Assembly: GCA_028870115.1 (NCBI GenBank)
Contig: JAGWQH010000029.1
Span: 1-64,000 of the forward strand
Origin: Candidatus Methylomirabilota bacterium
GTDB taxonomy: Bacteria > Methylomirabilota > Methylomirabilia > Methylomirabilales > Methylomirabilaceae
Length of the DNA stretch: 64,000 nucleotides
Direction: 5' to 3'
Shown here: positions 1 to 64,000 of the stretch, in pieces
Layout: every line of letters starts with the position of its first letter
Numbering within the stretch: the first letter of the stretch is position 1
Program-made: the position numbers and the translations under genes
Notes under the pieces: model-generated
What the model was told of the DNA's origin: nothing
Seen by the model: only the letters and a program-made list of their open reading frames with translations
Databases searched by the model: none

Positions 1-1
1 C

Positions 2-346
2 GGTCCAGGCGAACGGGATCCCCAGGAGATTATCCGGGAGATTCCCCACGGCTACTACCTCGTGGGGCACCGGACTCCCTCGATTGCCGAATCGCGTGAG
101 AATTTCCGAATCACCGCCATGAAGGTCTACGAGATCAGGCATGGGCAAATTGGAGAGCTGTTCTGTAATGGCGGGATCATGGCCGATACGAAGGACTACC
201 TGATGAAGGTGGATGCCGTGGGGAACGACTTCCGTCTCTACCCGATTCCCAATTGCGGCAAGGGCCAGCCGATGCAGACCAAGCGGCTTGGCAATGGGGG
301 CCCCACTATCCGTAGTCGAGCGCGTCTGACCGGCATCAGCAAGTAA
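2..346 (+). CDS. tldD: TldD-like metallopeptidase, C-terminal part (cut by window edge)
   Basis: The reading frame is open from base 2, so the start lies outside the window. The visible 114 residues carry the C-terminal features of the TldD/PmbA family: a GYYLVGHRTPS stretch, an AMKVYEIRHGQIGEL strand pair, a NGGIMADTKDYL segment and the late CGKGQP motif. TldD/TldE proteins form a hetero-complex that proteolyses small peptides or regulators in the cytoplasm. The gene ends 14 bases before the next tldE-like gene, whose ribosome site (GGAGG) lies in the gap, so the two are one operon. The family assignment is firm; the specific TldD label, as against another TldD-like paralogue, is inferred from the pairing. 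Confidence 0.8.
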   Translation, partial: GPGERDPQEIIREIPHGYYLVGHRTPSIAESRENFRITAMKVYEIRHGQIGELFCNGGIMADTKDYLMKVDAVGNDFRLYPIPNCGKGQPMQTKRLGNGGPTIRSRARLTGISK

Positions 347-360
347 CCCGGAGGCGTACG

Positions 361-1914
361 ATGGTGTCAACCGCTGAACTCGCGAAGGCTGTGGAACAGG
401 CCTTGGCGTATCTGAAGTCGGCCGAGCAGGTGACCGAGGCCGAGGTGTTCGCAGCAAGCAACGGCAACCTTCTGGCCCGGCTGAACTACACCTCGCATAT
501 CCCCTGCAATGGCGTCGAAGAGCCGAAATCGAGCGAATCGTACGGTCTTGGAATCACGGCGGCCTTCAAGACGGAGGCCGGTATCATGCTGGGGTTCGGC
601 AGCGAACCGAGCGATCTGAGTCTTGACGGGGTCAAAAGGGCCCTTGAGAAGGCTAGGCGCGGCGCCGTCGCCGATCCCGAGTTCTCGTCGCTGCCGAGAC
701 CGACAGGTGAGCGGCGAAGACTCCGCCGCTACCACGATCTGAAGCTGATGAAGATTCGGGATGAGGAACTGGTTGAGGTCGGTTGGAGGGTGTTGCGGGG
801 GAGCCTGAAGACCTTTCTCAACTCGCCCAGGCTGCTGGACCTGGCGGGCACCCAAGACCGAATCAAAGAGTTGGGCCTCATCGTCGGCGGCGACGTCACG
901 ATTCAGCAGGAGCGGATTGCGATTGCCTCGACTGCGATGCCGGAGGCCCAGACCGACGAATCGACGCTGATCATGGCCTTTATCACTGCCATGGTCGAGG
1001 CCAAAGCTTCCAAAGGTAGCGGCTGCTCCGCCGGCACCCGCCTGGATCAATTTACTGACGATGCCGGCGTAGAAGCCGCGCAGAACGCCCTCGCGGCGAT
1101 CGGCGGGGAGCGGATCAAGGGCGGGCAGTATACGGTCATCTTTGGGCGTCAGCCGGTCGCGGATCTCCTGAATAATCTGATTCTGCCATCCCTCAGCCTC
1201 GGTAACTTTTACAGCGACAGCTCCGCGTTCATGGGACGACTCGGCAAGCGCATCGCATCGAAGCAGTTGACTGTGTACGACCATGGTGCGCAGCGCGGGC
1301 TGATGGGCAGTAAGGGGATTACCTGTGAAGGGCTGCCGACTGGGAAAACGCGGCTGATCCAGCGGGGTAAGCTGGTCGGGCTGCTCACGAACTATTATGA
1401 GCAGCAGCGGATTCTCAAAGATGTCAGGAGCACAGAGAAACTGGGGGTCGACCCGAATCAGCACGGCAGCGCGATCGTTCCACGCAACGGTTTCCGGTTC
1501 TGGGCAGGCGGCGGACGGCAGTTCGGTGTCCAACCTGGCATCGCCTCTACCAACGCGGTCGTACAGGGTGGAGATCAGAGCCTCGACGAGCTGATTGCCA
1601 CCGTCAAAGACGGCCTGTTGATCGGTCGGATCTGGTATACGTATCCCATCAATGGGCTGCGGGCGGGCGACTTCACCTGCACAGTCGTCGGCGACTCATA
1701 CATCATCAAGGATGGACGGATTGCAGCGCCGCTGAAACCAAACACGGTGCGAATCAACGACAATATCCACTCCATCCTTTCCCATATCGTTGCAGTCGGC
1801 AAGGAGGTCAAGGGAACCTTGGTCTGGGCGGCAGACGAGGTGGTCTATACGCCTGAGATCGCCGTACGCAATGTGAAGCTTGATGAGATTGCCGCCTTCA
1901 TGGAACAACTGTGA
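361..1914 (+). CDS. tldE: TldE/PmbA-family protein
   Basis: A 517-residue protein of the TldD/PmbA family, longer than the roughly 450 residues usual for PmbA. It starts at ATG with GGAGG at 352-356. The N-terminal third (residues 20-110) is the domain with the YGLGITAAFKTEAG strand, the middle is the long helical domain, and the C-terminal domain runs to the end with GLPTGKTRLIQRGKLVGLLTNYYEQ and a late YPINGLRAGDFTCTVVGDSY segment. No HExxxH zinc motif is visible, as expected for the non-catalytic TldE partner; the partner encoded just upstream would carry it. The two would act as a TldD-TldE peptidase in the cytoplasm. Substrate is unknown. Confidence 0.8.
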   Translation: MVSTAELAKAVEQALAYLKSAEQVTEAEVFAASNGNLLARLNYTSHIPCNGVEEPKSSESYGLGITAAFKTEAGIMLGFGSEPSDLSLDGVKRALEKARRGAVADPEFSSLPRPTGERRRLRRYHDLKLMKIRDEELVEVGWRVLRGSLKTFLNSPRLLDLAGTQDRIKELGLIVGGDVTIQQERIAIASTAMPEAQTDESTLIMAFITAMVEAKASKGSGCSAGTRLDQFTDDAGVEAAQNALAAIGGERIKGGQYTVIFGRQPVADLLNNLILPSLSLGNFYSDSSAFMGRLGKRIASKQLTVYDHGAQRGLMGSKGITCEGLPTGKTRLIQRGKLVGLLTNYYEQQRILKDVRSTEKLGVDPNQHGSAIVPRNGFRFWAGGGRQFGVQPGIASTNAVVQGGDQSLDELIATVKDGLLIGRIWYTYPINGLRAGDFTCTVVGDSYIIKDGRIAAPLKPNTVRINDNIHSILSHIVAVGKEVKGTLVWAADEVVYTPEIAVRNVKLDEIAAFMEQL

Positions 1915-1954
1915 GCGGTATGCGCATGAATATCCTGCATCCACAACATCCCCG

Positions 1955-2971
1955 ATGAACAGCGCTCTGCAACGGTTCAAACCTGCGCTACGATCCCTCC
2001 TCATCCTGTTCGGGCTTGTCGGAATCGTCTGGCTCTGCGGGAGGATCGGATGGCCGGCGATTCGGGCCAATATCTCCGTAATTGGAAAATGGTTCTTTCT
2101 GCTGGTGGTTCTGTACCTCTTTGCGCAGATGGCCTTTATGTCCGGATGGTGGGTCGTGATCGGGTCCAGGGCCAGACGGATCGGGTACTGGCGGATGTTC
2201 GGCGTCTATCTTGTCGGCGATTCTATCAACTATTTTGTTCCGCCCGCCAACCTGGCCGGAGAACCTGTCAAGGCCCATCTGCTGAGCAGATCGGTCGGAT
2301 TCAGCCGATCGGTGACCTCGATCATGGTTCACAAACATGCGGAGATTGTGGCGCAGGTCTTATTCCTCAGCCTGGGCTTGAGCATCGCGGTGGCCCAGTT
2401 CGCGCTTCCTACCGGACTTCGAGTTGCTGCGCTTATGCTTCCGGCTGGGATGGGGGTTGTCGTGGTGGCCGCCTTCTGGGTCCTGAAGAGGCGGGCCTTC
2501 GGGACATTGATCCGTGGGCTGGTGAAAATCGGGATCAAACCGGAGCAGATCAAGCCCGAATGGCATGCCACCGCGTCGTTGGATCGGTGGCTTGCCCTCT
2601 TCTACAAGACCCGTATGCCGGTCTTCTACTGGGCGACGTTTCTGTGCCTGCTGGGATGGTGCGGCGGTCTGCTCGAGACCTACGTGGTGCTGCAGCTACT
2701 GTCGGCGGAGCCGAGCCTCGGGACGGCAGTGGCAGTGGAAAGCCTGGCGATGATGCTGAATACCATCATCTTCTTTATCCCGGGGCGGGTCGGGAGCGCT
2801 GAAACGGTGAGAGTCGCAGTCTTTTCGGTCTTAGGACTGCCCGCCGCGCAGGGCGCCGTCTATAGCATTATTCGCCGGGGAAGAGAAGTTACCTGGGCTA
2901 TTCCCGGCCTGCTCATCCTGCTCGCAATCAAGATGGGAATCGGAAGAGCGCCCGGGGAGGTTGCCGGCTGA
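1955..2971 (+). CDS. LPG-synthase-TM / HpnL-like flippase-type membrane protein
   Basis: The product has about 338 residues and seven to nine hydrophobic segments, with SINYFVPPANLAGEPVKAHLL in the middle and NTIIFFIPGRVGSAE near the end. This is the pattern of the lysylphosphatidylglycerol synthase TM family (PF03706; includes HpnL and the glycolipid-linked UPF0104 proteins), which move or help move lipids across the inner membrane. I chose the ATG at 1955; a TTG/ATG pair at 1880-1885 would overlap the tldE gene by 30 bases. Its stop overlaps the ATG of the next gene by one base (TGATG), so it is translationally coupled to the headgroup cluster that follows. Hopanoid transport (HpnL) is an alternative role because hpnN and hpnM lie 8 kb downstream on the other strand. 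Confidence 0.7.
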   Translation: MNSALQRFKPALRSLLILFGLVGIVWLCGRIGWPAIRANISVIGKWFFLLVVLYLFAQMAFMSGWWVVIGSRARRIGYWRMFGVYLVGDSINYFVPPANLAGEPVKAHLLSRSVGFSRSVTSIMVHKHAEIVAQVLFLSLGLSIAVAQFALPTGLRVAALMLPAGMGVVVVAAFWVLKRRAFGTLIRGLVKIGIKPEQIKPEWHATASLDRWLALFYKTRMPVFYWATFLCLLGWCGGLLETYVVLQLLSAEPSLGTAVAVESLAMMLNTIIFFIPGRVGSAETVRVAVFSVLGLPAAQGAVYSIIRRGREVTWAIPGLLILLAIKMGIGRAPGEVAG

Positions 2972-3657
2972 TGGCCATCCAGAGATCGGCGAAGGCGGTC
3001 CTGCTCGACTTTGGAGGCACCCTTGATGCCGACGGGATTCCCTGGAAAGACAGATTCTATCCGCTCTACCTCGCTGAACAGGTGGGGGTAGACCGCGATC
3101 GATATGAACGGGCGTTCTATGCTGCCGATGATGCGCTGGTGGCGCGGCGACTTTCTTGCTCGTTTCGGGAGAGCGTCTTGCTCCTGGTCACAGGCGTGCT
3201 GGAAGCGTTGAATGTCACTGATTCGGGATTGGCATTGCGCCTGTGCGACCGGTTTCTGCAGGACTCGTTGGATAAGATTCGCGTCAATCTCGAGATCCTG
3301 CGCGAGCTGTCGGCGCGATTTCGGCTCGGCATCGTCTCGAACTTCTACGGCAATCTCGAACAGGTCTGCATCGAGACAGGACTTGCCCCATTCATGAGCG
3401 TAATGGTTGACTCGGCCTGCGTCGGGTTTATCAAGCCGGATCCCAGGATCTTTCAGGTCGCGCTGACGCAGTTGCAACTGGAACCGAGAGAGGCGATATT
3501 CGTCGGGGACTCATTACCTCGAGATATGATGGGGGCGAAGGGCCTCGGGATGCCTCATGTCTGGCTTATCTCGGATCACTCCGGTTCTCTCGCGCCCTGC
3601 TGCCCAGACGATCTCACCATCAAGTCCTTCGCAGATCTTCAAGAGGTGCTCCTGTGA
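2971..3657 (+). CDS. HAD-superfamily phosphatase
   Basis: A 228-residue HAD-IA hydrolase. Motif I is LLDFGGTLD (residues 11-19), motif II is IVSNFYGN, motif III lysine sits in GFIKPDPRIF and motif IV is AIFVGDSLPRDMMGAKGLGM. The first motif reads DFGGT, so the acid/base Asp of the usual DxDGT is a Gly; DFGGT variants occur in the family, but this may change the preferred reaction. In this cluster the obvious job is removing a phosphate from an inositol-phosphate intermediate, for example phosphatidylinositol phosphate or an inositol phosphate. It overlaps its neighbours by one base upstream and four bases (GTGA) downstream. Confidence 0.75.
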   Translation: MAIQRSAKAVLLDFGGTLDADGIPWKDRFYPLYLAEQVGVDRDRYERAFYAADDALVARRLSCSFRESVLLLVTGVLEALNVTDSGLALRLCDRFLQDSLDKIRVNLEILRELSARFRLGIVSNFYGNLEQVCIETGLAPFMSVMVDSACVGFIKPDPRIFQVALTQLQLEPREAIFVGDSLPRDMMGAKGLGMPHVWLISDHSGSLAPCCPDDLTIKSFADLQEVLL

Positions 3658-4409
3658 ATCCACTTACAACCCCTCTGGCGGACCCAGGAGAACTTCTCAC
3701 GGGGGGTATCATTGCGGCCGGGGAAGGTTCCCGGTTGAAACAGGACGGCCTGAAGATGCCGAAGTCGATGGTGCCCGTTGCCGGTGTCCCGCTGATCGAG
3801 CGGGTGGTGAGCAACTTTGTGAAGGTCGGTATTACACGGCTACAGATCATCTTCAACGAGGACGACCGGAAGTGCGCCACATTCATCCGGGAGCGGTTCC
3901 CGAGCCTCGATATACAATGCATCGTAAAAACGACGCGCTCATCGTATGAAAGCTTCTGGGAGGTCGGCAGGCGATCCGGTCCAGGCCGTGTCCTTATGTC
4001 CACTGTGGACTGGATCTGTTCGGAGCCGGCGTTTCACCGATTCATCGATCAAGCGATGCGCTACCGTCAAGCTTCTGTTGTTCTCGCTGTCACACCGTTC
4101 GTAGCCGACGAGAAGCCTCTCTGGGTAACCATGGATCCCTCCGGGCGCGTGACGGCCATCGGTGGCGCTTCGGGTGATGTTGTGACCGCCGGACTCTATC
4201 TGGTATCCGGCGCCATCTTTACGCAGGCCCCCCACCCCTCCACATTGAGTCGGCTTCGAGACTTTTTGACGTGGCTGGTCGCCGAGGGGGGGTCGGTCTA
4301 CGGGGTGGTGATGGACCAGGTTATCGACGTCGATCGGTCCGAGGATCTGCAGCTGGCTGAAACAGTTGTACAACAACATGGCTGTAAAAGCGGAGGCAGC
4401 GCCGAATGA
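3654..4409 (+). CDS. Sugar/inositol-phosphate nucleotidyltransferase
   Basis: 251 residues with the NTP-transferase signature near the start: GGIIAAGEGSRLKQ followed by MPKSMVPVAGVPLIERV. The fold is that of sugar-1-phosphate nucleotidylyltransferases. A second conserved region, SYESFWEVGRRSGPGRVLMSTVDWI, matches the active-site strand with a D before the metal site. It starts at GTG 3654 inside the HAD stop and ends with ATGA into the ATP-grasp gene. Next to a myo-inositol-1-phosphate synthase and a DIPP-synthase-like phosphotransferase, a likely reaction is CTP plus inositol-1-phosphate to CDP-inositol. Substrate and nucleotide are inferred from context only. Confidence 0.75.
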   Translation: MNPLTTPLADPGELLTGGIIAAGEGSRLKQDGLKMPKSMVPVAGVPLIERVVSNFVKVGITRLQIIFNEDDRKCATFIRERFPSLDIQCIVKTTRSSYESFWEVGRRSGPGRVLMSTVDWICSEPAFHRFIDQAMRYRQASVVLAVTPFVADEKPLWVTMDPSGRVTAIGGASGDVVTAGLYLVSGAIFTQAPHPSTLSRLRDFLTWLVAEGGSVYGVVMDQVIDVDRSEDLQLAETVVQQHGCKSGGSAE

Positions 4410-5293
4410 TACCGCATCTTTGGGGGATCTATCGTGAACAGCAGCACTCGCCGGGTCGGGAATTCGACGATGCGGAGATCCTGCGGCTTGTGGCCAAATA
4501 TATTGAAGCGGAGGGCTACCAGGTAAGCCTCAAGAGGCCGGAGGAACTCGGCGCGATCGACGATCCTGCAACCGGGCTCGTGGCCGACCCTTCGCCGTCA
4601 CTTGTATTCCTGATGTGCGAACGGTTGGAAGCCCTCGGCGCGCTTGAGTCGCTGGAGATGAAAGGAATCCCGCACGTCAACCCGCTGCAGGCTGTGTTGA
4701 ACACCTATCGGGACCGCATGATCCCGCTCCTTCTCGCCTCAGCGATTCCGATCCCGCAGAGCCAGGTCATCTCGAGCACCTCTTTCGACCATGGTCGGTC
4801 TTCGCCGCAACTCCCGACACCCCCTTTTCCGATCTGGGTCAAGCGGGCCGACGTGCACAATACCCAGACGGGGGATGTTGAATTGCTGCGATTTCCGGAG
4901 GAGTTGTACAACAGGCTGGCCGCGCTGAACACCAGGGGGATTGTCCGCGCTGTTCTGCAGCGACACGTGCCGGGAGACCTGATCAAATTTTACGGGATCG
5001 GTAGATCAGATGGTGAAAATCGGCAGGAGCAATGGTTTCGCTGGTTCTATCATCGAGATCAGGAGCTCAACAGGTATCCATTTTCGGAAGAGGCCTTGCA
5101 GGCCATTGCCCAGCGTGCGGCTATAACTCTTCGTCTTGAGGTGTACGGAGGTGATGCCATCGTCACGCCTCGCGGGGAGATATTCCTCATCGACATCAAT
5201 GCCTGGCCGTCGTTTGCGTTGTTTCGCGAGGAGGCTGCTCCCCAGATCGCCGCATGGCTGCTGCATCGCGTAAGGAGGGAAGCGCTCCAATGA
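4406..5293 (+). CDS. ATP-grasp-fold ligase-like protein
   Basis: 295 residues that end in an ATP-grasp pattern: FPIWVKRADVHNTQTGDVE (nucleotide-binding lysine), a LQRHVPGDLIKFYGIG strand and the metal-binding close GEIFLIDINAWPSFALF, where D and N fit the usual D-x-N pair. The N-terminal 120 residues look like the pre-ATP-grasp domain. ATP-grasp enzymes join a carboxylate to an amine or thiol with ATP. In this operon it could attach an amino acid or another acid to an amino group made by the following aminotransferase. It overlaps both neighbours by four bases (ATGA). I do not recognise the exact subfamily. Confidence 0.65.
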   Translation: MIPHLWGIYREQQHSPGREFDDAEILRLVAKYIEAEGYQVSLKRPEELGAIDDPATGLVADPSPSLVFLMCERLEALGALESLEMKGIPHVNPLQAVLNTYRDRMIPLLLASAIPIPQSQVISSTSFDHGRSSPQLPTPPFPIWVKRADVHNTQTGDVELLRFPEELYNRLAALNTRGIVRAVLQRHVPGDLIKFYGIGRSDGENRQEQWFRWFYHRDQELNRYPFSEEALQAIAQRAAITLRLEVYGGDAIVTPRGEIFLIDINAWPSFALFREEAAPQIAAWLLHRVRREALQ

Positions 5294-6615
5294 AGCGACA
5301 CATTCCCGGCAAACGGTCGAAGGCGATTGTTGCCCGAGAGCAACGCCATATGGCGCCGGGCCTGCAGTCGATCGCACTGTATTCCGGATTGGCGATGGCA
5401 AGAGGGGAAGGGTGCACCCTGATCGATGAGGACGGCAACCGATATCTCGATTTCATGGCCGGAATCGGCGTGGGGAGCATCGGGCATACGCACCCGCACT
5501 ACGTCGAAGCCATGAAGGCTCAGATCGAGCGGCTGACGTTCGGCAGCTTCACCACCGAGAATCGGGCCCGGTTCCTCGCGCTGTTAGCGTCGGTGACGCC
5601 GCGAGGGCTCAAGCGGATCCAGATGTTTTCCGGCGGCGCGGAAGCGGTCGAGGCCGCCTTCCGACTGGCCAAGTCGGTGACGAAGAAGTTCGAGTTTGTC
5701 GGATTCTGGGGCGCGTTTCATGGTAAGACCGGCGGTGTCCTTGGGCTGTTGGGGGACGACTTTAAGAAGCAGTTGGGACCGTTTGTCCCCGGCCTCTACA
5801 GCGCCCCGTACGCGAACTGTTATCGCTGTCCCTTGAGGCTCCGCTATCCCGACTGCGGCATTGCCTGCGCGGACTTCATGCGCGAGGTCATCCGCTATCA
5901 GACCCAGGGCGAGATTGCCGCCATTATCGTGGAGCCGATCCAGGGGACTGCCGGAAACGTCATTCCGCCCCCAGGGTTCTTGAGTGCGGTGCAGGCGATT
6001 GCCAAGGAGTGCGGCGCCCTGTTGATTGCCGATGAGATGCTGACAGGCTTCGGCCGCACCGGTTCGATGTGGGGGTGCGATCACGAGCCGATTGTGCCGG
6101 ATGTGATGACCGTCGGGAAGGGAATCGGCGGGGGGTTCCCGGTCAGCGGAGTCATCTCGACGCAAGAACTGATGGCGAGTAAGCCCTTCAGCAATCCGAG
6201 CGGCAGCTCCTCAAGCTATGGAGGCAATCCGCTCGCCGCAACAGCCGGGCTGGCCGCTCTCGAGGTGATTCTCAAGGAACAGCTTGTTGCGAATGCGAAG
6301 CGTATCGGCGCGGTCATGCTGAAGCAACTGGAAGCGATGAAGGAGAAATACTCATTTGTCGGCGATGTGCGGGGCCGAGGGCTCTTGCTCGGCATCGAAC
6401 TGGTCAAGGATAGGCAGACTAAGGAGCCGCTTCCGAAATCTCTCACCCAGAAGTTGTTTCAGAGTTGCCTCAAACGGGGACTGCTGGCCATGTGCTATTC
6501 CTATAACATCCGGATCAATCCGCCTCTCATCATCACCGAACAGCAGGCATTGGAAGGTCTGGCTATCCTGGATGAGGCCTTTGCCGAACTCAATAAAACA
6601 GGGTATAGGGGTTAG
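5290..6615 (+). CDS. Class III PLP-dependent aminotransferase
   Basis: 441 residues with the class III aminotransferase layout: GEGCTLIDEDGNRYLDFMAG at residues 38-57, the cofactor-binding GGAEAVEAA, IIVEPIQGTAGN, ADEMLTGFGRTG with the PLP Asp, and the Schiff-base lysine in MTVGKGIGGGFPVSGVIS. A cysteine-rich insert (NCYRCPLRLRYPDCGIAC) sits where many 4-aminobutyrate-type enzymes have one. I chose the ATG at 5290, which overlaps the ATP-grasp stop by four bases; an upstream in-frame start at 5254 lacks a ribosome site. Next to an oxidoreductase and inositol synthase, conversion of an oxidised cyclitol to an amino-cyclitol is a reasonable guess. A hopanoid side-chain aminotransferase (HpnO is also class III) is the main alternative. 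Confidence 0.85.
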   Translation: MKRHIPGKRSKAIVAREQRHMAPGLQSIALYSGLAMARGEGCTLIDEDGNRYLDFMAGIGVGSIGHTHPHYVEAMKAQIERLTFGSFTTENRARFLALLASVTPRGLKRIQMFSGGAEAVEAAFRLAKSVTKKFEFVGFWGAFHGKTGGVLGLLGDDFKKQLGPFVPGLYSAPYANCYRCPLRLRYPDCGIACADFMREVIRYQTQGEIAAIIVEPIQGTAGNVIPPPGFLSAVQAIAKECGALLIADEMLTGFGRTGSMWGCDHEPIVPDVMTVGKGIGGGFPVSGVISTQELMASKPFSNPSGSSSSYGGNPLAATAGLAALEVILKEQLVANAKRIGAVMLKQLEAMKEKYSFVGDVRGRGLLLGIELVKDRQTKEPLPKSLTQKLFQSCLKRGLLAMCYSYNIRINPPLIITEQQALEGLAILDEAFAELNKTGYRG

Positions 6616-6629
6616 GGTATGTGGGAGCG

Positions 6630-7688
6630 ATGTTGAAGGGGGCCATCATCGGCCTGGGCAATGTGGCGGTGAATGGGCATCTGGTCGGATGGGAAGGATG
6701 CGAGCAGGCTTGGATTGTTGCCGCCGCTGATGCCCTTGAATCGAGACTCGCCCAGGAGCGATCGCGTCTTCCGGGAGCGAGGCTCTATGCCGATGTGTCG
6801 GCGATGCTGGCTGCCGAGGCCATTGACTTTGTCGATATCTGCACGCCCCCTGGAACGCACGCATCCCTGATACGGCTGGCTTTGAGTCGCGGGCTGCATG
6901 TGCTGTGTGAAAAGCCGCTCGTGCTCACGCCGGACGAGTTGCGGCTGGTCGGTGATGCCAGGGCGGAAAGCGGTCGTATTCTCCATACAGTCCACAACTG
7001 GCGATACGCGCCGATTATCATGCAGGCGACAGCCCTGATCCGGCAAGGACAGATCGGGACCGTACAGTATATAAGCTGGCACGTCCACAGGCGCGAACCG
7101 TCGATCGCAGTACAGTCGGCCTCGGGTCCCGTCGACAGCGCGGTCAGTGATCCTTCGACTATGCTCAGGACAGGCAACTGGCGGCTGGATCCGGCCATTG
7201 CCGGCGGCGGCATCCTGCTCGATCACGGCTACCACGCTCTGTACATCGTGTTGGACTGGCTGGGGGAGGCGCCTCGGACGATCACGGCCACGTTGGAAAA
7301 GCGTCGGCATCCGGAGTGGCCGGTTGAGGATACGGCGAATGTTCGACTAAGGTCGTCTGCAGCCGAAGTCGAAATCCTTTTGACGTGGGCTTCTTCGTCG
7401 CGGAGCAATCGGGCCGTCATCGAAGGAACCTGTGGGACGATCCGGATCGAGGACGGCACCCTGGTGTTGAAACGCGACGAGGGCGAGCAGAGTTGGACAT
7501 TTGAGGAGCCGCTTTCGCAGGGCTCTCATCACCCGGAATGGTTTCGCCAGGTACGGGATGAGTTTCTGCGGGAGATATCGGCCGCTGGGCGAGACGGGGA
7601 GAACCTGGCCATGGCGTCGCGCTGTGTGCAGCTTCTGCACCTCGCCAAGGAATCGGACAGCCAAGGAGGTAAGGCGTTAGCCTTGTAG
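6630..7688 (+). CDS. Gfo/Idh/MocA-family oxidoreductase
   Basis: About 352 residues. The N-terminal Rossmann domain opens with KGAIIGLGNVAVNGH, DICTPPGTHASL follows, and the catalytic lysine is in HVLCEKPLVLTPDEL. The C-terminal half has GGGILLDHGYHALYIVLDWLGE, typical of inositol and sugar dehydrogenases of this family. The ATG at 6630 is preferred; a GTG at 6621 is also possible. Near residue 175 an insert reading DPSTMLRTG is encoded by a short dispersed repeat (7152-7174), so this stretch is probably not ancestral. The stop TAG lies in a second repeat (7685-7736). In this operon it may oxidise inositol or an inositol phosphate to a ketone before transamination. Confidence 0.85.
   Translation: MLKGAIIGLGNVAVNGHLVGWEGCEQAWIVAAADALESRLAQERSRLPGARLYADVSAMLAAEAIDFVDICTPPGTHASLIRLALSRGLHVLCEKPLVLTPDELRLVGDARAESGRILHTVHNWRYAPIIMQATALIRQGQIGTVQYISWHVHRREPSIAVQSASGPVDSAVSDPSTMLRTGNWRLDPAIAGGGILLDHGYHALYIVLDWLGEAPRTITATLEKRRHPEWPVEDTANVRLRSSAAEVEILLTWASSSRSNRAVIEGTCGTIRIEDGTLVLKRDEGEQSWTFEEPLSQGSHHPEWFRQVRDEFLREISAAGRDGENLAMASRCVQLLHLAKESDSQGGKALAL
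7152..7174. repeat. Short dispersed repeat inside a coding region
   Basis: A 23-base stretch beginning CCTTCGAC and ending GCTCAGGACAGG lies in frame in the oxidoreductase gene. The ending in reverse complement (CCTGTCCTGAG) recurs at 10324-10334, and a related TTCGACAGGGCTCAGG form is at 15720-15736. It resembles the short palindromic repeats seen in many GC-rich bacteria; the family name is not known to me. Confidence 0.55.
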
Positions 7689-7736
7689 GGGCAGGCCTCG
7701 CCCTGCCCATAAGGGCGCAGTAGGCGGCGCCCCTAC
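7685..7736. repeat. Hairpin repeat over the stop codon
   Basis: Outer arms GTAGGGGC (7685-7692) and GCCCCTAC (7729-7736) are perfectly complementary. Inside lies a second hairpin, GGGCAGG then CCTGCCC, at 7689-7708. The first TAG is the stop codon of the oxidoreductase, so the element touches the gene end. A related, less perfect hairpin is at 51368-51388. It fills most of the gap between two genes of the same operon and could affect downstream expression or RNA stability. Confidence 0.6.
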
Positions 7737-7752
7737 CGTACGGTCTGAAGTG

Positions 7753-8952
7753 ATGGTCAGCAAGCCAGCCACAATTGTGATCATGATCTCAAAGGGCTCT
7801 GGCGAGGTCGGTCCGGATACCGTGGTATTGGGGCTGCCGTTGCTTCGACGGATTGTGTTGATGGCCTCTCGCGCCGGCTGTCGGGATATCCTGGTTGTCG
7901 ATAATGGATCATTCGAGTGCGGGAAGCTGCTGGAGGGAACGAAGGCGGTGCTGCTGCCTCCAGCCAGGTTAGCCGGCTATCAACCCTCCGATCGTATCCT
8001 GGTGCTGACCGCCCACATCCTTCCCCATCCCTTGCTCCTGACGCATCTGACTGAGATGCCGTTACACCCTGAGGCGATATGTGTCCCCACCAGCGGAATC
8101 GCCGCCGTTGAGACGGCCGATCCCAAAACTTGTCTGTCAATGATCGAGCGCGCAAACGACGACCGGTCTCTGTTCTTCGAGCTGGAGCAGAGCTACCACA
8201 AGGCGAGCGTGTCCATCGATGACGGACGCTGGGTCAGGATCTCGAACCGAGCGGATCTCCCTCATGCTGAGCGGTGGCTCCTGAGGGGTCTGATTAAAGA
8301 TACGGAAGGCTTCATGTCGAGGCATGTCGAACGGAAGATCTCGCTGGCGGTGACGCGCCGCCTCGTGGGCACCGATCTCACCCCGAACCAGATGACCGCC
8401 GTGAGCGTGGCAATCGGTATCGTGGGGGCGCTGTTCTTCCTCTCGTCTACGTCTGCGTATCAACTGATCGGCGCGCTGTTGTTCCTCCTGCATTCGATCC
8501 TGGACGGCTGCGATGGGGAGATCGCCAGACTCAAATATCTGGAATCCCGTTTTGGCGGTCTTCTGGATTTCTGGGGGGATAATGCCGTTCACTCGGCAGT
8601 ATTTCTATGCATCGGTCTGGGATGGTGGATGGCCGACGGGGCGCTGTTACCGCTGCTGCTGGCCTGCTCCGCAACGGTGGGAGGCTTGCTGTCGGCTGGA
8701 TTCGTCTATCGGCAGACCATGCGGCACAAGCGTTCCGAGGGGCCGCTTTTTACGTCCATCACCACCTCTGAGGTCCCATCCCGCCTTTCTGTGCTTGCCG
8801 ATGCCCTCGCAAGGCGGGATTTCATCTACCTCGTGTTCATCCTCTCAGCCTTCGGAAAGGCACACTGGTTTCTGGTGCTCTCGGCGATTGGAGCGCCGAT
8901 CTTTTTCATGGTCGTATTGTGGAACTCGTATAGGGAAGGGGTACAGGCATGA
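7753..8952 (+). CDS. CDP-alcohol phosphotransferase with N-terminal nucleotidyltransferase-like domain
   Basis: About 399 residues. The C-terminal half (from about residue 180) is a CDP-alcohol phosphatidyltransferase domain: LTPNQMT, then the metal and substrate motif D-G-C-D-G-E-I-A-R with the later G-x3-D-x3-D pair in FGGLLDFWGDNAVH, and several membrane segments. The N-terminal half resembles the cytidylyltransferase part of bifunctional IPCT/DIPPS proteins but lacks a clear GxGxR nucleotide signature. The phosphotransferase domain would join CDP-activated lipid or inositol to an alcohol in the membrane. ATG 7753 is preceded by an in-frame GTG at 7750. It overlaps the inositol-phosphate synthase gene by four bases, tying its substrate to inositol phosphate. 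Confidence 0.8.
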   Translation: MVSKPATIVIMISKGSGEVGPDTVVLGLPLLRRIVLMASRAGCRDILVVDNGSFECGKLLEGTKAVLLPPARLAGYQPSDRILVLTAHILPHPLLLTHLTEMPLHPEAICVPTSGIAAVETADPKTCLSMIERANDDRSLFFELEQSYHKASVSIDDGRWVRISNRADLPHAERWLLRGLIKDTEGFMSRHVERKISLAVTRRLVGTDLTPNQMTAVSVAIGIVGALFFLSSTSAYQLIGALLFLLHSILDGCDGEIARLKYLESRFGGLLDFWGDNAVHSAVFLCIGLGWWMADGALLPLLLACSATVGGLLSAGFVYRQTMRHKRSEGPLFTSITTSEVPSRLSVLADALARRDFIYLVFILSAFGKAHWFLVLSAIGAPIFFMVVLWNSYREGVQA

Positions 8953-10322
8953 GTCAAAGGAGTTCGTTCTATCCCGAATTGAAGCGAGACATTGCGTCTC
9001 CTCATGGTAAGTTGGGCGTACTGATCCCGGGGTTGGGGGCGGTCGCGACGACGCTCATTGCGGGGGTCCACCTGATCAATAAGGGACTGTCCCAACCGTA
9101 TGGCTCTCTCACGCAGATGCAGCGCATGCGCCTGGGTAAGCGGACCAGTCCTCGCTATGCGCCGATCAAGGAGGTCGTTCCCCTCGCCGACCTGAACAAT
9201 CTGGTCTTCGGCGGCTGGGATATTTTTCCCGAGGATGCCTATCAGACCGCGTGCCATGCCGGAGTGCTGCCCAGAGAGTTGCTGGACCAGGTCAAAGACC
9301 AACTGGAAGCGGTGAGACCGTGGCCGGCAGTCTTTGATCAAGCCTATGTGCGAAGGCTCTCAGGGACGAACCTGAAGTCAGGTCTGAGCAAGCGGCACCT
9401 GGCAGACATGCTGATCGAAGATATCGAGGCATTCCGCCAGAGGGAAGGGACGCAGCGGGTCGTTATGATCTGGTGCGGATCGACAGAGGTCTTCATGCAG
9501 CCGGCGCCGGTGCACGAGACCATTGAAGCCTTTGAGGCCGGCCTGAAGGCGAACGCCCCGGAAATTTCTTCGAGCATGATCTATGCCTACGCCGCCATCT
9601 CAGCCGGTGTCCCCTTTGCGAACGGCTCACCCAGTTTGGCGGTAGATATCCCGGCGCTGATCGAATTCGCTCATCAGCGTCACGTTCCGATCGCCGGAAA
9701 GGATTTCAAGACCGGCCAGACCTTTCTGAAAACCGTGGTCGCGCCCGGGCTGAAGGCCAAGATGCTGGGGTTGAACGGCTGGTTCTCTACCAACATCCTG
9801 GGCAACCGGGACGGCGAGGTGTTGGACGATCAGGGATCGTTCAGAACCAAAGAGGTCAGTAAGGGCTCGGTGCTGGAGGCGATTGTGCAGCCGGAGCTCT
9901 ATCCGGAGCTGTATGGGCAGGTCTTCCACAAGGTCCGCATTGAGTATTATCCGCCTCGCGGCGATGCCAAGGAGGGGTGGGATAACATCGACATCTTTGG
10001 TTGGCTCGGGCAGCCGATGCAGATCAAGATCAACTTTCTCTGCCGGGATTCTATCCTGGCGGCGCCGGTGGCCCTGGACCTCACGCTGTTTCTGGACCTG
10101 GCGCAGCGGGCCGGATTATCGGGCATACAGGAGTGGCTCTCGTTCTACTTCAAGTCTCCGATGGCCCGAGCGGACCTGAAGCCTGAGCACGATCTGTTTA
10201 TCCAGCATCTGAAGCTGACAAATACCTTGCGCATCCTGGTCGGAGAAGAGGTGCTTGACCACTCCGGACTTGATTACTACGAATCTGGAGATGCCTATCG
10301 AGCGGGCATGGGCGGGGCGTGA
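8949..10322 (+). CDS. ino1: myo-Inositol-1-phosphate synthase
   Basis: 457 residues that convert glucose-6-phosphate to 1L-myo-inositol-1-phosphate with NAD. Visible family marks are LGVLIPGLGAVATTL (NAD site, residues 18-32), WCGSTEVF, the GKDFKTGQT active-site motif, LGLNGWFSTNILGNRDG, and KVRIEYYPPRGDAKEGWDNID. This is the long eukaryote/actinobacteria-type enzyme. It begins four bases inside the phosphotransferase gene and is the last gene of the plus-strand cluster. It supplies the inositol phosphate that explains the rest of the cluster. Confidence 0.93.
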   Translation: MSQRSSFYPELKRDIASPHGKLGVLIPGLGAVATTLIAGVHLINKGLSQPYGSLTQMQRMRLGKRTSPRYAPIKEVVPLADLNNLVFGGWDIFPEDAYQTACHAGVLPRELLDQVKDQLEAVRPWPAVFDQAYVRRLSGTNLKSGLSKRHLADMLIEDIEAFRQREGTQRVVMIWCGSTEVFMQPAPVHETIEAFEAGLKANAPEISSSMIYAYAAISAGVPFANGSPSLAVDIPALIEFAHQRHVPIAGKDFKTGQTFLKTVVAPGLKAKMLGLNGWFSTNILGNRDGEVLDDQGSFRTKEVSKGSVLEAIVQPELYPELYGQVFHKVRIEYYPPRGDAKEGWDNIDIFGWLGQPMQIKINFLCRDSILAAPVALDLTLFLDLAQRAGLSGIQEWLSFYFKSPMARADLKPEHDLFIQHLKLTNTLRILVGEEVLDHSGLDYYESGDAYRAGMGGA

Positions 10323-10323
10323 G

Positions 10324-10348
10324 CCTGTCCTGAGGCTTTGCCGAGGGA
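10324..10348. repeat. Short dispersed repeat between convergent genes
   Basis: CCTGTCCTGAGG followed by CCGAGGG lies between the ends of ino1 and hpnM. The first 11 bases are the reverse complement of the end of the repeat at 7152-7174. It fills most of the 35-base gap of this convergent junction and may take the place of a terminator. Confidence 0.4.
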
Positions 10349-10357
10349 GCAGCGCGG

Positions 10358-11014
10358 CTACATCGACCCCTTCTTTGCCGCCCGCCCCAGCCCCTCCGAC
10401 TCTCGCTTGAGCTGCATCTTCTTGACGAGGGCTTCATACGACTGGTCCCGGATGACCTTATCGAACTGTTTTCGATAATTTCCTACGATGCTCACCTCGT
10501 CGATCACCACATCGTAGGGGACCCAGTCGTTGCCTCGGCGAAGGAGGGCAAAGTCGACAAACGTCGGCTCATTCCTTTTCGAGAGGAACTTGGTTTTGAC
10601 GATGGCGTCCTGCGCATCGATCTTCTCCGAAAGGTAGCTCACCCGTTGGTCGCCGAGATGATCGACCACTAACGTTGTATAGGACTCTACAAACAGATCC
10701 CCGAACAGCTCAACGAAATCTTTTCGCTCCTGGCCTGATCGCTTTGCCCAGTGGCCGGCCAGAGAGCGGCGCGCCATCTCCTGCAGATCGAACCAGCGTA
10801 AGATCCGCTCTTTGACCATCGATTTCCGCACCTCTTCCTTCGCCTTTTCCTGTAAGGCGGGATCCTTCACGATGGCGGTAAGCTGATCCAGCTCGGTTTT
10901 TACCTGATCAGTTGTTCCGCTCGCGAAGGCGAACGCCGCAAAGACCAACAACCCCAGAGCTACGGCTCCACTGAATACTCCCGTTCGTACGGCCAACCTT
11001 GCAGCACCTGACAT
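10358..11014 (-). CDS. hpnM: HpnM / MlaC-family periplasmic lipid-binding protein
   Basis: 218 residues with a signal peptide (hydrophobic residues 13-32, cleavage near FASG). The mature part matches the Ttg2/MlaC family: RWFDLQEMARRSLAGHWAKRS, ELFGDLFVESYTTLV, and NDWVPYDVVIDEVSIVGNYRKQF. These proteins carry lipids across the periplasm. It begins one base after the hpnN stop with AAAGGAG as ribosome site, the arrangement of hopanoid transport operons. The hopanoid label comes from this pairing. Confidence 0.85.
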   Translation of the reverse strand: MSGAARLAVRTGVFSGAVALGLLVFAAFAFASGTTDQVKTELDQLTAIVKDPALQEKAKEEVRKSMVKERILRWFDLQEMARRSLAGHWAKRSGQERKDFVELFGDLFVESYTTLVVDHLGDQRVSYLSEKIDAQDAIVKTKFLSKRNEPTFVDFALLRRGNDWVPYDVVIDEVSIVGNYRKQFDKVIRDQSYEALVKKMQLKRESEGLGRAAKKGSM

Positions 11015-11015
11015 G

Positions 11016-13889
11016 TTACTTCTCCTTTGTGGTAAATACCGTTTCCTGTTCTATGCTCCGAGTGCTCGATTCAATGTGTCCTGTAACGCTTTCAGCCCGG
11101 AACCCCCCGGAACCCAACACCGCTTTCTTTAATGGGTGCCTGGCCACGATGGTGAGGAGGGCCGGCAACACGATAACAGAGACAACCAGGACGGCTCCAA
11201 CCCCCAGCGTGACCAGAAGACCGATGCTGAATGCGCCGCGGTGGTGAGCAATAAGGAGGCTGCCGAAGCCGATCATAGTTGTCAGTGACGAGAGCGCCAC
11301 ACCCTTCCCGATGCTTCTTGGCAGCACGGCGGCCTCCGCCTCCTCTCGGAAGCGATGGATAATCAATAGGCCATTCTCCACCCCGGGCGCCACAATCAGC
11401 GGGATGATAATCAAGTTGGCCAGGTTGAACCTGAGCTGAAAGAGATGCATCAGGCCGGCGGTCCAGATGGCTCCAATCAGCAAGGGGATCTTGGCCAGCA
11501 GGAAGTAGCGCAGATCGCGTAGATTCAGTAAGAATAACGCAGCCACCCCGATCAACGCATAGATCGCCACCTGCTGATATCCTCGCTTCATCGCGGTGAT
11601 GACTTCGTATCCCTTCACGGGGTCGCCGACAGCGTCAGGATCAACCGATCTCAGGTCGCGTACGAACGCAGTCTGCGAGGCAAGCTCCCACGGGTCGCCT
11701 CGCGGATAGACCCGAAGCAGAAACGAACCGTCCCGCCCCACGAACTGCTCTTTCAGATCATTCGGCACATCATTGAGCCCGACCGGACCGGAGGCCACTG
11801 CCCTGGCGAGAAGCGACATCTTATCATAGAAATCGTGGAACAGTTTACTCTGAAAAACGGCAAGTCTCCGACCGATCTCTGCGTGGTCTCGGTATTGGAG
11901 CCGTCGCTCGAATTGATCGATCAGGTTTCGTACTCGCGCCATCTGTTCCAGGGGCGGCTTTTCCTTCCCGGTCCACTTCTCAGCATCCTCCTCCGTCAGC
12001 ATCTTGGCCTTGACCCGATGTAGTGTGTTCAGCAGGTCATCGAGATCGACCGGGCCAGGCTGAGGTAGTCGCGAAAGGTCCACCCCGGCCAAGATCGGCT
12101 CGAGCTTGCGGGCCAGTAGGAGCTTACGCTCTTGATCCTCCGGGATAACCATCGCGATACTCTCGACCTTGCTCACCGAGGGGAGCGCTTCGAGGGCCTC
12201 AGTCTTCGTTCTGACCTCTTCGAGACTCTTGGCCAAAATCGCCCCATAGATGGTCGAACGCTCAGACTGACGGATGATCTTGAGCTCCCAGTCCACCGCC
12301 TCGGTCCCTTCCGCCTGAAGGCGGAGGACGTTGCCGTCGAATTCGATGCGGCTCATCGCATACAGGGCCAAAACTGTCGCGACCGATGATAGAACAAGGA
12401 CGGTACGGGGGCGCCGATACCAGAATTCCATAAAATCCGGGGGCCTCGGCAAGTGCGGCAGCGGCCAGTGGACTTCGCTGGCCTTGCCGATGGCGCGCCC
12501 TTCGACGGATGCTGCGGTGAGCGCCGCCGAAGCACGCAGGGCGGGCCGCTTATCCCACAACAGGAGCAGCGGTGGGAAGACGACAAAAGTCGAGACCAGC
12601 GTGAGCAGCAGGCCGCACCCGGTGATCAGGCCCAACTCCTGCAAAATGCCGATCCCGGTCAAAATGAGGGTAAAGAGGGCGACAGAGGTCGTCACGGCCG
12701 CGTGCAGGATCCCCGGACCGGCCCCTTCAAAGGCCTGCTCCAACGCCTCACGAATCGGGTGACCGGCGGCCCGCTCCTCTTCGTATCGGGCCAGAAGATG
12801 GATGCCGTAGTCCATCCCGATCCCTATCAGCATCGGCGCCAAGACCATCGACAGCATGTTCAGATGGCCGACTGTCACAGCGGCAAACCCAAAGGCCCAG
12901 CAGATTCCCATGACCAGCGCAATCAACCCCATGAGGGGTCTCAACACGCCCCGAAAGACCACCACCACCAACAGAGCTACACCGCCGAGGGAGATGAGCG
13001 ACATCAGCCCGGAATCCCGTTGTGCGGCGGTCACCTCATCGGTCTCGAGGGCCGGGCCCCCCGTGACGCCGGCCATGACCCCCGGATACCGCGCTTGCAG
13101 TAGTCGAATTTCCCGGCGGATCGCTTGAATCGGCCGCTCGAACTTGTGCAGGCTCTTCGTATCCGCTTTCACAGTGGCCAGGACAAATAGGAACCGTTTG
13201 TTATCGGACCATAGGTAGCCTTCCCGTTCGCCGTTCTCATCGGCCTCGACCATGAACTGCTTCCACGGTGAGGTGTAGGTCCGCGGGGCGGCCGCCCACG
13301 CATCAAGTTGCGTGAGCAGCGCAAGAAGCGGCTGAAGCTCGACAGGACCCTTGGCCTCGTCATTCTCCTCTTCGCCCAGGAAGCCTGTAAACAGATGACC
13401 GACCAACGCCGCGCTGATCTCTCGATGGATCAGTTGGAACAGGTGATTCAGGCCCGGATTGGCAGACAGCTCCTCCAGCAGTGAGCGATGCTCCTGTAGC
13501 TTACTCTGCAGGTCGCTGATCTCTTGTGGAGTCAGGTACATCAGAAAATGATCCTCTAACGATGTGAGATCAAAGCGGTAGATTACCTCCTCAATCTCCG
13601 GCAACGCCTCCAGCCGGCCGGCAAGGACAGCGGCATAACGCTTGGCCTGTTCCTGATCTTTGGCCTCCACAACGATGACCGCGCGGTCCGGATCGCCGAA
13701 CGCCTGGTTGTAATGTTCTTGAACCTGGCCGACCCGGCCGCTAAGGGGGGATAGCGCCTCATGCGTGGAGGTGAAGCTCAGTCGCATAATCGATGTCCAG
13801 ACTGAAAGCAGCGTGAGCAGTATCGCCGCAACCAGCGTGATCCTGGGGTAGGCGAGGACCGTATGGGACAGCAGCTTTCGAAGACTCAT
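11016..13889 (-). CDS. hpnN: HpnN-type RND/MMPL exporter
   Basis: A protein of about 957 residues with an RND/MMPL layout: one N-terminal membrane helix (RITLVAAILLTLLSVW), a large periplasmic loop, a first block of five helices with GIGMDYGIHLLARYEEER, a second loop, and a closing block of helices. HpnN proteins move hopanoids to the outer membrane. The second block has GVENGLLIIHRFREE where the first has the usual charged GIGMDYGIH, so the proton-relay Asp is in the first block only. I chose the ATG at 13889; an upstream TTG at 13922 would overlap DUF309. It sits 10 bases after the DUF309 stop and one base before hpnM. Confidence 0.88.
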   Translation of the reverse strand: MSLRKLLSHTVLAYPRITLVAAILLTLLSVWTSIMRLSFTSTHEALSPLSGRVGQVQEHYNQAFGDPDRAVIVVEAKDQEQAKRYAAVLAGRLEALPEIEEVIYRFDLTSLEDHFLMYLTPQEISDLQSKLQEHRSLLEELSANPGLNHLFQLIHREISAALVGHLFTGFLGEEENDEAKGPVELQPLLALLTQLDAWAAAPRTYTSPWKQFMVEADENGEREGYLWSDNKRFLFVLATVKADTKSLHKFERPIQAIRREIRLLQARYPGVMAGVTGGPALETDEVTAAQRDSGLMSLISLGGVALLVVVVFRGVLRPLMGLIALVMGICWAFGFAAVTVGHLNMLSMVLAPMLIGIGMDYGIHLLARYEEERAAGHPIREALEQAFEGAGPGILHAAVTTSVALFTLILTGIGILQELGLITGCGLLLTLVSTFVVFPPLLLLWDKRPALRASAALTAASVEGRAIGKASEVHWPLPHLPRPPDFMEFWYRRPRTVLVLSSVATVLALYAMSRIEFDGNVLRLQAEGTEAVDWELKIIRQSERSTIYGAILAKSLEEVRTKTEALEALPSVSKVESIAMVIPEDQERKLLLARKLEPILAGVDLSRLPQPGPVDLDDLLNTLHRVKAKMLTEEDAEKWTGKEKPPLEQMARVRNLIDQFERRLQYRDHAEIGRRLAVFQSKLFHDFYDKMSLLARAVASGPVGLNDVPNDLKEQFVGRDGSFLLRVYPRGDPWELASQTAFVRDLRSVDPDAVGDPVKGYEVITAMKRGYQQVAIYALIGVAALFLLNLRDLRYFLLAKIPLLIGAIWTAGLMHLFQLRFNLANLIIIPLIVAPGVENGLLIIHRFREEAEAAVLPRSIGKGVALSSLTTMIGFGSLLIAHHRGAFSIGLLVTLGVGAVLVVSVIVLPALLTIVARHPLKKAVLGSGGFRAESVTGHIESSTRSIEQETVFTTKEK

Positions 13890-13899
13890 TCGGCAGGCC

Positions 13900-14685
13900 T
13901 CATATCCGGCTGTATACTCCAATGAGGGGCATATTCGGGATCATCCGACGATCGAAGAGGTCAAACGCCGCTTCTCCAAGCGATTCGATCGACTGCCGGG
14001 CGCGCTCAACCTGCGCCAGAAACTGATCCAGCTCTACGCCGCATCGATCCGAACCATACCTCTTAACCTTTTCAATCCCTTCCTGCAGGAGGAAGAGGGC
14101 GCCCCTGATGTTGTTGTTCTCCAGATGGTGAAACCCGACTGCAATCTGGATAAGTCCCTGCAAGAGAAGACGCGCACCCTCGGCTTCCGTGAGCCATACC
14201 GCCTCGAGGACCTCGTGCACCTCGAAGAACAGGCTCTCATTAAAGAGGTACGCAGCCTCTTCTAGCGACCGCTCCACCTGGCTGGCCGAGCGAGACCTCC
14301 GTCGTGACACCCGCTCTAACACCCGGCAGTAGGCGTCAATCCTGTCAGTTACAGCGGACAGCTCCGCTTGCAGCGCCTCTCCGAAGGCCAGCTGAGCCTG
14401 CCCGCTCTCCTGGGCAAGGGTGCGTAACAAACGAGCCGCAAGCAGCTCATCGATCGCCTCGGCTGCAGTCATCCCAATCCCGACCTCACCGAACGTCCGT
14501 TCTGCCGTCTTGACCAGCGCATCACGGCTCACCCCGGCCTGTCCCTGCCCGCTGAGCATATCCCCAAACGAGCGGAGCAGGTACAGCGGCGCAGCCCGGT
14601 TGTCCATTTGGAGCGCGTTACTCAACAACTCGCTCAGCCGGTCGCGGAGGTCAATACTCCGGATCGGCGGCGGGATAGTCCGCAT
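13900..14685 (-). CDS. DUF309 protein
   Basis: About 261 residues. The C-terminal 130 residues hold the DUF309 signature: FNESLFFEVHEVLEAVWL, then LLLQGLIQIAVGFHHLENNN, then GALFLLQEG. The conserved E, H and H residues resemble a helical metal-binding site, but no reaction is established for the family. The N-terminal 120 residues are helical and not recognised. The ATG at 14685 is preferred over a TTG at 14727. It lies between an acyl-CoA ligase and hpnN in one operon, which suggests a lipid-related role; that is inference. Confidence 0.75.
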   Translation of the reverse strand: MRTIPPPIRSIDLRDRLSELLSNALQMDNRAAPLYLLRSFGDMLSGQGQAGVSRDALVKTAERTFGEVGIGMTAAEAIDELLAARLLRTLAQESGQAQLAFGEALQAELSAVTDRIDAYCRVLERVSRRRSRSASQVERSLEEAAYLFNESLFFEVHEVLEAVWLTEAEGARLLLQGLIQIAVGFHHLENNNIRGALFLLQEGIEKVKRYGSDRCGVELDQFLAQVERARQSIESLGEAAFDLFDRRMIPNMPLIGVYSRI

Positions 14686-14733
14686 CACACATCCGACGGC
14701 CTGCTTGGACCGGTCTCCAGCGCCCAAAGCGTT

Positions 14734-16500
14734 TCAGGTGCCTCCTGGGTTTCGCTTGGCCATCTCCTCTTCGCGCAAGGTACGACGGAGCACCTTCCCT
14801 ACGAGTGTCTTCGGCAACTCCTGCCTGAACTCGACCAAGGTGGGCACCTTGTGCTTTGCCATTCTCTGCTTGCAAAAGTCGATGATCTCCTGCTCAGTGG
14901 CGCGCTCGCCCTCTTTCAGAACGACATAGACCTTCACTGTCTCGCCACGGTATGGGTCAGGCAGGCCCACCGCTACCGCCTCTTTGACCCCTGGATGCTC
15001 ATACAACGGTTCTTCAACCTCCCGGGGATAGACGTTAAAGCCGCCCGCGATGATCATCTCTTTTTTACGATCTACGATGGTGAAGTAGCCCTGCTCATCC
15101 ATATAGCCGATATCGCCCGTATACAACCATCCATCTCGGAGTACCATGGCGGTTTCGCTCGGCTGATTCCAATACTCTGCCATCACCTGGGGGCCCTTGA
15201 CCGCTACCTCGCCGATCTCCTTTGGCGGCAGTGTGCGCTCACCGGTCTCCAGATCCACGATTTTGGCGTCAGTGTCCGGGAGCGGCAGGCCGATCGTCCC
15301 GGCCTTCCTGGCGCCAAAAAGCGGGTTGGCGTGCGTGACCGGAGAGGCCTCAGTCAGCCCGTACCCCTCCACAAGGCGAGCGCCGGTCAATGCCTCGAAC
15401 CTGTTGGCCACCTCAATCGGCAATGGCGCCGCCCCGCTCAAGCAGGCCTTGATCGAATGGAGGTTGTATCTGCCGACTTCCGGGTAATTATTGATAGCCA
15501 CGTACATCGTCGGGACACCGGGGAAGAAGGTGGGCCGATACTTGGCAATTGTTTCCAGGACTTCCTGCACCTTGAATTGCGGCAAGAGCACCATCGTGTG
15601 GCCCAGCGAGATGCAGAGATTCATTACTACCGTCATCCCATAGACGTGGAAGAACGGGATCGCCCCAAGGAAGACCTCAGCTTTACCGCTTTCCCTTTCG
15701 GCTGAGCGCGGGGCAGGCCCTTCGACAGGGCTCAGGGCAGGCTTCACCAGCCACGCGGCGGTCTGTACCGTGTTGCCTACCAGGTTCCTGTGCGTGAGCA
15801 TCGCTCCCTTGGCCAAGCCTGTCGTGCCCCCGGTGTACTGCAGCAGCGCCGGGTCGTCAGAGCCGACCGTGGTTGCGGGGGGCTTCGCGGGAGCAGAGGC
15901 CAGCATCTCCGCAAACCACTCCGTCCCAGGCTTTCGCTCTACTAGGGGTCGGTGTCCTTGCTGCTTTTCCTTCAGAAGAGTGAAGAGCAGCCGGAGCATG
16001 GGCGGGAAAAACTCCTTGATATTCGTCACAATGATCCGCTTGAGGCCGGTCTTTGGGGCGACCTCTTTGACGAGCGGGTAGAGCTTCGACAACACAACGA
16101 TGGTTTCGGCGCCGGAATCGTTCAGTTGGTGCTCCAACTCTCGTGTGGAGTAGAGCGGGCTGGTCGAGACCGCGAGACCTCCTGCCCGCAAGGTACCGTA
16201 ATAGGCGATGACCATCTGGGGGCAGTTCGGGAGAAAGAGCGAGACCCTGTCACCCTTCGCCAGCCCGCGGTCTGCGAGAGCGGCAGCAAACCGTGTGGCG
16301 GCCTCGTCCAGGGCTCGATAGGTCAGTCTCCTGCCATAGAAGATGATCGCTGTTCGATCCGGATACTTCTGGGCGGAGGTTGATAGAAAGCGGTGGAGCG
16401 GGATATCGGGATATTCGAGGCGCGTTGGAACCCACGGGTCATAGTAGGCGAACCAGGGTCGGTCAAAGTCTTGATTCGTGGCAGCAACCGTGCCCGCCAT
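14734..16500 (-). CDS. fadD: Long-chain acyl-CoA synthetase (AMP-forming)
   Basis: 588 residues that activate a fatty acid to acyl-CoA through an acyl-adenylate. Motifs seen: LLQYTGGTTGLAKGAMLTH (P-loop), IPFFHVYG, VEGYGLTEASPVTHANP, DGWLYTGDIGYMDEQGYF, IVDRKKEMIIAGGFNVYP, and the late catalytic lysine in LPKTLVGKVLRR. The ATG at 16500 follows AAGGAG at 16506-16511. An insert near residue 257, reading VKPALSPVEGPAPRSAERES, is encoded by a dispersed repeat (15711-15742) and lies between conserved blocks. It heads the minus-strand operon to hpnM and may feed or remodel membrane lipids. Confidence 0.88.
   Translation of the reverse strand: MAGTVAATNQDFDRPWFAYYDPWVPTRLEYPDIPLHRFLSTSAQKYPDRTAIIFYGRRLTYRALDEAATRFAAALADRGLAKGDRVSLFLPNCPQMVIAYYGTLRAGGLAVSTSPLYSTRELEHQLNDSGAETIVVLSKLYPLVKEVAPKTGLKRIIVTNIKEFFPPMLRLLFTLLKEKQQGHRPLVERKPGTEWFAEMLASAPAKPPATTVGSDDPALLQYTGGTTGLAKGAMLTHRNLVGNTVQTAAWLVKPALSPVEGPAPRSAERESGKAEVFLGAIPFFHVYGMTVVMNLCISLGHTMVLLPQFKVQEVLETIAKYRPTFFPGVPTMYVAINNYPEVGRYNLHSIKACLSGAAPLPIEVANRFEALTGARLVEGYGLTEASPVTHANPLFGARKAGTIGLPLPDTDAKIVDLETGERTLPPKEIGEVAVKGPQVMAEYWNQPSETAMVLRDGWLYTGDIGYMDEQGYFTIVDRKKEMIIAGGFNVYPREVEEPLYEHPGVKEAVAVGLPDPYRGETVKVYVVLKEGERATEQEIIDFCKQRMAKHKVPTLVEFRQELPKTLVGKVLRRTLREEEMAKRNPGGT
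15711..15742. repeat. Dispersed repeat in frame in the acyl-CoA ligase
   Basis: GGGCAGGCCC, then TTCGACAGGGCTCAGG, then GCAGGC. The parts match the repeat inside the oxidoreductase gene (TTCGAC and CTCAGG) and the GGGCAGG arms near 7689. Read on the minus strand it gives ALSPVEGPA, a peptide often produced by this kind of repeat. The ligase frame stays open through it. Confidence 0.6.
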
Positions 16501-16810
16501 TCCGTACTCCTTCAACTTCCAGTACCCTTGTTTCCTGTTGACGCCATGGCCGCTCCCTGGATACGAAGCCTTTGAATAGTCGTTGATGCCTTATTGGAAT
16601 TATCGAGGACCCTCAGAAGCGGCCAGTTGGTTCTGGAATCATTCCGCCCCTTCAATAGACTCAGATGTTGACAGGCTCAGGATTGGTGCGCCACAGATGA
16701 GCACCTCTTTAAGATAGCGTAAGGCAGCGAGAATTCGCAACCAGAAATCGTGCGTCGCACGCATCAGAACCCGACGCCTGAAACCCGTTTCCGATATCCG
16801 GCCATGACGA
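16501..16810. other. Intergenic stretch upstream of fadD
   Basis: About 310 bases between the fadD start and the 37-residue membrane protein. It must hold the fadD promoter, but I see no convincing -35/-10 pair. A 60-codon minus-strand frame at 16639-16821 overlaps the small membrane protein and has no recognisable features; I do not call it a gene. Confidence 0.5.
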
Positions 16811-16924
16811 TCATGCGGCAAACAAAAGGATGGTGGCTACTATCACGGCGACAATCGCACCGATCAGGAGAATAAACGGCCAGGCGGTCCGGTTCGGATC
16901 GTTGGGTGTTGAGCCGAAGGCCAT
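16811..16924 (-). CDS. 37-residue single-span membrane protein
   Basis: A short frame starts with ATG at 16924, preceded by TTGAGGATAGTC, which gives GAGG as ribosome site seven bases upstream. The translation begins MAFGSTPNDPNRTAWPFI and ends LLIGAIVAVIVATILLFAA in one strongly hydrophobic helix before TGA. The polar start and one 20-residue helix fit a small inner-membrane protein. It precedes the glycerophosphodiesterase on the same strand by 45 bases in reverse order (it lies downstream of that gene), so it may be the last gene of that unit. Function is unknown. Confidence 0.6.
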   Translation of the reverse strand: MAFGSTPNDPNRTAWPFILLIGAIVAVIVATILLFAA

Positions 16925-16969
16925 GACTATCCTCAATCGAGGCCGCTGAGGCCGGCCTGAAGCGACCGC

Positions 16970-17725
16970 TTACTTCCAGCGCGGCAGCGTTGGGCGGGGC
17001 TGGCCGCGCTCAGCCAGGGCACGACGCAGCAGGTCGGGTCTATCAGTGATGATACCGTCGGCTCCCAGATCGATAAAGTGGCGCATCCGAGCAGGCTCGT
17101 TGACTACCCACACTACAAGCTGAAGCCCGGCGGCGCGGCAGGCATCGATCTCTGTTTTCGTGACAAGATTGCACTCGAGAGCCATGGCGTCTGCCTTGCT
17201 GGGGAGCGCTACTGTCGACATCGACATGGGCCGTCCCACGAGCAAGGCGGCTGTCCGAAGGCTTGGCTCCAGCTCCTTCAGTCTTACGAGCGCATGATGG
17301 TCGAACGACGCGACGGCTACCTGCTCAATAGCCTGATGCTCACGCAGGACCGCTACTACGCGCTCCTCGATGCCGCGAAAGAAGGCCGACCCCGCCTTGA
17401 CTTCAAGCGCAAGCGGGACCTGTCCGCCGAAACGATCGAGAACCTCAGCGAGGGTCGGGATCCGTTGACCGGTAAAGCGTTCACCGAACCAGCGACCGGC
17501 ATCCAGCCGCTTGAGCTCCTTGAGGCTCAGCGCATGGACCGGTCCCCGGCCATCGGTGGTTCGGTCCAGCGTATAATCGTGAATAACGACCAGCTCGTCA
17601 TCGCGACTGACATGCAGGTCCAGCTCGATGGCGTCAGCTTCCAGGTCGATCGCTTTTTCAAAGGCTGCCATCGTATTCTCTGGCGCCAGCGCTGAGGCTC
17701 CTCGATGCGCGACGTTCAGCGTCAT
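16970..17725 (-). CDS. Glycerophosphodiester phosphodiesterase
   Basis: 251 residues of the GDPD family, which cleave glycerophosphodiesters to glycerol-3-phosphate and an alcohol. The core is visible: NVAHRGASALAPENTMAAF (catalytic His and Arg, then Glu), AIELDLHVSRDDELVVIHD (metal-binding Glu and Asp, second catalytic His), LALEVKAG and GADGIITDRPDLL. ATG 17725 follows AAGAGGAGGACC. No signal peptide, so it is cytoplasmic. It may recycle headgroups from phospholipid turnover. Confidence 0.88.
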   Translation of the reverse strand: MTLNVAHRGASALAPENTMAAFEKAIDLEADAIELDLHVSRDDELVVIHDYTLDRTTDGRGPVHALSLKELKRLDAGRWFGERFTGQRIPTLAEVLDRFGGQVPLALEVKAGSAFFRGIEERVVAVLREHQAIEQVAVASFDHHALVRLKELEPSLRTAALLVGRPMSMSTVALPSKADAMALECNLVTKTEIDACRAAGLQLVVWVVNEPARMRHFIDLGADGIITDRPDLLRRALAERGQPRPTLPRWK

Positions 17726-17776
17726 GGTCCTCCTCTTGATCTCACGTCCCATCCGGCTATCGGTCTGCCATAGTGA

Positions 17777-18808
17777 CTAGACTGCCAGGACCAGCTTGCC
17801 GAACAGCTTGCGGTCTTCCATCGCGCATTGCGCCGCTGTGGCATCCTTGAGCGGGAAGATCCGATCTACTACCGGTTTGAGTGTCCCGCGCGCTATCTCC
17901 CGTACGATGTGTAACAGATCAGCCTTGGGACCCATGAAGCCGCCCATAATCGATGCCTGTCGCATGAAGAGGTATCGAATGTCGGTCTGGGCCAGGTGGC
18001 CTGCTGTGGCGCCGCAGGTGACCAGTCGGCCCCCGGTGGCCAGAACCGGAATCAGCTTCTCGAAAACCGCGCCGCCCACATGCTCGAAGATTACGTCGAT
18101 TCCTCGCTTGGCCGTAAGGCGCCGCACCTCGGCGACCAGATCCTGGCTGGCATAGTTGATCCCGTCGTCAGCGCCTAGCTCCTTGGCCTTGTCAAGCTTC
18201 TCGTCGTTGCCGGCGACCGCAATGACGCGAGCGCCGAACAGCTTAGCGATTTGGATAGCGGCGCTTCCAACCCCGCTTCCCGCCCCCATCACCAGCACCT
18301 CGTCATCCCTTTTCACGTGCGCGAGATTGATGAGCATATTCCAGGCGGTCAGAAACGTGAGCGGGAACGCTGCCGCGGCCTCGAAGCTCATCCCGTCAGG
18401 CATCGGCAGGATGTTTACCTCGGGAACCTTCACGTACTCCGCGTATCCACCGTCGATCCGGTAACCGCCCACGATTTCGTAGGAGCGGCAGAGATTGTCG
18501 CGTCCCGACAAGCAGCAGGCGCACCGGCCACAACTCACCCCAGGTGAGACAACTACTCGTTGACCGGGTGTGATGTGGGTCACGATACTTCCCACTGCCG
18601 CCACCTCACCGGCGATATCGGAACCGGAGATGTGAGGGAGGGGAATCTGCATCCCCAGCATCCCTTTCCGGCACCAGAGATCCAGGTGATTCAGGGCGCA
18701 TGCCTTGACCTTTACCAGCACCTCATGGGGGGCGATGATGGGATCGGGGGCGTCTTCGTACCTGAGAACCTCAGGTCCGCCGTGCTCATGAAATCGCACC
18801 GCTTTCAT
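17777..18808 (-). CDS. Zinc-type alcohol dehydrogenase / quinone oxidoreductase family
   Basis: 343 residues of the medium-chain dehydrogenase family. HLDLWCRKG and HISGSDIAGEV mark the catalytic domain; GVSCGRCACCLSGRDNLC holds the four structural-zinc cysteines; LVMGAGSGVGSAAIQIAKLFGARVIAV is the NAD(P) Rossmann motif. Both zinc sites therefore look present. The substrate cannot be told. It ends 51 bases upstream of the glycerophosphodiesterase start on the same strand. Confidence 0.82.
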   Translation of the reverse strand: MKAVRFHEHGGPEVLRYEDAPDPIIAPHEVLVKVKACALNHLDLWCRKGMLGMQIPLPHISGSDIAGEVAAVGSIVTHITPGQRVVVSPGVSCGRCACCLSGRDNLCRSYEIVGGYRIDGGYAEYVKVPEVNILPMPDGMSFEAAAAFPLTFLTAWNMLINLAHVKRDDEVLVMGAGSGVGSAAIQIAKLFGARVIAVAGNDEKLDKAKELGADDGINYASQDLVAEVRRLTAKRGIDVIFEHVGGAVFEKLIPVLATGGRLVTCGATAGHLAQTDIRYLFMRQASIMGGFMGPKADLLHIVREIARGTLKPVVDRIFPLKDATAAQCAMEDRKLFGKLVLAV

Positions 18809-18883
18809 CGAATGGCCTCTCTGATACTGAACAGCGTCATGCTGCGTCTTCCTCGCAACCTAAAACCCGTCACAGGCGTTAAC

Positions 18884-20437
18884 CTAGTCGATCCGGTAGT
18901 GGCAGCCGCGGCTGATACGGCATTCCATGGCTGCCAGCAGGACAACCAGCGCCGTTTGAATACCGTTGCGCAGGCCAACCATCGCGTCGGTCACTTCAGC
19001 TTTCTCGTAGAATCTCAAGATCTCAAGACTCAGCTCTCGCAGAATTTCATGGGCTCGATTCAGCCGTTTGGCACTGCGAATGAGTCCTACGTAGTTCCAC
19101 ATCGTCTGTTGAATGCTGAGCCAGTCCTGAGCGATCAGCGCCGGATCAACCGGTTCGCGCTCATACCGCCAGAGCGCAATCTGGGGAAAATAATACTCCT
19201 CATTCCCTGCAATGAGCGCTGCGGCCTGAGCGCCGGCCCGGGTTCCCCACACCAGACATTCCAGCAGGGACGTACTGGCCAGACGATTCGCGCCGTGCAA
19301 CCCAGAACAGGCGACCTCACCAACGGCGCGCAGGCGATGCAGATTCGATCGACCCCACTCATCAACAGCTACGCCGCCGCAACTGTAATGCGCGGCCGGG
19401 ACGACGGGAATGGGCTCTTTGGTCATGTCGATTCCGCGCTTCAGACAGTGCGCATAAATTCCGGGAAATCGCTCGCGGACCTCGTTGGTCGGCTTGTGAG
19501 AGATGTCGAGGTAGGCGCACGACTCGCCTGATTCCAACATCATCTGATGAATTCCGCGCGCGACAATATCTCGCGGTGCCAGCGATCCATCGGGGTGATA
19601 ATCGGTCATGAATTCTCGGCCCTTGCCGTCCACCAGACGGGCGCCTTCGCCTCGCATCGCTTCAGAGATGAGGAACCGGCCGCTGGGATGGAAGAGCGTG
19701 GTAGGGTGGAACTGGACGTACTGCATATTGATGCAACGGGCGCCGGCCCGGTAGGCCATCGCAATACCATCACCGCGGGCGCCGGCAGGATTCGTAGTAT
19801 GCAGAAAGACGCGGCCAAGTCCGCCCGTCGCCAGAATCGTCTCCTTCGCGAGGATGGGAAAGATCTCGCCGCTTGCCTGGTCCAGCGCGTACGCCCCGAT
19901 GCATGTCTGGGGCTTATAGACATCCAGGGGTTCGACCGAATGGTGAGAAATCGTGAGCAGATCGACGGCGGTGGTCGCACAAAGCAGCTTGATCCCGGGA
20001 TAAAGGGCCATTCTTTCGATGAACGCGCGCTGGATCGCCGATCCGGTCCGATCCTTATGATGCAGGATACGTGGAAGCGAATGCGCGGCCTCGGCAGTCA
20101 GATCCCATCGGGTCGAATTCTCCGACGACTCGTCGAACGGAACCCCAAGCTCATCAATGAGGATCTCCTCTACCAGCCGTGGGCCTTCGCGACTGACCAG
20201 CAGCGCTGCTTCGGGCGAACTCAGACCGGCGCCGGCAGCGAGAATATCGGCTACCAGCTTGCGAGGGGAGTCATCCGCGCCTTGATAGATAATGCCGCCT
20301 TGGGCCCAGAAGGTACTGCTCTCCTCCGGGTGAGGTGACCGCGTGAGCAGCGTGACATCAATACCCTGTTTAGCCGCCGCCAGCGCCGCAGCACATCCTG
20401 CGAGGCCGCTGCCGATGATCAGAATGTCCGTCTTCAT
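18884..20437 (-). CDS. nadB: L-Aspartate oxidase
   Basis: 517 residues that oxidise L-aspartate to iminoaspartate with FAD, the first step of NAD synthesis. Features: ILIIGSGLAGCAAALAAAKQG (FAD site), GGIIYQGADDS, ILATGGLGRVFLHTTNP, QYVQFHPTTLF, AAHYSCGGVAVDEWGRSNL, GLHGANRLASTSLLECLVWG. It follows nadC with a four-base overlap and is the last of three genes for quinolinate synthesis and use. Confidence 0.93.
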   Translation of the reverse strand: MKTDILIIGSGLAGCAAALAAAKQGIDVTLLTRSPHPEESSTFWAQGGIIYQGADDSPRKLVADILAAGAGLSSPEAALLVSREGPRLVEEILIDELGVPFDESSENSTRWDLTAEAAHSLPRILHHKDRTGSAIQRAFIERMALYPGIKLLCATTAVDLLTISHHSVEPLDVYKPQTCIGAYALDQASGEIFPILAKETILATGGLGRVFLHTTNPAGARGDGIAMAYRAGARCINMQYVQFHPTTLFHPSGRFLISEAMRGEGARLVDGKGREFMTDYHPDGSLAPRDIVARGIHQMMLESGESCAYLDISHKPTNEVRERFPGIYAHCLKRGIDMTKEPIPVVPAAHYSCGGVAVDEWGRSNLHRLRAVGEVACSGLHGANRLASTSLLECLVWGTRAGAQAAALIAGNEEYYFPQIALWRYEREPVDPALIAQDWLSIQQTMWNYVGLIRSAKRLNRAHEILRELSLEILRFYEKAEVTDAMVGLRNGIQTALVVLLAAMECRISRGCHYRID

Positions 20438-21297
20438 GCGGGGTAGATCTTAAAGCTCATGTCAACGGCCGGAGCGGCATGAGTCAATGCTCCGATAGAG
20501 ATCCAATCGGCGCCGGCCTCCGCGAATGCTCGAACATTGTCGAGGGTCATGCCGCCTGACGCCTCGACCACGATCTTCTTGCCGCGCTCGTGAGCGCGTA
20601 CGCAGGCCACCGCCTGTCGAACCATCTCAGGAGTCATGTTATCGAGGAGGACGGCATCAAGGTCGTACCGAAGGGCTTCCTGCAGCTCGTCGAGTGTGGT
20701 GACCTCCACCTCAAACCGGTGCGAGCGGCTCTCATGTTCCCGGGCTGTTTCAGTGGCTGCGCGGATACCGCCGGCCAGCCTGATGTGATTATCCTTGATC
20801 AAGATCGCGTCATCAAGCCCAAAGCGGTGATTGATCCCACCGCCGACGGTGACCGCATACTTCTCAAATACCCGCAGCCCTGGCGTTGTTTTTCGTGTGT
20901 CGAGAATTTTTGCATCTGTTCCGCGGACAGCCTCGACGAACCGTCTTGTCAGCGTGGCGATTCCGCAGAGCCGCTGAAGCAGGTTTGTAGCCACACGCTC
21001 GCCGGTCAGCAGCGCCCTGGCCTGACCTCGAAGGGATGCTGCCCTATCGCCTTCGCAGAGCTCATCACCGTCACGATGCCGGTTTTCAACCACTACGCCT
21101 TGATCTAAAAGGGTGAGGGCCTCGATCGCCAGCTCGATCCCAGCCAGCACGAGAGGCGCTTTGGCGATAAAATGGCCGGTTGCCTTTTGATCGGGCGGGA
21201 CAATCGCGAGGGTCGTCACATCACCCCGACCGATGTCTTCCTCAAGAAATCGCTTGAGGGCCTCTCGGCGGCTGATCCGAACGACGGATAGGGGCAT
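20434..21297 (-). CDS. nadC: Nicotinate-nucleotide pyrophosphorylase (quinolinate phosphoribosyltransferase)
   Basis: 287 residues. It makes nicotinate mononucleotide from quinolinate and PRPP. Visible marks are EDIGRGDVTTLAI, GERVATNLLQRLCGIATLT, ILDTRKTTPGLR, KYAVTVGGGINHRFGLDDAILIKDNH, EVEVTTLDEL, DAVLLDNM and EASGGMTLDNV. The order nadA-nadC-nadB with tiny gaps makes this one operon. Confidence 0.94.
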   Translation of the reverse strand: MPLSVVRISRREALKRFLEEDIGRGDVTTLAIVPPDQKATGHFIAKAPLVLAGIELAIEALTLLDQGVVVENRHRDGDELCEGDRAASLRGQARALLTGERVATNLLQRLCGIATLTRRFVEAVRGTDAKILDTRKTTPGLRVFEKYAVTVGGGINHRFGLDDAILIKDNHIRLAGGIRAATETAREHESRSHRFEVEVTTLDELQEALRYDLDAVLLDNMTPEMVRQAVACVRAHERGKKIVVEASGGMTLDNVRAFAEAGADWISIGALTHAAPAVDMSFKIYPA

Positions 21298-21318
21298 GGT
21301 GGTAAAGGAGAGACAGCT

Positions 21319-22281
21319 CTAACTCATGTCCAGCATACGCTGGATCGGCCGTAGGGCACGAAGCCGCAGCTCTTCATCAAGCGTAATTTCCGGCGCACGG
21401 TGCTTCATGCACAGGTACAGTTTCTCCATGGTGTTGAGCCGCATGTGGGGGCACTGGTTGCAGGCGCAATCCCCATCCGGAGGGGCTGGAATAAATGTCT
21501 TGTCCAGGCAGGCCTTCTCCATCTGATGAATGATGCCGGGCTCGGTCGCGATAATGAATTCCGTGTCAGCGCTCTGCTTCACGTAATTCAGGAGTCCGCT
21601 CGTTGAGCCGATGTAGTCGGCATGCTGAAGCACGCCTGCTTCGCACTCGGGATGGGCGAGCACCTTGGCATGAGGATGGTGCAGCATAAGCTGTACGAGC
21701 TTCTTCTCAGAGAACGTCTCGTGCACCACACAGGTGCCGGGCCACAATGTCAGATTACGGCCGGTCTTTTTAATCAGATAGCGGCCCAAGTTCTGATCGG
21801 GCGCAAAGAGAATCGGCTGCTCCTTCGGGATCTGGTTGATGATCCTTTCTGCGTTGCTCGAGGTACAGATGATATCGCTCATTGCTTTAATCTCAGCAGT
21901 GCAATTGATATAGCTGATAACGATGTGGTCCGGATAGTTTTGCCGAAAGCGTCCGAAGAGAGGCGCGGGGCATCCTTCCGCTAGCGAGCAACCCGCCTGT
22001 AAATCGGGGAGCAGCACCTGCTTCGAGGGGTTCAGGATCTTTGCGGTCTCCGCCATAAAGTGAACGCCGGCGAAGACGATCACCTCAGCGCTTGTCTTTG
22101 CGGCCTGTTGGGAAAGTTGCAGGCTATCGCCGATGACATCAGCGACATCCTGAATTTCAGAGTCTTGGTAGTAATGCGCTAGCACCACCGCATGTAAATC
22201 TTTTTTCAGCCGCTCGATCTCTTCTTCCAGATCAAGCAGAGCGCTCACCTCAGTTGCTTCTGCAAGCCCACCCACTTTCAT
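21319..22281 (-). CDS. nadA: Quinolinate synthase
   Basis: 320 residues of the 4Fe-4S quinolinate synthase, joining iminoaspartate and dihydroxyacetone phosphate. Three cluster cysteines are expected; candidates lie in [17 protein letters not shown] and CACNQCPHM. Other conserved parts are [25 protein letters not shown] and [17 protein letters not shown] 22281 has GGAG nine bases upstream. A TGTTATACT extended -10 lies upstream at 22319-22327 on the minus strand, but I see no good -35. Confidence 0.94.
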
Positions 22282-22368
22282 CTCTCAACTCCATGAGTGC
22301 GATTTGTCGCTTGGTAAAAAAGTATAACACAGATGGAGTGCAATGCGGAGCGGAAGTTTCGAACCATT

Positions 22369-22638
22369 CTAGTTGTGGAAACCAACCAACTCCTGGTAAT
22401 TGAAGCGAGAACCCTTCTTCGTGAGGATTTGTGGGTTCCGCGCCGTCACATGGCGGACTGCAAACCCGCACTTCTTGCAACGCTTATAAATGAAACTCCA
22501 GCCTTCTTCGTGCTGTTCCACCCCAATCTGCTCCATTTTAGAGTAACAGCATGGACCCGGCGTGAGTGGTGAAATAATCCGCTTAGGATAATTATTAGTC
22601 GGCCTTTTTTGGTTTGTGTACTCGATGATGGTTGCCAT
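22369..22638 (-). CDS. Small zinc-ribbon-like protein, unknown function
   Basis: 89 residues. Two cysteines (GPCCYSKM) and a later CKKC pair (IYKRCKKCGFAVRHV) form a likely four-Cys zinc knuckle around a WSFIYKR strand. The start ATG is preceded by GAGGGT. No other domain is seen. It lies alone between nadA and a TetR regulator. It could be a DNA- or RNA-binding accessory protein, but there is no direct sign of that. Confidence 0.55.
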   Translation of the reverse strand: MATIIEYTNQKRPTNNYPKRIISPLTPGPCCYSKMEQIGVEQHEEGWSFIYKRCKKCGFAVRHVTARNPQILTKKGSRFNYQELVGFHN

Positions 22639-22790
22639 CTGTTTACCCTCGTAGCATGAACTATCGTCCGTGTTCTATATACCCACATCGCGCAACTGCT
22701 GTTATCTCATGAAGGAGGCTACCGACTGTCCCAAGTTTCTTCGGTTGTACAACATTATGCAAAATATGACGTGGAGATCGGCGTATTCGT

Positions 22791-23396
22791 TTAAGCCGGA
22801 AGCGGCAATCTGCGATTAACATACATTCGGACATACTTTTTCAACTCCTTAAGGCAGCGTTCCAAGGTACTGATATCCTTTTTTACCTTCGCGAGCAGTA
22901 TTGCTCCCTCGACGGAAGCGATGACGAACTGGGCTAACGCTTGAAGATCCGCATGACCTGTAAGCTGTCCGCCCGCCTTGGCTTTTTGCAGAACACCTTC
23001 CACCTGAACACTCCAGCCATCAAACACATCTTGAAACTTCTTTCGAAATTCTTCGTGGATATCACTCAATTCCATAGCCATGTTACCTAAGCGGCATCCG
23101 CCGGCGCAGTTTCGCCTTCGATGTATTTCAAGAAGTATATCCAGGAAATCATCCAGTTGAGTCACAGCATCTCTATTATTTCCGAAGGCTTTACCCGTCA
23201 CCTCTTCTGAAAACCGCCTGAAGTTATCCTTAACGATGGCATAGCCCAGCTCTTCTTTACTTCTAAAATAGTAATAAAAATTCCCTTTCCCGACCCCACT
23301 CTCCTTTAAGATCTCCCCAATACTCGTATGGTTAAAACCCCTGAGATGGATCAGACGAGCTGCGACCTCGATAATGTGCTCTTTAGTATTGGCCAT
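22791..23396 (-). CDS. TetR-family transcriptional regulator
   Basis: 201 residues. The N-terminal helix-turn-helix is clear: EHIIEVAARLIHLRGFNHTSI, GEILKESGVGKGNFYYYFRSKEELG. The C-terminal ligand domain has CAGGCRLGNMAMEL, the mark of the AcuR/YxaF/LmrA-like group (TetR_C). ATG 23396 follows GAGGGGAATC. A dyad at 23413-23426 just upstream fits autoregulation. No adjacent target gene is obvious; nothing divergent is encoded. Confidence 0.88.
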   Translation of the reverse strand: MANTKEHIIEVAARLIHLRGFNHTSIGEILKESGVGKGNFYYYFRSKEELGYAIVKDNFRRFSEEVTGKAFGNNRDAVTQLDDFLDILLEIHRRRNCAGGCRLGNMAMELSDIHEEFRKKFQDVFDGWSVQVEGVLQKAKAGGQLTGHADLQALAQFVIASVEGAILLAKVKKDISTLERCLKELKKYVRMYVNRRLPLPA

Positions 23397-23412
23397 GATT
23401 CCCCTCAAACAA

Positions 23413-23426
23413 ACCGACCGGTTAGT
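23413..23426. promoter_or_regulatory. Candidate TetR operator
   Basis: ACCGACCGGTTAGT is an imperfect dyad: five of seven pairs match around the central ACCGGT. It lies 17 bases upstream of the TetR start codon, a usual place for an autoregulatory operator. TetR sites built on GACCGGTC-like cores are common in the family. Confidence 0.45.
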
Positions 23427-23554
23427 ACATTAAAACTCTAGCCCAAATGGGCTACATCAGTCAAGAAAGAATTGAGTTCAGGCCAGCAGGGCGAGTACCC
23501 GACCTACCGCTGACACTTATTAGAGAGGGAAAGTCAGCAGATGCTGAAAAGGAT

Positions 23555-23604
23555 GGAGTAGAGAGGGGGCCTCTGGGGGGTAGCGGAGGCCCCCTCTCTA
23601 CTCC
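23555..23604. repeat. Perfect 19-bp inverted repeat (long hairpin)
   Basis: The left arm at 23555-23573 starts GGAGTAGAGAGG and the right arm at 23586-23604 is its exact reverse complement, with a 12-base loop. No T-run follows, so it is not a simple terminator. It could be part of a structured RNA or the remnant of a small mobile repeat. Confidence 0.7.
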
Positions 23605-23769
23605 CTTAGACCCCAGTGGGCCGTGTTGGGGCAATGGTCGCCAGCTGAACGATCCTGCGATGATGCGCCTCTTTCGTGCGGCGAATTGCAGTAACCGCCA
23701 CCAACGACCATAGGAAAGTCAATGACAGTGTGCTGTTTTTCAAAACCACTCTGACTCCTTGGTTCGAAT

Positions 23770-23791
23770 CCGGGTACTGTTTCTTACCCGG
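23770..23791 (+). terminator. Terminator-like hairpin
   Basis: CCGGGTA, an eight-base loop, then TACCCGG, followed by TTTACAC. The stem is perfect at seven pairs, the T-run short. No gene on the plus strand ends nearby, so it would only make sense as the end of a non-coding transcript from this stretch. Confidence 0.35.
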
Positions 23792-24208
23792 TTTACACAG
23801 CTTATAGTAAGCAACAAGCGTGCCACATCACATCTTGGCGGCTGCGCCTGTTATACAACGAAGAATCAGACGTAATCTTATTGATTTATTTGCCTGAGGC
23901 GAGATTTGGCGAAGAGGTGAAATCTGCTGGGCTACAAAGACGCATCAGAAAAAAGTACCTAATGGGGTACTAGAAAAATCAAGAGGGTTACACGGAGGAT
24001 AACTAGTCAGCTGCATCAAGAGTGGCCTTTTTCGGCCAGGCTCGATCCCCCTCCGGAGCAACCGAACGAGCTTGGCCAGATAGGTGCGGTTAAGTCTAAG
24101 AAGTTCTGCGTGAACTCCTTGACAGCCTTCGTAGAACTCTTCGCCTCCGAACGATTTACGGTGCGAGCCCACGATGACTTGGAGGGCAGGTCTTCCGGCT
24201 GATTCTTC

Positions 24209-24238
24209 TTTACAATCTTCGAGTTATTGTGCTATTTT
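24209..24238 (+). promoter_or_regulatory. Candidate promoter for yebC-ruvCAB
   Basis: TTTACA at 24209-24214 and TATTTT at 24233-24238, 18 bases apart, with TG one base upstream of the -10. Transcription would start just ahead of the strong AAGGAGGTGA ribosome site at 24250-24259, giving a very short leader. Confidence 0.4.
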
Positions 24239-24263
24239 CGCCTTACAGTAAGGAGGTGAAACT

Positions 24264-25013
24264 ATGTCTGGCCATTCTAAGTGGGCGGGCATCAAACACA
24301 AGAAGGCGAAGGTGGATGCCCAGCGGGGCCGAACCTTTACCAAGATTATTCGCGAGATCACCGTAGCTGCCAGGGTGGGTGGCGGCGACCCGGATGGCAA
24401 TCCTCGCCTTCGATTGGCGATCGAAAAGGCCAAGGCTGTCAATATGCCCCAGGACAACATCCAGCGAGGCATCCTGAAGGGGACGGGTGAGCTGCCTGGC
24501 ACCTCCTACGAGGAGTATATCTATGAGGGGTACGGGCCAGGAGGCGTCGCCGTCTTGCTGGAGGTCGTGACCGATAATAAGAACCGAACCGCCCCGGAGA
24601 TCCGTAAGGCGTTTTCGAAATACGGGGGCAACCTGGGAGAATCGGGATGCGTGGCGTGGATGTTTGAAAAGAAGGGGCTGATTCAAGTAGAAGCGGCCGC
24701 TGCCGATGAGGATCGGCTGCTGGGCGTTGCGCTGGAGGCGGGTGCCGAGGATGTTCGGCGGTCGGATGACATCTTCGAGGTAATCACCGCGCCACGAGAC
24801 CTGGAGCGGGTTAAGGAGTCCCTGACAAAAGGAAAGATCGAGATCACCGAGGGGGAGGTGACCATGCTTCCACAGAGCACTGTCAGGCTGGACGGGAAGC
24901 AGGCGCAGCAGATGCTCCAGTTGATGGAAACACTTGAAGAGCATGATGACGTCCAGAATGTGTACGCGAACTTCGACATCCCCGAAGAGATCATGGCGGC
25001 AGTAACCGGCTAG
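24264..25013 (+). CDS. yebC: YebC/PmpR-family protein
   Basis: 249 residues of the TACO1/YebC family. [20 protein letters not shown] is the family start, then [37 protein letters not shown] and [19 protein letters not shown]. YebC proteins were described as transcription regulators and more recently as factors aiding translation through difficult peptides. AAGGAGGTGA lies five bases before the ATG. It precedes ruvC as in many bacteria. Confidence 0.95.
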
Positions 25014-25070
25014 GCCTGTGGTGTGCTCTGTCGAACCATTGGATCGCCCGATGATGACGACGGAACTGCT

Positions 25071-25571
25071 GTGCTGGTCTTAGGGGTTGATCCAGGGGCC
25101 AGCGCGACCGGCTACGGGATAGTGGCTCGCAGTGATGGTATCTTGCGAGCCGTCGAATACGGCAGCATCATCACCACGTCTGCCGACCCCTTTCCTTCCC
25201 GCCTGCAACAGATCTTCAGCCGCCTGGCCGAGTTGATCCGTTATTATCAGCCGGAGTGGGCAGCAATCGAAAGTCTCATCTTCGCGAAAAATGTACAAAG
25301 CGCGTTCAAGCTAGGCCAGGCGAGAGGGGTCGCGATTCTGGCTGCCGCACAGAGCGGACTTGCCATCGCGGAATACACCCCGCTGCAGGTGAAAAGCGCG
25401 GTAACCGGGTATGGCGCTGCGGGCAAACGCCAGGTCCAGCAGATGGTCGAATCGCTCCTTGGGCTCGAAGCGCCGGTCTGTTCGACCGACGCCGCCGATG
25501 CGCTGGCCGTGGCCATTTGTCATCACCATTCGGCCCGACTCCTGCATCTCACGAGAGGCAGAGAACGGTGA
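25071..25571 (+). CDS. ruvC: Crossover junction endodeoxyribonuclease RuvC
   Basis: About 166 residues. It cuts Holliday junctions with RuvAB. The four acidic residues of the RNase H-like site are visible: LGVDPGASATGYG, AIESLIFAKN, and the DAADALAVAICH end with two Asp. GTG 25071 gives the normal family length; a GTG at 25023 would add 16 unusual residues. The stop overlaps the ruvA start by four bases. Confidence 0.93.
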   Translation: MLVLGVDPGASATGYGIVARSDGILRAVEYGSIITTSADPFPSRLQQIFSRLAELIRYYQPEWAAIESLIFAKNVQSAFKLGQARGVAILAAAQSGLAIAEYTPLQVKSAVTGYGAAGKRQVQQMVESLLGLEAPVCSTDAADALAVAICHHHSARLLHLTRGRER

Positions 25572-26194
25572 TCGCAGCGCTCCGCGGGCTGTTGGTGTCC
25601 AAGGATCCAGGGCAGATTGTGGTTGATGTGAACGGGGTCGGCTACCAGGTCTTTATCCCTCTTTCGACGTACTATCAGCTCCCGGAGATCCAACAGGAGG
25701 TGTGCCTTCGTGTGTACACGCATGTCCGCGAGGATGCCATCCAACTGTACGGGTTTCATGCTCTCGAAGAGAAGATAACGTTCGAGTTGCTGACGGGAGT
25801 GTCCGGGATCGGGCCTCGCCTCGCAGCCAATATCCTGTCAGGAATTGCGGTGGAGGAGTTTATCCCGGCCATCCTGGAGGGCGATATTGCAAGGCTCAAG
25901 GCGATTCCAGGAGTGGGTCGGAAAACGGCCGAGCGGATCATCCTGGAATTGAAGGACAAGGTGCTGGGGGTTCCTCGCGCGGGTCGAGTCGTGGTTGCCC
26001 ACCAGCCGAGCCCGGAACGAGATCGGACCATCGAGGATGTCGTCTCCGCGCTGCTGAATCTGGGCTGCAGCCGCAAAGAGGCCTCGGCGGCGGCAGACGC
26101 GGCGCATCACGCCGTTGGCGACGGGGCGGACTTTGAACAGTTCGTCAAGCAGGCGCTGAAACATCTCTCCGAAGGAACGGGGAAGCGGCTATGA
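25568..26194 (+). CDS. ruvA: Holliday junction DNA-binding protein RuvA
   Basis: 208 residues starting at GTG 25568 ([31 protein letters not shown]). The OB domain is followed by two helix-hairpin-helix motifs ([19 protein letters not shown] and [19 protein letters not shown]), and the C-terminal domain ([16 protein letters not shown]) binds RuvB. The frame is open far upstream inside ruvC, but the GTGA overlap and the family start settle the start. It overlaps ruvB by four bases. Confidence 0.94.
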
Positions 26195-27246
26195 CATCGG
26201 CGAAACAGAAGCAGGAGAGCGGGCGAGAACGGGTGGCGAATCGGCAGCTTCAGGACGAGGATCAGGAGCTCGAACAAAGCCTGCGCCCAAAAGCCTGGGA
26301 TGACTACATTGGCCAGGAAAAGGTCAAGGCGAACCTCCAGGTCTTCGTACAGGGGGCCAAAGCGCGAAGGGAGCCCCTGGACCACCTGCTTTTCTACGGC
26401 CCGCCGGGACTTGGCAAGACCTCTCTCGCCTTTATGATCGCCTCGGAGATGGGGGTGAGCATCCGGGTTACCTCCGGACCGGTGATCGAACGACAGAAAG
26501 ACCTGGCGGCAATCCTCTCCAGCCTCAGAGAACAGGATGTGCTGTTCATCGACGAGATCCACCGGCTGAATCCTCTGGTCGAAGAGACCCTCTACCCGGC
26601 AATGGAAGATTACCGGTTGGACCTGATCATCGGTCAAGGACCGAGCGCGCAGACCTACCGGCTGAAACTGCCGCGTTTCACCTTGATCGGAGCCACGACT
26701 CGCGCCGGACTTCTGGCCTCGCCTTTGTTCAACCGGTTCGGTGTAGTCCAGCGCCTGGACTTTTACGATGAGACCGACCTCTTTCGGATCGTCCTGCGAT
26801 CGGCACAGATCCTGGGGGTGTCGATCATGGAGGACGGCGCGTGGGAAATCGCGCGGCGCTCCCGTGGAACGCCCCGCGTTGCCAATCGTCTGCTGCGGCG
26901 TGTCAGGGACTTCGCCCAGGTGCTGGGGGATGGCGTCATCACTCGTGAAGTCGCGCAGAGCGCGCTGGAACGGCTCGAGGTCGATACTAACGGTTTCGAC
27001 GAGATGGATCGGCGGATCCTGCATACCATCATCGAAAAGTTTGCCGGCGGGCCGGTAGGAATCGAGACGATCGCAGTCGCTGTGGGAGAGGAAAAAGATA
27101 CCATCGAAGACGTGTACGAGCCGTTTCTGATCCAGCAAGGGTTTCTAGCCAGGACTCCAAGGGGCCGCACCGTGACTCGCCTGGCTTTTGATCACTTCAA
27201 GCTCCCCCGCCCGGCCGAGGTGCAGGGCGAGTTATGGCACGGGTAA
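26191..27246 (+). CDS. ruvB: Holliday junction branch-migration ATPase RuvB
   Basis: 351 residues. It is the AAA+ motor that drives branch migration. [19 protein letters not shown], Walker [16 protein letters not shown], Walker [17 protein letters not shown], sensor 1 LIGATTRAG, arginine finger region [14 protein letters not shown], and the winged-helix end [30 protein letters not shown] are all present. It starts ATGA inside the ruvA stop. Confidence 0.96.
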
Positions 27247-27281
27247 CGGGGGCGCTCGACATCGCTGGAGGCGGAGGAGCA

Positions 27282-27506
27282 GTGCAGGGGCTGGATTCAC
27301 TCGCCAGGATGTTGATCCTGTTCGGTCTCGTTCTGGCCGCCATAGGGGGACTCCTTCTGTTCATCGGTAAGGTCCCTTTCATCGGGAAGCTCCCAGGCGA
27401 CATCTATATCCAACGCAAAAACTTCTCATTCTATTTTCCGCTCACGACCTCAATACTCTTGAGTATCCTCCTGACCATACTCTTTTCGCTCTTTCGCCGC
27501 CGGTGA
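27282..27506 (+). CDS. DUF2905 small membrane protein
   Basis: 74 residues with two hydrophobic spans: MLILFGLVLAAIGGLLLFI, then, after the GKVPFIGKLPGDIYIQRKN linker typical of DUF2905, FPLTTSILLSILLTILFSLF. GTG 27282 follows GGAGG and is preferred; an ATG at 27234 inside the ruvB end would add 16 residues. DUF2905 genes commonly sit between ruvB and queA, as here. Function unknown. Confidence 0.8.
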   Translation: MQGLDSLARMLILFGLVLAAIGGLLLFIGKVPFIGKLPGDIYIQRKNFSFYFPLTTSILLSILLTILFSLFRRR

Positions 27507-27540
27507 GCGGCGACGATACCGCCAGGAGCTGACACCACCT

Positions 27541-28659
27541 GTGCCTATTTCGCTTCGGACAGCCGATTTTGACTACACCCTGCCCCCCGAGCTGATTGCC
27601 CAGACGCCCGCTCCCGAGCGCGATCGCTCGCGGCTCCTGGTCCTGGATCGGAGCACGGGCGCCCTGCAGGATCGGATCTTCCGCGATCTCCCGGAATATC
27701 TCGTTCCGGGAGACCTGTTGATCGTCAATGAAGCGAAGGTGATCCCCGCCAGGCTCTTCGGTCGATCCGAGCGGCGGTATCTTATCGAGGCGTTGCTCCT
27801 GTGTGAGGTTGACGCCGATCCCGGCTCAAGCCGTACTGGGACAGACTGTTGGGAGGCCTTAATCAAGCCATCCAAGCAGGTTCGGGCCGGCGACCGCATT
27901 ACCTTGGCTAATGGTACGATCATGGCCGAGGTGATAGAGAAACGCGGTGAGGGGCGCCACCTGCTCAAGCTCGTCTATGACGGAAGACTTCCCGACCTCC
28001 TGTGGCGCTTCGGTCAGATGCCGGTTCCGCCGTACATCAAAAGACAGGGTACAAAATCCCCCCACTCCCCCTTTACAAAAGGGGGGTACGGGGGGATTTG
28101 GGGTGCAGAGCTGGATCACGAGCGGTACCAGACGGTATACGCCAAACATGAAGGGGCCATCGCGGCGCCCACGGCCGGCCTCCACTTTACGCCGGAACTG
28201 ATTGAGACGCTCATGCAGCAGGGTGTCACCGTGACCCCGATTACCCTCTTTGTCGGCTCCGGTACGTTTCGTCCTATTCGAGTGCAGCAGATTGCACAAC
28301 ATCGGATGGAGCCGGAGCGCTATATCATTCCGGAGCAGACGGCTCTGGCAGTCAAGGTCGCGAGGAGAGAGGGGCGGAGGGTGATCGCGGTGGGGACGAC
28401 GACCGTCCGGACTCTGGAGCATGCCGCAACGTTGGGCGAGATACGGGCTGGGACCGGCCTGGCAGACCTCTTTATCTACCCGGGCTATTGTTTTAAGAGT
28501 ATCGACGCCCTCATCACTAACTTTCATCTGCCTTGCTCTACCCTCTTTATGCTGGTCTCTGCCTTCGCAGGTCGGGAGACTATGTTGGCTGCGTATCGCG
28601 AGGCTATTGCCGGGCGCTACCGTTTCTACTCCTACGGCGACGCGATGTTGATTGTGTGA
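27541..28659 (+). CDS. queA: S-adenosylmethionine:tRNA ribosyltransferase-isomerase QueA
   Basis: 372 residues, making epoxyqueuosine in tRNA by transferring the ribosyl part of SAM to preQ1. Landmarks: LRTADFDYTLPPELIAQTPA, DRSTGALQDRIF, PGDLLIVNEAKVIPARLFG, IAAPTAGLHFTPEL, ITLFVGSGTFRPI, GTTTVRTLEHA and LITNFHLPCSTLFML. An insert around residues 171-190 (SPHSPFTKGGYGGIWG) is encoded by a palindromic repeat at 28054-28099 and breaks the usual PPYIKR-to-ERYQTVYA spacing. The enzyme is otherwise intact and is followed by tgt, the matching pathway step. Confidence 0.94.
   Translation: MPISLRTADFDYTLPPELIAQTPAPERDRSRLLVLDRSTGALQDRIFRDLPEYLVPGDLLIVNEAKVIPARLFGRSERRYLIEALLLCEVDADPGSSRTGTDCWEALIKPSKQVRAGDRITLANGTIMAEVIEKRGEGRHLLKLVYDGRLPDLLWRFGQMPVPPYIKRQGTKSPHSPFTKGGYGGIWGAELDHERYQTVYAKHEGAIAAPTAGLHFTPELIETLMQQGVTVTPITLFVGSGTFRPIRVQQIAQHRMEPERYIIPEQTALAVKVARREGRRVIAVGTTTVRTLEHAATLGEIRAGTGLADLFIYPGYCFKSIDALITNFHLPCSTLFMLVSAFAGRETMLAAYREAIAGRYRFYSYGDAMLIV
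28054..28099. repeat. Palindromic repeat inserted in frame in queA
   Basis: Arms AAATCCCCCC (28054-28063) and GGGGGGATTT (28090-28099) are exact complements, with a second C-run/G-run pair between them. Translated it gives the SPPFxKGGxGGF-type peptide seen in many genomes where such a repeat has entered genes. It keeps the queA frame. Confidence 0.75.
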
Positions 28660-28723
28660 TGAGGCGGTCAGACGGCAATCCGCAATCAGTACTCCGCGGG
28701 TATTGATCGAGCCAAGAACTGAA

Positions 28724-28737
28724 AGCTGACCACTGAA
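28724..28737. repeat. 14-base intergenic repeat, copy 1
   Basis: AGCTGACCACTGAA lies between queA and tgt. The same 14 bases recur at 58332-58345 before cysE, and a weaker relative precedes the phosphofructokinase at 61196. Such AGCTGACCACTGA remnants occur between genes in many bacteria. Confidence 0.5.
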
Positions 28738-28748
28738 GAGGAAAGCTT

Positions 28749-29876
28749 GTGACCTTCGAGTTATTGAAGATCGATGCTGCAACAGGCGCACGGCGGGGGC
28801 GGCTGAGGACACCCCACGGCACCGTGGAGACCCCTGTGTTCATGCCCTGCGGGACGGGAGGCGCAGTCAAGGCGCTCACACCCCATGAGCTTCAGGCTGA
28901 CGGGGTACAGTTAGCTCTGTGTAACACGTACCACCTCTACCTGCGTCCCGGCCACCGACTCATTAAGGAGTTGGGCGGTTTGCACCGTTTCATGGCGTGG
29001 CCCGGCTCGATCCTCACCGATAGTGGGGGGTTTCAGGTCTATAGCCTGGCCCCATTACGCCGGATCTCGGAAAAGGGGGTAAGCTTTCGGTCTCATCTTG
29101 ACGGATCACTTCACTTTCTTTCGCCGGAGCTCGCCATCGAAGTCCAAGAATCCCTCGGGGCGGATATCATCATGCCGCTTGACGAGTGCGCCCCCTATCC
29201 CTCGACCACCGAGTATCTTCAGCGATCACTGGAGCTGACGCTCAAGTGGGCAGAACGGTCTCGGGCGGCTCATCCCGATGGGCAATCGGCGCTGTTCGGT
29301 ATTCTACAGGGAGGGACCGACAAGGCGCTGCGGGAACAGGCGGCCACAGCCCTGCAACAGATCGGCTTTGACGGCTATGCGTTAGGCGGCCTCGCTGTCG
29401 GCGAGCCGAAAGCTGTAATGTATGAGACCGTCGCTTATACTGCGCCGCTCCTACCCGCCGATCGGCCTCGCTACCTGATGGGGGTCGGAACGCCTGAGGA
29501 TCTCGTAGAAAGCGTGATGCGGGGGGTAGACATGTTCGACTGCGTAATGCCCACCCGGCACGGCAGGACCGGAAGCCTGTTCACCAGCCAGGGTCGAATC
29601 AATATCAAGGGGGCGGTGTATGCGGCAGACGAGAGGCCGCCCGATCCCGCCTGTGATTGTTACACCTGTCGGCACTTCTCCCGCGCCTATCTCCGGCATC
29701 TCTTTGTGGCTGGCGAGATCCTTGGACTGCACTTGAACACGCTTCACAACCTTCATTTCTATGTTGCGCTTATGCAGCAGATCCGCCAGGCTATCGAAGA
29801 TGGGAGCCTTGCCGCACTCCGGACAAGGTTTCTTGAGAGGAGTGACGCGCTGAATCGCGACGAAACTGTAGCATAA
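28749..29876 (+). CDS. tgt: tRNA-guanine transglycosylase
   Basis: 375 residues that swap guanine 34 for preQ1 in tRNA. Marks: FMPCGTGGAVKALTP, ALCNTYHLYLRPG, ILTDSGGFQVYSLAPLRRISEKGV (catalytic Asp region), DIIMPLDECAPYP, LFGILQGGTDKALR, GYALGGLAVGEPK, DCVMPTRHGRTGSLF, and the zinc site CDCYTCRHFSRAYLRHL. The GTG start follows AGAGGAAAGC. It forms a queuosine pair with queA. Confidence 0.96.
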   Translation: MTFELLKIDAATGARRGRLRTPHGTVETPVFMPCGTGGAVKALTPHELQADGVQLALCNTYHLYLRPGHRLIKELGGLHRFMAWPGSILTDSGGFQVYSLAPLRRISEKGVSFRSHLDGSLHFLSPELAIEVQESLGADIIMPLDECAPYPSTTEYLQRSLELTLKWAERSRAAHPDGQSALFGILQGGTDKALREQAATALQQIGFDGYALGGLAVGEPKAVMYETVAYTAPLLPADRPRYLMGVGTPEDLVESVMRGVDMFDCVMPTRHGRTGSLFTSQGRINIKGAVYAADERPPDPACDCYTCRHFSRAYLRHLFVAGEILGLHLNTLHNLHFYVALMQQIRQAIEDGSLAALRTRFLERSDALNRDETVA

Positions 29877-29904
29877 CAGAACACAACTACGAGGAGGTTA
29901 GAAA

Positions 29905-30246
29905 ATGGGAACGGCGTATGCGCAACAGGGCCCTCCATCTGGAGGTGGAACTGGAGGTATGCTTGCGGCTCTCCTCCCTCCAGTACTGATATTCGTTGTA
30001 TTTTATCTCCTGATGATTCGTCCACAGCAAAAGAAGTCGCGAGAGCAAAAGGATATGCTCGACAAATTGAAAACCGGCGATCAGATCGTGACCACTGGAG
30101 GGTTGTACGGGACAATAATCAAGTTTGGCGAAGACAACCGGGTCAAGGTAAGGATCGCCGAAAATGTCACGGTTGAGATCGCGCGGAGCGCCATCACCGA
30201 GAAAGCCGGTGGAACGGCGGAGGTGGCGAAGGCCAAGGGCGATTAG
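29905..30246 (+). CDS. yajC: YajC-family Sec accessory protein
   Basis: 113 residues. One membrane span (LLPPVLIFVVFYLLMIRPQQKKSREQ) is followed by a cytoplasmic domain with LKTGDQIVTTGGLYGTIIKFGEDN, the YajC signature. YajC joins the SecDF complex in protein export. GAGGAGG precedes the ATG. secD and secF do not follow; a PpiD-like gene does. Confidence 0.92.
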   Translation: MGTAYAQQGPPSGGGTGGMLAALLPPVLIFVVFYLLMIRPQQKKSREQKDMLDKLKTGDQIVTTGGLYGTIIKFGEDNRVKVRIAENVTVEIARSAITEKAGGTAEVAKAKGD

Positions 30247-30420
30247 GCTTGCGCCGACGCATTCCTTTTGACTGTATCCAGATCGCGTGAGGAAAGTGCA
30301 CGGATTTGTCCGTTTTCTATCTGGAAGAAGAAAGGGTTGCGTCGGTTGTCACAATGCGATAGCATCAAATCCATTAAGTTGTATGAGCGTACTGGTGTCC
30401 GGAAATCGATGGAGGGTACT

Positions 30421-31416
30421 GTGCTGAAGCGAATGCGAGGATATAGCAAGGCGCTAAGCGTTACTTTGTGGCTGGTGATCTTTGCCTTTGTTGGGACCAC
30501 CTTCCTGGTCTGGGGATTCCGTTCCACATCGGGTCCCGGCGGGGTGGGCCCCATTGCTGTCGTCGAGGGTGAGAAGATCCCATACACGGAGTATCAGCAG
30601 GCTTACCAGCGTCAGTATCGGCAATACCAAGAGAAATTAGGAGATAAGTTTGATGAAAAGATCCTCGACCAACTGAACCTGAAAGGGCAGGTTATGGAAG
30701 GGCTCGTCGGACGGTACCTGCTACTTCACGAGGCAAGACGATTGGATATTGTGATCAGTCCGGATGAGCTTATCGCAGAGATCACCACCGTGCCGGCCTT
30801 TAGCGATGCGACCGGCTTCAGCCGAGACAGATATCTCCGGGCCCTTCAATCGGCGCGCCTGACCCCTGAGAAGTTTGAGGAAGGTCTTCGTGAGGACCTG
30901 CTGCTTCGCAAGGTTCAGGAGTGGGTGAAGGGGGAGGTTCACCTCCTTCCAGATGAGGTGTGGGAGGCATTTCGCTTGAATCGAGCTTCCGTGAAGGCCG
31001 AGTACCTGTTGTTCTCAGATCCAAAGGCACAACAGGCCATCATTCAGAAAGTGTCCGGACTGGTTAAGGACAAAAAACCCTGGGAGGAGATCGTTAGGGC
31101 GTCCGGACTCAAGCCGCTTATCAGCGACTTCTTCTCATCAGATCGTAACCTCCCGCAGATACCGGACCAGGAGAGGTTTAAGGAGGCCGCGTTGACAATG
31201 GAGCGGGGGGCAATCAGTCCGGTCATCCAGGGCACGAAGGCGAGCTATCTCCTCCGAGTCATCGATCGAAAAGACCCGAGTCCCGCAGAATTCGAACGCG
31301 AGAAAGCTCAATTCAGCCTTAGGCTTTTGGAAAGGAAGCGGGCGCAGGTGTTTGCCGACTGGATTCGTCAAGTACGGGCACGGGCTAAGGTAAAAATCGA
31401 GACGGCCAACCTCTAA
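30421..31416 (+). CDS. SurA_N/PpiD-like membrane-anchored chaperone
   Basis: 331 residues. It has an N-terminal membrane anchor (KALSVTLWLVIFAFVGTTFLVW) and a SurA-N-type helical domain, with AVVEGEKIPYTEYQQAYQRQYRQYQ at the front and a LRALQSARLTPEKFEEGLREDLLL middle. After residue 190 the parvulin region is present only in outline (VKAEYLLFSDPKAQQAIIQK, then EEIVRASG), and the usual conserved isomerase core is not clear, so catalysis is doubtful. GTG 30421 has GGAGGG at 30411-30416; an in-frame ATG at 30409 is the alternative. It would act as a periplasmic folding helper. Confidence 0.75.
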   Translation: MLKRMRGYSKALSVTLWLVIFAFVGTTFLVWGFRSTSGPGGVGPIAVVEGEKIPYTEYQQAYQRQYRQYQEKLGDKFDEKILDQLNLKGQVMEGLVGRYLLLHEARRLDIVISPDELIAEITTVPAFSDATGFSRDRYLRALQSARLTPEKFEEGLREDLLLRKVQEWVKGEVHLLPDEVWEAFRLNRASVKAEYLLFSDPKAQQAIIQKVSGLVKDKKPWEEIVRASGLKPLISDFFSSDRNLPQIPDQERFKEAALTMERGAISPVIQGTKASYLLRVIDRKDPSPAEFEREKAQFSLRLLERKRAQVFADWIRQVRARAKVKIETANL

Positions 31417-31430
31417 CGCTTCTTAACTTT

Positions 31431-31967
31431 TCACTGGATCTCGATTATCTGGAAGGGTGTGACAAAGAGTCGGCCCGAGGCGTCAACGATCCCCATTACC
31501 CACTTCAGTTGTCCGAGCGGAAGCGAGCCGCCATCCACCTGGATAAAAAATCCGGTTCGGTCGCCAGGGGCGAAGACGCTGGGCGGGGTGAAGGTGGCCA
31601 AATGGCGTCCTCCGGTCGCATCAAAGACAAGGAGCTGCAGGTCAGCAACGCTGCCCGCCAGACCGGATTCGAACAGGACCGCATCGAACTCGATCCGTTC
31701 GGCAGTCGAAAAGGTGCTGCGCGATGCCGCTAACGCATCGCCCAACCCTCCGGTTGTGGGACTCGCGGTGAAGGCAGTAGTGACCTCCTGCGGGAAAGCC
31801 AGACTGGATGGGGAGGTCTGACTGCGGATTGCTCCCGCGCCCTCACTGCGGGCGCCTGATCTCGCGCCGGCGATAGGCGGCGACCCTGCGAAGACAGAAA
31901 CAGTCGTAAACGACGAAACAAAGAATACTCCTACCGAGACGATACCCAGCATCAACCGTTGTATCAT
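31431..31967 (-). CDS. Exported protein of unknown function
   Basis: 178 residues with a signal peptide (GIVSVGVFFVSSFTTVSVFAG, likely cleaved after VFA). The mature part is rich in Ala, Ser and Thr, then has a beta-rich end (ADLQLLVFDATGGRHLATF, GQLKWVMGIVDASGRLF). AGGAGG lies eight bases before the ATG. I do not recognise a family. It converges with the PpiD-like gene across 15 bases. Confidence 0.65.
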   Translation of the reverse strand: MIQRLMLGIVSVGVFFVSSFTTVSVFAGSPPIAGARSGARSEGAGAIRSQTSPSSLAFPQEVTTAFTASPTTGGLGDALAASRSTFSTAERIEFDAVLFESGLAGSVADLQLLVFDATGGRHLATFTPPSVFAPGDRTGFFIQVDGGSLPLGQLKWVMGIVDASGRLFVTPFQIIEIQ

Positions 31968-32381
31968 CGATCTTCCTCCTGCGCAAAGGGTGGCTGCGTC
32001 GCCCCCGGTCGTCTTTACTGATCGCCCGTTGTGGTCTTGCTTAAAGCTACGGTGGGTCGGTCCTGGGGGTTACATTTATCTCTCACCCCACGGCTTTTCC
32101 ATCGCTAGATCTCCCCAACGAGTAGAATGGTGGATCGGCCGAATGGTTTATCCGGCCCAGTCAGTTTCGTTGTGCCGAGTGCAGCAGAGCCAGTGAGGCG
32201 GCGCATGACCTCAAACGACTGGAAAGCGCTTGCCTTCCAGCAGTCGATAACAGTAAGATTCTTGGTGAAATTCGGCATTCGAGAACTAGCGCCGTGCTCT
32301 TGCCCATCCTGATTTCCAAATCGAGCGGGGTCAATGACCTTATGTTGTGTAACTTTTCCTCAACGCAAGGAAGGTTCACAT
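31968..32381. other. Intergenic stretch, no gene seen
   Basis: About 410 bases between two divergent genes. Frames here are short and featureless. A small GGCCG/CGGCC hairpin lies near 32132-32156. Promoters for both genes must be here but I see no clear one. Confidence 0.5.
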
Positions 32382-32744
32382 ATGACACACATTCTGCTGT
32401 ATCTGCTCTTGGGCCTGGTAGCAGGAAGCTTTAGCGGGCTGATCGGCATCGGCGGAGGGATCATCATTGTTCCCGCGCTGGTCTTTTTGTTCGGGCTATC
32501 CCAACATCAGGCTCAGGGCACGACGCTGGCGCTGCTGGTACCGCCCATCGGACTATTAGCCGCCTGGACATATTACAAAGAAGGGTATGTGGACCTCAGA
32601 ATAGCAAGCCTGATATGCCTTGGTTTTTTCTTGGGAGGGTTGCTGGGCGCCAAACTTGCGACGAGCTTGTCCAACTCGGTGCTGGAAAAACTATTTGGGA
32701 TAGCCTTACTTCTCATTTCGCTTAAGATGCTACTAACCAAATAA
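32382..32744 (+). CDS. Half-length TauE/SafE permease-family protein
   Basis: 120 residues with four hydrophobic spans. GLVAGSFSGLIGIGGGIIIVPAL is the TauE/SafE signature, and the end GALLGAKLATSLS-like segment (GGLLGAKLATSLSNSVLEKLFG) closes the first repeat. Full TauE/SafE proteins have eight spans in two repeats; this is one repeat, so it would need to dimerise. ATG 32382 follows AAGGAAGG. Family members export sulfite or other anions. Confidence 0.78.
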   Translation: MTHILLYLLLGLVAGSFSGLIGIGGGIIIVPALVFLFGLSQHQAQGTTLALLVPPIGLLAAWTYYKEGYVDLRIASLICLGFFLGGLLGAKLATSLSNSVLEKLFGIALLLISLKMLLTK

Positions 32745-32920
32745 CAGTCTGGTTCGTTAGGAGTTGCCCTGAACCTTCCAACCCGTGCTGTGACCCTCCT
32801 TGCACCGCTCTTCTCCGCGCTGAGAACATACCGCTATATTCAATCCGCCGCGCGCCGCATGAAGACGGACCGGCCCTGTTGTTGCGCGGGTGTATTCTGC
32901 TCTTTGACGTCGAGCAGCAG

Positions 32921-34123
32921 CTATGTCAGATGAAAGAGGGTGATCTCAGGAGGGGCGTTGACGCGGACGGGGGTCCCGGTGGTCCCAAGGCCACGGTTGA
33001 CATACAGGTGGGAATTCCTGAGACGGTATAGACCTTCGGGGTAAGGGCTCAGCAGGTGAGCAAGACTGATATTCAGCCCGAGCGCGCTTATCTTAATCTG
33101 TCCTCCGTGGTAATGGCCAGACAAGGTGAGGGCGATGTTGCGAATGGCAGCCCGCGGAAAGATCTCAGGACGATGGGACAGCAGGATTGTTGGATATGCT
33201 GGATTCAGACCAGCCAGCGCTCGGCCAAGATTGGGCCGGCCGACGCGCAGATCGTCGATCCCCGCAATGGCAATGGAGCCACGGTTGGTCTCCAAGACCC
33301 GATGGGTATTTTGTAGAATCGCGATCCCTGCTCCTTCGAAGGCGGCGATAATCTTTTCAGGCTCTCCGTACCAATGTTCATGATTTCCAAGAACGGCAAA
33401 ACTTCCATATCGACTCTCCACTCGCGCCATCTCCTTGATACAGGCTGGCAGGTCGGCTGCCGAGTTTGCGATGAAATCCCCCGTCAGCACGAACAGGTCG
33501 GGCTCAAGCTGCCGGATCGCCTCGGCATAAAGGCGCATCTGGGCGGGAGTCATAAAGAGGCCGGAGTGGATGTCGGAGACCTGGACTACCTTCAGCGGGG
33601 GATCAAAAGGATGAGGCCGGCTGAGTGAGAGATGCACCTCCTCAATACCCCATCCATTGCTTGCATAGGATGCCCCATAGCCCGAGACCAAGATGGGTGC
33701 CGCAGCCAGCGCGCCCAGCGAGGTTTGCATAAATATCCTGCGCGAGGGATCAAGCGGTGGCGCAGATATCTCATCTCTCTTGACGGCCCTGAAGCGGATC
33801 AACCTGGTGCAATAGCCGATCAGGTCGGTAAGCAGCAGCAACAGAAATGAGAACAGCGATCCGAAGCTCCAGATGGCGGTTGGATAGATCAGGAGATACA
33901 GGATCAGCGGAGACGGGTGCTCCGATGGGGCCCATCGAGAGAGGAAGGCAACATAGATGATCAATGTTGAGACGAAGAACCCGATCAGGGCAAGTTGGAG
34001 CAGCTTCTTGCGCCGAGGGCTCCACCGGGACAGCCGCAGTGCCCGATCCCCTCTTGCGAAGAGATAGAGCTGCGATGCAACCAGCATCCCAACGATGATC
34101 GACCGGAGCAGCATGAATCGCAT
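32921..34123 (-). CDS. Membrane metallophosphoesterase with Tat-like motif
   Basis: 400 residues. Three to four N-terminal membrane spans come first (to residue 115), then a SRRIFMQTSLGALAAAPIL segment that looks like a twin-arginine export signal, then a calcineurin-like phosphoesterase domain: VVQVSDIHSG, VLTGDFIAN, VLGNHEHWYG, LLSHRPEIF and LSGHYHGGQ. All metal ligands are present. Homologues such as YaeI act on periplasmic-side lipids or phosphate esters. The first ATG (34123) lies on the edge of a MITE-like element; an ATG at 34114 is an equal candidate. Confidence 0.82.
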   Translation of the reverse strand: MRFMLLRSIIVGMLVASQLYLFARGDRALRLSRWSPRRKKLLQLALIGFFVSTLIIYVAFLSRWAPSEHPSPLILYLLIYPTAIWSFGSLFSFLLLLLTDLIGYCTRLIRFRAVKRDEISAPPLDPSRRIFMQTSLGALAAAPILVSGYGASYASNGWGIEEVHLSLSRPHPFDPPLKVVQVSDIHSGLFMTPAQMRLYAEAIRQLEPDLFVLTGDFIANSAADLPACIKEMARVESRYGSFAVLGNHEHWYGEPEKIIAAFEGAGIAILQNTHRVLETNRGSIAIAGIDDLRVGRPNLGRALAGLNPAYPTILLSHRPEIFPRAAIRNIALTLSGHYHGGQIKISALGLNISLAHLLSPYPEGLYRLRNSHLYVNRGLGTTGTPVRVNAPPEITLFHLT

Positions 34124-34313
34124 TAACCTGCATTATTCATGAATGTCTGGTGTTCATTTATACATGCCTATACTACCAGTGAAATGAGCGAGATGGGCTT
34201 TGACACCATGTCGATTCCGGTCTTCAGGGTCATGCTATGCGAAGGCTGTATTGTCGCTCCGCAGCGAAGACTGCAAATAAGATTGGGCCGCCTTCATGAA
34301 TAATGCGGGTTAA
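34123..34313. mobile_element. MITE-like element with TTAA target duplication
   Basis: A 183-base element (34127-34309) ends in 17-base inverted repeats with one mismatch: CCTGCATTATTCATGAA on the left and TTCATGAATAATGCGGG on the right. TTAA directly flanks it on both sides (34123-34126 and 34310-34313). No transposase gene is inside. The ends look like those of a transposon family, possibly IS1380-like, which I recall only loosely. It lies at the start codon of the metallophosphoesterase. Confidence 0.78.
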
Positions 34314-34480
34314 TAGGGGTACCGTCTGCCAGAAGTCCACACAGGAGAAGGTGGACAAGCAAATCTAATAATGCTAATAGATTTCCGTGATCCTCGCAAG
34401 CTTCTTTTTCTTTCCAAAAGGGGATAGTCCCCGAGTCGGAGGCGGCAAGGGCCGAGGCGATTACAACGGGACTGGTAAGC
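34314..34480. other. Leader of the alpha/beta hydrolase gene
   Basis: This stretch holds a small GGGGA/TCCCC hairpin near 34421-34433 and no gene. Together with the MITE it separates two divergent genes. No clear promoter is seen. Confidence 0.4.
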
Positions 34481-35356
34481 GTGACGAACGTACTCATCCG
34501 TCCGACCGCCTTTGACTGGAACCCGGCCCTCGAACTGTGTCTGGCGGAGATCGACGAGGGGACGCTCGCTTATGTAGTAACCGGTGATGGCCCGCCGCTC
34601 CTATTGCTTCACGGTCTTGGAGGAGAGATCTGGATGTGGGAAAGGCAGGTGGCGGCGCTGTCCAAGCGATATCGCCTGTACATCCCCGATCTCCTCGGGT
34701 ACGGGTATTCGGATCGGCCGAAGGTTGACTACACGCCGTCGTTTTTCATTGATATGATCAAGCAGTTCATGGACCAACTCGGCGTGAGCAGTGCCAGTCT
34801 GATCGGCAACTCAATGGGTGCGGGGATCGCCTGGGCGTCTGCCCTCGCGCATCCCGAGCGAGTTGATAAGCTTGTCCTGATTGATGGCATCCCTCCACAG
34901 GTGGTTCCCGCGGTTCGAAATCGCCTCTTGCGCTGGTTCCTCGCGTTCCGTCGCGTCCCACTCTTGCCGTATCTGGCTATCGCGTTACGGACTCGCCGCA
35001 TGGTGCGGACGGCGCTCGCACAGGTCGTCTATGACGATCGACTCATCACCGACGCGGTGGTGGAACGACAATACCGGATCGGCCGAATTGCAGGGACCGC
35101 GCGGGTTGTGGCCTCTACGATTCGCCATACTGATGAGGTCGCTCGGTATACCGATGCGCTGACAACCTTACGCACATCAACGCTCATCATCTGGGGCGAG
35201 CAGGACGAACTGTTTCCTGTGGAGGTCGGACAGCAGCTTCACTCCACAATCCGAGATTCCACACTGGTCGTGATCAAAGGCAGCGGTCATATGCCGATGT
35301 GGGAGAAGCCTGACGAGACCAATCAGGCGATCCTGGAATTTCTTGGTTGCGAGTGA
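34481..35356 (+). CDS. Alpha/beta hydrolase
   Basis: 291 residues of the alpha/beta-hydrolase fold. PPLLLLHGLGGEIWMWERQ holds the oxyanion hole, SLIGNSMGAGIAWASAL the nucleophile Ser, TLIIWGEQDELFPVEVG the acid, and IKGSGHMPMWEKPDE the His. The triad is complete. It starts at GTG 34481. The substrate is unknown; esters or meta-cleavage products are common for this type. Confidence 0.88.
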   Translation: MTNVLIRPTAFDWNPALELCLAEIDEGTLAYVVTGDGPPLLLLHGLGGEIWMWERQVAALSKRYRLYIPDLLGYGYSDRPKVDYTPSFFIDMIKQFMDQLGVSSASLIGNSMGAGIAWASALAHPERVDKLVLIDGIPPQVVPAVRNRLLRWFLAFRRVPLLPYLAIALRTRRMVRTALAQVVYDDRLITDAVVERQYRIGRIAGTARVVASTIRHTDEVARYTDALTTLRTSTLIIWGEQDELFPVEVGQQLHSTIRDSTLVVIKGSGHMPMWEKPDETNQAILEFLGCE

Positions 35357-35398
35357 TGAACGTGCGCATTGCTAACGCCGGTGTCCAGCAGACTGGCG

Positions 35399-35953
35399 CT
35401 AATCGCGGAGCGATGGAAGGTCAAGCTGTTGCTTGGCCCAGAGAATGCCGACGATGCTCTTGGCATCCACGATCTTGTGTGATAAGACCCAGCGGTAGGC
35501 CTGTTCGAATGGGATCGCATGGACCTCCAGGAACTCGGTGGCGTCGTGGCGGCGATTCCGGCCGGCCATGAGTCCTTGAGCCAGAAAGAGCTGGATGGAC
35601 CCGGTGGAGAAGCCAACCGCGGAATAGAAGGTGCACAGTTTGAGCAGCCGGCGGGGTCGAAGCCCGACCTCCTCCTCGCACTCACGCCGGGCGGTTGTGA
35701 CCGGGCGTTCGCCGTGATCGATAATGCCGGCAGGGATCTCGTAGATGGCCCGCTGGATGGCCGGCCGATACTGCCGAACCAGGTAGATTCGGCCATCGCC
35801 ATCGATCGGCACGATTGCAACAGCGTCCGGAGGATGAACGATGTCACGGATCGCCTGTCGGCCATCAGGCAGGACAACCGTCTGTTGCTCGGTTGAAAGA
35901 TACTTCCCCGAGTAGACGACCTGCGTGCTGAGGACTTGCTCGAAAAGTTTCAC
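35399..35953 (-). CDS. Nudix hydrolase, ADP-ribose pyrophosphatase type
   Basis: 184 residues. The Nudix box is complete: G-x5-E-x7-R-E-x2-E-E-x-G-L in GIIDHGERPVTT, ARRECEEEVGL. Upstream YLVRQYRPAIQRAIYEIPAG is typical of ADP-ribose/NADH-type enzymes. GTG 35953 follows GGGGGAG; a longer frame from 36019 lacks support. The gene is divergent from the histidine kinase gene. Confidence 0.9.
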   Translation of the reverse strand: MKLFEQVLSTQVVYSGKYLSTEQQTVVLPDGRQAIRDIVHPPDAVAIVPIDGDGRIYLVRQYRPAIQRAIYEIPAGIIDHGERPVTTARRECEEEVGLRPRRLLKLCTFYSAVGFSTGSIQLFLAQGLMAGRNRRHDATEFLEVHAIPFEQAYRWVLSHKIVDAKSIVGILWAKQQLDLPSLRD

Positions 35954-36082
35954 GTCTCCCCCTACGACAGCGCGTGCTGCGGGAAGGAGCATAAAGATCT
36001 TTATGATGTGTGTCAACACCGACGTTTTCGGTAATACTCAATTCCCAACCTCTCCCTATCGGATGGAGCCGGTTGACAGGTC

Positions 36083-37900
36083 GTGGTGACAAGGAAAAAA
36101 GCGGGTCAAAGAGATGGTACGTTGATGGTTCATAGGAATTCTGCACTACGCGAAGAGCTTGTGAGACACTTTTCAGCAAAGGGCGAACTGCTTCGGCGAG
36201 AGTGGGTTCGCCGGATGACGGCACAGGGCCTGCTGGAGGGTCTTACCCCAGACGAGATCGAGATCGAGTCCGGCACGCTCTCTGCCATCGTTCTGGAGTG
36301 CGTGGAGACCGGAAAGTATGATTCAGCCTTGGCCTATGCCCATCTCAAGGCGAAGCAGGGGGTGCTTGGAGGGCAGACTCCGGAACAGATCATCGATTGC
36401 CTGGCGTTGCTGCATGATGTGTACAGGCAATCTCTCTTCAGAAGGTATCGGGGTGAGGCGGACCGGCTGGCCAAGCTCCTCGATCTCTACGCCCCCGTAG
36501 CGCACCGCCTCCAGACCCTGATCACACTCACGTTCGTAGAGGAACGGGAGCGGATGAGCAAACGAGAAATGAACCAGCTTCGGATGCTGGTGAGGGCGGG
36601 GATGATCCTCAGTGCGAAGCTCTCGCTTGAAGAGGTGTTGCAGCGTATCGTCAACATGGCCTGTAAGTTGATGAGCGCCAAATACGCCGCTCTCGGCGTC
36701 CTGGGTGGGAAGGGCGGCCTCAGCCGGTTCATCACGGCGGGTATTGACGAAAGTACCAGGCAGGCCATCGGCTCTCCGCCGGTCGGAAAGGGGGTCCTGG
36801 GCGTCCTGGTACGTGAGGGAAAGCCCCTTCGTTTGAAGAACCTGACAGCCGACCCGCGCGCGCACGGGTTCCCGCCTCATCATCCCGCGATGCACTCCTT
36901 CCTGGGCGTACCCGTCGCGTCAAAAGGAAAGGTCCGTGGGAATCTCTATGTGACGCAGAAGCAGGGCGCCGCCGAGTTCAGTGAAGAGGATGAGACCCTG
37001 GCCATTACGTTAGCCACTCAGGCCGCCATTGCCCTCGAGAACGCCAGCCTGTATGAGGAACTGCGCCGCTCGTACGACGAGTTGAAACAATCGCAGCAGT
37101 TGCTGGTACGGCAGGAGAAGCTCGCCTCGCTTGGTCGATTGGCAGCCGGCCTGGCCCATGAACTGAATAATCCCCTCGCTTCTGTAGCCGGCTTCGCCGA
37201 GGCCCTCCAGCGACGGGTTGAGGCCGAAGAGATCAGCAGTCCTTCCGCTCTTGCGGAGTGGGGACAGTATGTCACGATGATCCAAGACGAAACGGCCCGC
37301 GCAGCGGCCATTGTCCGCCGCCTGCTCGATTTCGCGCGACAGCGCGAGCCTACCTTCAGCCTGGTGGATGTATATGACGTGGCGTTACACGCGGTCTCGT
37401 TTGTAGAGCGGCAAGCCAGTCTCGAAAATCAGCGGATTGTCGTCGTCCCATTTCCGGATGGAAGTGTAGTTCAAGCCGATGCGCAGATGCTTCAACAGGT
37501 CTTCCTCAACCTTTTAACCAATGCGCTCGATGCCATCGAGAGCGGTGGGGAGATCCGCATCGACGCCCATCACCGTCGTGATGTCGTCGGGCCGGCTTGT
37601 GAACACGCATGGCTCGATGTGTTCGTATCCGATACGGGTAGCGGGATCTCGCCAGAGAACCTTTCAAGGATCTTTGACCCTTTCTTTACCACCAAGGAGG
37701 TGGGCAAAGGGACGGGCCTTGGCCTTGCCATTAGCCAGAGCATCGTCGAGCAGCATAAAGGCAGCATCGAGGTGCGAAGTAGGGGAGTTGGAAAGGGCAC
37801 GGTGGTCATCGTCAGTCTGCCGCTGGCCGACCGCAGTGAGATGGATGGGAAGCGGCCAGATCGCCGCAGGACGGGGGGTGAAGATGCCTCAAGCGGGTGA
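36083..37900 (+). CDS. GAF-domain sensor histidine kinase
   Basis: 605 residues without clear membrane spans, so a soluble sensor. Residues 15-150 form a helical domain resembling RsbRD-type regulators; 165-330 a GAF domain (SLEEVLQRIVNMACKLMSAKYAALGVLG, GKGVLGVLVREGKPLRL); then HisKA with the phospho-His in GRLAAGLAHELNNPLASVAGF; and an ATPase domain (FLNLLTNALDAI, DTGSGISPENL, GKGTGLGLAIS). It overlaps the response regulator by 17 bases, so they are a pair. The ligand is unknown. Confidence 0.9.
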   Translation: MVTRKKAGQRDGTLMVHRNSALREELVRHFSAKGELLRREWVRRMTAQGLLEGLTPDEIEIESGTLSAIVLECVETGKYDSALAYAHLKAKQGVLGGQTPEQIIDCLALLHDVYRQSLFRRYRGEADRLAKLLDLYAPVAHRLQTLITLTFVEERERMSKREMNQLRMLVRAGMILSAKLSLEEVLQRIVNMACKLMSAKYAALGVLGGKGGLSRFITAGIDESTRQAIGSPPVGKGVLGVLVREGKPLRLKNLTADPRAHGFPPHHPAMHSFLGVPVASKGKVRGNLYVTQKQGAAEFSEEDETLAITLATQAAIALENASLYEELRRSYDELKQSQQLLVRQEKLASLGRLAAGLAHELNNPLASVAGFAEALQRRVEAEEISSPSALAEWGQYVTMIQDETARAAAIVRRLLDFARQREPTFSLVDVYDVALHAVSFVERQASLENQRIVVVPFPDGSVVQADAQMLQQVFLNLLTNALDAIESGGEIRIDAHHRRDVVGPACEHAWLDVFVSDTGSGISPENLSRIFDPFFTTKEVGKGTGLGLAISQSIVEQHKGSIEVRSRGVGKGTVVIVSLPLADRSEMDGKRPDRRRTGGEDASSG

Positions 37901-39242
37901 ACGAAGCGGTGTGACCCGCGTGCTTGTTGTCGATGACGAGCGACTCATCCGGCTGCTTATGGAAAAGGAGCTGCCACGGGCGGGGTATATAGTCACCTGC
38001 GCCGGAAGCGGCGAAGAGGCCATGGAGCAGTTGCGCACGCGAGAGTTCGATGTCGTCCTCCTCGACCTCAAGATGCCCGGAATCGGTGGGATGGAGGCGC
38101 TCCGCCGGATTCGGGAATCCGGGACTTCGGCGGAGGTCGTCATCCTGACCGGTCACCCCGATGTGGACAGCGCCATCAACGCGATGAAGCTGGGTGCCTA
38201 CGACTACCTGACCAAGCCCTTCAAGCTCTCCGAATTGGAGGAGGTGCTGCGGCGAGCCGCGGAGCGAAAGCGCCTGCGCACGGAGAATACGGCCCTGCGC
38301 CGTATGATCGCCCAGCGCGAACCCGCGCCTGTTATGATCGGTCACAGTCCTGCCATGGCCTCCCTGTCGGCGACCGTGCGACGGATTGCGCCGAGTGAGG
38401 CGAGCGTCCTCATACAGGGAGAGAGCGGGACCGGCAAGAGCCTGGTGGCCAAGGCCATTCATATGGCGAGCCCTCGAGCCGGCGGGCCATTCCTGATCAT
38501 CAACTGCAGCGGCTTTCAGGATCCGCTCCTGGAGAGCGAGCTGTTCGGGCATGAGAAAGGGGCATTCACCGGCGCCACCAGCGTCAAAATGGGTCTCTTC
38601 GAGGTGGCAGGAGGTGGGACCCTCCTGCTGGATGAGGTGGGGGAGATGAGCCCGGCCATGCAAGCCAAGCTCCTTCAAGTACTCGACACTAAGGAGCTGC
38701 GACGGGTTGGAGGCACCCGCGTGCACCGGGTAGATGTGCGCATCATCGCCGCCACCAACAAGGACCTGGCCCAGGAGGTACGAACAGGCCGGTTCCGCGA
38801 GGATCTCTATTATCGACTGAACGTGGTCAGCTTGACGCTGCCGTCCTTGCGTGAGCGGAAGGAGGACATCCCGCTCCTCATTGAGCATTTTTTGACGCAA
38901 TTCCAGGTAACCGGTCAAAAGGCCAAGACCATCTCCCGGGAGGCGATGCAATCGCTGGCGGACTACCCGTGGCCGGGCAATGTGCGAGAGCTTGCGAATA
39001 CGATCGAGCGCCTTCAGATTCTCTCCTCCGGCGACATCATCGGCCTTGAGGATCTGTCGCCCAACATCCGGTTTCCGAGCGGATCGGCGGCCGGCCCCGC
39101 CTCGCTGGCGGAAATGGAGCGGCTGCACCTCATCCGGGTGCTCGATCATACGGGGGGCAAAAAGATGCAGGCCGCGCGACTGCTCGGCATCGACCTCAAA
39201 ACCTTGAATAGCAAAATTAAGCGGTACAACATCTCCCTGTGA
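37884..39242 (+). CDS. NtrC-family sigma-54 response regulator
   Basis: 452 residues: receiver ([16 protein letters not shown], phospho-Asp in [11 protein letters not shown]), AAA+ domain (Walker [22 protein letters not shown] loop [14 protein letters not shown], Walker [12 protein letters not shown]) and C-terminal Fis-type helix-turn-helix ([20 protein letters not shown]). ATG 37884 lies inside the kinase gene after GGGGGGTGAAG. It would switch on sigma-54 promoters in answer to the upstream kinase. No -24/-12 promoter is seen nearby. Confidence 0.93.
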
Positions 39243-39316
39243 AGGGCCGGCTCTTTGCCGAGTTAAAGGGGCTGGAGGTCAAGACGGTGGGGCGAGGTAA
39301 TTTGACACCTTATGAT

Positions 39317-39331
39317 TGACTATGTTAGTCA
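39317..39331. promoter_or_regulatory. Palindrome upstream of the antitoxin gene
   Basis: TGACTA-TGT-TAGTCA is a perfect six-base-arm dyad 28 bases before the antitoxin start. A TTGACA at 39302-39307 is close but no well-spaced -10 is seen. An operator for the toxin-antitoxin pair is likely. Confidence 0.55.
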
Positions 39332-39359
39332 TATATAAACAACCATGGAGGACATATTT

Positions 39360-39653
39360 ATGAAGGCCGTTGCTGTGTCTGAATTGAAAGCCTCGCTGAG
39401 CAGATTTCTCGCCGCAGTCAAGGAAGGCGAGGAGGTCATCGTAACTGATAGGGGGAAGCCGGTCGCCAAGCTGGTCCCTGTCACACGGGACAAAACAGAT
39501 CGGCCGCCCCATCTCCTGGCACTTGAGCGCGCGGGAATGGTCAAAATCGGAACAGGTGGACTACCCCATGGATTTTGGGACCTTCCACGACCGAAAGACC
39601 CCAAGAATCGTGCCCTGGAGGCACTCTTGCAAGAACGAGCGGAATCCCGGTGA
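39360..39653 (+). CDS. Phd/YefM-family antitoxin
   Basis: 97 residues. The N-terminal part, MKAVAVSELKASLSRFLA, AVKEGEEVIVTDRGKPVAKLVP, is the Phd/YefM DNA-binding fold. The C-terminal part (residues 50-97) would bind the toxin. ATG 39360 follows GGAGG; an ATG at 39345 in the same frame is less likely. GTGA overlap with the toxin. It would neutralise the PIN toxin and repress the operon through the upstream palindrome. Confidence 0.88.
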   Translation: MKAVAVSELKASLSRFLAAVKEGEEVIVTDRGKPVAKLVPVTRDKTDRPPHLLALERAGMVKIGTGGLPHGFWDLPRPKDPKNRALEALLQERAESR

Positions 39654-40075
39654 AATTCTGGGACGCTTCGGCCCTTATTCCCCTGTACTTTGAAGGTCCG
39701 CAGACCAAGGCCATCCGTGCCATCGCGAAAGCCGACGGGGATATCGTCGCCTGGTGGGGAAGCCCCATTGAATGCTTTTCAGCGTTTGCACGGCTGCGGC
39801 GGGAGGGGTTCTTGACGCCTCAGGGGGAGGATCAGATTCGTCACCTGCTGGTCCTGCTGTCAGATGCATGGACAGAGATTGAGCCGAGCGCCGAAGTACG
39901 GGTCATTGCCGCACGGCTTCTCCTCGCGCATCCTTTACGCGCGGCTGATTCCCTTCAATTGGCTGCCGGTCTTGTATGGGCCGGCACAACACCCAGGGGT
40001 CACCACTTTGTCTGTCTCGATCACAGGTTGAGGGACGCAGCCAGAACTGAAGGGTTTGCGCTGCTTCCTGCATGA
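39650..40075 (+). CDS. vapC: VapC-family PIN-domain toxin
   Basis: 141 residues. The acidic PIN residues are visible: KFWDASALIPLYF (first Asp), SPIECFSAFARL (Glu), HPLRAADSLQLAAGL (Asp) and VCLDHRLRDAA (Asp). These enzymes cut tRNA or other RNA. GTG 39650 overlaps the antitoxin stop by four bases, which settles the start against a longer frame from 39575. Confidence 0.88.
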   Translation: MKFWDASALIPLYFEGPQTKAIRAIAKADGDIVAWWGSPIECFSAFARLRREGFLTPQGEDQIRHLLVLLSDAWTEIEPSAEVRVIAARLLLAHPLRAADSLQLAAGLVWAGTTPRGHHFVCLDHRLRDAARTEGFALLPA

Positions 40076-40090
40076 CCCCTGGAACTTGAC

Positions 40091-40147
40091 ATGTCGAATA
40101 GTGTGACTGAAGGTAAGGCCTTGAAAGTCGCAGTGGTGGGGGCGTAG
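40091..40147 (+). pseudogene. Possible 18-codon stub of a Rossmann protein
   Basis: An ATG frame translates to MSNSVTEGKALKVAVVGA and then meets TAG. The ALKVAVVGA strand looks like the start of a dehydrogenase such as a Gfo/Idh enzyme. It is short enough to be chance and is offered only because other stubs lie close by. Confidence 0.25.
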
Positions 40148-40171
40148 AGAGGTTCCAGGAGCCAATACAGT

Positions 40172-40432
40172 ATGAAAAGAGAACCAGTGAAGAAAATTGA
40201 TGACGAGCTTCGGGCCGAGTACGATCTATCCCAACTGAAGGGAGGAGTCCGCGGCAAACACTACAAGCGGGCTATGGCAGGGACGAACCTCGTCCTGATT
40301 GAACCTGCTCTGGCGAAAGCGTTTCCTGATTCTGACTCAGTGAATCGGGCCTTGCGCCTCTTGCTTGACGCCGCCAGTTCGGGCACAATGCCATCGCGCC
40401 AGCGCCGCACGCGGCTTAAACGGACCGCTTAA
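40172..40432 (+). CDS. Small protein of a conserved, unnamed family
   Basis: 86 residues: DDELRAEYDLSQLKGGVRGKH, YKRAMAGTNLVLIEPALAKAFPDSDSVNRALRLLL, then a basic tail. I have the impression of a widespread hypothetical family found beside toxin genes, where it would act as antitoxin. No toxin partner follows here; the next 200 bases hold only a truncated gene end. No clear ribosome site is seen. Confidence 0.65.
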   Translation: MKREPVKKIDDELRAEYDLSQLKGGVRGKHYKRAMAGTNLVLIEPALAKAFPDSDSVNRALRLLLDAASSGTMPSRQRRTRLKRTA

Positions 40433-40470
40433 CAATGCGGCCCCTTAACGCGAATTAGCCACCCGCACGA

Positions 40471-40629
40471 ATGCCGAAAGAAGCCAAAGCAAGGATTCTG
40501 ATCAACGACCTTCTCCGAAGGTCGCGCTGGCGCTTCTTTGATGATGAGACCAGCTCCGCCAACATTGCGCAGATCGCCCACGGCGACAACACAGCGTCTT
40601 GTCAGTCAATGACGTCCTCGGAGCAGTAG
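40471..40629 (+). pseudogene. N-terminal stub of a type I restriction HsdR-like gene
   Basis: A 52-codon frame begins MPKEAKARILINDLLRRSRW, RFFDDETSSANIAQ and then stops. The start looks like that of DEAD-helicase HsdR subunits (MxKEAxARIxINxLLxxxGWRFFDD). After about 30 codons the similarity seems to end, so this is a fragment. It stands just before the helicase-nuclease gene and suggests an insertion or deletion at a restriction locus. Confidence 0.45.
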
Positions 40630-40633
40630 CACC

Positions 40634-41833
40634 ATGAGCATCCAACCAAACATGCAACCTGTGCGCGAGCGTTTGACCAAACTCTTCGAGTTCCTCAAAG
40701 CCTACACAGACCTGCGCTACCCGCCGGTTCGGAATATTGCACAACAGCCGCACTCCCTTTGGTTGAAAGACCTTCCTGTCCATCCATCCGTCGAGTTGTT
40801 TCGAGACGCAGGTAAGACTGAGGATAAAGTCGAAGATAGTGATATCGTGCTGCGGCTGGTGCGCCCGGTCGTTACGCAATGCCCTCCACCGCCTTCAGTG
40901 CTGTCTGAATGGCTGAAGCCTGGCTGGCAGGATATTGCGGGGAAAGTCGAAATCCAACCAACCCGCAATGGCACCAGCAAGGATGGTAAAACGTTCATTG
41001 AGCGGTTTGATGCGGACTCACGACGTTCTTCGCTCCTCCACGCGTGGCAGCAGCAACGTGAGCAGTGGGTGACTAACGAGCGTCCAGCTCGGCAATCAAT
41101 GATACTTTTCCAAACCGTATACGAGTGGTATGGCATTCAGGAGCGGGAAGGCGAAAGGATTGAGTTGGTGGTAGGTGATGGTCTCTTGCGATGTCGTGAT
41201 GTTGGCGGCGAGTTTTACCATCCAGTCCTTCTGCAAAAGTTGGAACTGGAATTCTATCCAGAGAAACGGCAGCCGCAGTTTATTTTCCGAAAGCGAGAGC
41301 AACCACCAGAACTTTATACAGAGTTTCTCCGTATTCTTCCCGGAGTTAACAGCCAACAGCTTGCTCGTTGCGCGGACGAAATGAGGAAATCGGAATTTGC
41401 TCCTCTTGGAGTAGACGACACCCACGGTTTTCTTCGCCGCCTCATCCAGGGACTTTTTCCTAGCAGTGGTGCCGTGCTTGAGAATGACCAGCCTTCAGTA
41501 AGCAGACGAACTGGTTCTTCATCGCAGTCCGATCTAACACTCTTCAATCAGCCACACACCATGCGAGAGCAGGACAAACCGACCATAGAGCGCCGGCCAG
41601 TCATTTTCATGCGACAGCGACGAACGGGCCCAGCTAACGTCTTCGATTTGGTGTTGGAGGACATTGCAGGCCGTGAGGCCTTCCCTCCCTCGTTGCTGCA
41701 GATCCTTGGACTGGAGGCGAGCGCTGTCAGCCAAACAGAATCTCATGATAGCGAGCTGTCTATAGGAAATGAGGATGACGACGTTCTCTTGAGCAAGCCC
41801 GCCAATCGTGAACAGCTTGAAATCGCAAAGTAA
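40634..41833 (+). CDS. N-terminal part of a giant SF1 helicase-nuclease (before an in-frame stop)
   Basis: 399 codons that end in TAA at 41831-41833. The next codon continues in the same frame with the helicase P-loop, and ANREQLEIAK just before the stop is the usual lead into that motif (a Q-like motif). So this is the front of one about 1,544-residue protein cut by a single nonsense codon. The N-terminal region itself is not a known domain by eye. If the stop is real, this half would be made alone and lack ATPase motifs. Visibly lower GC than flanks. Confidence 0.7.
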   Translation: MSIQPNMQPVRERLTKLFEFLKAYTDLRYPPVRNIAQQPHSLWLKDLPVHPSVELFRDAGKTEDKVEDSDIVLRLVRPVVTQCPPPPSVLSEWLKPGWQDIAGKVEIQPTRNGTSKDGKTFIERFDADSRRSSLLHAWQQQREQWVTNERPARQSMILFQTVYEWYGIQEREGERIELVVGDGLLRCRDVGGEFYHPVLLQKLELEFYPEKRQPQFIFRKREQPPELYTEFLRILPGVNSQQLARCADEMRKSEFAPLGVDDTHGFLRRLIQGLFPSSGAVLENDQPSVSRRTGSSSQSDLTLFNQPHTMREQDKPTIERRPVIFMRQRRTGPANVFDLVLEDIAGREAFPPSLLQILGLEASAVSQTESHDSELSIGNEDDDVLLSKPANREQLEIAK

Positions 41834-44800
41834 TTGACGCGTAGAGGTTGTGTGCTCGTGCAGGGTCCCCCAGGTACAGGAAAGACGCACACAATCGCGA
41901 ATCTTCTCGGTCACTTGTTGGCGCAAGGGAAACGTGTGCTTGTCACTGCCCATACGCCCAAGGCGCTGCGCGTACTCCGCAAAAAAGTCGTCGAGCCGCT
42001 TCAGCCGCTCTGCATCAGCGTTCTTCACAATGACAAGCAGAGCCAGGAAGAGCTTCAAACCTCAGTTCAGAAAATTCACGTTCGCCTGAGCGACGACGAC
42101 CGTCTCTTGGAACGAGATGCGCACCGTTTGCGTGAGGAGCGAAAGCACATTCTCGAATCATTGGGCGATGGGCGTCACCGGCTTCTCAACGCCAGGCAGG
42201 ATGAAATTCGCGATGTCGTCTTCGGCGGGAAAGCCATGCGACCGATTGAGGCGGCCAAACGTGTGAAAGAAGGTGCTGGCAAGGACGACTGGATTCCCAG
42301 TCCAGTGAATCTCGGTGAGGTGCTTCCCCTTGCTCATGCCGAGGTTGTAGTGCTGTATCAAACGAACGCTCGTGTCTCTCTCACAGACGAACGTGAACTC
42401 GCAAGCAGCCGGCCTGAGTTGGGTACTTTACCTACGCCAGGGGAGTTCCGTTCTGCTGTTGAGGAGATGACCGCTTTGGCTGGCCAGAATCTCCGGCTAC
42501 GCGAGGAACTATGGGATGACACGCTCGAGCCTGTAGATTTGACCGAGTTTGACCGGATGTTAGAACTGGCCAGCAAAACGATTGAGTTTCTGCGTGATAG
42601 CGCGCCGTGGCAGCTATTGGCCATCCAGGCGGGAAGAGACGGTGAGACCGCGCGTTGTGAATGGGATTCGCTGGTCAAGAAAATTGAAGATACTTGGCGT
42701 GAGGTGCATGAATGTCACGCACTGGTCATTGAACACGGTCCGAATCTATCTGACCCACGCCCTCCGCACGAACTCTTGTCATTGGTGGAAGAAATTATTC
42801 GGTACCAGGAAGCAGGCAACTCATTCGGTTTGCTCGCCAGGCTGACCAGGCCCCATTGGTTTGAGTTTAAGGCAAAGGTTCGCGTTGGCAGCCGCGCAAT
42901 AGAACTGAGCGATGCGACGCACTTGCGCGCGGTGAAGGCGCTTCTACGTATGCAACAGCTTCGCTCTGAGTTGGTTGAACGCTGGGAACGTCAGATGGCT
43001 TGTCAGGGAGGTCTCGCGTGTTCCGATCTCAGCGATCGTCCAGAGCAGGTCTGTAAACAGTTCGTGCCGCAAATCCGGATGTGCTTGGAATGGCAGGCCC
43101 GTACTTGGCAGCCGCTCGAAAGCGAATTTCATCGCCTCGGTTTCGGATGGTCTGCATTTCTTGACTCCACTGCTCCGGAGTCTGGAGATAACGCTGAACT
43201 TCGCCGAATTCGCCGTGCGGTGCTTGGCGACCTTGGTCCGATTCTTCAATCGCGGAGCGGATGGCTGCGATACAACAGGCTACTGGCGACGTTGCGTACA
43301 TGGTACGAGCAGTTGCCCAAGTCAAATCTTCCAGAAGCTCAAGCGACAAAGCGATTGCGACGAGCGATGAATGATCGCTCGGCAATGGACTATCAATCCG
43401 CATACGAGGAATTGCTACGGCTGAAGAGCCTTGAACAAGATCTCACGCGACGACATGAGCTCCTGAACCGACTCAGTCGGTCCGCTCCGGCTTGGGCGTC
43501 CGCGATTGACAATCGGCTGGCAGAGCATAGTGAGTCACAGCCGCCGGGCGACCCGAACGCCGCTTGGGAATGGAGACAGCTTCATAACGAATTGGAAAGA
43601 CGGGCGAGCGTGTCACTTGATCAGTTGCAGCAACACATTGAACGGCTCAGTCAACAACTTCTTGAAACCACTGCGTATCTTGTCGAAAAACAGACATGGA
43701 TGAATCAAATCCGGCAGACTAACCCCACGCAGAAGAGGGCGCTTGGTGCTTACGCAGCGATGCGAAATAAGCTAACAAAAACTGGTAGAGGAGTTCGCGA
43801 CGCCGAGCTTCTGGCTGCTGCTCGCCGGGAGATGGCGACGGCTAAAGATGCCGTTCCCGTTTGGATTATGCCTCTGGCCGAAGTGGCCGACACCTTTGAC
43901 CCAACAAAGACAAGATTTGATGTGGTGATCATCGATGAGGCCAGCCAATGTGACCCGACCTCGCTATTTGCCTTGTATCTGGGCTATCAAACTATCATTG
44001 TGGGCGATGACGAACAGGTAACCCCGGTCGCCGCCGGCGTCGATATGGAAGAGGTAACTAAGCTTATTCGTGTCTTTCTTGAAGGCCTGCCTTTCAAGGA
44101 ATTGTATGACGGCACAACCTCTGTCTACGACTTGGCTCAAATTGCCTTCGGCGGTGTAATTCGGCTAACTGAACATTTCCGGTGTGCGCCCAATATCATC
44201 GCTTTTAGCAACAACCTATCCTATAAAGGTGAAATAAAACCACTACGTGAGGCTTCGTCCGTTCCACTCAATCCGCACGTCGTTCACTATCGAGTTGAGA
44301 AAGGGCACGATCGTGGCGACAACGTCAATGAAGTCGAGGCAGAAACCATTGCCTCGCTCATTTGCGCCGCTATTGAGCGGCCGGAGTATACGAAAAATGA
44401 TTTAGGGGAGCCGACAACCTTCGGCGTGGTCTCGCTCGTCAGCGACAAACAAGCCTCAAGAATTGATAGCCTCCTTCGACAACGTATGGAACCTGCCGAG
44501 TATCGACGACGACAGATTCTATGCGGCGACTCCGCGCAGTTCCAAGGTGACGAGCGAGACGTCGTGTTCCTTTCGGTAGTGGACTCTCCACCTGAACAGC
44601 CACCGCTCTATATGCGGCAGGAAGGGCCGAAGAGAATTTTTAAGAAACGCTTCAATGTCGCCGCAAGCCGTGCGCGCAACCAGATGTGGATCGTGCACAG
44701 CCTGAATCACGAAACGGATCTTCAGGTTGGCGACTATCGCCGCCGCATCATCGAACATGCCCTCGACCCGGAGGCGTGGGAACGCGAATTAGAAAAACGA

Positions 44801-45271
44801 TTGACTAAGGTGGACCCTCGCTCGCAGGTGTTCGAGGGAACCGTTCTGCGACGGCTGATGGAGCGCGGCTACAACGTCCTTCCGCAATACCGAGCGGGGG
44901 CTTACTACATTGACTTGGTGGTCATTGGAAGTGGAAAGCGCTTGGCCATTGAGTGCGACGGCGAGCAGTTTCATGGCCTGGAGAAACTCCAAGAAGACCT
45001 CGAACGAGAGGCCATCCTGAAACGATGTGGCCATTGGACGTTCGTTCGCGTTCGTGGCAGCCTTTTCTTCCGTGATGAAGAACGTGCCTTGAAGTCGGTG
45101 TTCAGGCGTTTGCAAGAATTAGGCATTGCTCCAGAGCTTGCCACCGGGAAATCTTCATCTGCTCAGAGTCAAGCCGATTCTGTTGAGCAGGTAATTCGTC
45201 GCGCCCAAGAATTGAGGGCCTTATGGCATCCTGAAAGGCAAGCCGACGAAACAGCTACCAAGCACTCTTAA
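41834..45271 (+). CDS. SF1 (DNA2/NAM7-like) helicase with C-terminal DUF559 nuclease domain
   Basis: 1,145 codons in frame with the piece before. Helicase motifs: Walker A [21 protein letters not shown], motif II [12 protein letters not shown], motif III [39 protein letters not shown], and motif VI [18 protein letters not shown]. A long helical insert fills residues 100-620. The end is a DUF559/Vsr-like nuclease: [25 protein letters not shown] (D-x..E-x-D core). Such proteins belong to antiphage defence. A start at TTG 41834, directly after TAA, has no ribosome site. Either the gene is dead, read through, or restarts here. Confidence 0.75.
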   Translation: [1145 protein letters not shown]

Positions 45272-45284
45272 TGTGAATTCACAT
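45271..45284. promoter_or_regulatory. 14-base perfect palindrome after the helicase gene
   Basis: ATGTGAATTCACAT, perfectly symmetric, begins on the last base of the helicase stop codon. It could be an operator for what follows or chance. It is not a hairpin with a T-run. Confidence 0.35.
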
Positions 45285-45455
45285 CGTTTGTACAGCCTTT
45301 TCATGGCTTGTACGGATTTGGAGACCGAGCGGGCGTTGGTGGAGGCGAACCGGAAGCTGGTGGAGCTTTTCGAGAGGAAGATTCAGTCGAAGCTGGCGGA
45401 GATTTGGGGCCAAGGAGATGATAGCCGCAAGAATGATACGCTTCCTTTCGGCTAA
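45273..45455 (+). pseudogene. C-terminal remnant of a type I methylase/specificity gene
   Basis: 60 codons ending DLETERALVEANRKLVELF, ERKIQSKLAEIWG. This helical end is typical of type I restriction-modification methylase or specificity subunits, where it forms the last coiled segment. Only the end remains; the upstream sequence is the helicase gene. With the HsdR stub on the other side, it points to a lost type I system. Confidence 0.5.
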
Positions 45456-45463
45456 ACGATCTG

Positions 45464-45595
45464 ATGAATGAGCAACTCGAAATAATCCGCTGGACTACTG
45501 ACCAGGAAGGCCCTTTCTTCGAGCGGAAGTCGGCGGTTGATCGTTTAACGCATCAGCCTCAATATGCATCAGAAAAATCTGAGGATGATGCATAG
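45464..45595 (+). pseudogene. N-terminal stub of a Schlafen/AlbA_2-type gene
   Basis: A 43-codon frame starts MNEQLEIIRWTTDQEGPFF, ERKSAVDR, the usual start of AlbA_2 (RecG-like ATP-binding) proteins, with the ExK of the domain visible. It then runs into a repeat-rich stretch and stops. The end was probably lost when that stretch arrived or by deletion. Confidence 0.5.
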
Positions 45596-45616
45596 GTCGC
45601 CTAGGCTGATGCATAG
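45550..45616. repeat. Nested repeats upstream of radC
   Basis: TGATGCATAG occurs at 45586-45595 and 45607-45616, 21 bases apart, and inverted (TATGCATCA) at 45563-45571. GCATCAGCCT at 45550-45559 pairs exactly with AGGCTGATGC at 45604-45613. The set is 9 bases from the radC start and could be an operator array or the end of a lost mobile element. Confidence 0.6.
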
Positions 45617-45624
45617 AGTTGCGC

Positions 45625-46284
45625 ATGAGAACCATCAAGGACCTGCCGGAACATAGCCGCCCACGCGAGAAACTGCGGGAGAAAGGCGCGTCCGCCCTTA
45701 CCGACGAGGAGCTTGTCGCGGCAATTCTTGGCATGGGAACGGCGGGCGTCGACGTGCGTACCATTGCCCGGCAGGTGGCCAATCTCATCCGCGAGCACAA
45801 GGTCGGATTGACGCTCGATCACTTGCGGGCTGTTCCCGGCATGGGACTCGCCAAGGCCGGTCAAATCCTGTCGGCATTTGAACTCGCCCGCCGTCACTTA
45901 CTCAAGGATACGGTCAAGATCATCGTCGCCCAGGATGTTCTGCCATTGGTGGCCGACATTGCCGGGAAACAGCAAGAGTATTTCATCTGCATTTCACTCA
46001 ACGGCGCAAACGAGGTTATCGAAAAGCGCGTGGTCACGATCGGCCTTCTCGACAAAAGCCCGGTCCATCCCCGAGAAGTGTTCGCGGATGTCATTGCCGA
46101 CCGCGCGGCAGCCGTCATCTTTGCGCACAACCACCCATCCGGCGAACTTCAACCGAGCGAGGCGGATCTTCGCATGCACGAGCAGTTGACCGAGGCCGGG
46201 AAGATTCTCGGACTTCGTGTCCTGGATCACCTGATAGTAACGCGGAAAGGCTACTTCAGCTTTCAGGAAGCCGGTTTGATTTGA
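45625..46284 (+). CDS. radC: RadC/JAMM-domain protein
   Basis: 219 residues. An N-terminal helix-hairpin-helix region (LTDEELVAAILGMGTAG, LRAVPGMGLAKAGQILSAFEL) is followed by the JAMM metalloprotease-like domain with FAHNHPSGELQPSEADLRM, the complete metal motif. RadC proteins are linked to DNA repair and often lie on mobile or defence islands. ATG 45625 is preferred; TTG 45619 is in frame. Confidence 0.92.
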   Translation: MRTIKDLPEHSRPREKLREKGASALTDEELVAAILGMGTAGVDVRTIARQVANLIREHKVGLTLDHLRAVPGMGLAKAGQILSAFELARRHLLKDTVKIIVAQDVLPLVADIAGKQQEYFICISLNGANEVIEKRVVTIGLLDKSPVHPREVFADVIADRAAAVIFAHNHPSGELQPSEADLRMHEQLTEAGKILGLRVLDHLIVTRKGYFSFQEAGLI

Positions 46285-46417
46285 TGACGACAAACGACGA
46301 ATAGACAGTCAAGGAACAGCCCAAGAGAGTGCTGCACTGCAAGGTGTGCCTGACGTCCGGCGTGAGATTGCGCAAGATGTGTGAATGGCTTAAAGTATGG
46401 ACTGAGAGGAGTGCAGA

Positions 46418-46621
46418 ATGAAACTGCGGGTGGTGTTGGAACTGAGCGAGGAGGGGGGGTATACAGCCCTGGTACCCTCGCTTCCCGGGTGTATCAGCGA
46501 AGGTGATACTCGGGAAGAGGCGCTCCGCAATATCGAAGAGGCGATCAGGTTATATCTTGAGCCGGTGGACGACGACTCGAACCTCGCTGCCAATGCAGAG
46601 GTTGTTGAGATAGCTGTATGA
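46418..46621 (+). CDS. hicB: HicB-like antitoxin
   Basis: 67 residues: KLRVVLELSEEGGYTALVPSLPGCISEGDT, REEALRNIEEAIRLYL, the classic short HicB form without a DNA-binding tail. It precedes and overlaps the toxin gene by four bases (ATGA). The GAGAGGAG stretch lies ahead of the ATG. Confidence 0.9.
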   Translation: MKLRVVLELSEEGGYTALVPSLPGCISEGDTREEALRNIEEAIRLYLEPVDDDSNLAANAEVVEIAV

Positions 46622-46845
46622 CGAAGGTCCCGAGCCTCAACTACGAGGCAGTGGTTCGGGCTCTTCGACGTGATGGCTGGGTAGTCGTTCGACAGAGAGG
46701 GAGCCACATCAGGCTGCAGAAGCATACCTCCGACGAAACGCAGAAGCTCGCCGTTCCTGCGCATCGCCCTTTCAAGCGATCTACCCTCTCCCAAATCCTG
46801 AAGCATGCTCGTTTCTCGGTAGACGAGTTTACCAAATTACTGTGA
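46618..46845 (+). CDS. hicA: HicA-like mRNA-interferase toxin
   Basis: 75 residues with a double-stranded-RNA-binding-like fold: SLNYEAVVRALRRDGWVVVRQRGSHIRLQ, where the catalytic His of GSH is present, then VPAHRPFKRSTLSQILKHA. HicA toxins cut mRNA. Antitoxin-first order is a known variant. Confidence 0.9.
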   Translation: MTKVPSLNYEAVVRALRRDGWVVVRQRGSHIRLQKHTSDETQKLAVPAHRPFKRSTLSQILKHARFSVDEFTKLL

Positions 46846-46867
46846 GCAACCTCCTGAAGGTGAACGG

Positions 46868-47776
46868 ATGAAGGTGGCGGTGGTGGGAGTGGGGGCAGTG
46901 GGGGGCTACTTCGGTGGTCTGCTGGCCAAGGGTGGTGTCGATGTCACATTCATCGCCCGCGGCGAGCGCCTGAAGGCGCTCAGGGCGAAGGGCCTCACGG
47001 TCAAGAGTTGGAAGGGGGACTTCTCCGTCCGCGTCAGCGCTACTGATGAACCGGCGGAGGTTGGTTCCGTCAACTTGGTCCTTTTCTGCGTGAAATCGTA
47101 CGATACCGAGTCGGCTATTCGCCAGGCATTCCCCATGATTGGGCAGCAGACCGACGTTCTGTCGCTTCAGAATGGGATCGACAACGAGGAGAAGATTGCG
47201 TCCCTCATCGGTAAGGAGAAGGTCATAGCGGGGGTCGCCTACATCGGGGCGAGCGCGCCGGAGCCCGGAGTGGTCCTCCACCAGGAGAGCGGGAAGATCG
47301 TATTCGGAGAGCTCGACGGGGGCGTCAGCGAGCGGGTTGTCAGGCTTAAAGCGTTCTTCGACCGATACGGCCTATCCGCTGAAGGCTCCCCTGACATGAA
47401 AAAAGTCCTGTGGGCGAAGCTTGCCTGGAATGCCCCTTTTAACGCAGTCAATACACTGGTCGGCGGCCCCGTCAAGGCCATCATCGAGAACCCCCACACC
47501 CTTGAGCTGGCAAGGCGGGTGACGGAAGAGGTCGTCACCCTGGCGAACGCTTCAGGGGTCAGCCTTGCTTTTGAAGAGGTTTGGGCGCGGAATATTCGGT
47601 TCTCGCAAGGGTACGACGTCAAGACCTCAATGCTTCAGGACCACGAGGCGGGCAAGCCTTTGGAGTATGAAGCCTTGAATGGCGTCATCATCAAAAAGGC
47701 GGCCGAACACAGTCTTCAGGCGCCCTACAACTTCACCCTCTACGCCCTCCTGTCGGCGCTTCAGATTACAAGCTGA
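46868..47776 (+). CDS. panE: 2-Dehydropantoate 2-reductase (ketopantoate reductase)
   Basis: 302 residues. KVAVVGVGAVGGYFGGLLAKGG is the NADPH site, VNLVLFCVKSYDT and LSLQNGIDNEEKI follow, and the C-terminal domain has the catalytic Lys in VLWAKLAWNAPFNAVNTL and Glu in PLEYEALNG. It makes pantoate for CoA. ATG 46868 follows GAAGGTGAACGG. Confidence 0.92.
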   Translation: MKVAVVGVGAVGGYFGGLLAKGGVDVTFIARGERLKALRAKGLTVKSWKGDFSVRVSATDEPAEVGSVNLVLFCVKSYDTESAIRQAFPMIGQQTDVLSLQNGIDNEEKIASLIGKEKVIAGVAYIGASAPEPGVVLHQESGKIVFGELDGGVSERVVRLKAFFDRYGLSAEGSPDMKKVLWAKLAWNAPFNAVNTLVGGPVKAIIENPHTLELARRVTEEVVTLANASGVSLAFEEVWARNIRFSQGYDVKTSMLQDHEAGKPLEYEALNGVIIKKAAEHSLQAPYNFTLYALLSALQITS

Positions 47777-47808
47777 GCAGTCCACCATTGCAGTTGCATC
47801 AGAGATTG

Positions 47809-48309
47809 CTAGCGGAGAAACAAGGCGTACAGTCGCTGGCCGATGATGCCGATGATCGGGGGCAGGAGCAGACTCGGAACTGTCCTCGCCGTGACAAAGG
47901 CCCAGCCGAGAAACGGGACCTCCCATGTGAACAAGCGGATCGGCGAGAGGAGCGACTTCGCGGTAATGAAGGTGAGCAACGGTCCGACCCCCATTCCCTC
48001 CTTCAAGAGCGAGGCGGCTACGGGGAAAACGACATACGGCCCGCCGGGCATCAGCAGGCCCACCAGCCACCCAAACAGGATGCCCTGCATGCCGGACTCT
48101 TTGCCCATCCATCTGACGAGCAACTCGCGGGGGACGAGCACCTCGAAGAGGCCGGCCAGGCAGAAGCCGAACAACAGCGGCAGCCAGACGTCCTGGAGCA
48201 GCCTCAACCCGGCTTGAAGACCCCGCAGTGGCAGATCGGCCCCTCTCGTAAAAGCCCATACGGCCATCAGGATGGTCAGCCCTCCCATGACAAGGACGTC
48301 GGTATCCAT
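47809..48309 (-). CDS. Membrane permease, half-length YraQ/ArsP-like
   Basis: 166 residues with four to five membrane spans. LLQDVWLPLLFGFCLAGLFEVLVP, LFGWLVGLLMPGGPYVVFPVAASLLKEG and GPLLTFITAKSLLSPIR recall the YraQ/ArsP permease family (PF03773), of which full members are about twice this size. ATG 48309 follows AAAAGG; the longer frame from 48354 is less likely. Substrate unknown. Confidence 0.65.
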   Translation of the reverse strand: MDTDVLVMGGLTILMAVWAFTRGADLPLRGLQAGLRLLQDVWLPLLFGFCLAGLFEVLVPRELLVRWMGKESGMQGILFGWLVGLLMPGGPYVVFPVAASLLKEGMGVGPLLTFITAKSLLSPIRLFTWEVPFLGWAFVTARTVPSLLLPPIIGIIGQRLYALFLR

Positions 48310-48383
48310 GATCCTTTTCCCCTTCGGCGTAGGCGGTTGGTCTGCCACACCCATCCTCCCGTAATCGACGACCTGAGGACGAC

Positions 48384-49775
48384 TCAGGGTCGGGATAGGC
48401 CGAACTTCTTCAGTCGATAGCGAAGGGTGTCTCGACTGAGGCGGAGTAGCTTGGCCGCCTTCGTCTGATTGCCGCCGCTATCCCGCAACGCCTGCTCCAC
48501 CAACGACCGTTCCCACGCCGCCAGGTCGATCCCTTCGCGCGGGAGCGCCCCGTGGGTAAGACCCGTAGCAGGCAGGGGGTCCACCGGCGTACTCGGCGGT
48601 GCAGGCGTCAGGGAGAGCTGTTCGATCGAAAGATGATCCCCGTAGCTCCACAGGACCGCGCGCTCGATGACGTGGCTCAGTTCCCGAATGTTGCCGGGCC
48701 AAGGATACTCGCATAGGGTGTGGGCGGCCCGGTCATCGATTGCTCGGATCGTCTTCCCGTATTTGACGTTGAACGTCTCCAGGAAATGGGTGGCGAGCAG
48801 CAGGATATCTTCGCCGCGCTCGCGCAGCGGCGGCAGATCGATGGTGATGACGGCGAGCCGATAGTAGAGATCCTTTCTGAATCGGCCGCCCTTAACCTCA
48901 GTTTCGAGATCCCGATGGGTGGCGGCAACGATGGTGACATCAACCCGCCGGTCCCGCAATCCCCCGACTCGGCGGATGACCCTCTCCTCGACGGCGCGAA
49001 GCAGCTTACCTTGAAGCGGGAGCTCGGTGTCTCCAACCTCGTCCAGGTAGAGGAAGCCCCCATCAGCGGCCTCGAACAGACCCATCTTTGATTCCTTGGC
49101 GTCTGTGAACGCTCCGCGCTCGTATCCGAACAGCTCCGCTTCCATCAGCGTAGCGGGCAGCGCCGTGCAGTTCACCTCGATAAACGAGCGGGCAGCCCGC
49201 CGACTGTGGCGGTGCAGCGTGCGCGCTACCAACCCCTTACCGGTTCCCGTCTCCCCCGTAATCAGAATCGGTGGGGGCTCCTCCAGGGCGGCGATCTGCC
49301 GGATTCTTGCAATGATCTCGCGGATCGCATCGCATTTGCCGATGATCCCCATGAGGGGAAGCTCCCGGACTTCCCGCTCTCGGTAGTAAGAGAGTTGCTG
49401 TCGTAACCGCGCGCTCTCACACGCCCGGTCGGCCAGCAGCTTCAGCTCGTCCAGATCGACCGGTTTCTTGATGTAATCGAACGCCCCAAGCTTGACCGCC
49501 TCCACTGCCCCTTCAATAGAGCCGTAGGCGGTCATAATAATGACGGCAATATTGCGGTCGAACTCCTTGATTCTGCTCAGCAACTCCATGCCGCTTTGGC
49601 CCGGCAGGCAGACATCCAGGAAGACCAGGTCGGGGCGGAGACGATCTAAGAGTTCGAGCGCCTTGTCGGCGTTCTCCGCCACTTCTGCCTCGTACCCTTG
49701 CTCGGTCATGAACAGCTTGATCGAGCGAGCCAGGGTGCGCTCGTCATCCACAATCAACAGCGTCGAGGGGTTCAT
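48384..49775 (-). CDS. NtrC-family sigma-54 response regulator
   Basis: 463 residues. Receiver: LLIVDDERTLARSIKLF with phospho-Asp in DLVFLDVCLPG. AAA+ domain: Walker A GETGTGKGLVARTLH, sigma-54 loop FGYERGAFTDAKES, Walker B GFLYLDEVGDTELP. End: Fis-type helix-turn-helix GNQTKAAKLLRLSRDTLRYRLKKF. The loop reads GAFTDA, not GAFTGA, a variant also seen in AtoC-like proteins. It starts four bases inside the kinase gene. Confidence 0.93.
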   Translation of the reverse strand: MNPSTLLIVDDERTLARSIKLFMTEQGYEAEVAENADKALELLDRLRPDLVFLDVCLPGQSGMELLSRIKEFDRNIAVIIMTAYGSIEGAVEAVKLGAFDYIKKPVDLDELKLLADRACESARLRQQLSYYREREVRELPLMGIIGKCDAIREIIARIRQIAALEEPPPILITGETGTGKGLVARTLHRHSRRAARSFIEVNCTALPATLMEAELFGYERGAFTDAKESKMGLFEAADGGFLYLDEVGDTELPLQGKLLRAVEERVIRRVGGLRDRRVDVTIVAATHRDLETEVKGGRFRKDLYYRLAVITIDLPPLRERGEDILLLATHFLETFNVKYGKTIRAIDDRAAHTLCEYPWPGNIRELSHVIERAVLWSYGDHLSIEQLSLTPAPPSTPVDPLPATGLTHGALPREGIDLAAWERSLVEQALRDSGGNQTKAAKLLRLSRDTLRYRLKKFGLSRP

Positions 49776-51310
49776 GCGGTCCTGTCCCGGTCACCCGATG
49801 ATATCGGCAGTGTGATGCGCACCGTGGTTCCGACTCCCGGCGCACTGGCGATGTCCAGTGATCCGCCATTCTGCGCCACGTATCGTTTGGCGATGGCGAG
49901 GCCAAGGCCGGTTCCTTCCGCCTTCGTTGTGAAGAATGGATCACAAACCGACGGGAGCAGTGGCGTGGCGATCCCGCCCCCGGTATCGGCGATCTCCAGG
50001 ACCACCGATCCAGACCTGCCGTTTCCCGTTCCGCGGTACCCCCGGATCGTGATAGACCCGCCATCGGGCATGGCATCGAGGGCGTTGGAGAAGATCTCGC
50101 CCAGCGCTTGCTCTACCTGAATCGGATCGATATCTACCTCAGGCAGGTCGCGCTGCATGTCGATTTCAAGTCGGATACCGCGATCCTTGAGCGGTCCGGC
50201 GAATGTGGGTAACAGGCCGTCGATCAGCCTGGGGAGCTGTTCCGGGATGGGACGAAAAGGGCCTGGGCGGGAGAAGGCGAGCAGATGCGTGATGCGGCGG
50301 TCCAACCGGTCGACCTCGGCGATGACCATCTTCAGGTGCGCCTGCGCCACAGGCCCGTCGGCTACGTGATGAAGGGTAACCTGGGCCGCGGCTCGAAGGC
50401 TCGCCAGGGGATTGCGCAAGCCGTGGGCGACCGCGGCGGACATCTCGCCGATAGAGGCCAGTTTTTCAGATTGGATGAGTTGCGCCTGAGTCTCTTCCAA
50501 CTTCTTGATTTTGAGCTCCAACTCGTGGTTGAGCCGGGCCATCGCCTCATGGGACCGCTTCAGGTTCTCGGTCATCCCGGCGAACGCCTGCGCCAGCTCG
50601 CCGATCTCATCTTTCGAGCGAACCGCTACCTCGTGATCCAGACGGCCTGCGCCCACTACCTCCATTGCCGCTTTAAGCTGATGGATCGGACGCGCCAGCC
50701 CTCTGGAGATCAAGATCGAGGCGGCCACCCCGATGGCCAGGGAAAGCAGAATAATCAATGACAGCAGGCGCCCCTCGGTTTGCAGGATCTTCTCAAGTCT
50801 GGCGTAGGCCCGTTGCAGGCTGTGGGCGCGGGCCGCGCCGTACACCTCTTTATTTTTGGCGCTGAGGGTAGGCAGGAGCCGGCCCTTCAGTTCCGTATTG
50901 GCCAAGGTCAGCGCTGCGCTCCGCTGTCCGTTCTGATACAGGGAGATGATGCGCTTGCCGACGTCGAACATCTGGCCATGGATCTGTTCGACGTCTGTGA
51001 CGAGATCCATTTCATCGGGTGTCAGTGTTAGCTTCCATTGGCGGAGGTGCTCCTCGATCTCCGGCTCCAACCGAAAGAACTCCGCCTGCGCCTCATGGTC
51101 CGTCCCGGTGAGAAACCCCCAGATTTGGCGGCTCTGGCGAAATAAGACCGTTTCGAGTTCGGCATACGTCCGAGTTCTCGCCATACTCTCGCCAAGCGCT
51201 CTGAGGGCTGCTCGTTCCTCCCGGTTATTCCAGATGGCTTCTATGCTGATCAGCAGAACCGGTACAACCATGAGCGCGAAGCCGAGCAGCAACTTGCGTT
51301 GGAACTTCAT
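49772..51310 (-). CDS. Membrane sensor histidine kinase with HAMP domain
   Basis: 512 residues. Two membrane spans (LLLGFALMVVPVLLISI near the start, LLSLIILLSLAIGVAASILI near residue 185) flank a helical periplasmic sensor domain. HAMP follows (ARPIHQLKAAMEVVGAGRLDHEV), then HisKA with GEMSAAVAHGLRNPLASLRAA, and the ATPase domain (EIFSNALDAMPDGGSI, DTGGGI, GTGLGLAIAKRYV). It pairs with the regulator downstream. Signal unknown. Confidence 0.92.
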   Translation of the reverse strand: MKFQRKLLLGFALMVVPVLLISIEAIWNNREERAALRALGESMARTRTYAELETVLFRQSRQIWGFLTGTDHEAQAEFFRLEPEIEEHLRQWKLTLTPDEMDLVTDVEQIHGQMFDVGKRIISLYQNGQRSAALTLANTELKGRLLPTLSAKNKEVYGAARAHSLQRAYARLEKILQTEGRLLSLIILLSLAIGVAASILISRGLARPIHQLKAAMEVVGAGRLDHEVAVRSKDEIGELAQAFAGMTENLKRSHEAMARLNHELELKIKKLEETQAQLIQSEKLASIGEMSAAVAHGLRNPLASLRAAAQVTLHHVADGPVAQAHLKMVIAEVDRLDRRITHLLAFSRPGPFRPIPEQLPRLIDGLLPTFAGPLKDRGIRLEIDMQRDLPEVDIDPIQVEQALGEIFSNALDAMPDGGSITIRGYRGTGNGRSGSVVLEIADTGGGIATPLLPSVCDPFFTTKAEGTGLGLAIAKRYVAQNGGSLDIASAPGVGTTVRITLPISSGDRDRTA

Positions 51311-51367
51311 GATTAGAACTTTAGCCGTCCTGCTTCAGCGCCGTCAAGGGAAAGTTAACATGTGGCA

Positions 51368-51388
51368 GGGTAGGCGTCGTGCCTGCCC
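51368..51388. repeat. Hairpin related to the 7689 repeat
   Basis: GGGTAGGC and GCCTGCCC, five bases apart, pair at seven of eight positions. The sequence resembles the GGGCAGGC hairpin at 7689-7708. It lies 57 bases after the start of the divergent kinase gene and ahead of secA. Confidence 0.45.
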
Positions 51389-51473
51389 AGCTCGGCGAAC
51401 GTGCAGCGGGGTTATCGTCACCAAATAAAGAGGTGAGGCTGTCGAGGGCGAGGCTGGCGCGTCCCTTTCGGCA

Positions 51474-51502
51474 TTGAAGCCCTCCGGCGTCTATGGTAGG
51501 AT
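51474..51502 (+). promoter_or_regulatory. Candidate secA promoter
   Basis: TTGAAG at 51474-51479 and TAGGAT at 51497-51502, exactly 17 bases apart. The start would be about 35 bases ahead of the secA ATG. The -10 is a weak match. Confidence 0.35.
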
Positions 51503-51544
51503 CCGCGTGGCAGGCCGAGCCGACAGCAAGGAGAGGATGGCACG

Positions 51545-54361
<2,817 letters not shown>

Positions 54362-54415
54362 GCGTGGCGTTTCCAGGTACGACTGTGCAAGGTCATTGCT
54401 GCGAAAGTCCCCCGC

Positions 54416-54505
54416 GTCATTGCGAGGCGAAGCCGAAGCAATCTCACAATCTTTCAGGACCACGACGGTGAGATTGCTGCGCTCTCGTTGGTCACTCGCA
54501 ATGAC
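54416..54505. repeat. Palindromic CATTGCGAG-type repeat
   Basis: GTCATTGCGAGGCGAAG at the left and CACTCGCAATGAC at the right face each other, with GCAATCTC and GAGATTGC as inner arms. It is the widespread CATTGCGAG...AGCAATCTC intergenic repeat. It fills the gap between secA and the thiolase gene and ends 12 bases before the thiolase ATG, so the thiolase ribosome site may come from it. Confidence 0.75.
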
Positions 54506-54517
54506 ACAGAAACAGTG

Positions 54518-55675
54518 ATGCGTGGGGTATCGGTCATCGGCATCGGGTGTACACCGTTCGGGAAGCAGAACGGTGTGGGCATCGTTGACCTGGCGCTACA
54601 GGCCTGTCGGGAGGCCCTGAACGATGCTCAGGTTCCCAGTAGCCGTATTGACGCATTCTACCTCGGCAACTTCGTCTCTGAGACGTTGGTTCACCAAGGC
54701 TCCTTGGCTCCGATAGTCGCTCATCGACTCGGCCTCGGGCCGATTCCCTGTACGAAGGTAGAAGGCGCCTGCGCCTCATCCGGTATCGCCTTCCGTCACG
54801 GGGTGTTGCTGATCGCATCCGGTCTCTGTGATATCGTACTTGCCGGCGGTGTCGAAAAGATGACCTCGGCGGAGACAGGGGCGGTGACGGAGGCGCTGGC
54901 GTCAGCCGGCGACGCCGAGAGCGAGATGCGACTGGGTCTCACCTTTCCGGGGACCTTCGGGATCATCATGCGGCGGCATATGCACCAGTACGGGACGACG
55001 CGCGAGCAGGTGGCGATGGTTTCGATCAAGAACCGATCCAACGGCAGTACCAATCCCAAAGCCCATTTTCAAAAGCCCGTGACCTTGGAGGAGATCTTGG
55101 AATCACGGCTGATCTGTGATCCGCTTCGACTGTACGACTGCACACCGATCAGCGACGGCGCGGCGGCTGCCGTCCTCTGTGCAGCCGATTTGGCTGACGA
55201 GTTCACCGATCGGCGGGTCGATGTCATCGGTTCCGGTCACGCGACGGGTCCTGCGACGCTGTTCGAGATGGCGGATCTCACCACCTTTGAGGCCTCGGTG
55301 GCCGCCGCGCACCAGGCCTATCGAGAAGCCGGCATCGCCCCGAGTGATGTCGATGTGGCCGAGGTGCACGATTGCTTTACCATCGCCGAGATTACGGCTA
55401 TCGAAGATCTGGGATTCGTTGCAAAAGGGCAAGGGGGACCAGCCGTTGCCGATGGGCTCACAGCGCTGAATGGGAAGCTCCCGATCAACCCGAGCGGCGG
55501 CCTGCTGAGCAAGGGCCACCCGGTGGGCGCCACTGGCCTCGCTCAGATCTATGAGATCGTCGGACAGCTCAGGGGTGAAGCTATCAATCAGGTAAAGGGC
55601 GCGCAGATCGGCTTGGCTCACAACCTTGGTGGGACCGGGGCGGTCAGTACGGTTCACATCCTGAAGCGGCGATGA
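54518..55675 (+). CDS. SCP2-type thiolase / acetyl-CoA acetyltransferase family protein
   Basis: 385 residues. VEGACASSGIAFRHGVLLIASG has the reactive Cys, FTIAEITAIEDLG and NPSGGLLSKGHPVGATGLAQIYEI the catalytic His and Gly-rich end. The HDCF block (VAEVHDCF) is typical of SCP2-like thiolases. I chose ATG 54518; an in-frame TTG at 54488 lies in the repeat. It overlaps the DUF35 gene by four bases, the known pairing of thiolase with an acyl-CoA-binding OB-fold protein. Substrate is an acyl-CoA of unknown kind. Confidence 0.87.
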   Translation: MRGVSVIGIGCTPFGKQNGVGIVDLALQACREALNDAQVPSSRIDAFYLGNFVSETLVHQGSLAPIVAHRLGLGPIPCTKVEGACASSGIAFRHGVLLIASGLCDIVLAGGVEKMTSAETGAVTEALASAGDAESEMRLGLTFPGTFGIIMRRHMHQYGTTREQVAMVSIKNRSNGSTNPKAHFQKPVTLEEILESRLICDPLRLYDCTPISDGAAAAVLCAADLADEFTDRRVDVIGSGHATGPATLFEMADLTTFEASVAAAHQAYREAGIAPSDVDVAEVHDCFTIAEITAIEDLGFVAKGQGGPAVADGLTALNGKLPINPSGGLLSKGHPVGATGLAQIYEIVGQLRGEAINQVKGAQIGLAHNLGGTGAVSTVHILKRR

Positions 55676-56001
55676 GTATGGCCTCATTCGAGGCGTTCGC
55701 GTGCGACGCCTGCAAGGGCCTGTTTGCCAGGCCTCAAAGCGCCTGCCGGCGCTGCGGGACGCCCATTGTCCTGCCGGTGAATCTGTCAGGTCGAGGCACG
55801 CTCACCTCCTTTACCACCATTCGGGTGCCGCCGACTGCCTTCCAGGGGCAGGAGCCATACACTGTCGCGGTCATCGATCTGGATGAGGGGCTGCGGGTCA
55901 CGGCCCGGCTCACGGTCCAGGAGGAAAGAGAGGCGGCGATCGGCGCATCGGCGGTCTTTGAAGAGATGCGTCCGTATGGGCCGGTCTTTCGGCTGATCTG
56001 A
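55672..56001 (+). CDS. DUF35 (zinc ribbon plus OB fold) thiolase partner
   Basis: 109 residues. Two CxxC pairs (FACDACKG, CRRCG) make the zinc rubredoxin-like ribbon, then an OB fold (SGRGTLTSFTTIRVPP, PYTVAVIDLDEGLRVTARL). DUF35 proteins bind acyl-CoA and pass intermediates in thiolase complexes. It starts inside the thiolase stop (ATGA). Confidence 0.88.
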   Translation: MSMASFEAFACDACKGLFARPQSACRRCGTPIVLPVNLSGRGTLTSFTTIRVPPTAFQGQEPYTVAVIDLDEGLRVTARLTVQEEREAAIGASAVFEEMRPYGPVFRLI

Positions 56002-56003
56002 GA

Positions 56004-56837
56004 ATGGGAATGGACGACAGCATACTGACGATGGCGGGTATCCAGATGGGTGGCGGGCCAGATCCCGCAGCCAACCTGGAACGAGCGATAGAGCTGGGGA
56101 AGATCGCCGCCCAACGGGGGGCGAAGGTGATCTGTTTTTCGGAGTGCTTCGCCTGGCCCTGGTTCCCTCGTGAGATCGATCCATCACAGTTTTCCGCTGC
56201 TGAGGCGGTTCCAGGATCGCTCAGTGAGGCGATGGCGGCATTTGCGCGAGAGTGTCAAGTCGCTGTGGTTGCGCCGATCTTCGAGCGCGAGACCGATGGA
56301 GCCTACTACAATACGGCCCTCGTATTTGACGCCGACGGGACACTGCTGGGTCGCTACCGGAAAAATCATCTCCCGCAGCTGTCGAATTATCAGGAACGGT
56401 TCTATTTCCACCCTGGGAACCAGGGATTCCCCGTGTTCCATACCCGCTATGCTGCGATCGGTGTCCAGATCTCATGGGATAATTTCTTTCCCGAGGGGTC
56501 GCGCCTGCTCGCGCTTCAGGGGGCTGAAGTGATCTGTGCGCCGACCTCGGCCTCGATCGTCGCGTCGCACGCCAAATGGGAGCGGGCGCTTGTTGGGAGC
56601 GCGGTTTACAATGGAGTGTTTGTGTTTCGGGTCAACCGTGTAGCCAATGGCGGTGGATTGCCGTTCTATGGCAAGAGCTTTTGCGTCGATCCGAACGGCG
56701 ACTTCGTGGTGGAGCCGAGTGGCGCCGACGAGGGGGTAGTTCTGGCGGAGATCGACCTGAGGTGGGTCAAGACCGTCAGGGGGATCTGGCCATTCCTGCA
56801 AGACCGCCGGCCGGAGATTTACGTGGGCCTGGCCTAG
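56004..56837 (+). CDS. Nitrilase-superfamily protein lacking the catalytic cysteine
   Basis: 277 residues of the carbon-nitrogen hydrolase family, closest in look to N-carbamoylputrescine amidases. The Glu (VICFSECFAWPWFP) and Lys (YRKNHLPQLSNYQERFYF) of the triad are present. The nucleophile site reads GVQISWDNFFPEGS, with Ser (residue 157, codon TCA at 56472) where the family has Cys in GxxICWDxxFPE. The protein may be inactive as an amidase or use Ser. It starts two bases after the DUF35 stop, so it belongs to the same operon. Confidence 0.83.
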   Translation: MGMDDSILTMAGIQMGGGPDPAANLERAIELGKIAAQRGAKVICFSECFAWPWFPREIDPSQFSAAEAVPGSLSEAMAAFARECQVAVVAPIFERETDGAYYNTALVFDADGTLLGRYRKNHLPQLSNYQERFYFHPGNQGFPVFHTRYAAIGVQISWDNFFPEGSRLLALQGAEVICAPTSASIVASHAKWERALVGSAVYNGVFVFRVNRVANGGGLPFYGKSFCVDPNGDFVVEPSGADEGVVLAEIDLRWVKTVRGIWPFLQDRRPEIYVGLA

Positions 56838-56915
56838 GATGAGGATTCGAGATGCAAAACCCTGATCCTGGAACGAAGCTCATTTGGACCTCGATAGTTG
56901 AGGTAGGGAAGGACA

Positions 56916-58268
56916 ATGACTGTCATCGCGCCCTTCAGGGGATTACGGTACAATCCTGAGTTCGTAACAGACCTGAGCCTGGTGATGGCTCCGCCCTACG
57001 ATGTCATTTCACCGGAAGGGCAGCAAGCCTTTTACGCCCGCCACACGCACAACGTGATCCGCCTGATTCTGGGTGAGACGCTGGCGGAAGACGACGCGGT
57101 ACGGAACCAATACAGTCGCGCGGGAGACTACTTTCGCCAATGGCAAGCCGAGCAGGTGCTGGTTCGTGATCCAGTACCCGCGTTGTACCTCTACCAACAG
57201 ACCTTTCAGCTTCCCGGGGCCGGAGAACTCGTGCGATGCGGACTGATCGGACTGGTTCGCCTGGAAGAGTTCGGCGGTCGTACGGTCTTCCCTCATGAAC
57301 GAACAATGGGGGCGGCCAAGGCGGACCGACTTCGTCTGATGCAGGCCTGCCACGCGAACTTAAGCTCTGTCTTTGGCATCTACCCCGGTCGCTTTCTCGA
57401 ACTGGATCGACTGGCGGCTGCCGCCCGGGAATCCACACCGATCATTGACCTGTGTGATTGGGACGGCATCCACCATCGGGTCTGGATATGTCAGGATCGT
57501 GCAGCAATCGGCAGACTTCAGGCGGAATGTGCAACAACGCCGCTCTTTATCGCGGACGGTCATCATCGGTATGAGACGGCGCTGACCTACCGCGATCTCA
57601 TGCGGGCGAAGGAGAAGGGTGATCCCGCCGACACGCAGAGACGGCCTTACAACTACGTTATGATGACGCTGGTCAGCGCCGAAGACCCCGGCCTGGTCAT
57701 TCTTCCGATCCATCGGCTGCTCAGGCACCTTCCGGGCGGCAGTCTGGACGGTTATCTGGCCCAGCTTACCTCACAATTTACCGTCGAGAGGCTGGCTGTC
57801 CCCCGTGATCCTGAGGCGGCCGCTTCGGCTCTGCTGGGCCATCTGCGGCAGACCAATGGGGGGACGCATTGTTTCAGCCTATACGGTGGAGAGGGGCGCG
57901 CATACCTCCTGACGCTCGCTGATGAACGAGCCCTGGAGGCCGGGAATGACAAGCCACCCGTCTACAGGCGACTGGATGTCGCCATCGTTCATGCGCTTTT
58001 GATCGAGGGGCCATGGTCCCGGCATGGGCTGGGTGATCTTCCGGACGATGGACTCAGTTATCATCATGATGCCGCGGAGGTCGTCCGGATGGTCCAGAAA
58101 GAAGAGGCGGCAGCGGCCATCTTGCTCAATCCGACTAAAATCGCCGAAGTCCAGGCGGTGGCCGAGACCGGCCTACGGATGCCGCCTAAGTCAACCTTTT
58201 TCTATCCCAAGCTCCTTACCGGCCTAGTCATCCATCCCCTGTTATCTGATGAGGTGGTCGAGGTATAG
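56916..58268 (+). CDS. DUF1015 protein
   Basis: 450 residues. The family start is clear: VIAPFRGLRYNPEFV, MAPPYDVISPEGQQAFYARHTHNVIRL, then VFPHERTMGAAKADRLRLMQACHANLSSVFGIY and IADGHHRYETALTYRDLM. DUF1015 proteins are about this size and often lie with serine or amino-acid metabolism; no reaction is known to me. GGTAGGGAAGG is ahead of the ATG. It follows the nitrilase-like gene after 78 bases. Confidence 0.85.
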   Translation: MTVIAPFRGLRYNPEFVTDLSLVMAPPYDVISPEGQQAFYARHTHNVIRLILGETLAEDDAVRNQYSRAGDYFRQWQAEQVLVRDPVPALYLYQQTFQLPGAGELVRCGLIGLVRLEEFGGRTVFPHERTMGAAKADRLRLMQACHANLSSVFGIYPGRFLELDRLAAAARESTPIIDLCDWDGIHHRVWICQDRAAIGRLQAECATTPLFIADGHHRYETALTYRDLMRAKEKGDPADTQRRPYNYVMMTLVSAEDPGLVILPIHRLLRHLPGGSLDGYLAQLTSQFTVERLAVPRDPEAAASALLGHLRQTNGGTHCFSLYGGEGRAYLLTLADERALEAGNDKPPVYRRLDVAIVHALLIEGPWSRHGLGDLPDDGLSYHHDAAEVVRMVQKEEAAAAILLNPTKIAEVQAVAETGLRMPPKSTFFYPKLLTGLVIHPLLSDEVVEV

Positions 58269-58331
58269 GCTGCTGAGAAGCGTGCAGCCATCGGCCGTCA
58301 GGCAGGTAGATCGTTGTGGCTAAAAACCGAT

Positions 58332-58345
58332 AGCTGACCACTGAA
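58332..58345. repeat. 14-base intergenic repeat, copy 2
   Basis: AGCTGACCACTGAA, identical to 28724-28737, lies between the ends of two convergent genes. Flanking bases (GA on the right) are also similar. Confidence 0.5.
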
Positions 58346-58355
58346 AGAGGATGGC

Positions 58356-59066
58356 TTAGTCGAGGTTGTTTCGCAGAGCTTGGTATCGCTGGGAGTGCGC
58401 GTAGGGACGGGAGGGGGGTGTCAGTTCTTTCTTGAGGGTTTCAACTTCCTTTTCCAGCTCCTGCAGGCGCTCCAGGACGCACCGGATCGCCTTTGCGGCA
58501 GGATCCGGCATATCAGTCATCTCCAGATCGATTGTCTGAGAGACCCGCTTGCCGTCACGATAGATGACCTGCCCCGGTACGCCCACCACAAGCGAGTTCG
58601 GCGGGACCTCCTTTACCACCACGGAGCCTGAGCCGATACGGCTATTGTCTCCCACCTTGATCGATCCGAGGATTGTCGCGCCCGCGCCGATCACGACGCC
58701 ATTGCCGATCGTGGGATGGCGCTTCTTTTTCTCCAGACTGGTGCCGCCCAGTGTTACGCCCTGATAGATGGTGACATCTTTGCCAATCTCACTGGTCTCG
58801 CCGATGACAACCCCGATGCCGTGGTCGATAAAGAGGCCCTGGCCGAGCCTCGCGCCAGGATGGATTTCAATCCCGGTCAGGAATCGGCCTATATGCGAAA
58901 TGAAGCGGCCGAGGATTTTCAGATTGCGGTTCCAGAACCAGTGCGCGACGCGATGGAAGTACAGGGCATGCAGGCCAGGATAGCACACGAAAACCTCCAG
59001 GGCGCTGCGAGCCGCTGGATCCCGGTCAAGAGCTGCTCGGATGTCTCGTTTGAGTGTTGTGAACAC
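58356..59066 (-). CDS. cysE: Serine O-acetyltransferase
   Basis: 236 residues. It makes O-acetylserine for cysteine. The N-terminal part [31 protein letters not shown] is followed by the left-handed hexapeptide helix: [78 protein letters not shown]. Catalytic His residues lie in FIDHG and near HPTIGN. A short helical tail follows. It lies 14 bases after the DUF1858 gene. Confidence 0.93.
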
Positions 59067-59080
59067 GCGATATTCGCGAT

Positions 59081-59284
59081 TCAGTTGCGGATCGCCACGG
59101 TCTCGTTCAACTCCCGCAGGAGCTGGTCAAGGTTAACGCCGTGGACCTGGGCGCTGACAGCGATATTGTCGTACTCAGCCGCAGAGCATCCCATGCAGGC
59201 GACGCCGTAGCGGTTAAAGACCTGGACGGTTTCCGGATATTGGCGCACCACATTGTCAATCTTCATCTCTGCGGTGATCCTCAT
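59081..59284 (-). CDS. DUF1858 small protein
   Basis: 67 residues: [40 protein letters not shown]. The CxxC pair marks DUF1858, found on its own or at the front of hybrid-cluster and ScdA-like iron-sulfur repair proteins. ATG 59284 follows AGGAGG, which rules out the longer frame to 59362. It precedes cysE, so a role in sulfur or cluster chemistry is plausible. Confidence 0.85.
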
Positions 59285-59514
59285 CAACCTGCCTCCTTTC
59301 AGAGAAACCGCTGATCTGCCTCGTACCTGTCCGGGTACGATCACGCACAGCAGGCCGGCCACTTATGCACGATGGTAACGTGAGCGATTCCTCAATTTTA
59401 CCGTAATTCTATCATATAAGGCCCGAATCGGTCATGGCAAGGGAATTTTTCTCGTAGGCGATTGCTGTTGACTTCCAGCCGGAGGTTCGGTAGCCTGCCG
59501 ATACCTCTTTCCTA

Positions 59515-61029
59515 ATGGATGACAGATTGCAGAGTTCGGAATTCGGTTTGAACGAACTGGAACGCGACCCGTACCTTCGGGCTATGGAAGCGGTTGCGGC
59601 TTCCGGCAGGGCAGGCCCCCTGTATCTGGTTGGCGGGTACGTGCGTGATCTTCTGCTTGGTCGCGGCAGGACGAGACGCGCCGACCTTGATGTGGTGATC
59701 TGGGGGGAACCGGAACGATTGGGTCGCGATCTGGTCGAAGCCCTACAAGGCAGCCTCGTTCGCCTTGACCCGGAGACGGTTCGGGTCATCATCCGATCTG
59801 CGGAAGGGATCGTCCAGATCGACATCAACCGGCCGAAGGGCAAGACGATCGAAGACGATTTGGCCGCGCGTGACTTTACGATTAATGCCCTGGCTGTGCG
59901 CGTCGACACCTCTGCCCTCCAACCCCTGTCCCCCAATCCCCTATCTTTAATCGATCCGACGGATGGATTAAATGATCTGAGGGCAAAGCGCCTGCGGGCT
60001 ATTGCCCCATCGGCGCTCGATCGTGATCCGCTCCGCTTGATCAGGGCAGTCCGTCTGGCTGCAGAGCTAGGCTTCACCATCGAGGACGCTACCGGACGGT
60101 GGATCATCGAGCGCGCATCACTTCTCGAGACGGTAGCCGGAGAGCGTCTGCGCGACGAGCTGTTCAGGATCCTTGATACGTCCCCTGCAGTGCCTTGGAT
60201 CGAGCGGCTCGACGTCCTGCAGCTTCTGAAACTGCTAGTCCCGGAAGTCGAGGCGCTCAAGTCAGTTCCGGCGAGCAAGCCGCATCGTCTGCCACTCTGG
60301 GAACACTCGCTTCAAACACTGTGGTCCGTCGAACTGCTGCTCACGGACCTTGGACGGCTCTTTCCGGAAGACGCCCCCTGGTTACGCGAGCGGCTTGACC
60401 GGGAGATCGAGGCGGGCGTCACCGAAATCGCCATCCTCAAGCTGCTGGCCCTCTTACACGATGTCGGCAAGCCGGAGACCCGAAGCGTCCAACCGGATGG
60501 CCGAGTCCGGTTCCTTGGGCACGAGCAGGCCGGCATGCCGATCCTCGCACGCCTGTGCGACCGCCTTCGACTGGGTCGGCTGGCGAGTAATCTCGTCGCC
60601 GGTATCGAGGAACATCATCTGCGGCCGATCCGTCTCTCAAGCGCAACAACTGTTACCGCCAGGGCGCAGTATCGTTTCTTCAGGGAAGCGGGTGATGCAG
60701 CTCCTCTTGTGCTGTTGCACTCGTGGGCGGACCTGCGAGCCACTATCGGTGAGGAGACTCAGGAGTTTCACCGGCATCAGCTATTCCTGCGCGATGCGTT
60801 CCGGTTCTACAGAACCAAGTTTCTGGCGAGCCGGGCCGAGCCCCTTTTGCGGGGAGGCGATCTGATCGATCTGTTCGGCATCGTGCCAGGCCCTTTCCTT
60901 GGATTTGTGCTTGATCGTCTGCAGGAGGCTCAGGCAACGGGGGTCATCAACAGCCGCCCGGAGGCTCTGGCCTATACCGAGGAGCATCTGGAATCGTGGC
61001 AGCAGTTCTTCGAGACGACGCCCGCTTGA
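59515..61029 (+). CDS. cca: CCA/poly(A)-type tRNA nucleotidyltransferase with HD domain
   Basis: 504 residues. The class II head domain is seen in LYLVGGYVRDLLLGR and RADLDVVIWGEP (metal Asp pair), then RDFTINALAVRVD, LIDPTDGLNDLRAKRLRAI, DRDPLRLIRAVRLAAELGFTIE. An HD domain follows (LALLHDVGKPETR at about residue 305, later GIEEHHL). Long proteins of this type may be CCA-adding or A-adding enzymes. A tRNA gene follows at once. No clear ribosome site at ATG 59515. Confidence 0.85.
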   Translation: MDDRLQSSEFGLNELERDPYLRAMEAVAASGRAGPLYLVGGYVRDLLLGRGRTRRADLDVVIWGEPERLGRDLVEALQGSLVRLDPETVRVIIRSAEGIVQIDINRPKGKTIEDDLAARDFTINALAVRVDTSALQPLSPNPLSLIDPTDGLNDLRAKRLRAIAPSALDRDPLRLIRAVRLAAELGFTIEDATGRWIIERASLLETVAGERLRDELFRILDTSPAVPWIERLDVLQLLKLLVPEVEALKSVPASKPHRLPLWEHSLQTLWSVELLLTDLGRLFPEDAPWLRERLDREIEAGVTEIAILKLLALLHDVGKPETRSVQPDGRVRFLGHEQAGMPILARLCDRLRLGRLASNLVAGIEEHHLRPIRLSSATTVTARAQYRFFREAGDAAPLVLLHSWADLRATIGEETQEFHRHQLFLRDAFRFYRTKFLASRAEPLLRGGDLIDLFGIVPGPFLGFVLDRLQEAQATGVINSRPEALAYTEEHLESWQQFFETTPA

Positions 61030-61090
61030 CGCCGGTCGCGCATCGAAAGCCATTGACAAGCGTGAACGCTTTTGTTAGACAGAAGAAGGC

Positions 61091-61165
<75 letters not shown>

Positions 61166-61242
61166 TTCCATCAGGCACCCACAAGATACTCATGGCTGAT
61201 CGCTAACCACCGAGAACGATTTTCTCATCCAGAAGGGATCGC

Positions 61243-62493
61243 ATGAAAACGCTTGCCATGCTGGTCGGAGGTGGCCCCGCGCCGGGCATCAACGGCGTGA
61301 TTGCGGCGGCGACCATAGAGGCGCGTAATCATGGGGTGCGTGTTCTCGGCTTCTATGATGGGTTCAAGTGGCTTGCGCGAGGCGATACGAGCCGTGTGAT
61401 GGAGCTCGAAATCGATGGGGTATCCCGGATCCATTTCGAGGGAGGGTCCATCCTTCGGACGTCCAGGACAAATCCGACCAAATCCCCGGAGACGCTTCGG
61501 AATGTGGTCGAGGCGCTTGATAGACTGGACGTGTCATGCCTGTTGACGATCGGGGGGGATGATACCGCCTTTGCGGCGTATCGGCTGTCGGAGGTAGTGA
61601 AGGGGCGGGTCGCCCTTGCGCATGTGCCGAAGACGATCGACAACGATCTTCCGCTCCCGCAGGAGGTGACGACGTTTGGCTTTACGACGGCCTGCAACCT
61701 GGGCAAGGATATCGTGAAGAACCTGATGGATGACGCGGAAACAACGGACCGGTGGTTCTTTATTACCGTGATGGGTCGTCGGGCCGGCCATCTGGCGCTC
61801 GGTATCGGAGGCTCCGCAGGCGCCACACTCACGATCATCGGAGAGGAGTTTCCGGAGCCGAAGATCCCCCTTCAGACGCTGGTTGATATCCTGGAAGGAG
61901 CGGTGATCAAGCGGCGCGTGTCGGGGAAGGGGCATGGTGTGGCCATTCTGAGCGAAGGACTGGCCGATAAATTGGATCCCACCGATTTCGGCTCGGTTGA
62001 ACGGGACGGCTATGGGAATGTCCGCCTTTCGGAGCTTGTGCTGGGGCGAGTGCTGAAAGAGCGTGTGGCCGAAAGCCTTCGGGCGCGAGGTGTCGATGTC
62101 ACGATCGTAGCCAAGGACGTCGGCTATGAGCTTCGCTGCGCTCCACCCGGCGCGCTAGATATCCAGTATTGTCGCAGTCTTGGCTATTGGGCCACCCGTT
62201 TCCTGTTGAACGGTCAGACGGACGCCATGGTAACCATCCAGGGAGGGAAGATGGTCCCGATCCCGTTTCAGGAAATGCTGGATCAACGGACAGGGAAGAT
62301 CCGTGTCCGTTACGTGGATATCAACTCCGAGTCGTACCAGACACTTCGGGCCTATATGATCCGCCTGGAGCCTCAGGACTTTGAGACGTCGGGGCAGATC
62401 GAGGCGCTGGCGCATGGCGGCCACCTGGAGCCGACTGCATTCGCGAACCGATTTGGGTATCTCGGCGAGCGAACGAAAGGGTCATTACAATGA
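61243..62493 (+). CDS. 6-Phosphofructokinase, pyrophosphate type
   Basis: 416 residues. AMLVGGGPAPGINGVI, TIGGDDTAF, VPKTIDNDLPLP and VMGRRAGHLALGIG are the PFK motifs. The GGDD pair (second Asp where ATP enzymes have Gly) and the K in PKTIDND indicate pyrophosphate as phosphate donor. It acts in glycolysis and, being reversible, in gluconeogenesis. AGAAGG lies eight bases before the ATG. It overlaps the next gene by four bases. Confidence 0.92.
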   Translation: MKTLAMLVGGGPAPGINGVIAAATIEARNHGVRVLGFYDGFKWLARGDTSRVMELEIDGVSRIHFEGGSILRTSRTNPTKSPETLRNVVEALDRLDVSCLLTIGGDDTAFAAYRLSEVVKGRVALAHVPKTIDNDLPLPQEVTTFGFTTACNLGKDIVKNLMDDAETTDRWFFITVMGRRAGHLALGIGGSAGATLTIIGEEFPEPKIPLQTLVDILEGAVIKRRVSGKGHGVAILSEGLADKLDPTDFGSVERDGYGNVRLSELVLGRVLKERVAESLRARGVDVTIVAKDVGYELRCAPPGALDIQYCRSLGYWATRFLLNGQTDAMVTIQGGKMVPIPFQEMLDQRTGKIRVRYVDINSESYQTLRAYMIRLEPQDFETSGQIEALAHGGHLEPTAFANRFGYLGERTKGSLQ

Positions 62494-63071
62494 GAGAGAA
62501 CGGACGAACCGTTCGGGGCCTGATTGTGGCCGTGATCGTCGCGCTGATTCCGTTTACGCTCTGGAGCGCCGCTGCTGATGCGCAAGAGCTCGTCTTTGTG
62601 AAGGCGCTGGAGGAGGCGGAAAAAGCGATCCAGGAGGCAAGAGACTTCGAGGCGGAGATCTATGCGCCGGAGGAGTTCTCGCTGGCCCTGAACTATCTGG
62701 CGCAGGCCAAGGATGAGGCGAAACTCGCCAGGTCTGCGACACAGGAAAAGGGCGCGCACCTGTTGAGCGCCAGGACGTCTGGAGAGACGGTCAGCCTGCT
62801 CGCAGAGAAGACGCAGTATCAGGCGAAGGTGGCGGGAACGAAGGCGATAGAAGTGAAATCCGATCGCGAGATTACCACCATCAAAGCTCTAATCGTCGAC
62901 ACCTTCAATACCAATGTCAATCGGAGCTTTACCTCGACGCGGGAGCGGCTGTTTGGCGAACTGAGTGCGAAGGAATCCGTCAGAAGTGAGGCCCGCAAGG
63001 CACGGGCGCAGGCCGAATCCGAGTTGCGGAAGCTTACGCTGGAAGGACAGACCGCTCCTGCGCCGCAATAG
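62490..63071 (+). CDS. Exported helical protein (DUF4398-like)
   Basis: 193 residues. A signal peptide (GLIVAVIVALIPFTLWSAAADAQE) is followed by a long alpha-helical part, with VKALEEAEKAIQEARDFEAEIYAPEEFSLAL and LAQAKDEAKLARSATQEKGAH resembling DUF4398, and a coiled-coil end rich in Ala, Glu and Arg. It is probably periplasmic or outer-membrane linked. It is coupled to the phosphofructokinase gene (ATGA), with no obvious functional link. Confidence 0.75.
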   Translation: MRENGRTVRGLIVAVIVALIPFTLWSAAADAQELVFVKALEEAEKAIQEARDFEAEIYAPEEFSLALNYLAQAKDEAKLARSATQEKGAHLLSARTSGETVSLLAEKTQYQAKVAGTKAIEVKSDREITTIKALIVDTFNTNVNRSFTSTRERLFGELSAKESVRSEARKARAQAESELRKLTLEGQTAPAPQ

Positions 63072-63085
63072 GAACGGACGGTATA

Positions 63086-63847
63086 CTATCTGAACAGATC
63101 CCGCTCGGACGGGCGAAGCAGCATCGACGCTCGTCCCTCCCCGCTTACGTATCGATAGCCACGAATCAGGACTACGGGAATACGCTCGGTCTTGCCCATC
63201 ACCAACTCCGCCGCGCCCGCCAGTTCATCGGCGATGGCCGTGCGTGTCGCCTTGAGAGGCCGACCAAAGTCATCGGTCGTCTCGCGATAATCTAGAAGCG
63301 GTATCAGGCCGCTGACCCCGATGGCCACGTTAGTCAACCCATCGCGCCATGGGCGGCCAAAGGTATCGGAGATGACTATTGCCACATCGGCTTCGCAGAG
63401 GGCCAGGATCCGATGTCGGATTACGTCGGCTGAGCGGTCGGGGTCGAGCGGCAGCAGCGACGCAGACTCCTCGCCTGGGAGATTGGACCGATCAACTCCC
63501 GCATTGGCGCAGATGAAGCCGTGTCTGGTTTCAGCGATGAGGAGTCCGTGGTCCATCCGGACGATCCGTCTGGCCTCTCCGAGAATCAGCTCGATCAGGC
63601 GCGGGTCCTTATTGAGGTACGCGGCCCAACTCAGAGAAGCCGGCGAGGGCGTGACGTCGCGAAGGAGCACTACCCGGCCCTCGATCTTGGAGATGACCTT
63701 CTGCGTCACGACCAGGATGTCGTTCGGTTGGAACGTAAGGTCCAGCCTCGTCGCCGCCTCGACGATCAACGCGGCCAGATCATCGCCGGCCTGAATCTCC
63801 GGGATGCCGGTCAGGCCGATCAGCGTCAGTTCAGGCGCCCGTCCCAA
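63086..63847 (-). CDS. cofE: Coenzyme F420-0:L-glutamate ligase
   Basis: About 253 residues that add glutamate to F420-0 with GTP. Marks: LTLIGLTGIPEIQAGDDLA, PNDILVVTQKVISKIEGRVV, HGFICANAGVDRSNLPGE, ISDTFGRPWRDGLTNVAIGVSGL, ELAGAAELVMGKTERIPVVLIRG. The best start is TTG 63847 after GGGAG; a TTG at 63853 is close. It overlaps the end of cofC, so the two are translationally coupled. Together they indicate F420 biosynthesis. Confidence 0.9.
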   Translation of the reverse strand: MGRAPELTLIGLTGIPEIQAGDDLAALIVEAATRLDLTFQPNDILVVTQKVISKIEGRVVLLRDVTPSPASLSWAAYLNKDPRLIELILGEARRIVRMDHGLLIAETRHGFICANAGVDRSNLPGEESASLLPLDPDRSADVIRHRILALCEADVAIVISDTFGRPWRDGLTNVAIGVSGLIPLLDYRETTDDFGRPLKATRTAIADELAGAAELVMGKTERIPVVLIRGYRYVSGEGRASMLLRPSERDLFR

Positions 63848-64000
63848 CTCCAACTCTCCCGCCGATGCCAAGCCGATGCAGCAGCGCATCCGTCCTGGTC
63901 CGGCCCGGTTGCGCAAGGAAGCATCGAAGATCCTCGATCTCGTCGATGTCCAGCGCGAGGTTGGGGAGTTCGCAGATCTCGCATGGCAGACCCTTGGCCT
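63831..64000 (-). CDS. cofC: CofC-like guanylyltransferase, C-terminal part (cut by window edge)
   Basis: The open frame enters from the right window edge on the minus strand and ends at TGA 63831-63833. The end reads GLPCEICELPNLALDIDEIEDL, RCFLAQPGRTRTDALLHRLG, with the D-I-D pair near the close that is common at the ends of 2-phospholactate guanylyltransferases. Identity rests on this and on the following cofE gene. Only 56 residues are visible. Confidence 0.65.
   Translation of the reverse strand, partial: AKGLPCEICELPNLALDIDEIEDLRCFLAQPGRTRTDALLHRLGIGGRVGVGTGA

Follow-up and report, generated by a model that had tools for sequence, protein, structure and literature searches.

A conserved eight-gene operon for a putative aminated inositol phospholipid headgroup in Methylomirabilota and other bacterial phyla

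This locus raises the question of which product is made by an operon in which a myo-inositol-1-phosphate synthase and a CDP-alcohol phosphotransferase are accompanied by an oxidoreductase, an aminotransferase, and an ATP-grasp protein. In the window, i.e., the whole 64,000-nt stretch of Methylomirabilota DNA that was analyzed, eight open reading frames, all on the + strand, span positions 1955 to 10322, and the eight families that the initial annotation had named were all found there. They encode a flippase-like integral membrane protein (LPG_synthase_TM, 1955–2971; PF03706, 2.7e-29), a HAD-IA hydrolase (HAD, 2971–3657; PF00702, 1e-15), a nucleotidyltransferase (3654–4409; PF12804/PF00483), an ATP-grasp protein of an undescribed family (4406–5293), a class III PLP aminotransferase (AT3, 5254–6615; PF00202, 1.5e-102), a Gfo/Idh/MocA oxidoreductase (Gfo, 6621–7688; PF01408, 1.4e-19), a CDP-alcohol phosphotransferase (7750–8952; PF01066), and myo-inositol-1-phosphate synthase (INO1/MIPS, 8949–10322; PF07994, 2.6e-96, and PF01658, 7.5e-30). 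Seven of the eight scored above the Pfam cut-off in these families (HAD also as HAD_2, Gfo as GFO_IDH_MocA). The genes mostly overlap by one to four bases, as had been noted; this was true at five of the seven junctions, with 1 bp between the PF03706 and HAD genes and 4 bp at HAD/nucleotidyltransferase, nucleotidyltransferase/ATP-grasp, and phosphotransferase/INO1. The ATP-grasp/AT3 overlap is 4 bp from the conserved ATG at 5290, which is the likely AT3 start, and 40 bp from the first ATG at 5254. Gaps of 5 and 61 bp separate AT3 from Gfo and Gfo from the phosphotransferase gene, respectively.

The order HAD, nucleotidyltransferase, ATP-grasp, AT3, Gfo, and phosphotransferase is kept throughout Methylomirabilota, and the identical order was also found in Elusimicrobia, Acidobacteria, Alphaproteobacteria, and Deltaproteobacteria, with an INO1 that is usually present and sometimes non-orthologous. 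Of the 26 loci outside Bacteroidales that had 6 kb or more of sequence on each side, AT3 and Gfo were each present in 26, the HAD, nucleotidyltransferase, and phosphotransferase genes in 25 each, and INO1 of either type in 16. The eight-gene grouping is beyond chance, as its order recurs in other genera, families, and phyla; the neighbor-conservation check thus showed that these families do not occur together only in the window. A tblastn search of plasmids with the phosphotransferase gave only weak, partial matches.

The window INO1 is the single INO1 match in the genome. The 34 genomes carrying the ATP-grasp gene all had INO1, compared with 12 of the 26 that lacked it (Fisher p = 5.6e-7 over 60 relatives, which are not phylogenetically independent). 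In Alphaproteobacteria and Rokubacteria, the block is joined by a different, non-orthologous INO1, so that two types of INO1 enter the cluster in different lineages. In most Rokubacteria, INO1 lies outside the block, elsewhere in the genome, which we counted against our explanation. Together with the co-occurrence, the two INO1 types support the inositol origin proposed in the initial annotation, and the headgroup is very likely to be inositol-derived.

The CDP-activated route to this headgroup was also supported. The nucleotidyltransferase has an intact AAGxGxR...PK motif, with G25, R27, K37, and D119 invariant in 21 sequences; it matched the IPCT part of NCBIfam NF041135 below the cut-off, and its PDB relatives include 4jd0 and the CTP:phosphocholine cytidylyltransferase 1jyk. 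The phosphotransferase motif DxxDGxxAR(8)GxxxDxxxD is likewise intact (D252, D255, G256, A259, R260, G269, D273, and D277 invariant), and its relatives are AF2299 (8.5e-31) and the IPCT-DIPPS protein 4mnd (1.7e-22), with Foldseek matches to 4o6n, 4q7c, and 4mnd. Its degenerate N-terminal domain has a nucleotidyltransferase-like fold that matched RmlA, MurU, and IspD; it lacks AGxGxR/PK and showed a weak profile match to the nucleotidyltransferase (probability 47%). In HAD, motif I reads D13-F-G-G-T, in which Gly replaces the second Asp, a feature also counted against our explanation; D13, G15, and T17 are invariant in 16 relatives, and the Bacteroides graminisolvens HAD has the identical motif. 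The PDB relatives of HAD were uninformative on its substrate.

Comparison with known systems places the operon near inositol lipid synthesis. In Bacteroidales, the loci read nucleotidyltransferase, ATP-grasp, phosphotransferase, in some cases the PF03706 gene, and HAD, with INO1 and never with AT3 or Gfo; in the B. graminisolvens cluster (L113), INO1 and the genes for the nucleotidyltransferase, phosphotransferase, HAD, PF03706 protein, and ATP-grasp protein all stand in one row. The nucleotidyltransferase, phosphotransferase, and HAD genes share a cluster with INO1 in the window, in L113, and in other Bacteroidales. An alternative inositol-lipid cluster, called putative, was described in B. 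vulgatus (BVU_RS13095-13115), and its carriers B. vulgatus and P. veroralis make phosphoinositol dihydroceramide (Heaver et al. 2022, PMC9246714). This cluster shares INO1, the nucleotidyltransferase, the phosphotransferase, HAD, and the PF03706 protein with the window but lacks the aminotransferase and oxidoreductase, and its phosphotransferase has no N-terminal pseudo-domain; the text on it leaves the ATP-grasp gene unmentioned and gives HAD a different role (PMC9246714). Among the papers searched, none described a pathway with all eight genes, in agreement with the earlier statement; six of these genes, however, match this Bacteroidetes cluster. In Bacteroides thetaiotaomicron BT_1522-1526, INO1 also feeds a CDP-alcohol phosphotransferase for inositol lipids, through CDP-DAG and inositol-P, a PgpA-type phosphatase, and an AUR1-like transferase (PMC9246714); neither an AUR1-like IPC synthase nor a PgpA-type phosphatase was found among the eight genes and two neighbors scanned. 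The archaeal and Thermotogal IPCT-DIPPS system for di-myo-inositol-phosphate and AF2299 share with the window INO1, CTP-activated inositol, a CDP-alcohol phosphotransferase, and the two-domain fold. By contrast, an active cytidylyltransferase domain fused at the phosphotransferase N terminus is absent from the window, where the active nucleotidyltransferase is a separate gene and HAD, the ATP-grasp gene, AT3, and Gfo are added.

AT3 is the best conserved protein of the block (72–96% identity across the class), with K289 and D260 invariant. Gfo carries EKP (K98) and GGGxLxDHGxH, and its catalytic Lys-Asp-His, as in IolG, is present (K98, D201, and H205 invariant in 16 sequences); the IolG family TIGR04380, at 69.7 bits against a cut-off of 355, was still its best NCBIfam match. 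The two always co-occur with their catalytic residues intact. The ATP-grasp protein had no Pfam match at 0.001 and only a weak NCBIfam match, to RimK. Its AlphaFold (AF2) model (pLDDT 91.7) has a clear ATP-grasp fold, for which Foldseek ranked D-Ala-D-Ala ligase (Ddl), RimK, and ArgX nearest, with no ITPK among the 50 matches listed. K146, H151, K194, D250, and D263-x-N265 are invariant in 36 sequences. A scan of viral contigs with this protein gave no relatives.

The analysis showed which genes are present, that their order and linkage are conserved, which families they belong to, and that their catalytic motifs are intact. From this we infer the following pathway, including every reaction, the step order, the product, the site of the amine, and the lipid that accepts the headgroup. 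INO1 would convert glucose-6-phosphate to inositol-phosphate, and HAD, the proposed cyclitol-phosphate phosphatase, would free inositol or trim a bisphosphate. Gfo, as an inositol dehydrogenase, would oxidize one ring hydroxyl to give an inosose, which AT3, as an inosose aminotransferase, would convert to an inosamine. The ATP-grasp enzyme, as a cyclitol(-phosphate) kinase, might phosphorylate the (amino)cyclitol at whichever position later forms the linkage, and the phosphate would therefore be moved from the INO1 site. The nucleotidyltransferase, as a CTP:cyclitol-phosphate cytidylyltransferase, would yield a CDP-cyclitol, the phosphotransferase would transfer this headgroup to a membrane lipid alcohol, and the PF03706 protein would flip the lipid product. 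In the inosamine branch of streptomycin (aminoglycoside) synthesis, inositol-P is converted via inositol, inosose, and inosamine to inosamine-phosphate. The step logic is shared, but the streptomycin pathway uses a DegT-type aminotransferase and yields an antibiotic, whereas the window enzyme is class III and its product would go to a CDP-alcohol phosphotransferase.

We therefore regard it as somewhat probable that the product is a phospholipid headgroup derived from inositol, most likely aminated (inosamine-type), and that the operon builds it through CDP activation. Because the Bacteroidales set without the pair matches the cluster of Heaver et al., the window operon can be read as a CDP-inositol lipid pathway plus an oxidation–transamination pair; this aminocyclitol branch is apparently widespread and undescribed, and a literature search on inosamine or aminocyclitol phospholipids found nothing relevant. 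Somewhat short of an even chance is our wider proposal that several phyla contain unrecognized inosamine-headgroup phospholipids made via CDP-aminocyclitol, and that the ATP-grasp proteins form a new bacterial cyclitol kinase family that also completes the alternative Bacteroidales pathway. If this is true, several largely uncultured phyla, among them Methylomirabilota and Elusimicrobia, would turn out to make a zwitterionic aminocyclitol phospholipid that is new to the bacterial repertoire. It would also give a candidate function to a gene undiscussed in the described cluster of gut Bacteroidales and suggest a route to CDP-inositol lipids linked at a position other than that of the INO1-installed phosphate. 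An overlooked lipid type thus becomes testable, as distantly related bacteria, gut Bacteroidales among them, carry the gene set with or without the amination genes.

The pair and the ATP-grasp protein each admit another reading. AT3 and Gfo could belong to an unrelated pathway and simply be carried along in the operon, leaving ordinary phosphatidylinositol as the lipid, and the other six genes do appear to be enough for an inositol lipid in Bacteroidales; this is improbable, however, given that both genes occur in every fully flanked non-Bacteroidales locus, in several phyla, and lie mostly between the ATP-grasp and phosphotransferase genes, with AT3 the best conserved. The absence of the pair from the simpler Bacteroidales version agrees with its initial description as an addition; most simply, it would give an inosamine headgroup, and amination appears reasonably likely. 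The initial annotation had raised the possibility of an amino-acylated headgroup, for which the ATP-grasp enzyme would act as a carboxylate–amine ligase adding an amino acid to the aminocyclitol. Its nearest folds suit this idea, and RimK and the ATP-grasp-domain protein 7drm are among its sequence relatives. The gene nevertheless stays in Bacteroidales clusters without AT3 or Gfo, the amine-making enzymes, so its role must be independent of an amine and need not be amino-acylation; relatives of these Bacteroidales reportedly make plain phosphoinositol dihydroceramide. Moreover, the metal motif is D-x-N in 36/36 sequences, as in the ITPK matches (IDINAWPSF versus IDINAFPGY), whereas the RimK and 7drm alignments show E-x-N. 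ITPK PDB entries matched by sequence (E 0.003–0.018), and weak Pfam matches among the 36 members were to RimK in 11 and to Ins134_P3_kin (PF05770, ITPK; best E 0.0018) in 9; the window protein reached 11.8 bits for RimK-like PF08443 (cut-off 21). At the family level, the match to ITPK is weak, and the fold search ranked ligases first, with D-Ala-D-Ala ligase entries predominating. Known ITPKs do not use free inositol but do use Ins-3-P (PMC8024741). We consider amino-acylation rather unlikely; a cyclitol (phosphate) kinase, at nearly an even chance, fits better but is unproven.

The product of the proposed pathway is likely to be a lipid rather than a solute. A soluble, di-inositol-phosphate-like compatible solute would suit the phosphotransferase, which is most like the IPCT-DIPPS/AF2299 group, and the best partial NCBIfam match, a DIPP-synthesizing fusion. 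This is quite unlikely, however, considering the PF03706 membrane protein in the operon and its Bacteroides version, the MlaC and RND genes that flank many copies of the block, and the inositol lipids made by Bacteroidetes with the alternative cluster. DIPP solutes, moreover, are typical of hyperthermophiles. A hopanoid acceptor, e.g., bacteriohopanetetrol, would give a phospho-cyclitol hopanoid: at loci L047 and L056, the operon is flanked by genes for squalene-hopene cyclase, MlaC, and RND; in the window, its neighbors include MlaC/HpnM-like and RND genes; the flippase comes closest to HpnL; and the window genome has a squalene-hopene cyclase and an HpnH-like gene. Yet the cyclase linkage is confined to one family, the window genome's cyclase is on another contig, the HpnM match and the HpnL match (TIGR03476; 127.5 bits, cut-off 195.65) are below cut-off, and Bacteroidales carriers are reported to have inositol on ceramide or diacylglycerol lipids, which makes this acceptor very unlikely. 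Proximity to MlaC is only suggestive because Rokubacteria genomes hold many MlaC genes each. A nearby upstream TldD-like gene on the same strand (361–1914) was left out of the operon because it adjoins the operon only within the same genus.

All eight genes were found as plus-strand ORFs at 1955–10322 in the window, confirming the operon described in the initial annotation, and all except the ATP-grasp gene had a Pfam assignment above the cut-off (seven of eight). Its genes had been said to overlap mostly by one to four bases, and five of the seven junctions do so (1–4 bp); the other two are gaps of 5 bp (class III aminotransferase–Gfo/Idh oxidoreductase) and 61 bp (oxidoreductase–CDP-alcohol phosphotransferase). 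The aminotransferase probably starts at a conserved ATG at 5290, not at 5254. A PmbA/TldD-type metallopeptidase-like gene (361–1914, plus strand) lies directly upstream and adjoins the operon only within the same genus.

The ATP-grasp protein was present in 34 of 60 relatives, and the order HAD hydrolase–nucleotidyltransferase–ATP-grasp–aminotransferase–oxidoreductase–CDP-alcohol phosphotransferase was retained in 20 extended neighborhoods, where in most Methylomirabilales a PF03706 flippase-like gene precedes this block and myo-inositol-1-phosphate synthase (INO1) follows it. A genome-wide scan found more than 570 encoded relatives; among the best 80, the same block occurred in Elusimicrobia, Acidobacteria, Desulfobacterales, other Deltaproteobacteria, and Alphaproteobacteria, and Bacteroidales were also represented. 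The initial annotation had proposed neighbor conservation as a check. Outside Bacteroidales, 26 loci had 6 kb or more of sequence on both flanks, and these bore the conservation out: the aminotransferase and oxidoreductase were found in all 26, the HAD, nucleotidyltransferase, and CDP-alcohol phosphotransferase genes in 25 each, and INO1 in 16 (window type, 11; actinobacterial type, 5). The 12 equally flanked Bacteroidales loci contained the CDP-alcohol phosphotransferase (12/12), nucleotidyltransferase (8/12), HAD (7/12), and INO1 (6/12) genes, and neither the aminotransferase nor the oxidoreductase was detected in any of them. In two same-genus genomes (G002 and G006) neither INO1 nor the ATP-grasp gene is present, which suggests that the entire pathway was lost or that the assemblies are incomplete there. 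Many Rokubacteria copies carry a CopD-domain membrane protein gene after the CDP-alcohol phosphotransferase (L042:7429–8991, with the domain match; L043:13209–14771; L041:1294–2865).

INO1 was encoded somewhere in the genome of every one of the 34 relatives that carry the ATP-grasp gene, compared with 12 of the 26 that do not (Fisher p = 5.6e-7 over 60 relatives, uncorrected for relatedness); the 2.81-Mb window genome has a single copy. Two distinct INO1 lines have entered the cluster. The window type is 63 to 97% identical across Methylomirabilota, Acidobacteria, and Elusimicrobia, and a second type, with approximately 25% identity, occurs in loci L079, L091, L048, and L051 (PF01658 confirmed for L079, L091, and L051). 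Such an exchange of INO1 types next to an unchanged set of partners argues that inositol phosphate is functionally required.

Neither Bacteroides vulgatus nor P. veroralis uses the B. thetaiotaomicron genes to produce phosphoinositol dihydroceramide; a cluster comprising INO1, an NTP transferase, a CDP-alcohol phosphotransferase, and a HAD gene, acting via CDP-inositol, has been proposed as the alternative (Heaver et al. 2022, PMC9246714). In B. graminisolvens DSM 19988 (L113), INO1, nucleotidyltransferase, ATP-grasp, CDP-alcohol phosphotransferase, PF03706 flippase, and HAD genes are consecutive; therefore, the window operon corresponds to the alternative cluster plus the aminotransferase and oxidoreductase. 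The published B. vulgatus locus tags (NTP transferase 13095, transferase 13105, and HAD 13115; PMC9246714) leave one gene between the first two, the slot occupied by the ATP-grasp gene in L113, and we infer that B. vulgatus has it there too.

The CDP-alcohol phosphotransferase retains the complete catalytic motif and matches AF2299 and the A. fulgidus IPCT-DIPPS in sequence and fold. Its N-terminal 160 residues have a nucleotidyltransferase-like fold (RmlA, MurU, and IspD matches) that lacks the nucleotide-binding motif, which is present in the separate nucleotidyltransferase gene. The HAD protein, a putative phosphatase, has D-x-G-x-T where D-x-D-x-T is expected, as does the Bacteroides copy. 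The oxidoreductase retains Lys98, Asp201, and His205, and the aminotransferase, the best conserved protein of the operon, retains the PLP lysine. Oxidation followed by transamination is the textbook route for replacing a ring hydroxyl with an amino group, as in aminoglycoside cyclitols, to which we liken this pair. The step from 2-deoxy-inosose to 2-deoxy-inosamine has been described (PMC12689558).

The ATP-grasp protein could be a cyclitol(-phosphate) kinase or an amino-acid ligase. Its model (pLDDT 91.7) has D-Ala-D-Ala ligase, RimK, and ArgX as the nearest folds, and the best match of a broader sequence profile was another ATP-grasp protein, 7drm (E 1.5e-4), presumably a peptide ligase. Inositol phosphate kinases of the ITPK type, from human and plants, matched the same profile with E values of 0.003 to 0.018, and a RimK-type ligase matched at E 0.7. 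The metal motif is D-x-N in 36 of 36 members, as in the aligned ITPKs (IDINAFPGY), whereas RimK and 7drm have E-x-N. Because the gene persists in Bacteroidales although no enzyme for making an amine accompanies it, the simpler proposal is a kinase, which would shift the phosphate to the position used for linkage; we tentatively favor a kinase and consider a ligase less likely. ITPKs are known from archaea and accept Ins-3-P, not free inositol (PMC8024741), and the substrate of the candidate kinase could therefore be inositol or an inositol phosphate. The initial reading of the operon, as producing an aminated and perhaps amino-acylated inositol phospholipid headgroup, is largely supported, with the ATP-grasp step recast from amino-acylation since Bacteroidales keep that gene without amine-making enzymes. 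To the known CDP-inositol lipid pathway, these results add a probable aminated branch spread across several phyla, which is open to direct testing.

Adjoining the operon in convergent orientation (10358–13922, minus strand) are an MlaC-family gene with a sub-threshold HpnM match and a large gene for an RND-type transporter, identified by inspection of its translation; both are retained there in most same-genus loci examined. Squalene-hopene cyclase, MlaC, and RND genes flank the operon in L047 and L056, and the window genome carries squalene-hopene cyclase and HpnH-like radical SAM genes on a different contig. These placements would be compatible with a hopanoid as the acceptor or with trafficking of the lipid to the outer membrane. 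A probable phosphonolipid cluster lies directly upstream of the block in one Rokubacteria genome (L048:1683–6500, and L074:7281–8417); it encodes a PEP mutase–NTP transferase fusion, a phosphonopyruvate decarboxylase-like TPP enzyme, a further NTP transferase, and a CDP-alcohol phosphotransferase. Two more CDP-alcohol phosphotransferase genes are adjacent in the window genome, beside glycosyltransferase-like genes (L137:7708–10332; G000:C97).

Follow-up and report, generated by a model that had tools for sequence, protein, structure and literature searches.

The interrupted frame and its chromosomal site

The window, by which we mean the whole 64-kb stretch of DNA that was analysed, carries a helicase-nuclease gene (40634-45271, + strand) whose frame is open throughout except for one TAA codon (Table 1). 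As the earlier note had described, two ORFs lie in one register with TAA alone between them. Across 4.6 kb there is neither a frameshift nor a second stop, and the 3' half is present in a single copy in the genome. Several other pairs of adjacent ORFs in the window share a frame, hence such a register is not unusual in itself. The four pairs that were checked turned out to be complete separate genes (nadA/nadC, secA/thiolase) or a CoA ligase and an unnamed ORF, so the shared register alone proves nothing. The helicase-nuclease pair is special because relatives align collinearly across the junction as one chain.

Table 1. Features of the helicase-nuclease locus and its surroundings (window coordinates)
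Feature	Position	Strand	Remarks
Response regulator, left border of hotspot	37521..39242	+	recombination boundary with G001 at ~39060, inside the 3' end
Phd-type antitoxin	39345..39653	+	Pfam PF02604, E 3e-11
PIN-domain-like toxin partner (putative)	39650..40075	+	sequence reading; no match in Pfam
86-aa ORF	40172..40432		orphan-antitoxin-like by reading; no family match; 100% in G001
hsdR 5'-end remnant (type I restriction subunit)	40466..40570	+	85% identity to intact hsdR head of sibling G013
5' part of helicase-nuclease frame	40634..41833	+	399 codons, ATG start; N-terminal domain ending with Q motif
Q motif NREQLEIAK	41804..41830	+	N391, E393 and Q394 invariant in 13 family members
In-frame TAA	41831..41833	+	glutamine in the five closest relatives covering the position; sense residue in all others examined there
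3' part of helicase-nuclease frame	41834..45271	+	1,145 codons; encodes RecA1 (Walker A onwards), a large helical insert, RecA2 and the C-terminal nuclease
Walker A GPPGTGKT	41864..41887	+	motif inspection
Helicase motifs II (DEAS), III (GDDEQ), IV region, V, VI	43922..44689	+	motif inspection
REase_MTES_1575 (Vsr-like PD-(D/E)XK) nuclease domain	44831..45112	+	Pfam PF18741, E 2e-25
hsdS 3'-end remnant (LETERALVEANRKLVELFERKIQSKLAEIWG...)	45313..45409	+	also in siblings G005, G007 and G009; three times in G013
radC-like gene within island (putative)	45619..46284	+	sequence reading
PanE/ApbA-type reductase (putative), right border of hotspot	46868..47776	+	sequence reading

The site between the two border genes is variable. 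In siblings G008, G010 and G012 it is empty or nearly so, the PanE/ApbA-type gene directly following the response regulator, and in sibling G013 it is occupied by a type I hsdR, a fused hsdM-S, PDC-S06, SIR2, HerA and PDC-M24B. In the window the helicase gene is closely bracketed by an hsdR head on its 5' side and an hsdS tail on its 3' side; it therefore appears to have taken the place of the main part of a type I operon. Copies of the hsdS 3' tail of about 95 bp were also seen in L064 (10531-10627, 7994-8088 and 4705-4799), L069, L070 and L071. In G013 the tails are found at the ends of consecutive defence modules, and two are immediately preceded by a radC head fragment of 32-38 bp, as if they were marks of module boundaries or recombination scars. 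A defence neighbourhood was also noted around the Paenibacillus relative L009 (1185-12885), which is flanked by a DrmD-like helicase gene and a helicase gene with DrmA/DruE-type matches.

Comparison with G001, which belongs to another species of the same genus, revealed that identity jumps from about 87% to 99.9% near 39060. The high-identity stretch (2 differences in 1,832 bp) extends up to the end of the G001 contig at 40891; as this copy (G001:C167, L077) ends 940 bp before the stop, the comparison does not reach the stop codon. The simplest reading of the alignment would be a very recent transfer by homologous recombination whose left boundary falls within the regulator gene. Alternatively, the G001 contig may be chimeric, the contamination of G001 being 8%. 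The cassette shared with G001 comprises the toxin-antitoxin genes and the helicase, and G004 was 98% identical to the window over 39060-40138. The closest complete homologues were found in Omnitrophota and Verrucomicrobia bins and other family genes in the phylum were at most 49% identical, a distribution that fits horizontal descent. The helicase-nuclease gene has a GC content of 0.53-0.54 versus 0.58-0.61 in its flanks. The locus can be seen as a record, at the sequence level, of one defence cassette replacing another at a fixed chromosomal site, with hsdR and hsdS scars remaining.

Protein architecture and the age of the stop

The gene encodes an SF1 helicase of the UPF1-like kind, in which a long insert follows Walker A and a Vsr-type nuclease is fused at the C-terminal end. 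Pfam AAA_11 and AAA_12 matched the C part above their gathering scores, motifs Q, I, Ia, II, III, V and VI were found, and PDB profile matches were to SEN1, UPF1, DNA2 and SMUBP-2. The insert is large, motifs I and II being ~680 residues apart. The helicase motifs and the nuclease core that the earlier note had called intact are indeed present; for the nuclease, its label DUF559 has to give way to the more exact PF18741 REase_MTES_1575 (89.1 bits against a gathering score of 38.2, profile positions 1-96 of 96), and the DUF559 profile gave no match at 1e-3. In its fold, however, the domain is similar to DUF559/Vsr/EDHD-type nucleases, and a low-confidence model of the C-terminal region (pLDDT 60) would be consistent with a Vsr/DUF559-type fold. 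It resembles 3hrl and 3r3p, the latter the catalytic domain of I-Bth0305I, with TM scores by target of 0.73 and 0.78, neither reaching E 0.001. A Pfam search of the N part gave no match, DUF4011 included. Its model (pLDDT 78) shows a helix at 129-172 and then a beta barrel at 176-220, which may be read, by topology only, as a stalk plus a 1B-like barrel; a fold search with this model against solved structures returned nothing significant.

The stop had been placed just 5' of Walker A, and Walker A does begin 10 codons past the TAA. The Q motif thus sits across the stop from all remaining motifs and, judging from the motif positions, a complete ATP site is absent from both halves. Because the invariant N, E and Q of the Q motif and Walker A are on different products, we infer that the interrupted allele has probably lost its function.

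None of the close relatives has TAA at this codon, and every one examined at the junction has a sense residue, which is glutamine in L003, L004, L005, L006 and L011 (5/5). L003 is a single chain across the junction whose identity to the window is 82% in the C part and 80% in the N part. L004 (75% and 69%) as well as L005, L006 and L011 (74% and 65-68%) are likewise collinear through the junction, and distant relatives such as L009 also continue past it. A conserved split gene can be ruled out, since in the relatives a sense residue occupies the junction and the chain is undivided.

Between the window and L003 dN/dS was 0.13 for the N part and 0.09 for the C part. When changes were polarised with four outgroups, the window branch had 76 nonsynonymous and 74 synonymous changes, far from the neutral expectation of ~2.7:1 (p about 1e-8), and it is no looser than the L003 branch (64 nonsynonymous, 36 synonymous). 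Neutral evolution would have produced about six stops among the 150 polarised changes of the window branch. On these counts the gene has evidently been constrained until very recently. Full purifying selection on the window branch and the lack of any frameshift mean that the stop is either very recent or an assembly artefact. A long-decayed pseudogene is ruled out by dN/dS, the polarised changes and the absence of other lesions, which bears out the earlier argument from the intact motifs.

Recurrent single stops and their explanation

Interruptions of this kind are not confined to the window: a first impression that no relative is interrupted proved wrong when further checks found other stops. 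Among 50 family members with both gene ends on one contig, 7 (~14%) are interrupted by a single in-frame stop, and no two of them share the codon: the window at codon 400, L004 at codon 192, L006 at codon 4 (possibly harmless, as TTG follows), and L010, L112, L088 and L120 at about codons 154, 193, 640 and 1273 respectively, the last in L015 coordinates. The idea that stops occur only in the N part was dropped in view of L088 and L120. An eighth disrupted member, L132 (G680:C11:37500-44500), has its frame broken and contains an inverted segment of ~600 bp (2700-3314), the result of either an inversion or a misassembly; a weak 20-nt inverted repeat (80%) is found nearby at 2598 and 3529. We do not claim that frameshifts never occur, because L132 is rearranged and L129, L130 and L138 are partial genes. 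Relatives with many further disruptions, which the earlier note had named as counter-evidence, were not seen as such; apart from the rearranged one, those affected have one stop each, at other codons. In rpoB of the same phylum there were no internal stops in any match, ~57 of them near full length, though rpoB is essential and so unmatched for dispensability; HsdR, tried as another control for how often nonsense codons arise, was of no use, with two homologues only. A 78-residue family fragment (68% identity) is fused downstream of an unrelated gene end in L014 (6001-6234), either a relic or a chimeric contig.

The recurrence of single in-frame stops at differing codons is what is new here for this helicase-nuclease family. 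It is best explained if a dispensable gene has been lost repeatedly and independently, and the frequency of ~14% suggests that such independent loss is common among large helicase-nuclease defences. For the window we consider it likely, with a probability of about 0.7, that a single-gene defence enzyme was swapped into a hotspot for a type I restriction-modification operon and was then silenced by one nonsense mutation. The UPF1-like helicase fused to a Vsr-type nuclease would have replaced the type I operon recently, and the later mutation, which separates the Q motif from Walker A, would have turned it off. In the intact form the N-terminal domain would most likely bind invading nucleic acid, the enzyme would then translocate by ATP hydrolysis, and the C-terminal nuclease would finally cleave. 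Of the four options that the earlier note had offered, a very recent nonsense mutation is the best supported, the stop being absent from close relatives, the lesion standing alone and the gene being under purifying selection.

A different view is that the real gene is intact and that one base of the contig is an error or derives from a minority strain. The source genome is a fragmented draft (122 contigs, 3.93% estimated contamination), and a single change would account for everything, the rest of the gene being under purifying selection. Against an error of assembly, consensus or sequencing stands the recurrence of lone stops in unrelated assemblies of this family, set beside their absence from the near-full-length rpoB genes; isolated substitution errors are moreover rare in well-covered short-read contigs. 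We regard an artefact as rather unlikely. It is considerably harder to believe that the gene is expressed in two parts, the N part alone and a product restarted at the TTG or at nearby downstream GTGs, with the halves cooperating or the C part acting alone. The TAA and TTG adjoin, the C half is open and conserved, and 5 of the 7 family stops lie at or before codon 400. But no Shine-Dalgarno-like sequence is evident on inspection before the TTG, neither the stalk/barrel-like domain nor the invariant Q motif would be present in the C part, the relatives are single chains, and the stops of L088 and L120 would leave no working helicase.

Read-through, or decoding of the stop as sense, could yield some full-length protein and would suit a stop that is the sole lesion, as it is in several relatives. 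This seems highly improbable: TAA terminates 10 of the 47 long frames in the window, including the helicase-nuclease gene itself, and among the stops of the relatives all of TAA, TAG and TGA occur, at positions that bear no relation to one another. A T after TAA moreover makes for efficient termination. Read-through and restart at the TTG, both among the earlier options, are thus disfavoured. A more speculative thought, to which we attach little weight, is that nonsense alleles are tolerated or even selected as a reversible off-state, in which a costly or self-toxic helicase-nuclease is silent and can be recovered by reversion or suppression. A single-stop interruption is ordinary biology, and the most likely account of the window allele is that a costly defence gene was switched off very recently. 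The locus would then hold a defence cassette that has recently been moving between species and was apparently switched off by one base change.

Relationship to known defence systems

Two described architectures are close to that of the window protein. In CnuH of Type III-B CoCoNuTs (PMC11090510), as in the window protein, a UPF1-like SF1 helicase carries a large helical insert behind its Walker A motif and is fused to a Vsr-like nuclease. The neighbours of the window gene are the Phd/PIN pair, the hsd remnants and radC, with no recognisable CnuB/CnuC (McrBC-type) partner among them, nor was a McrBC-like partner recognised in the flanks of L005, L009, L010, L011 and L088. A Type III-B CoCoNuT is ruled out by the missing CnuB/CnuC neighbours. 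In MTES_1575 an SF1 helicase is likewise followed by a Vsr-type REase domain (PF18741). MTES_1575 additionally has HEPN, transglutaminase and two wHTH domains (PMC3710099), whereas Pfam found no HEPN, transglutaminase or wHTH domain in the window protein.

None of the known systems compared was matched in full by the window gene. The best PADLOC match was the candidate PDC-S37 (PDLC05009), with which the helicase and the nuclease are shared; L003 matched it over profile positions 298-1368 of 1550 (E 8e-53). In the full-length comparison (E 7e-54) the N-terminal profile positions 1-297 were again uncovered, as they are even in the intact L003, and the score was ~178-181 bits for a profile of 1,550 positions. 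With Hhe (NF042953) and ProA (NF058533) the RecA2 and nuclease end is held in common (profile positions about 1180-1730), whereas the N part of the window protein is unlike theirs. The scores were 142 bits, in the C-terminal region, for Hhe and 175 bits for ProA, as against equivalog cut-offs of 2000 and 1500. An anti-phage role is predicted for the window family, the context of the window gene being a defence hotspot, and by analogy the intact enzyme would work like the single-chain helicase-nuclease defences Hhe, ProA and PDC-S37.
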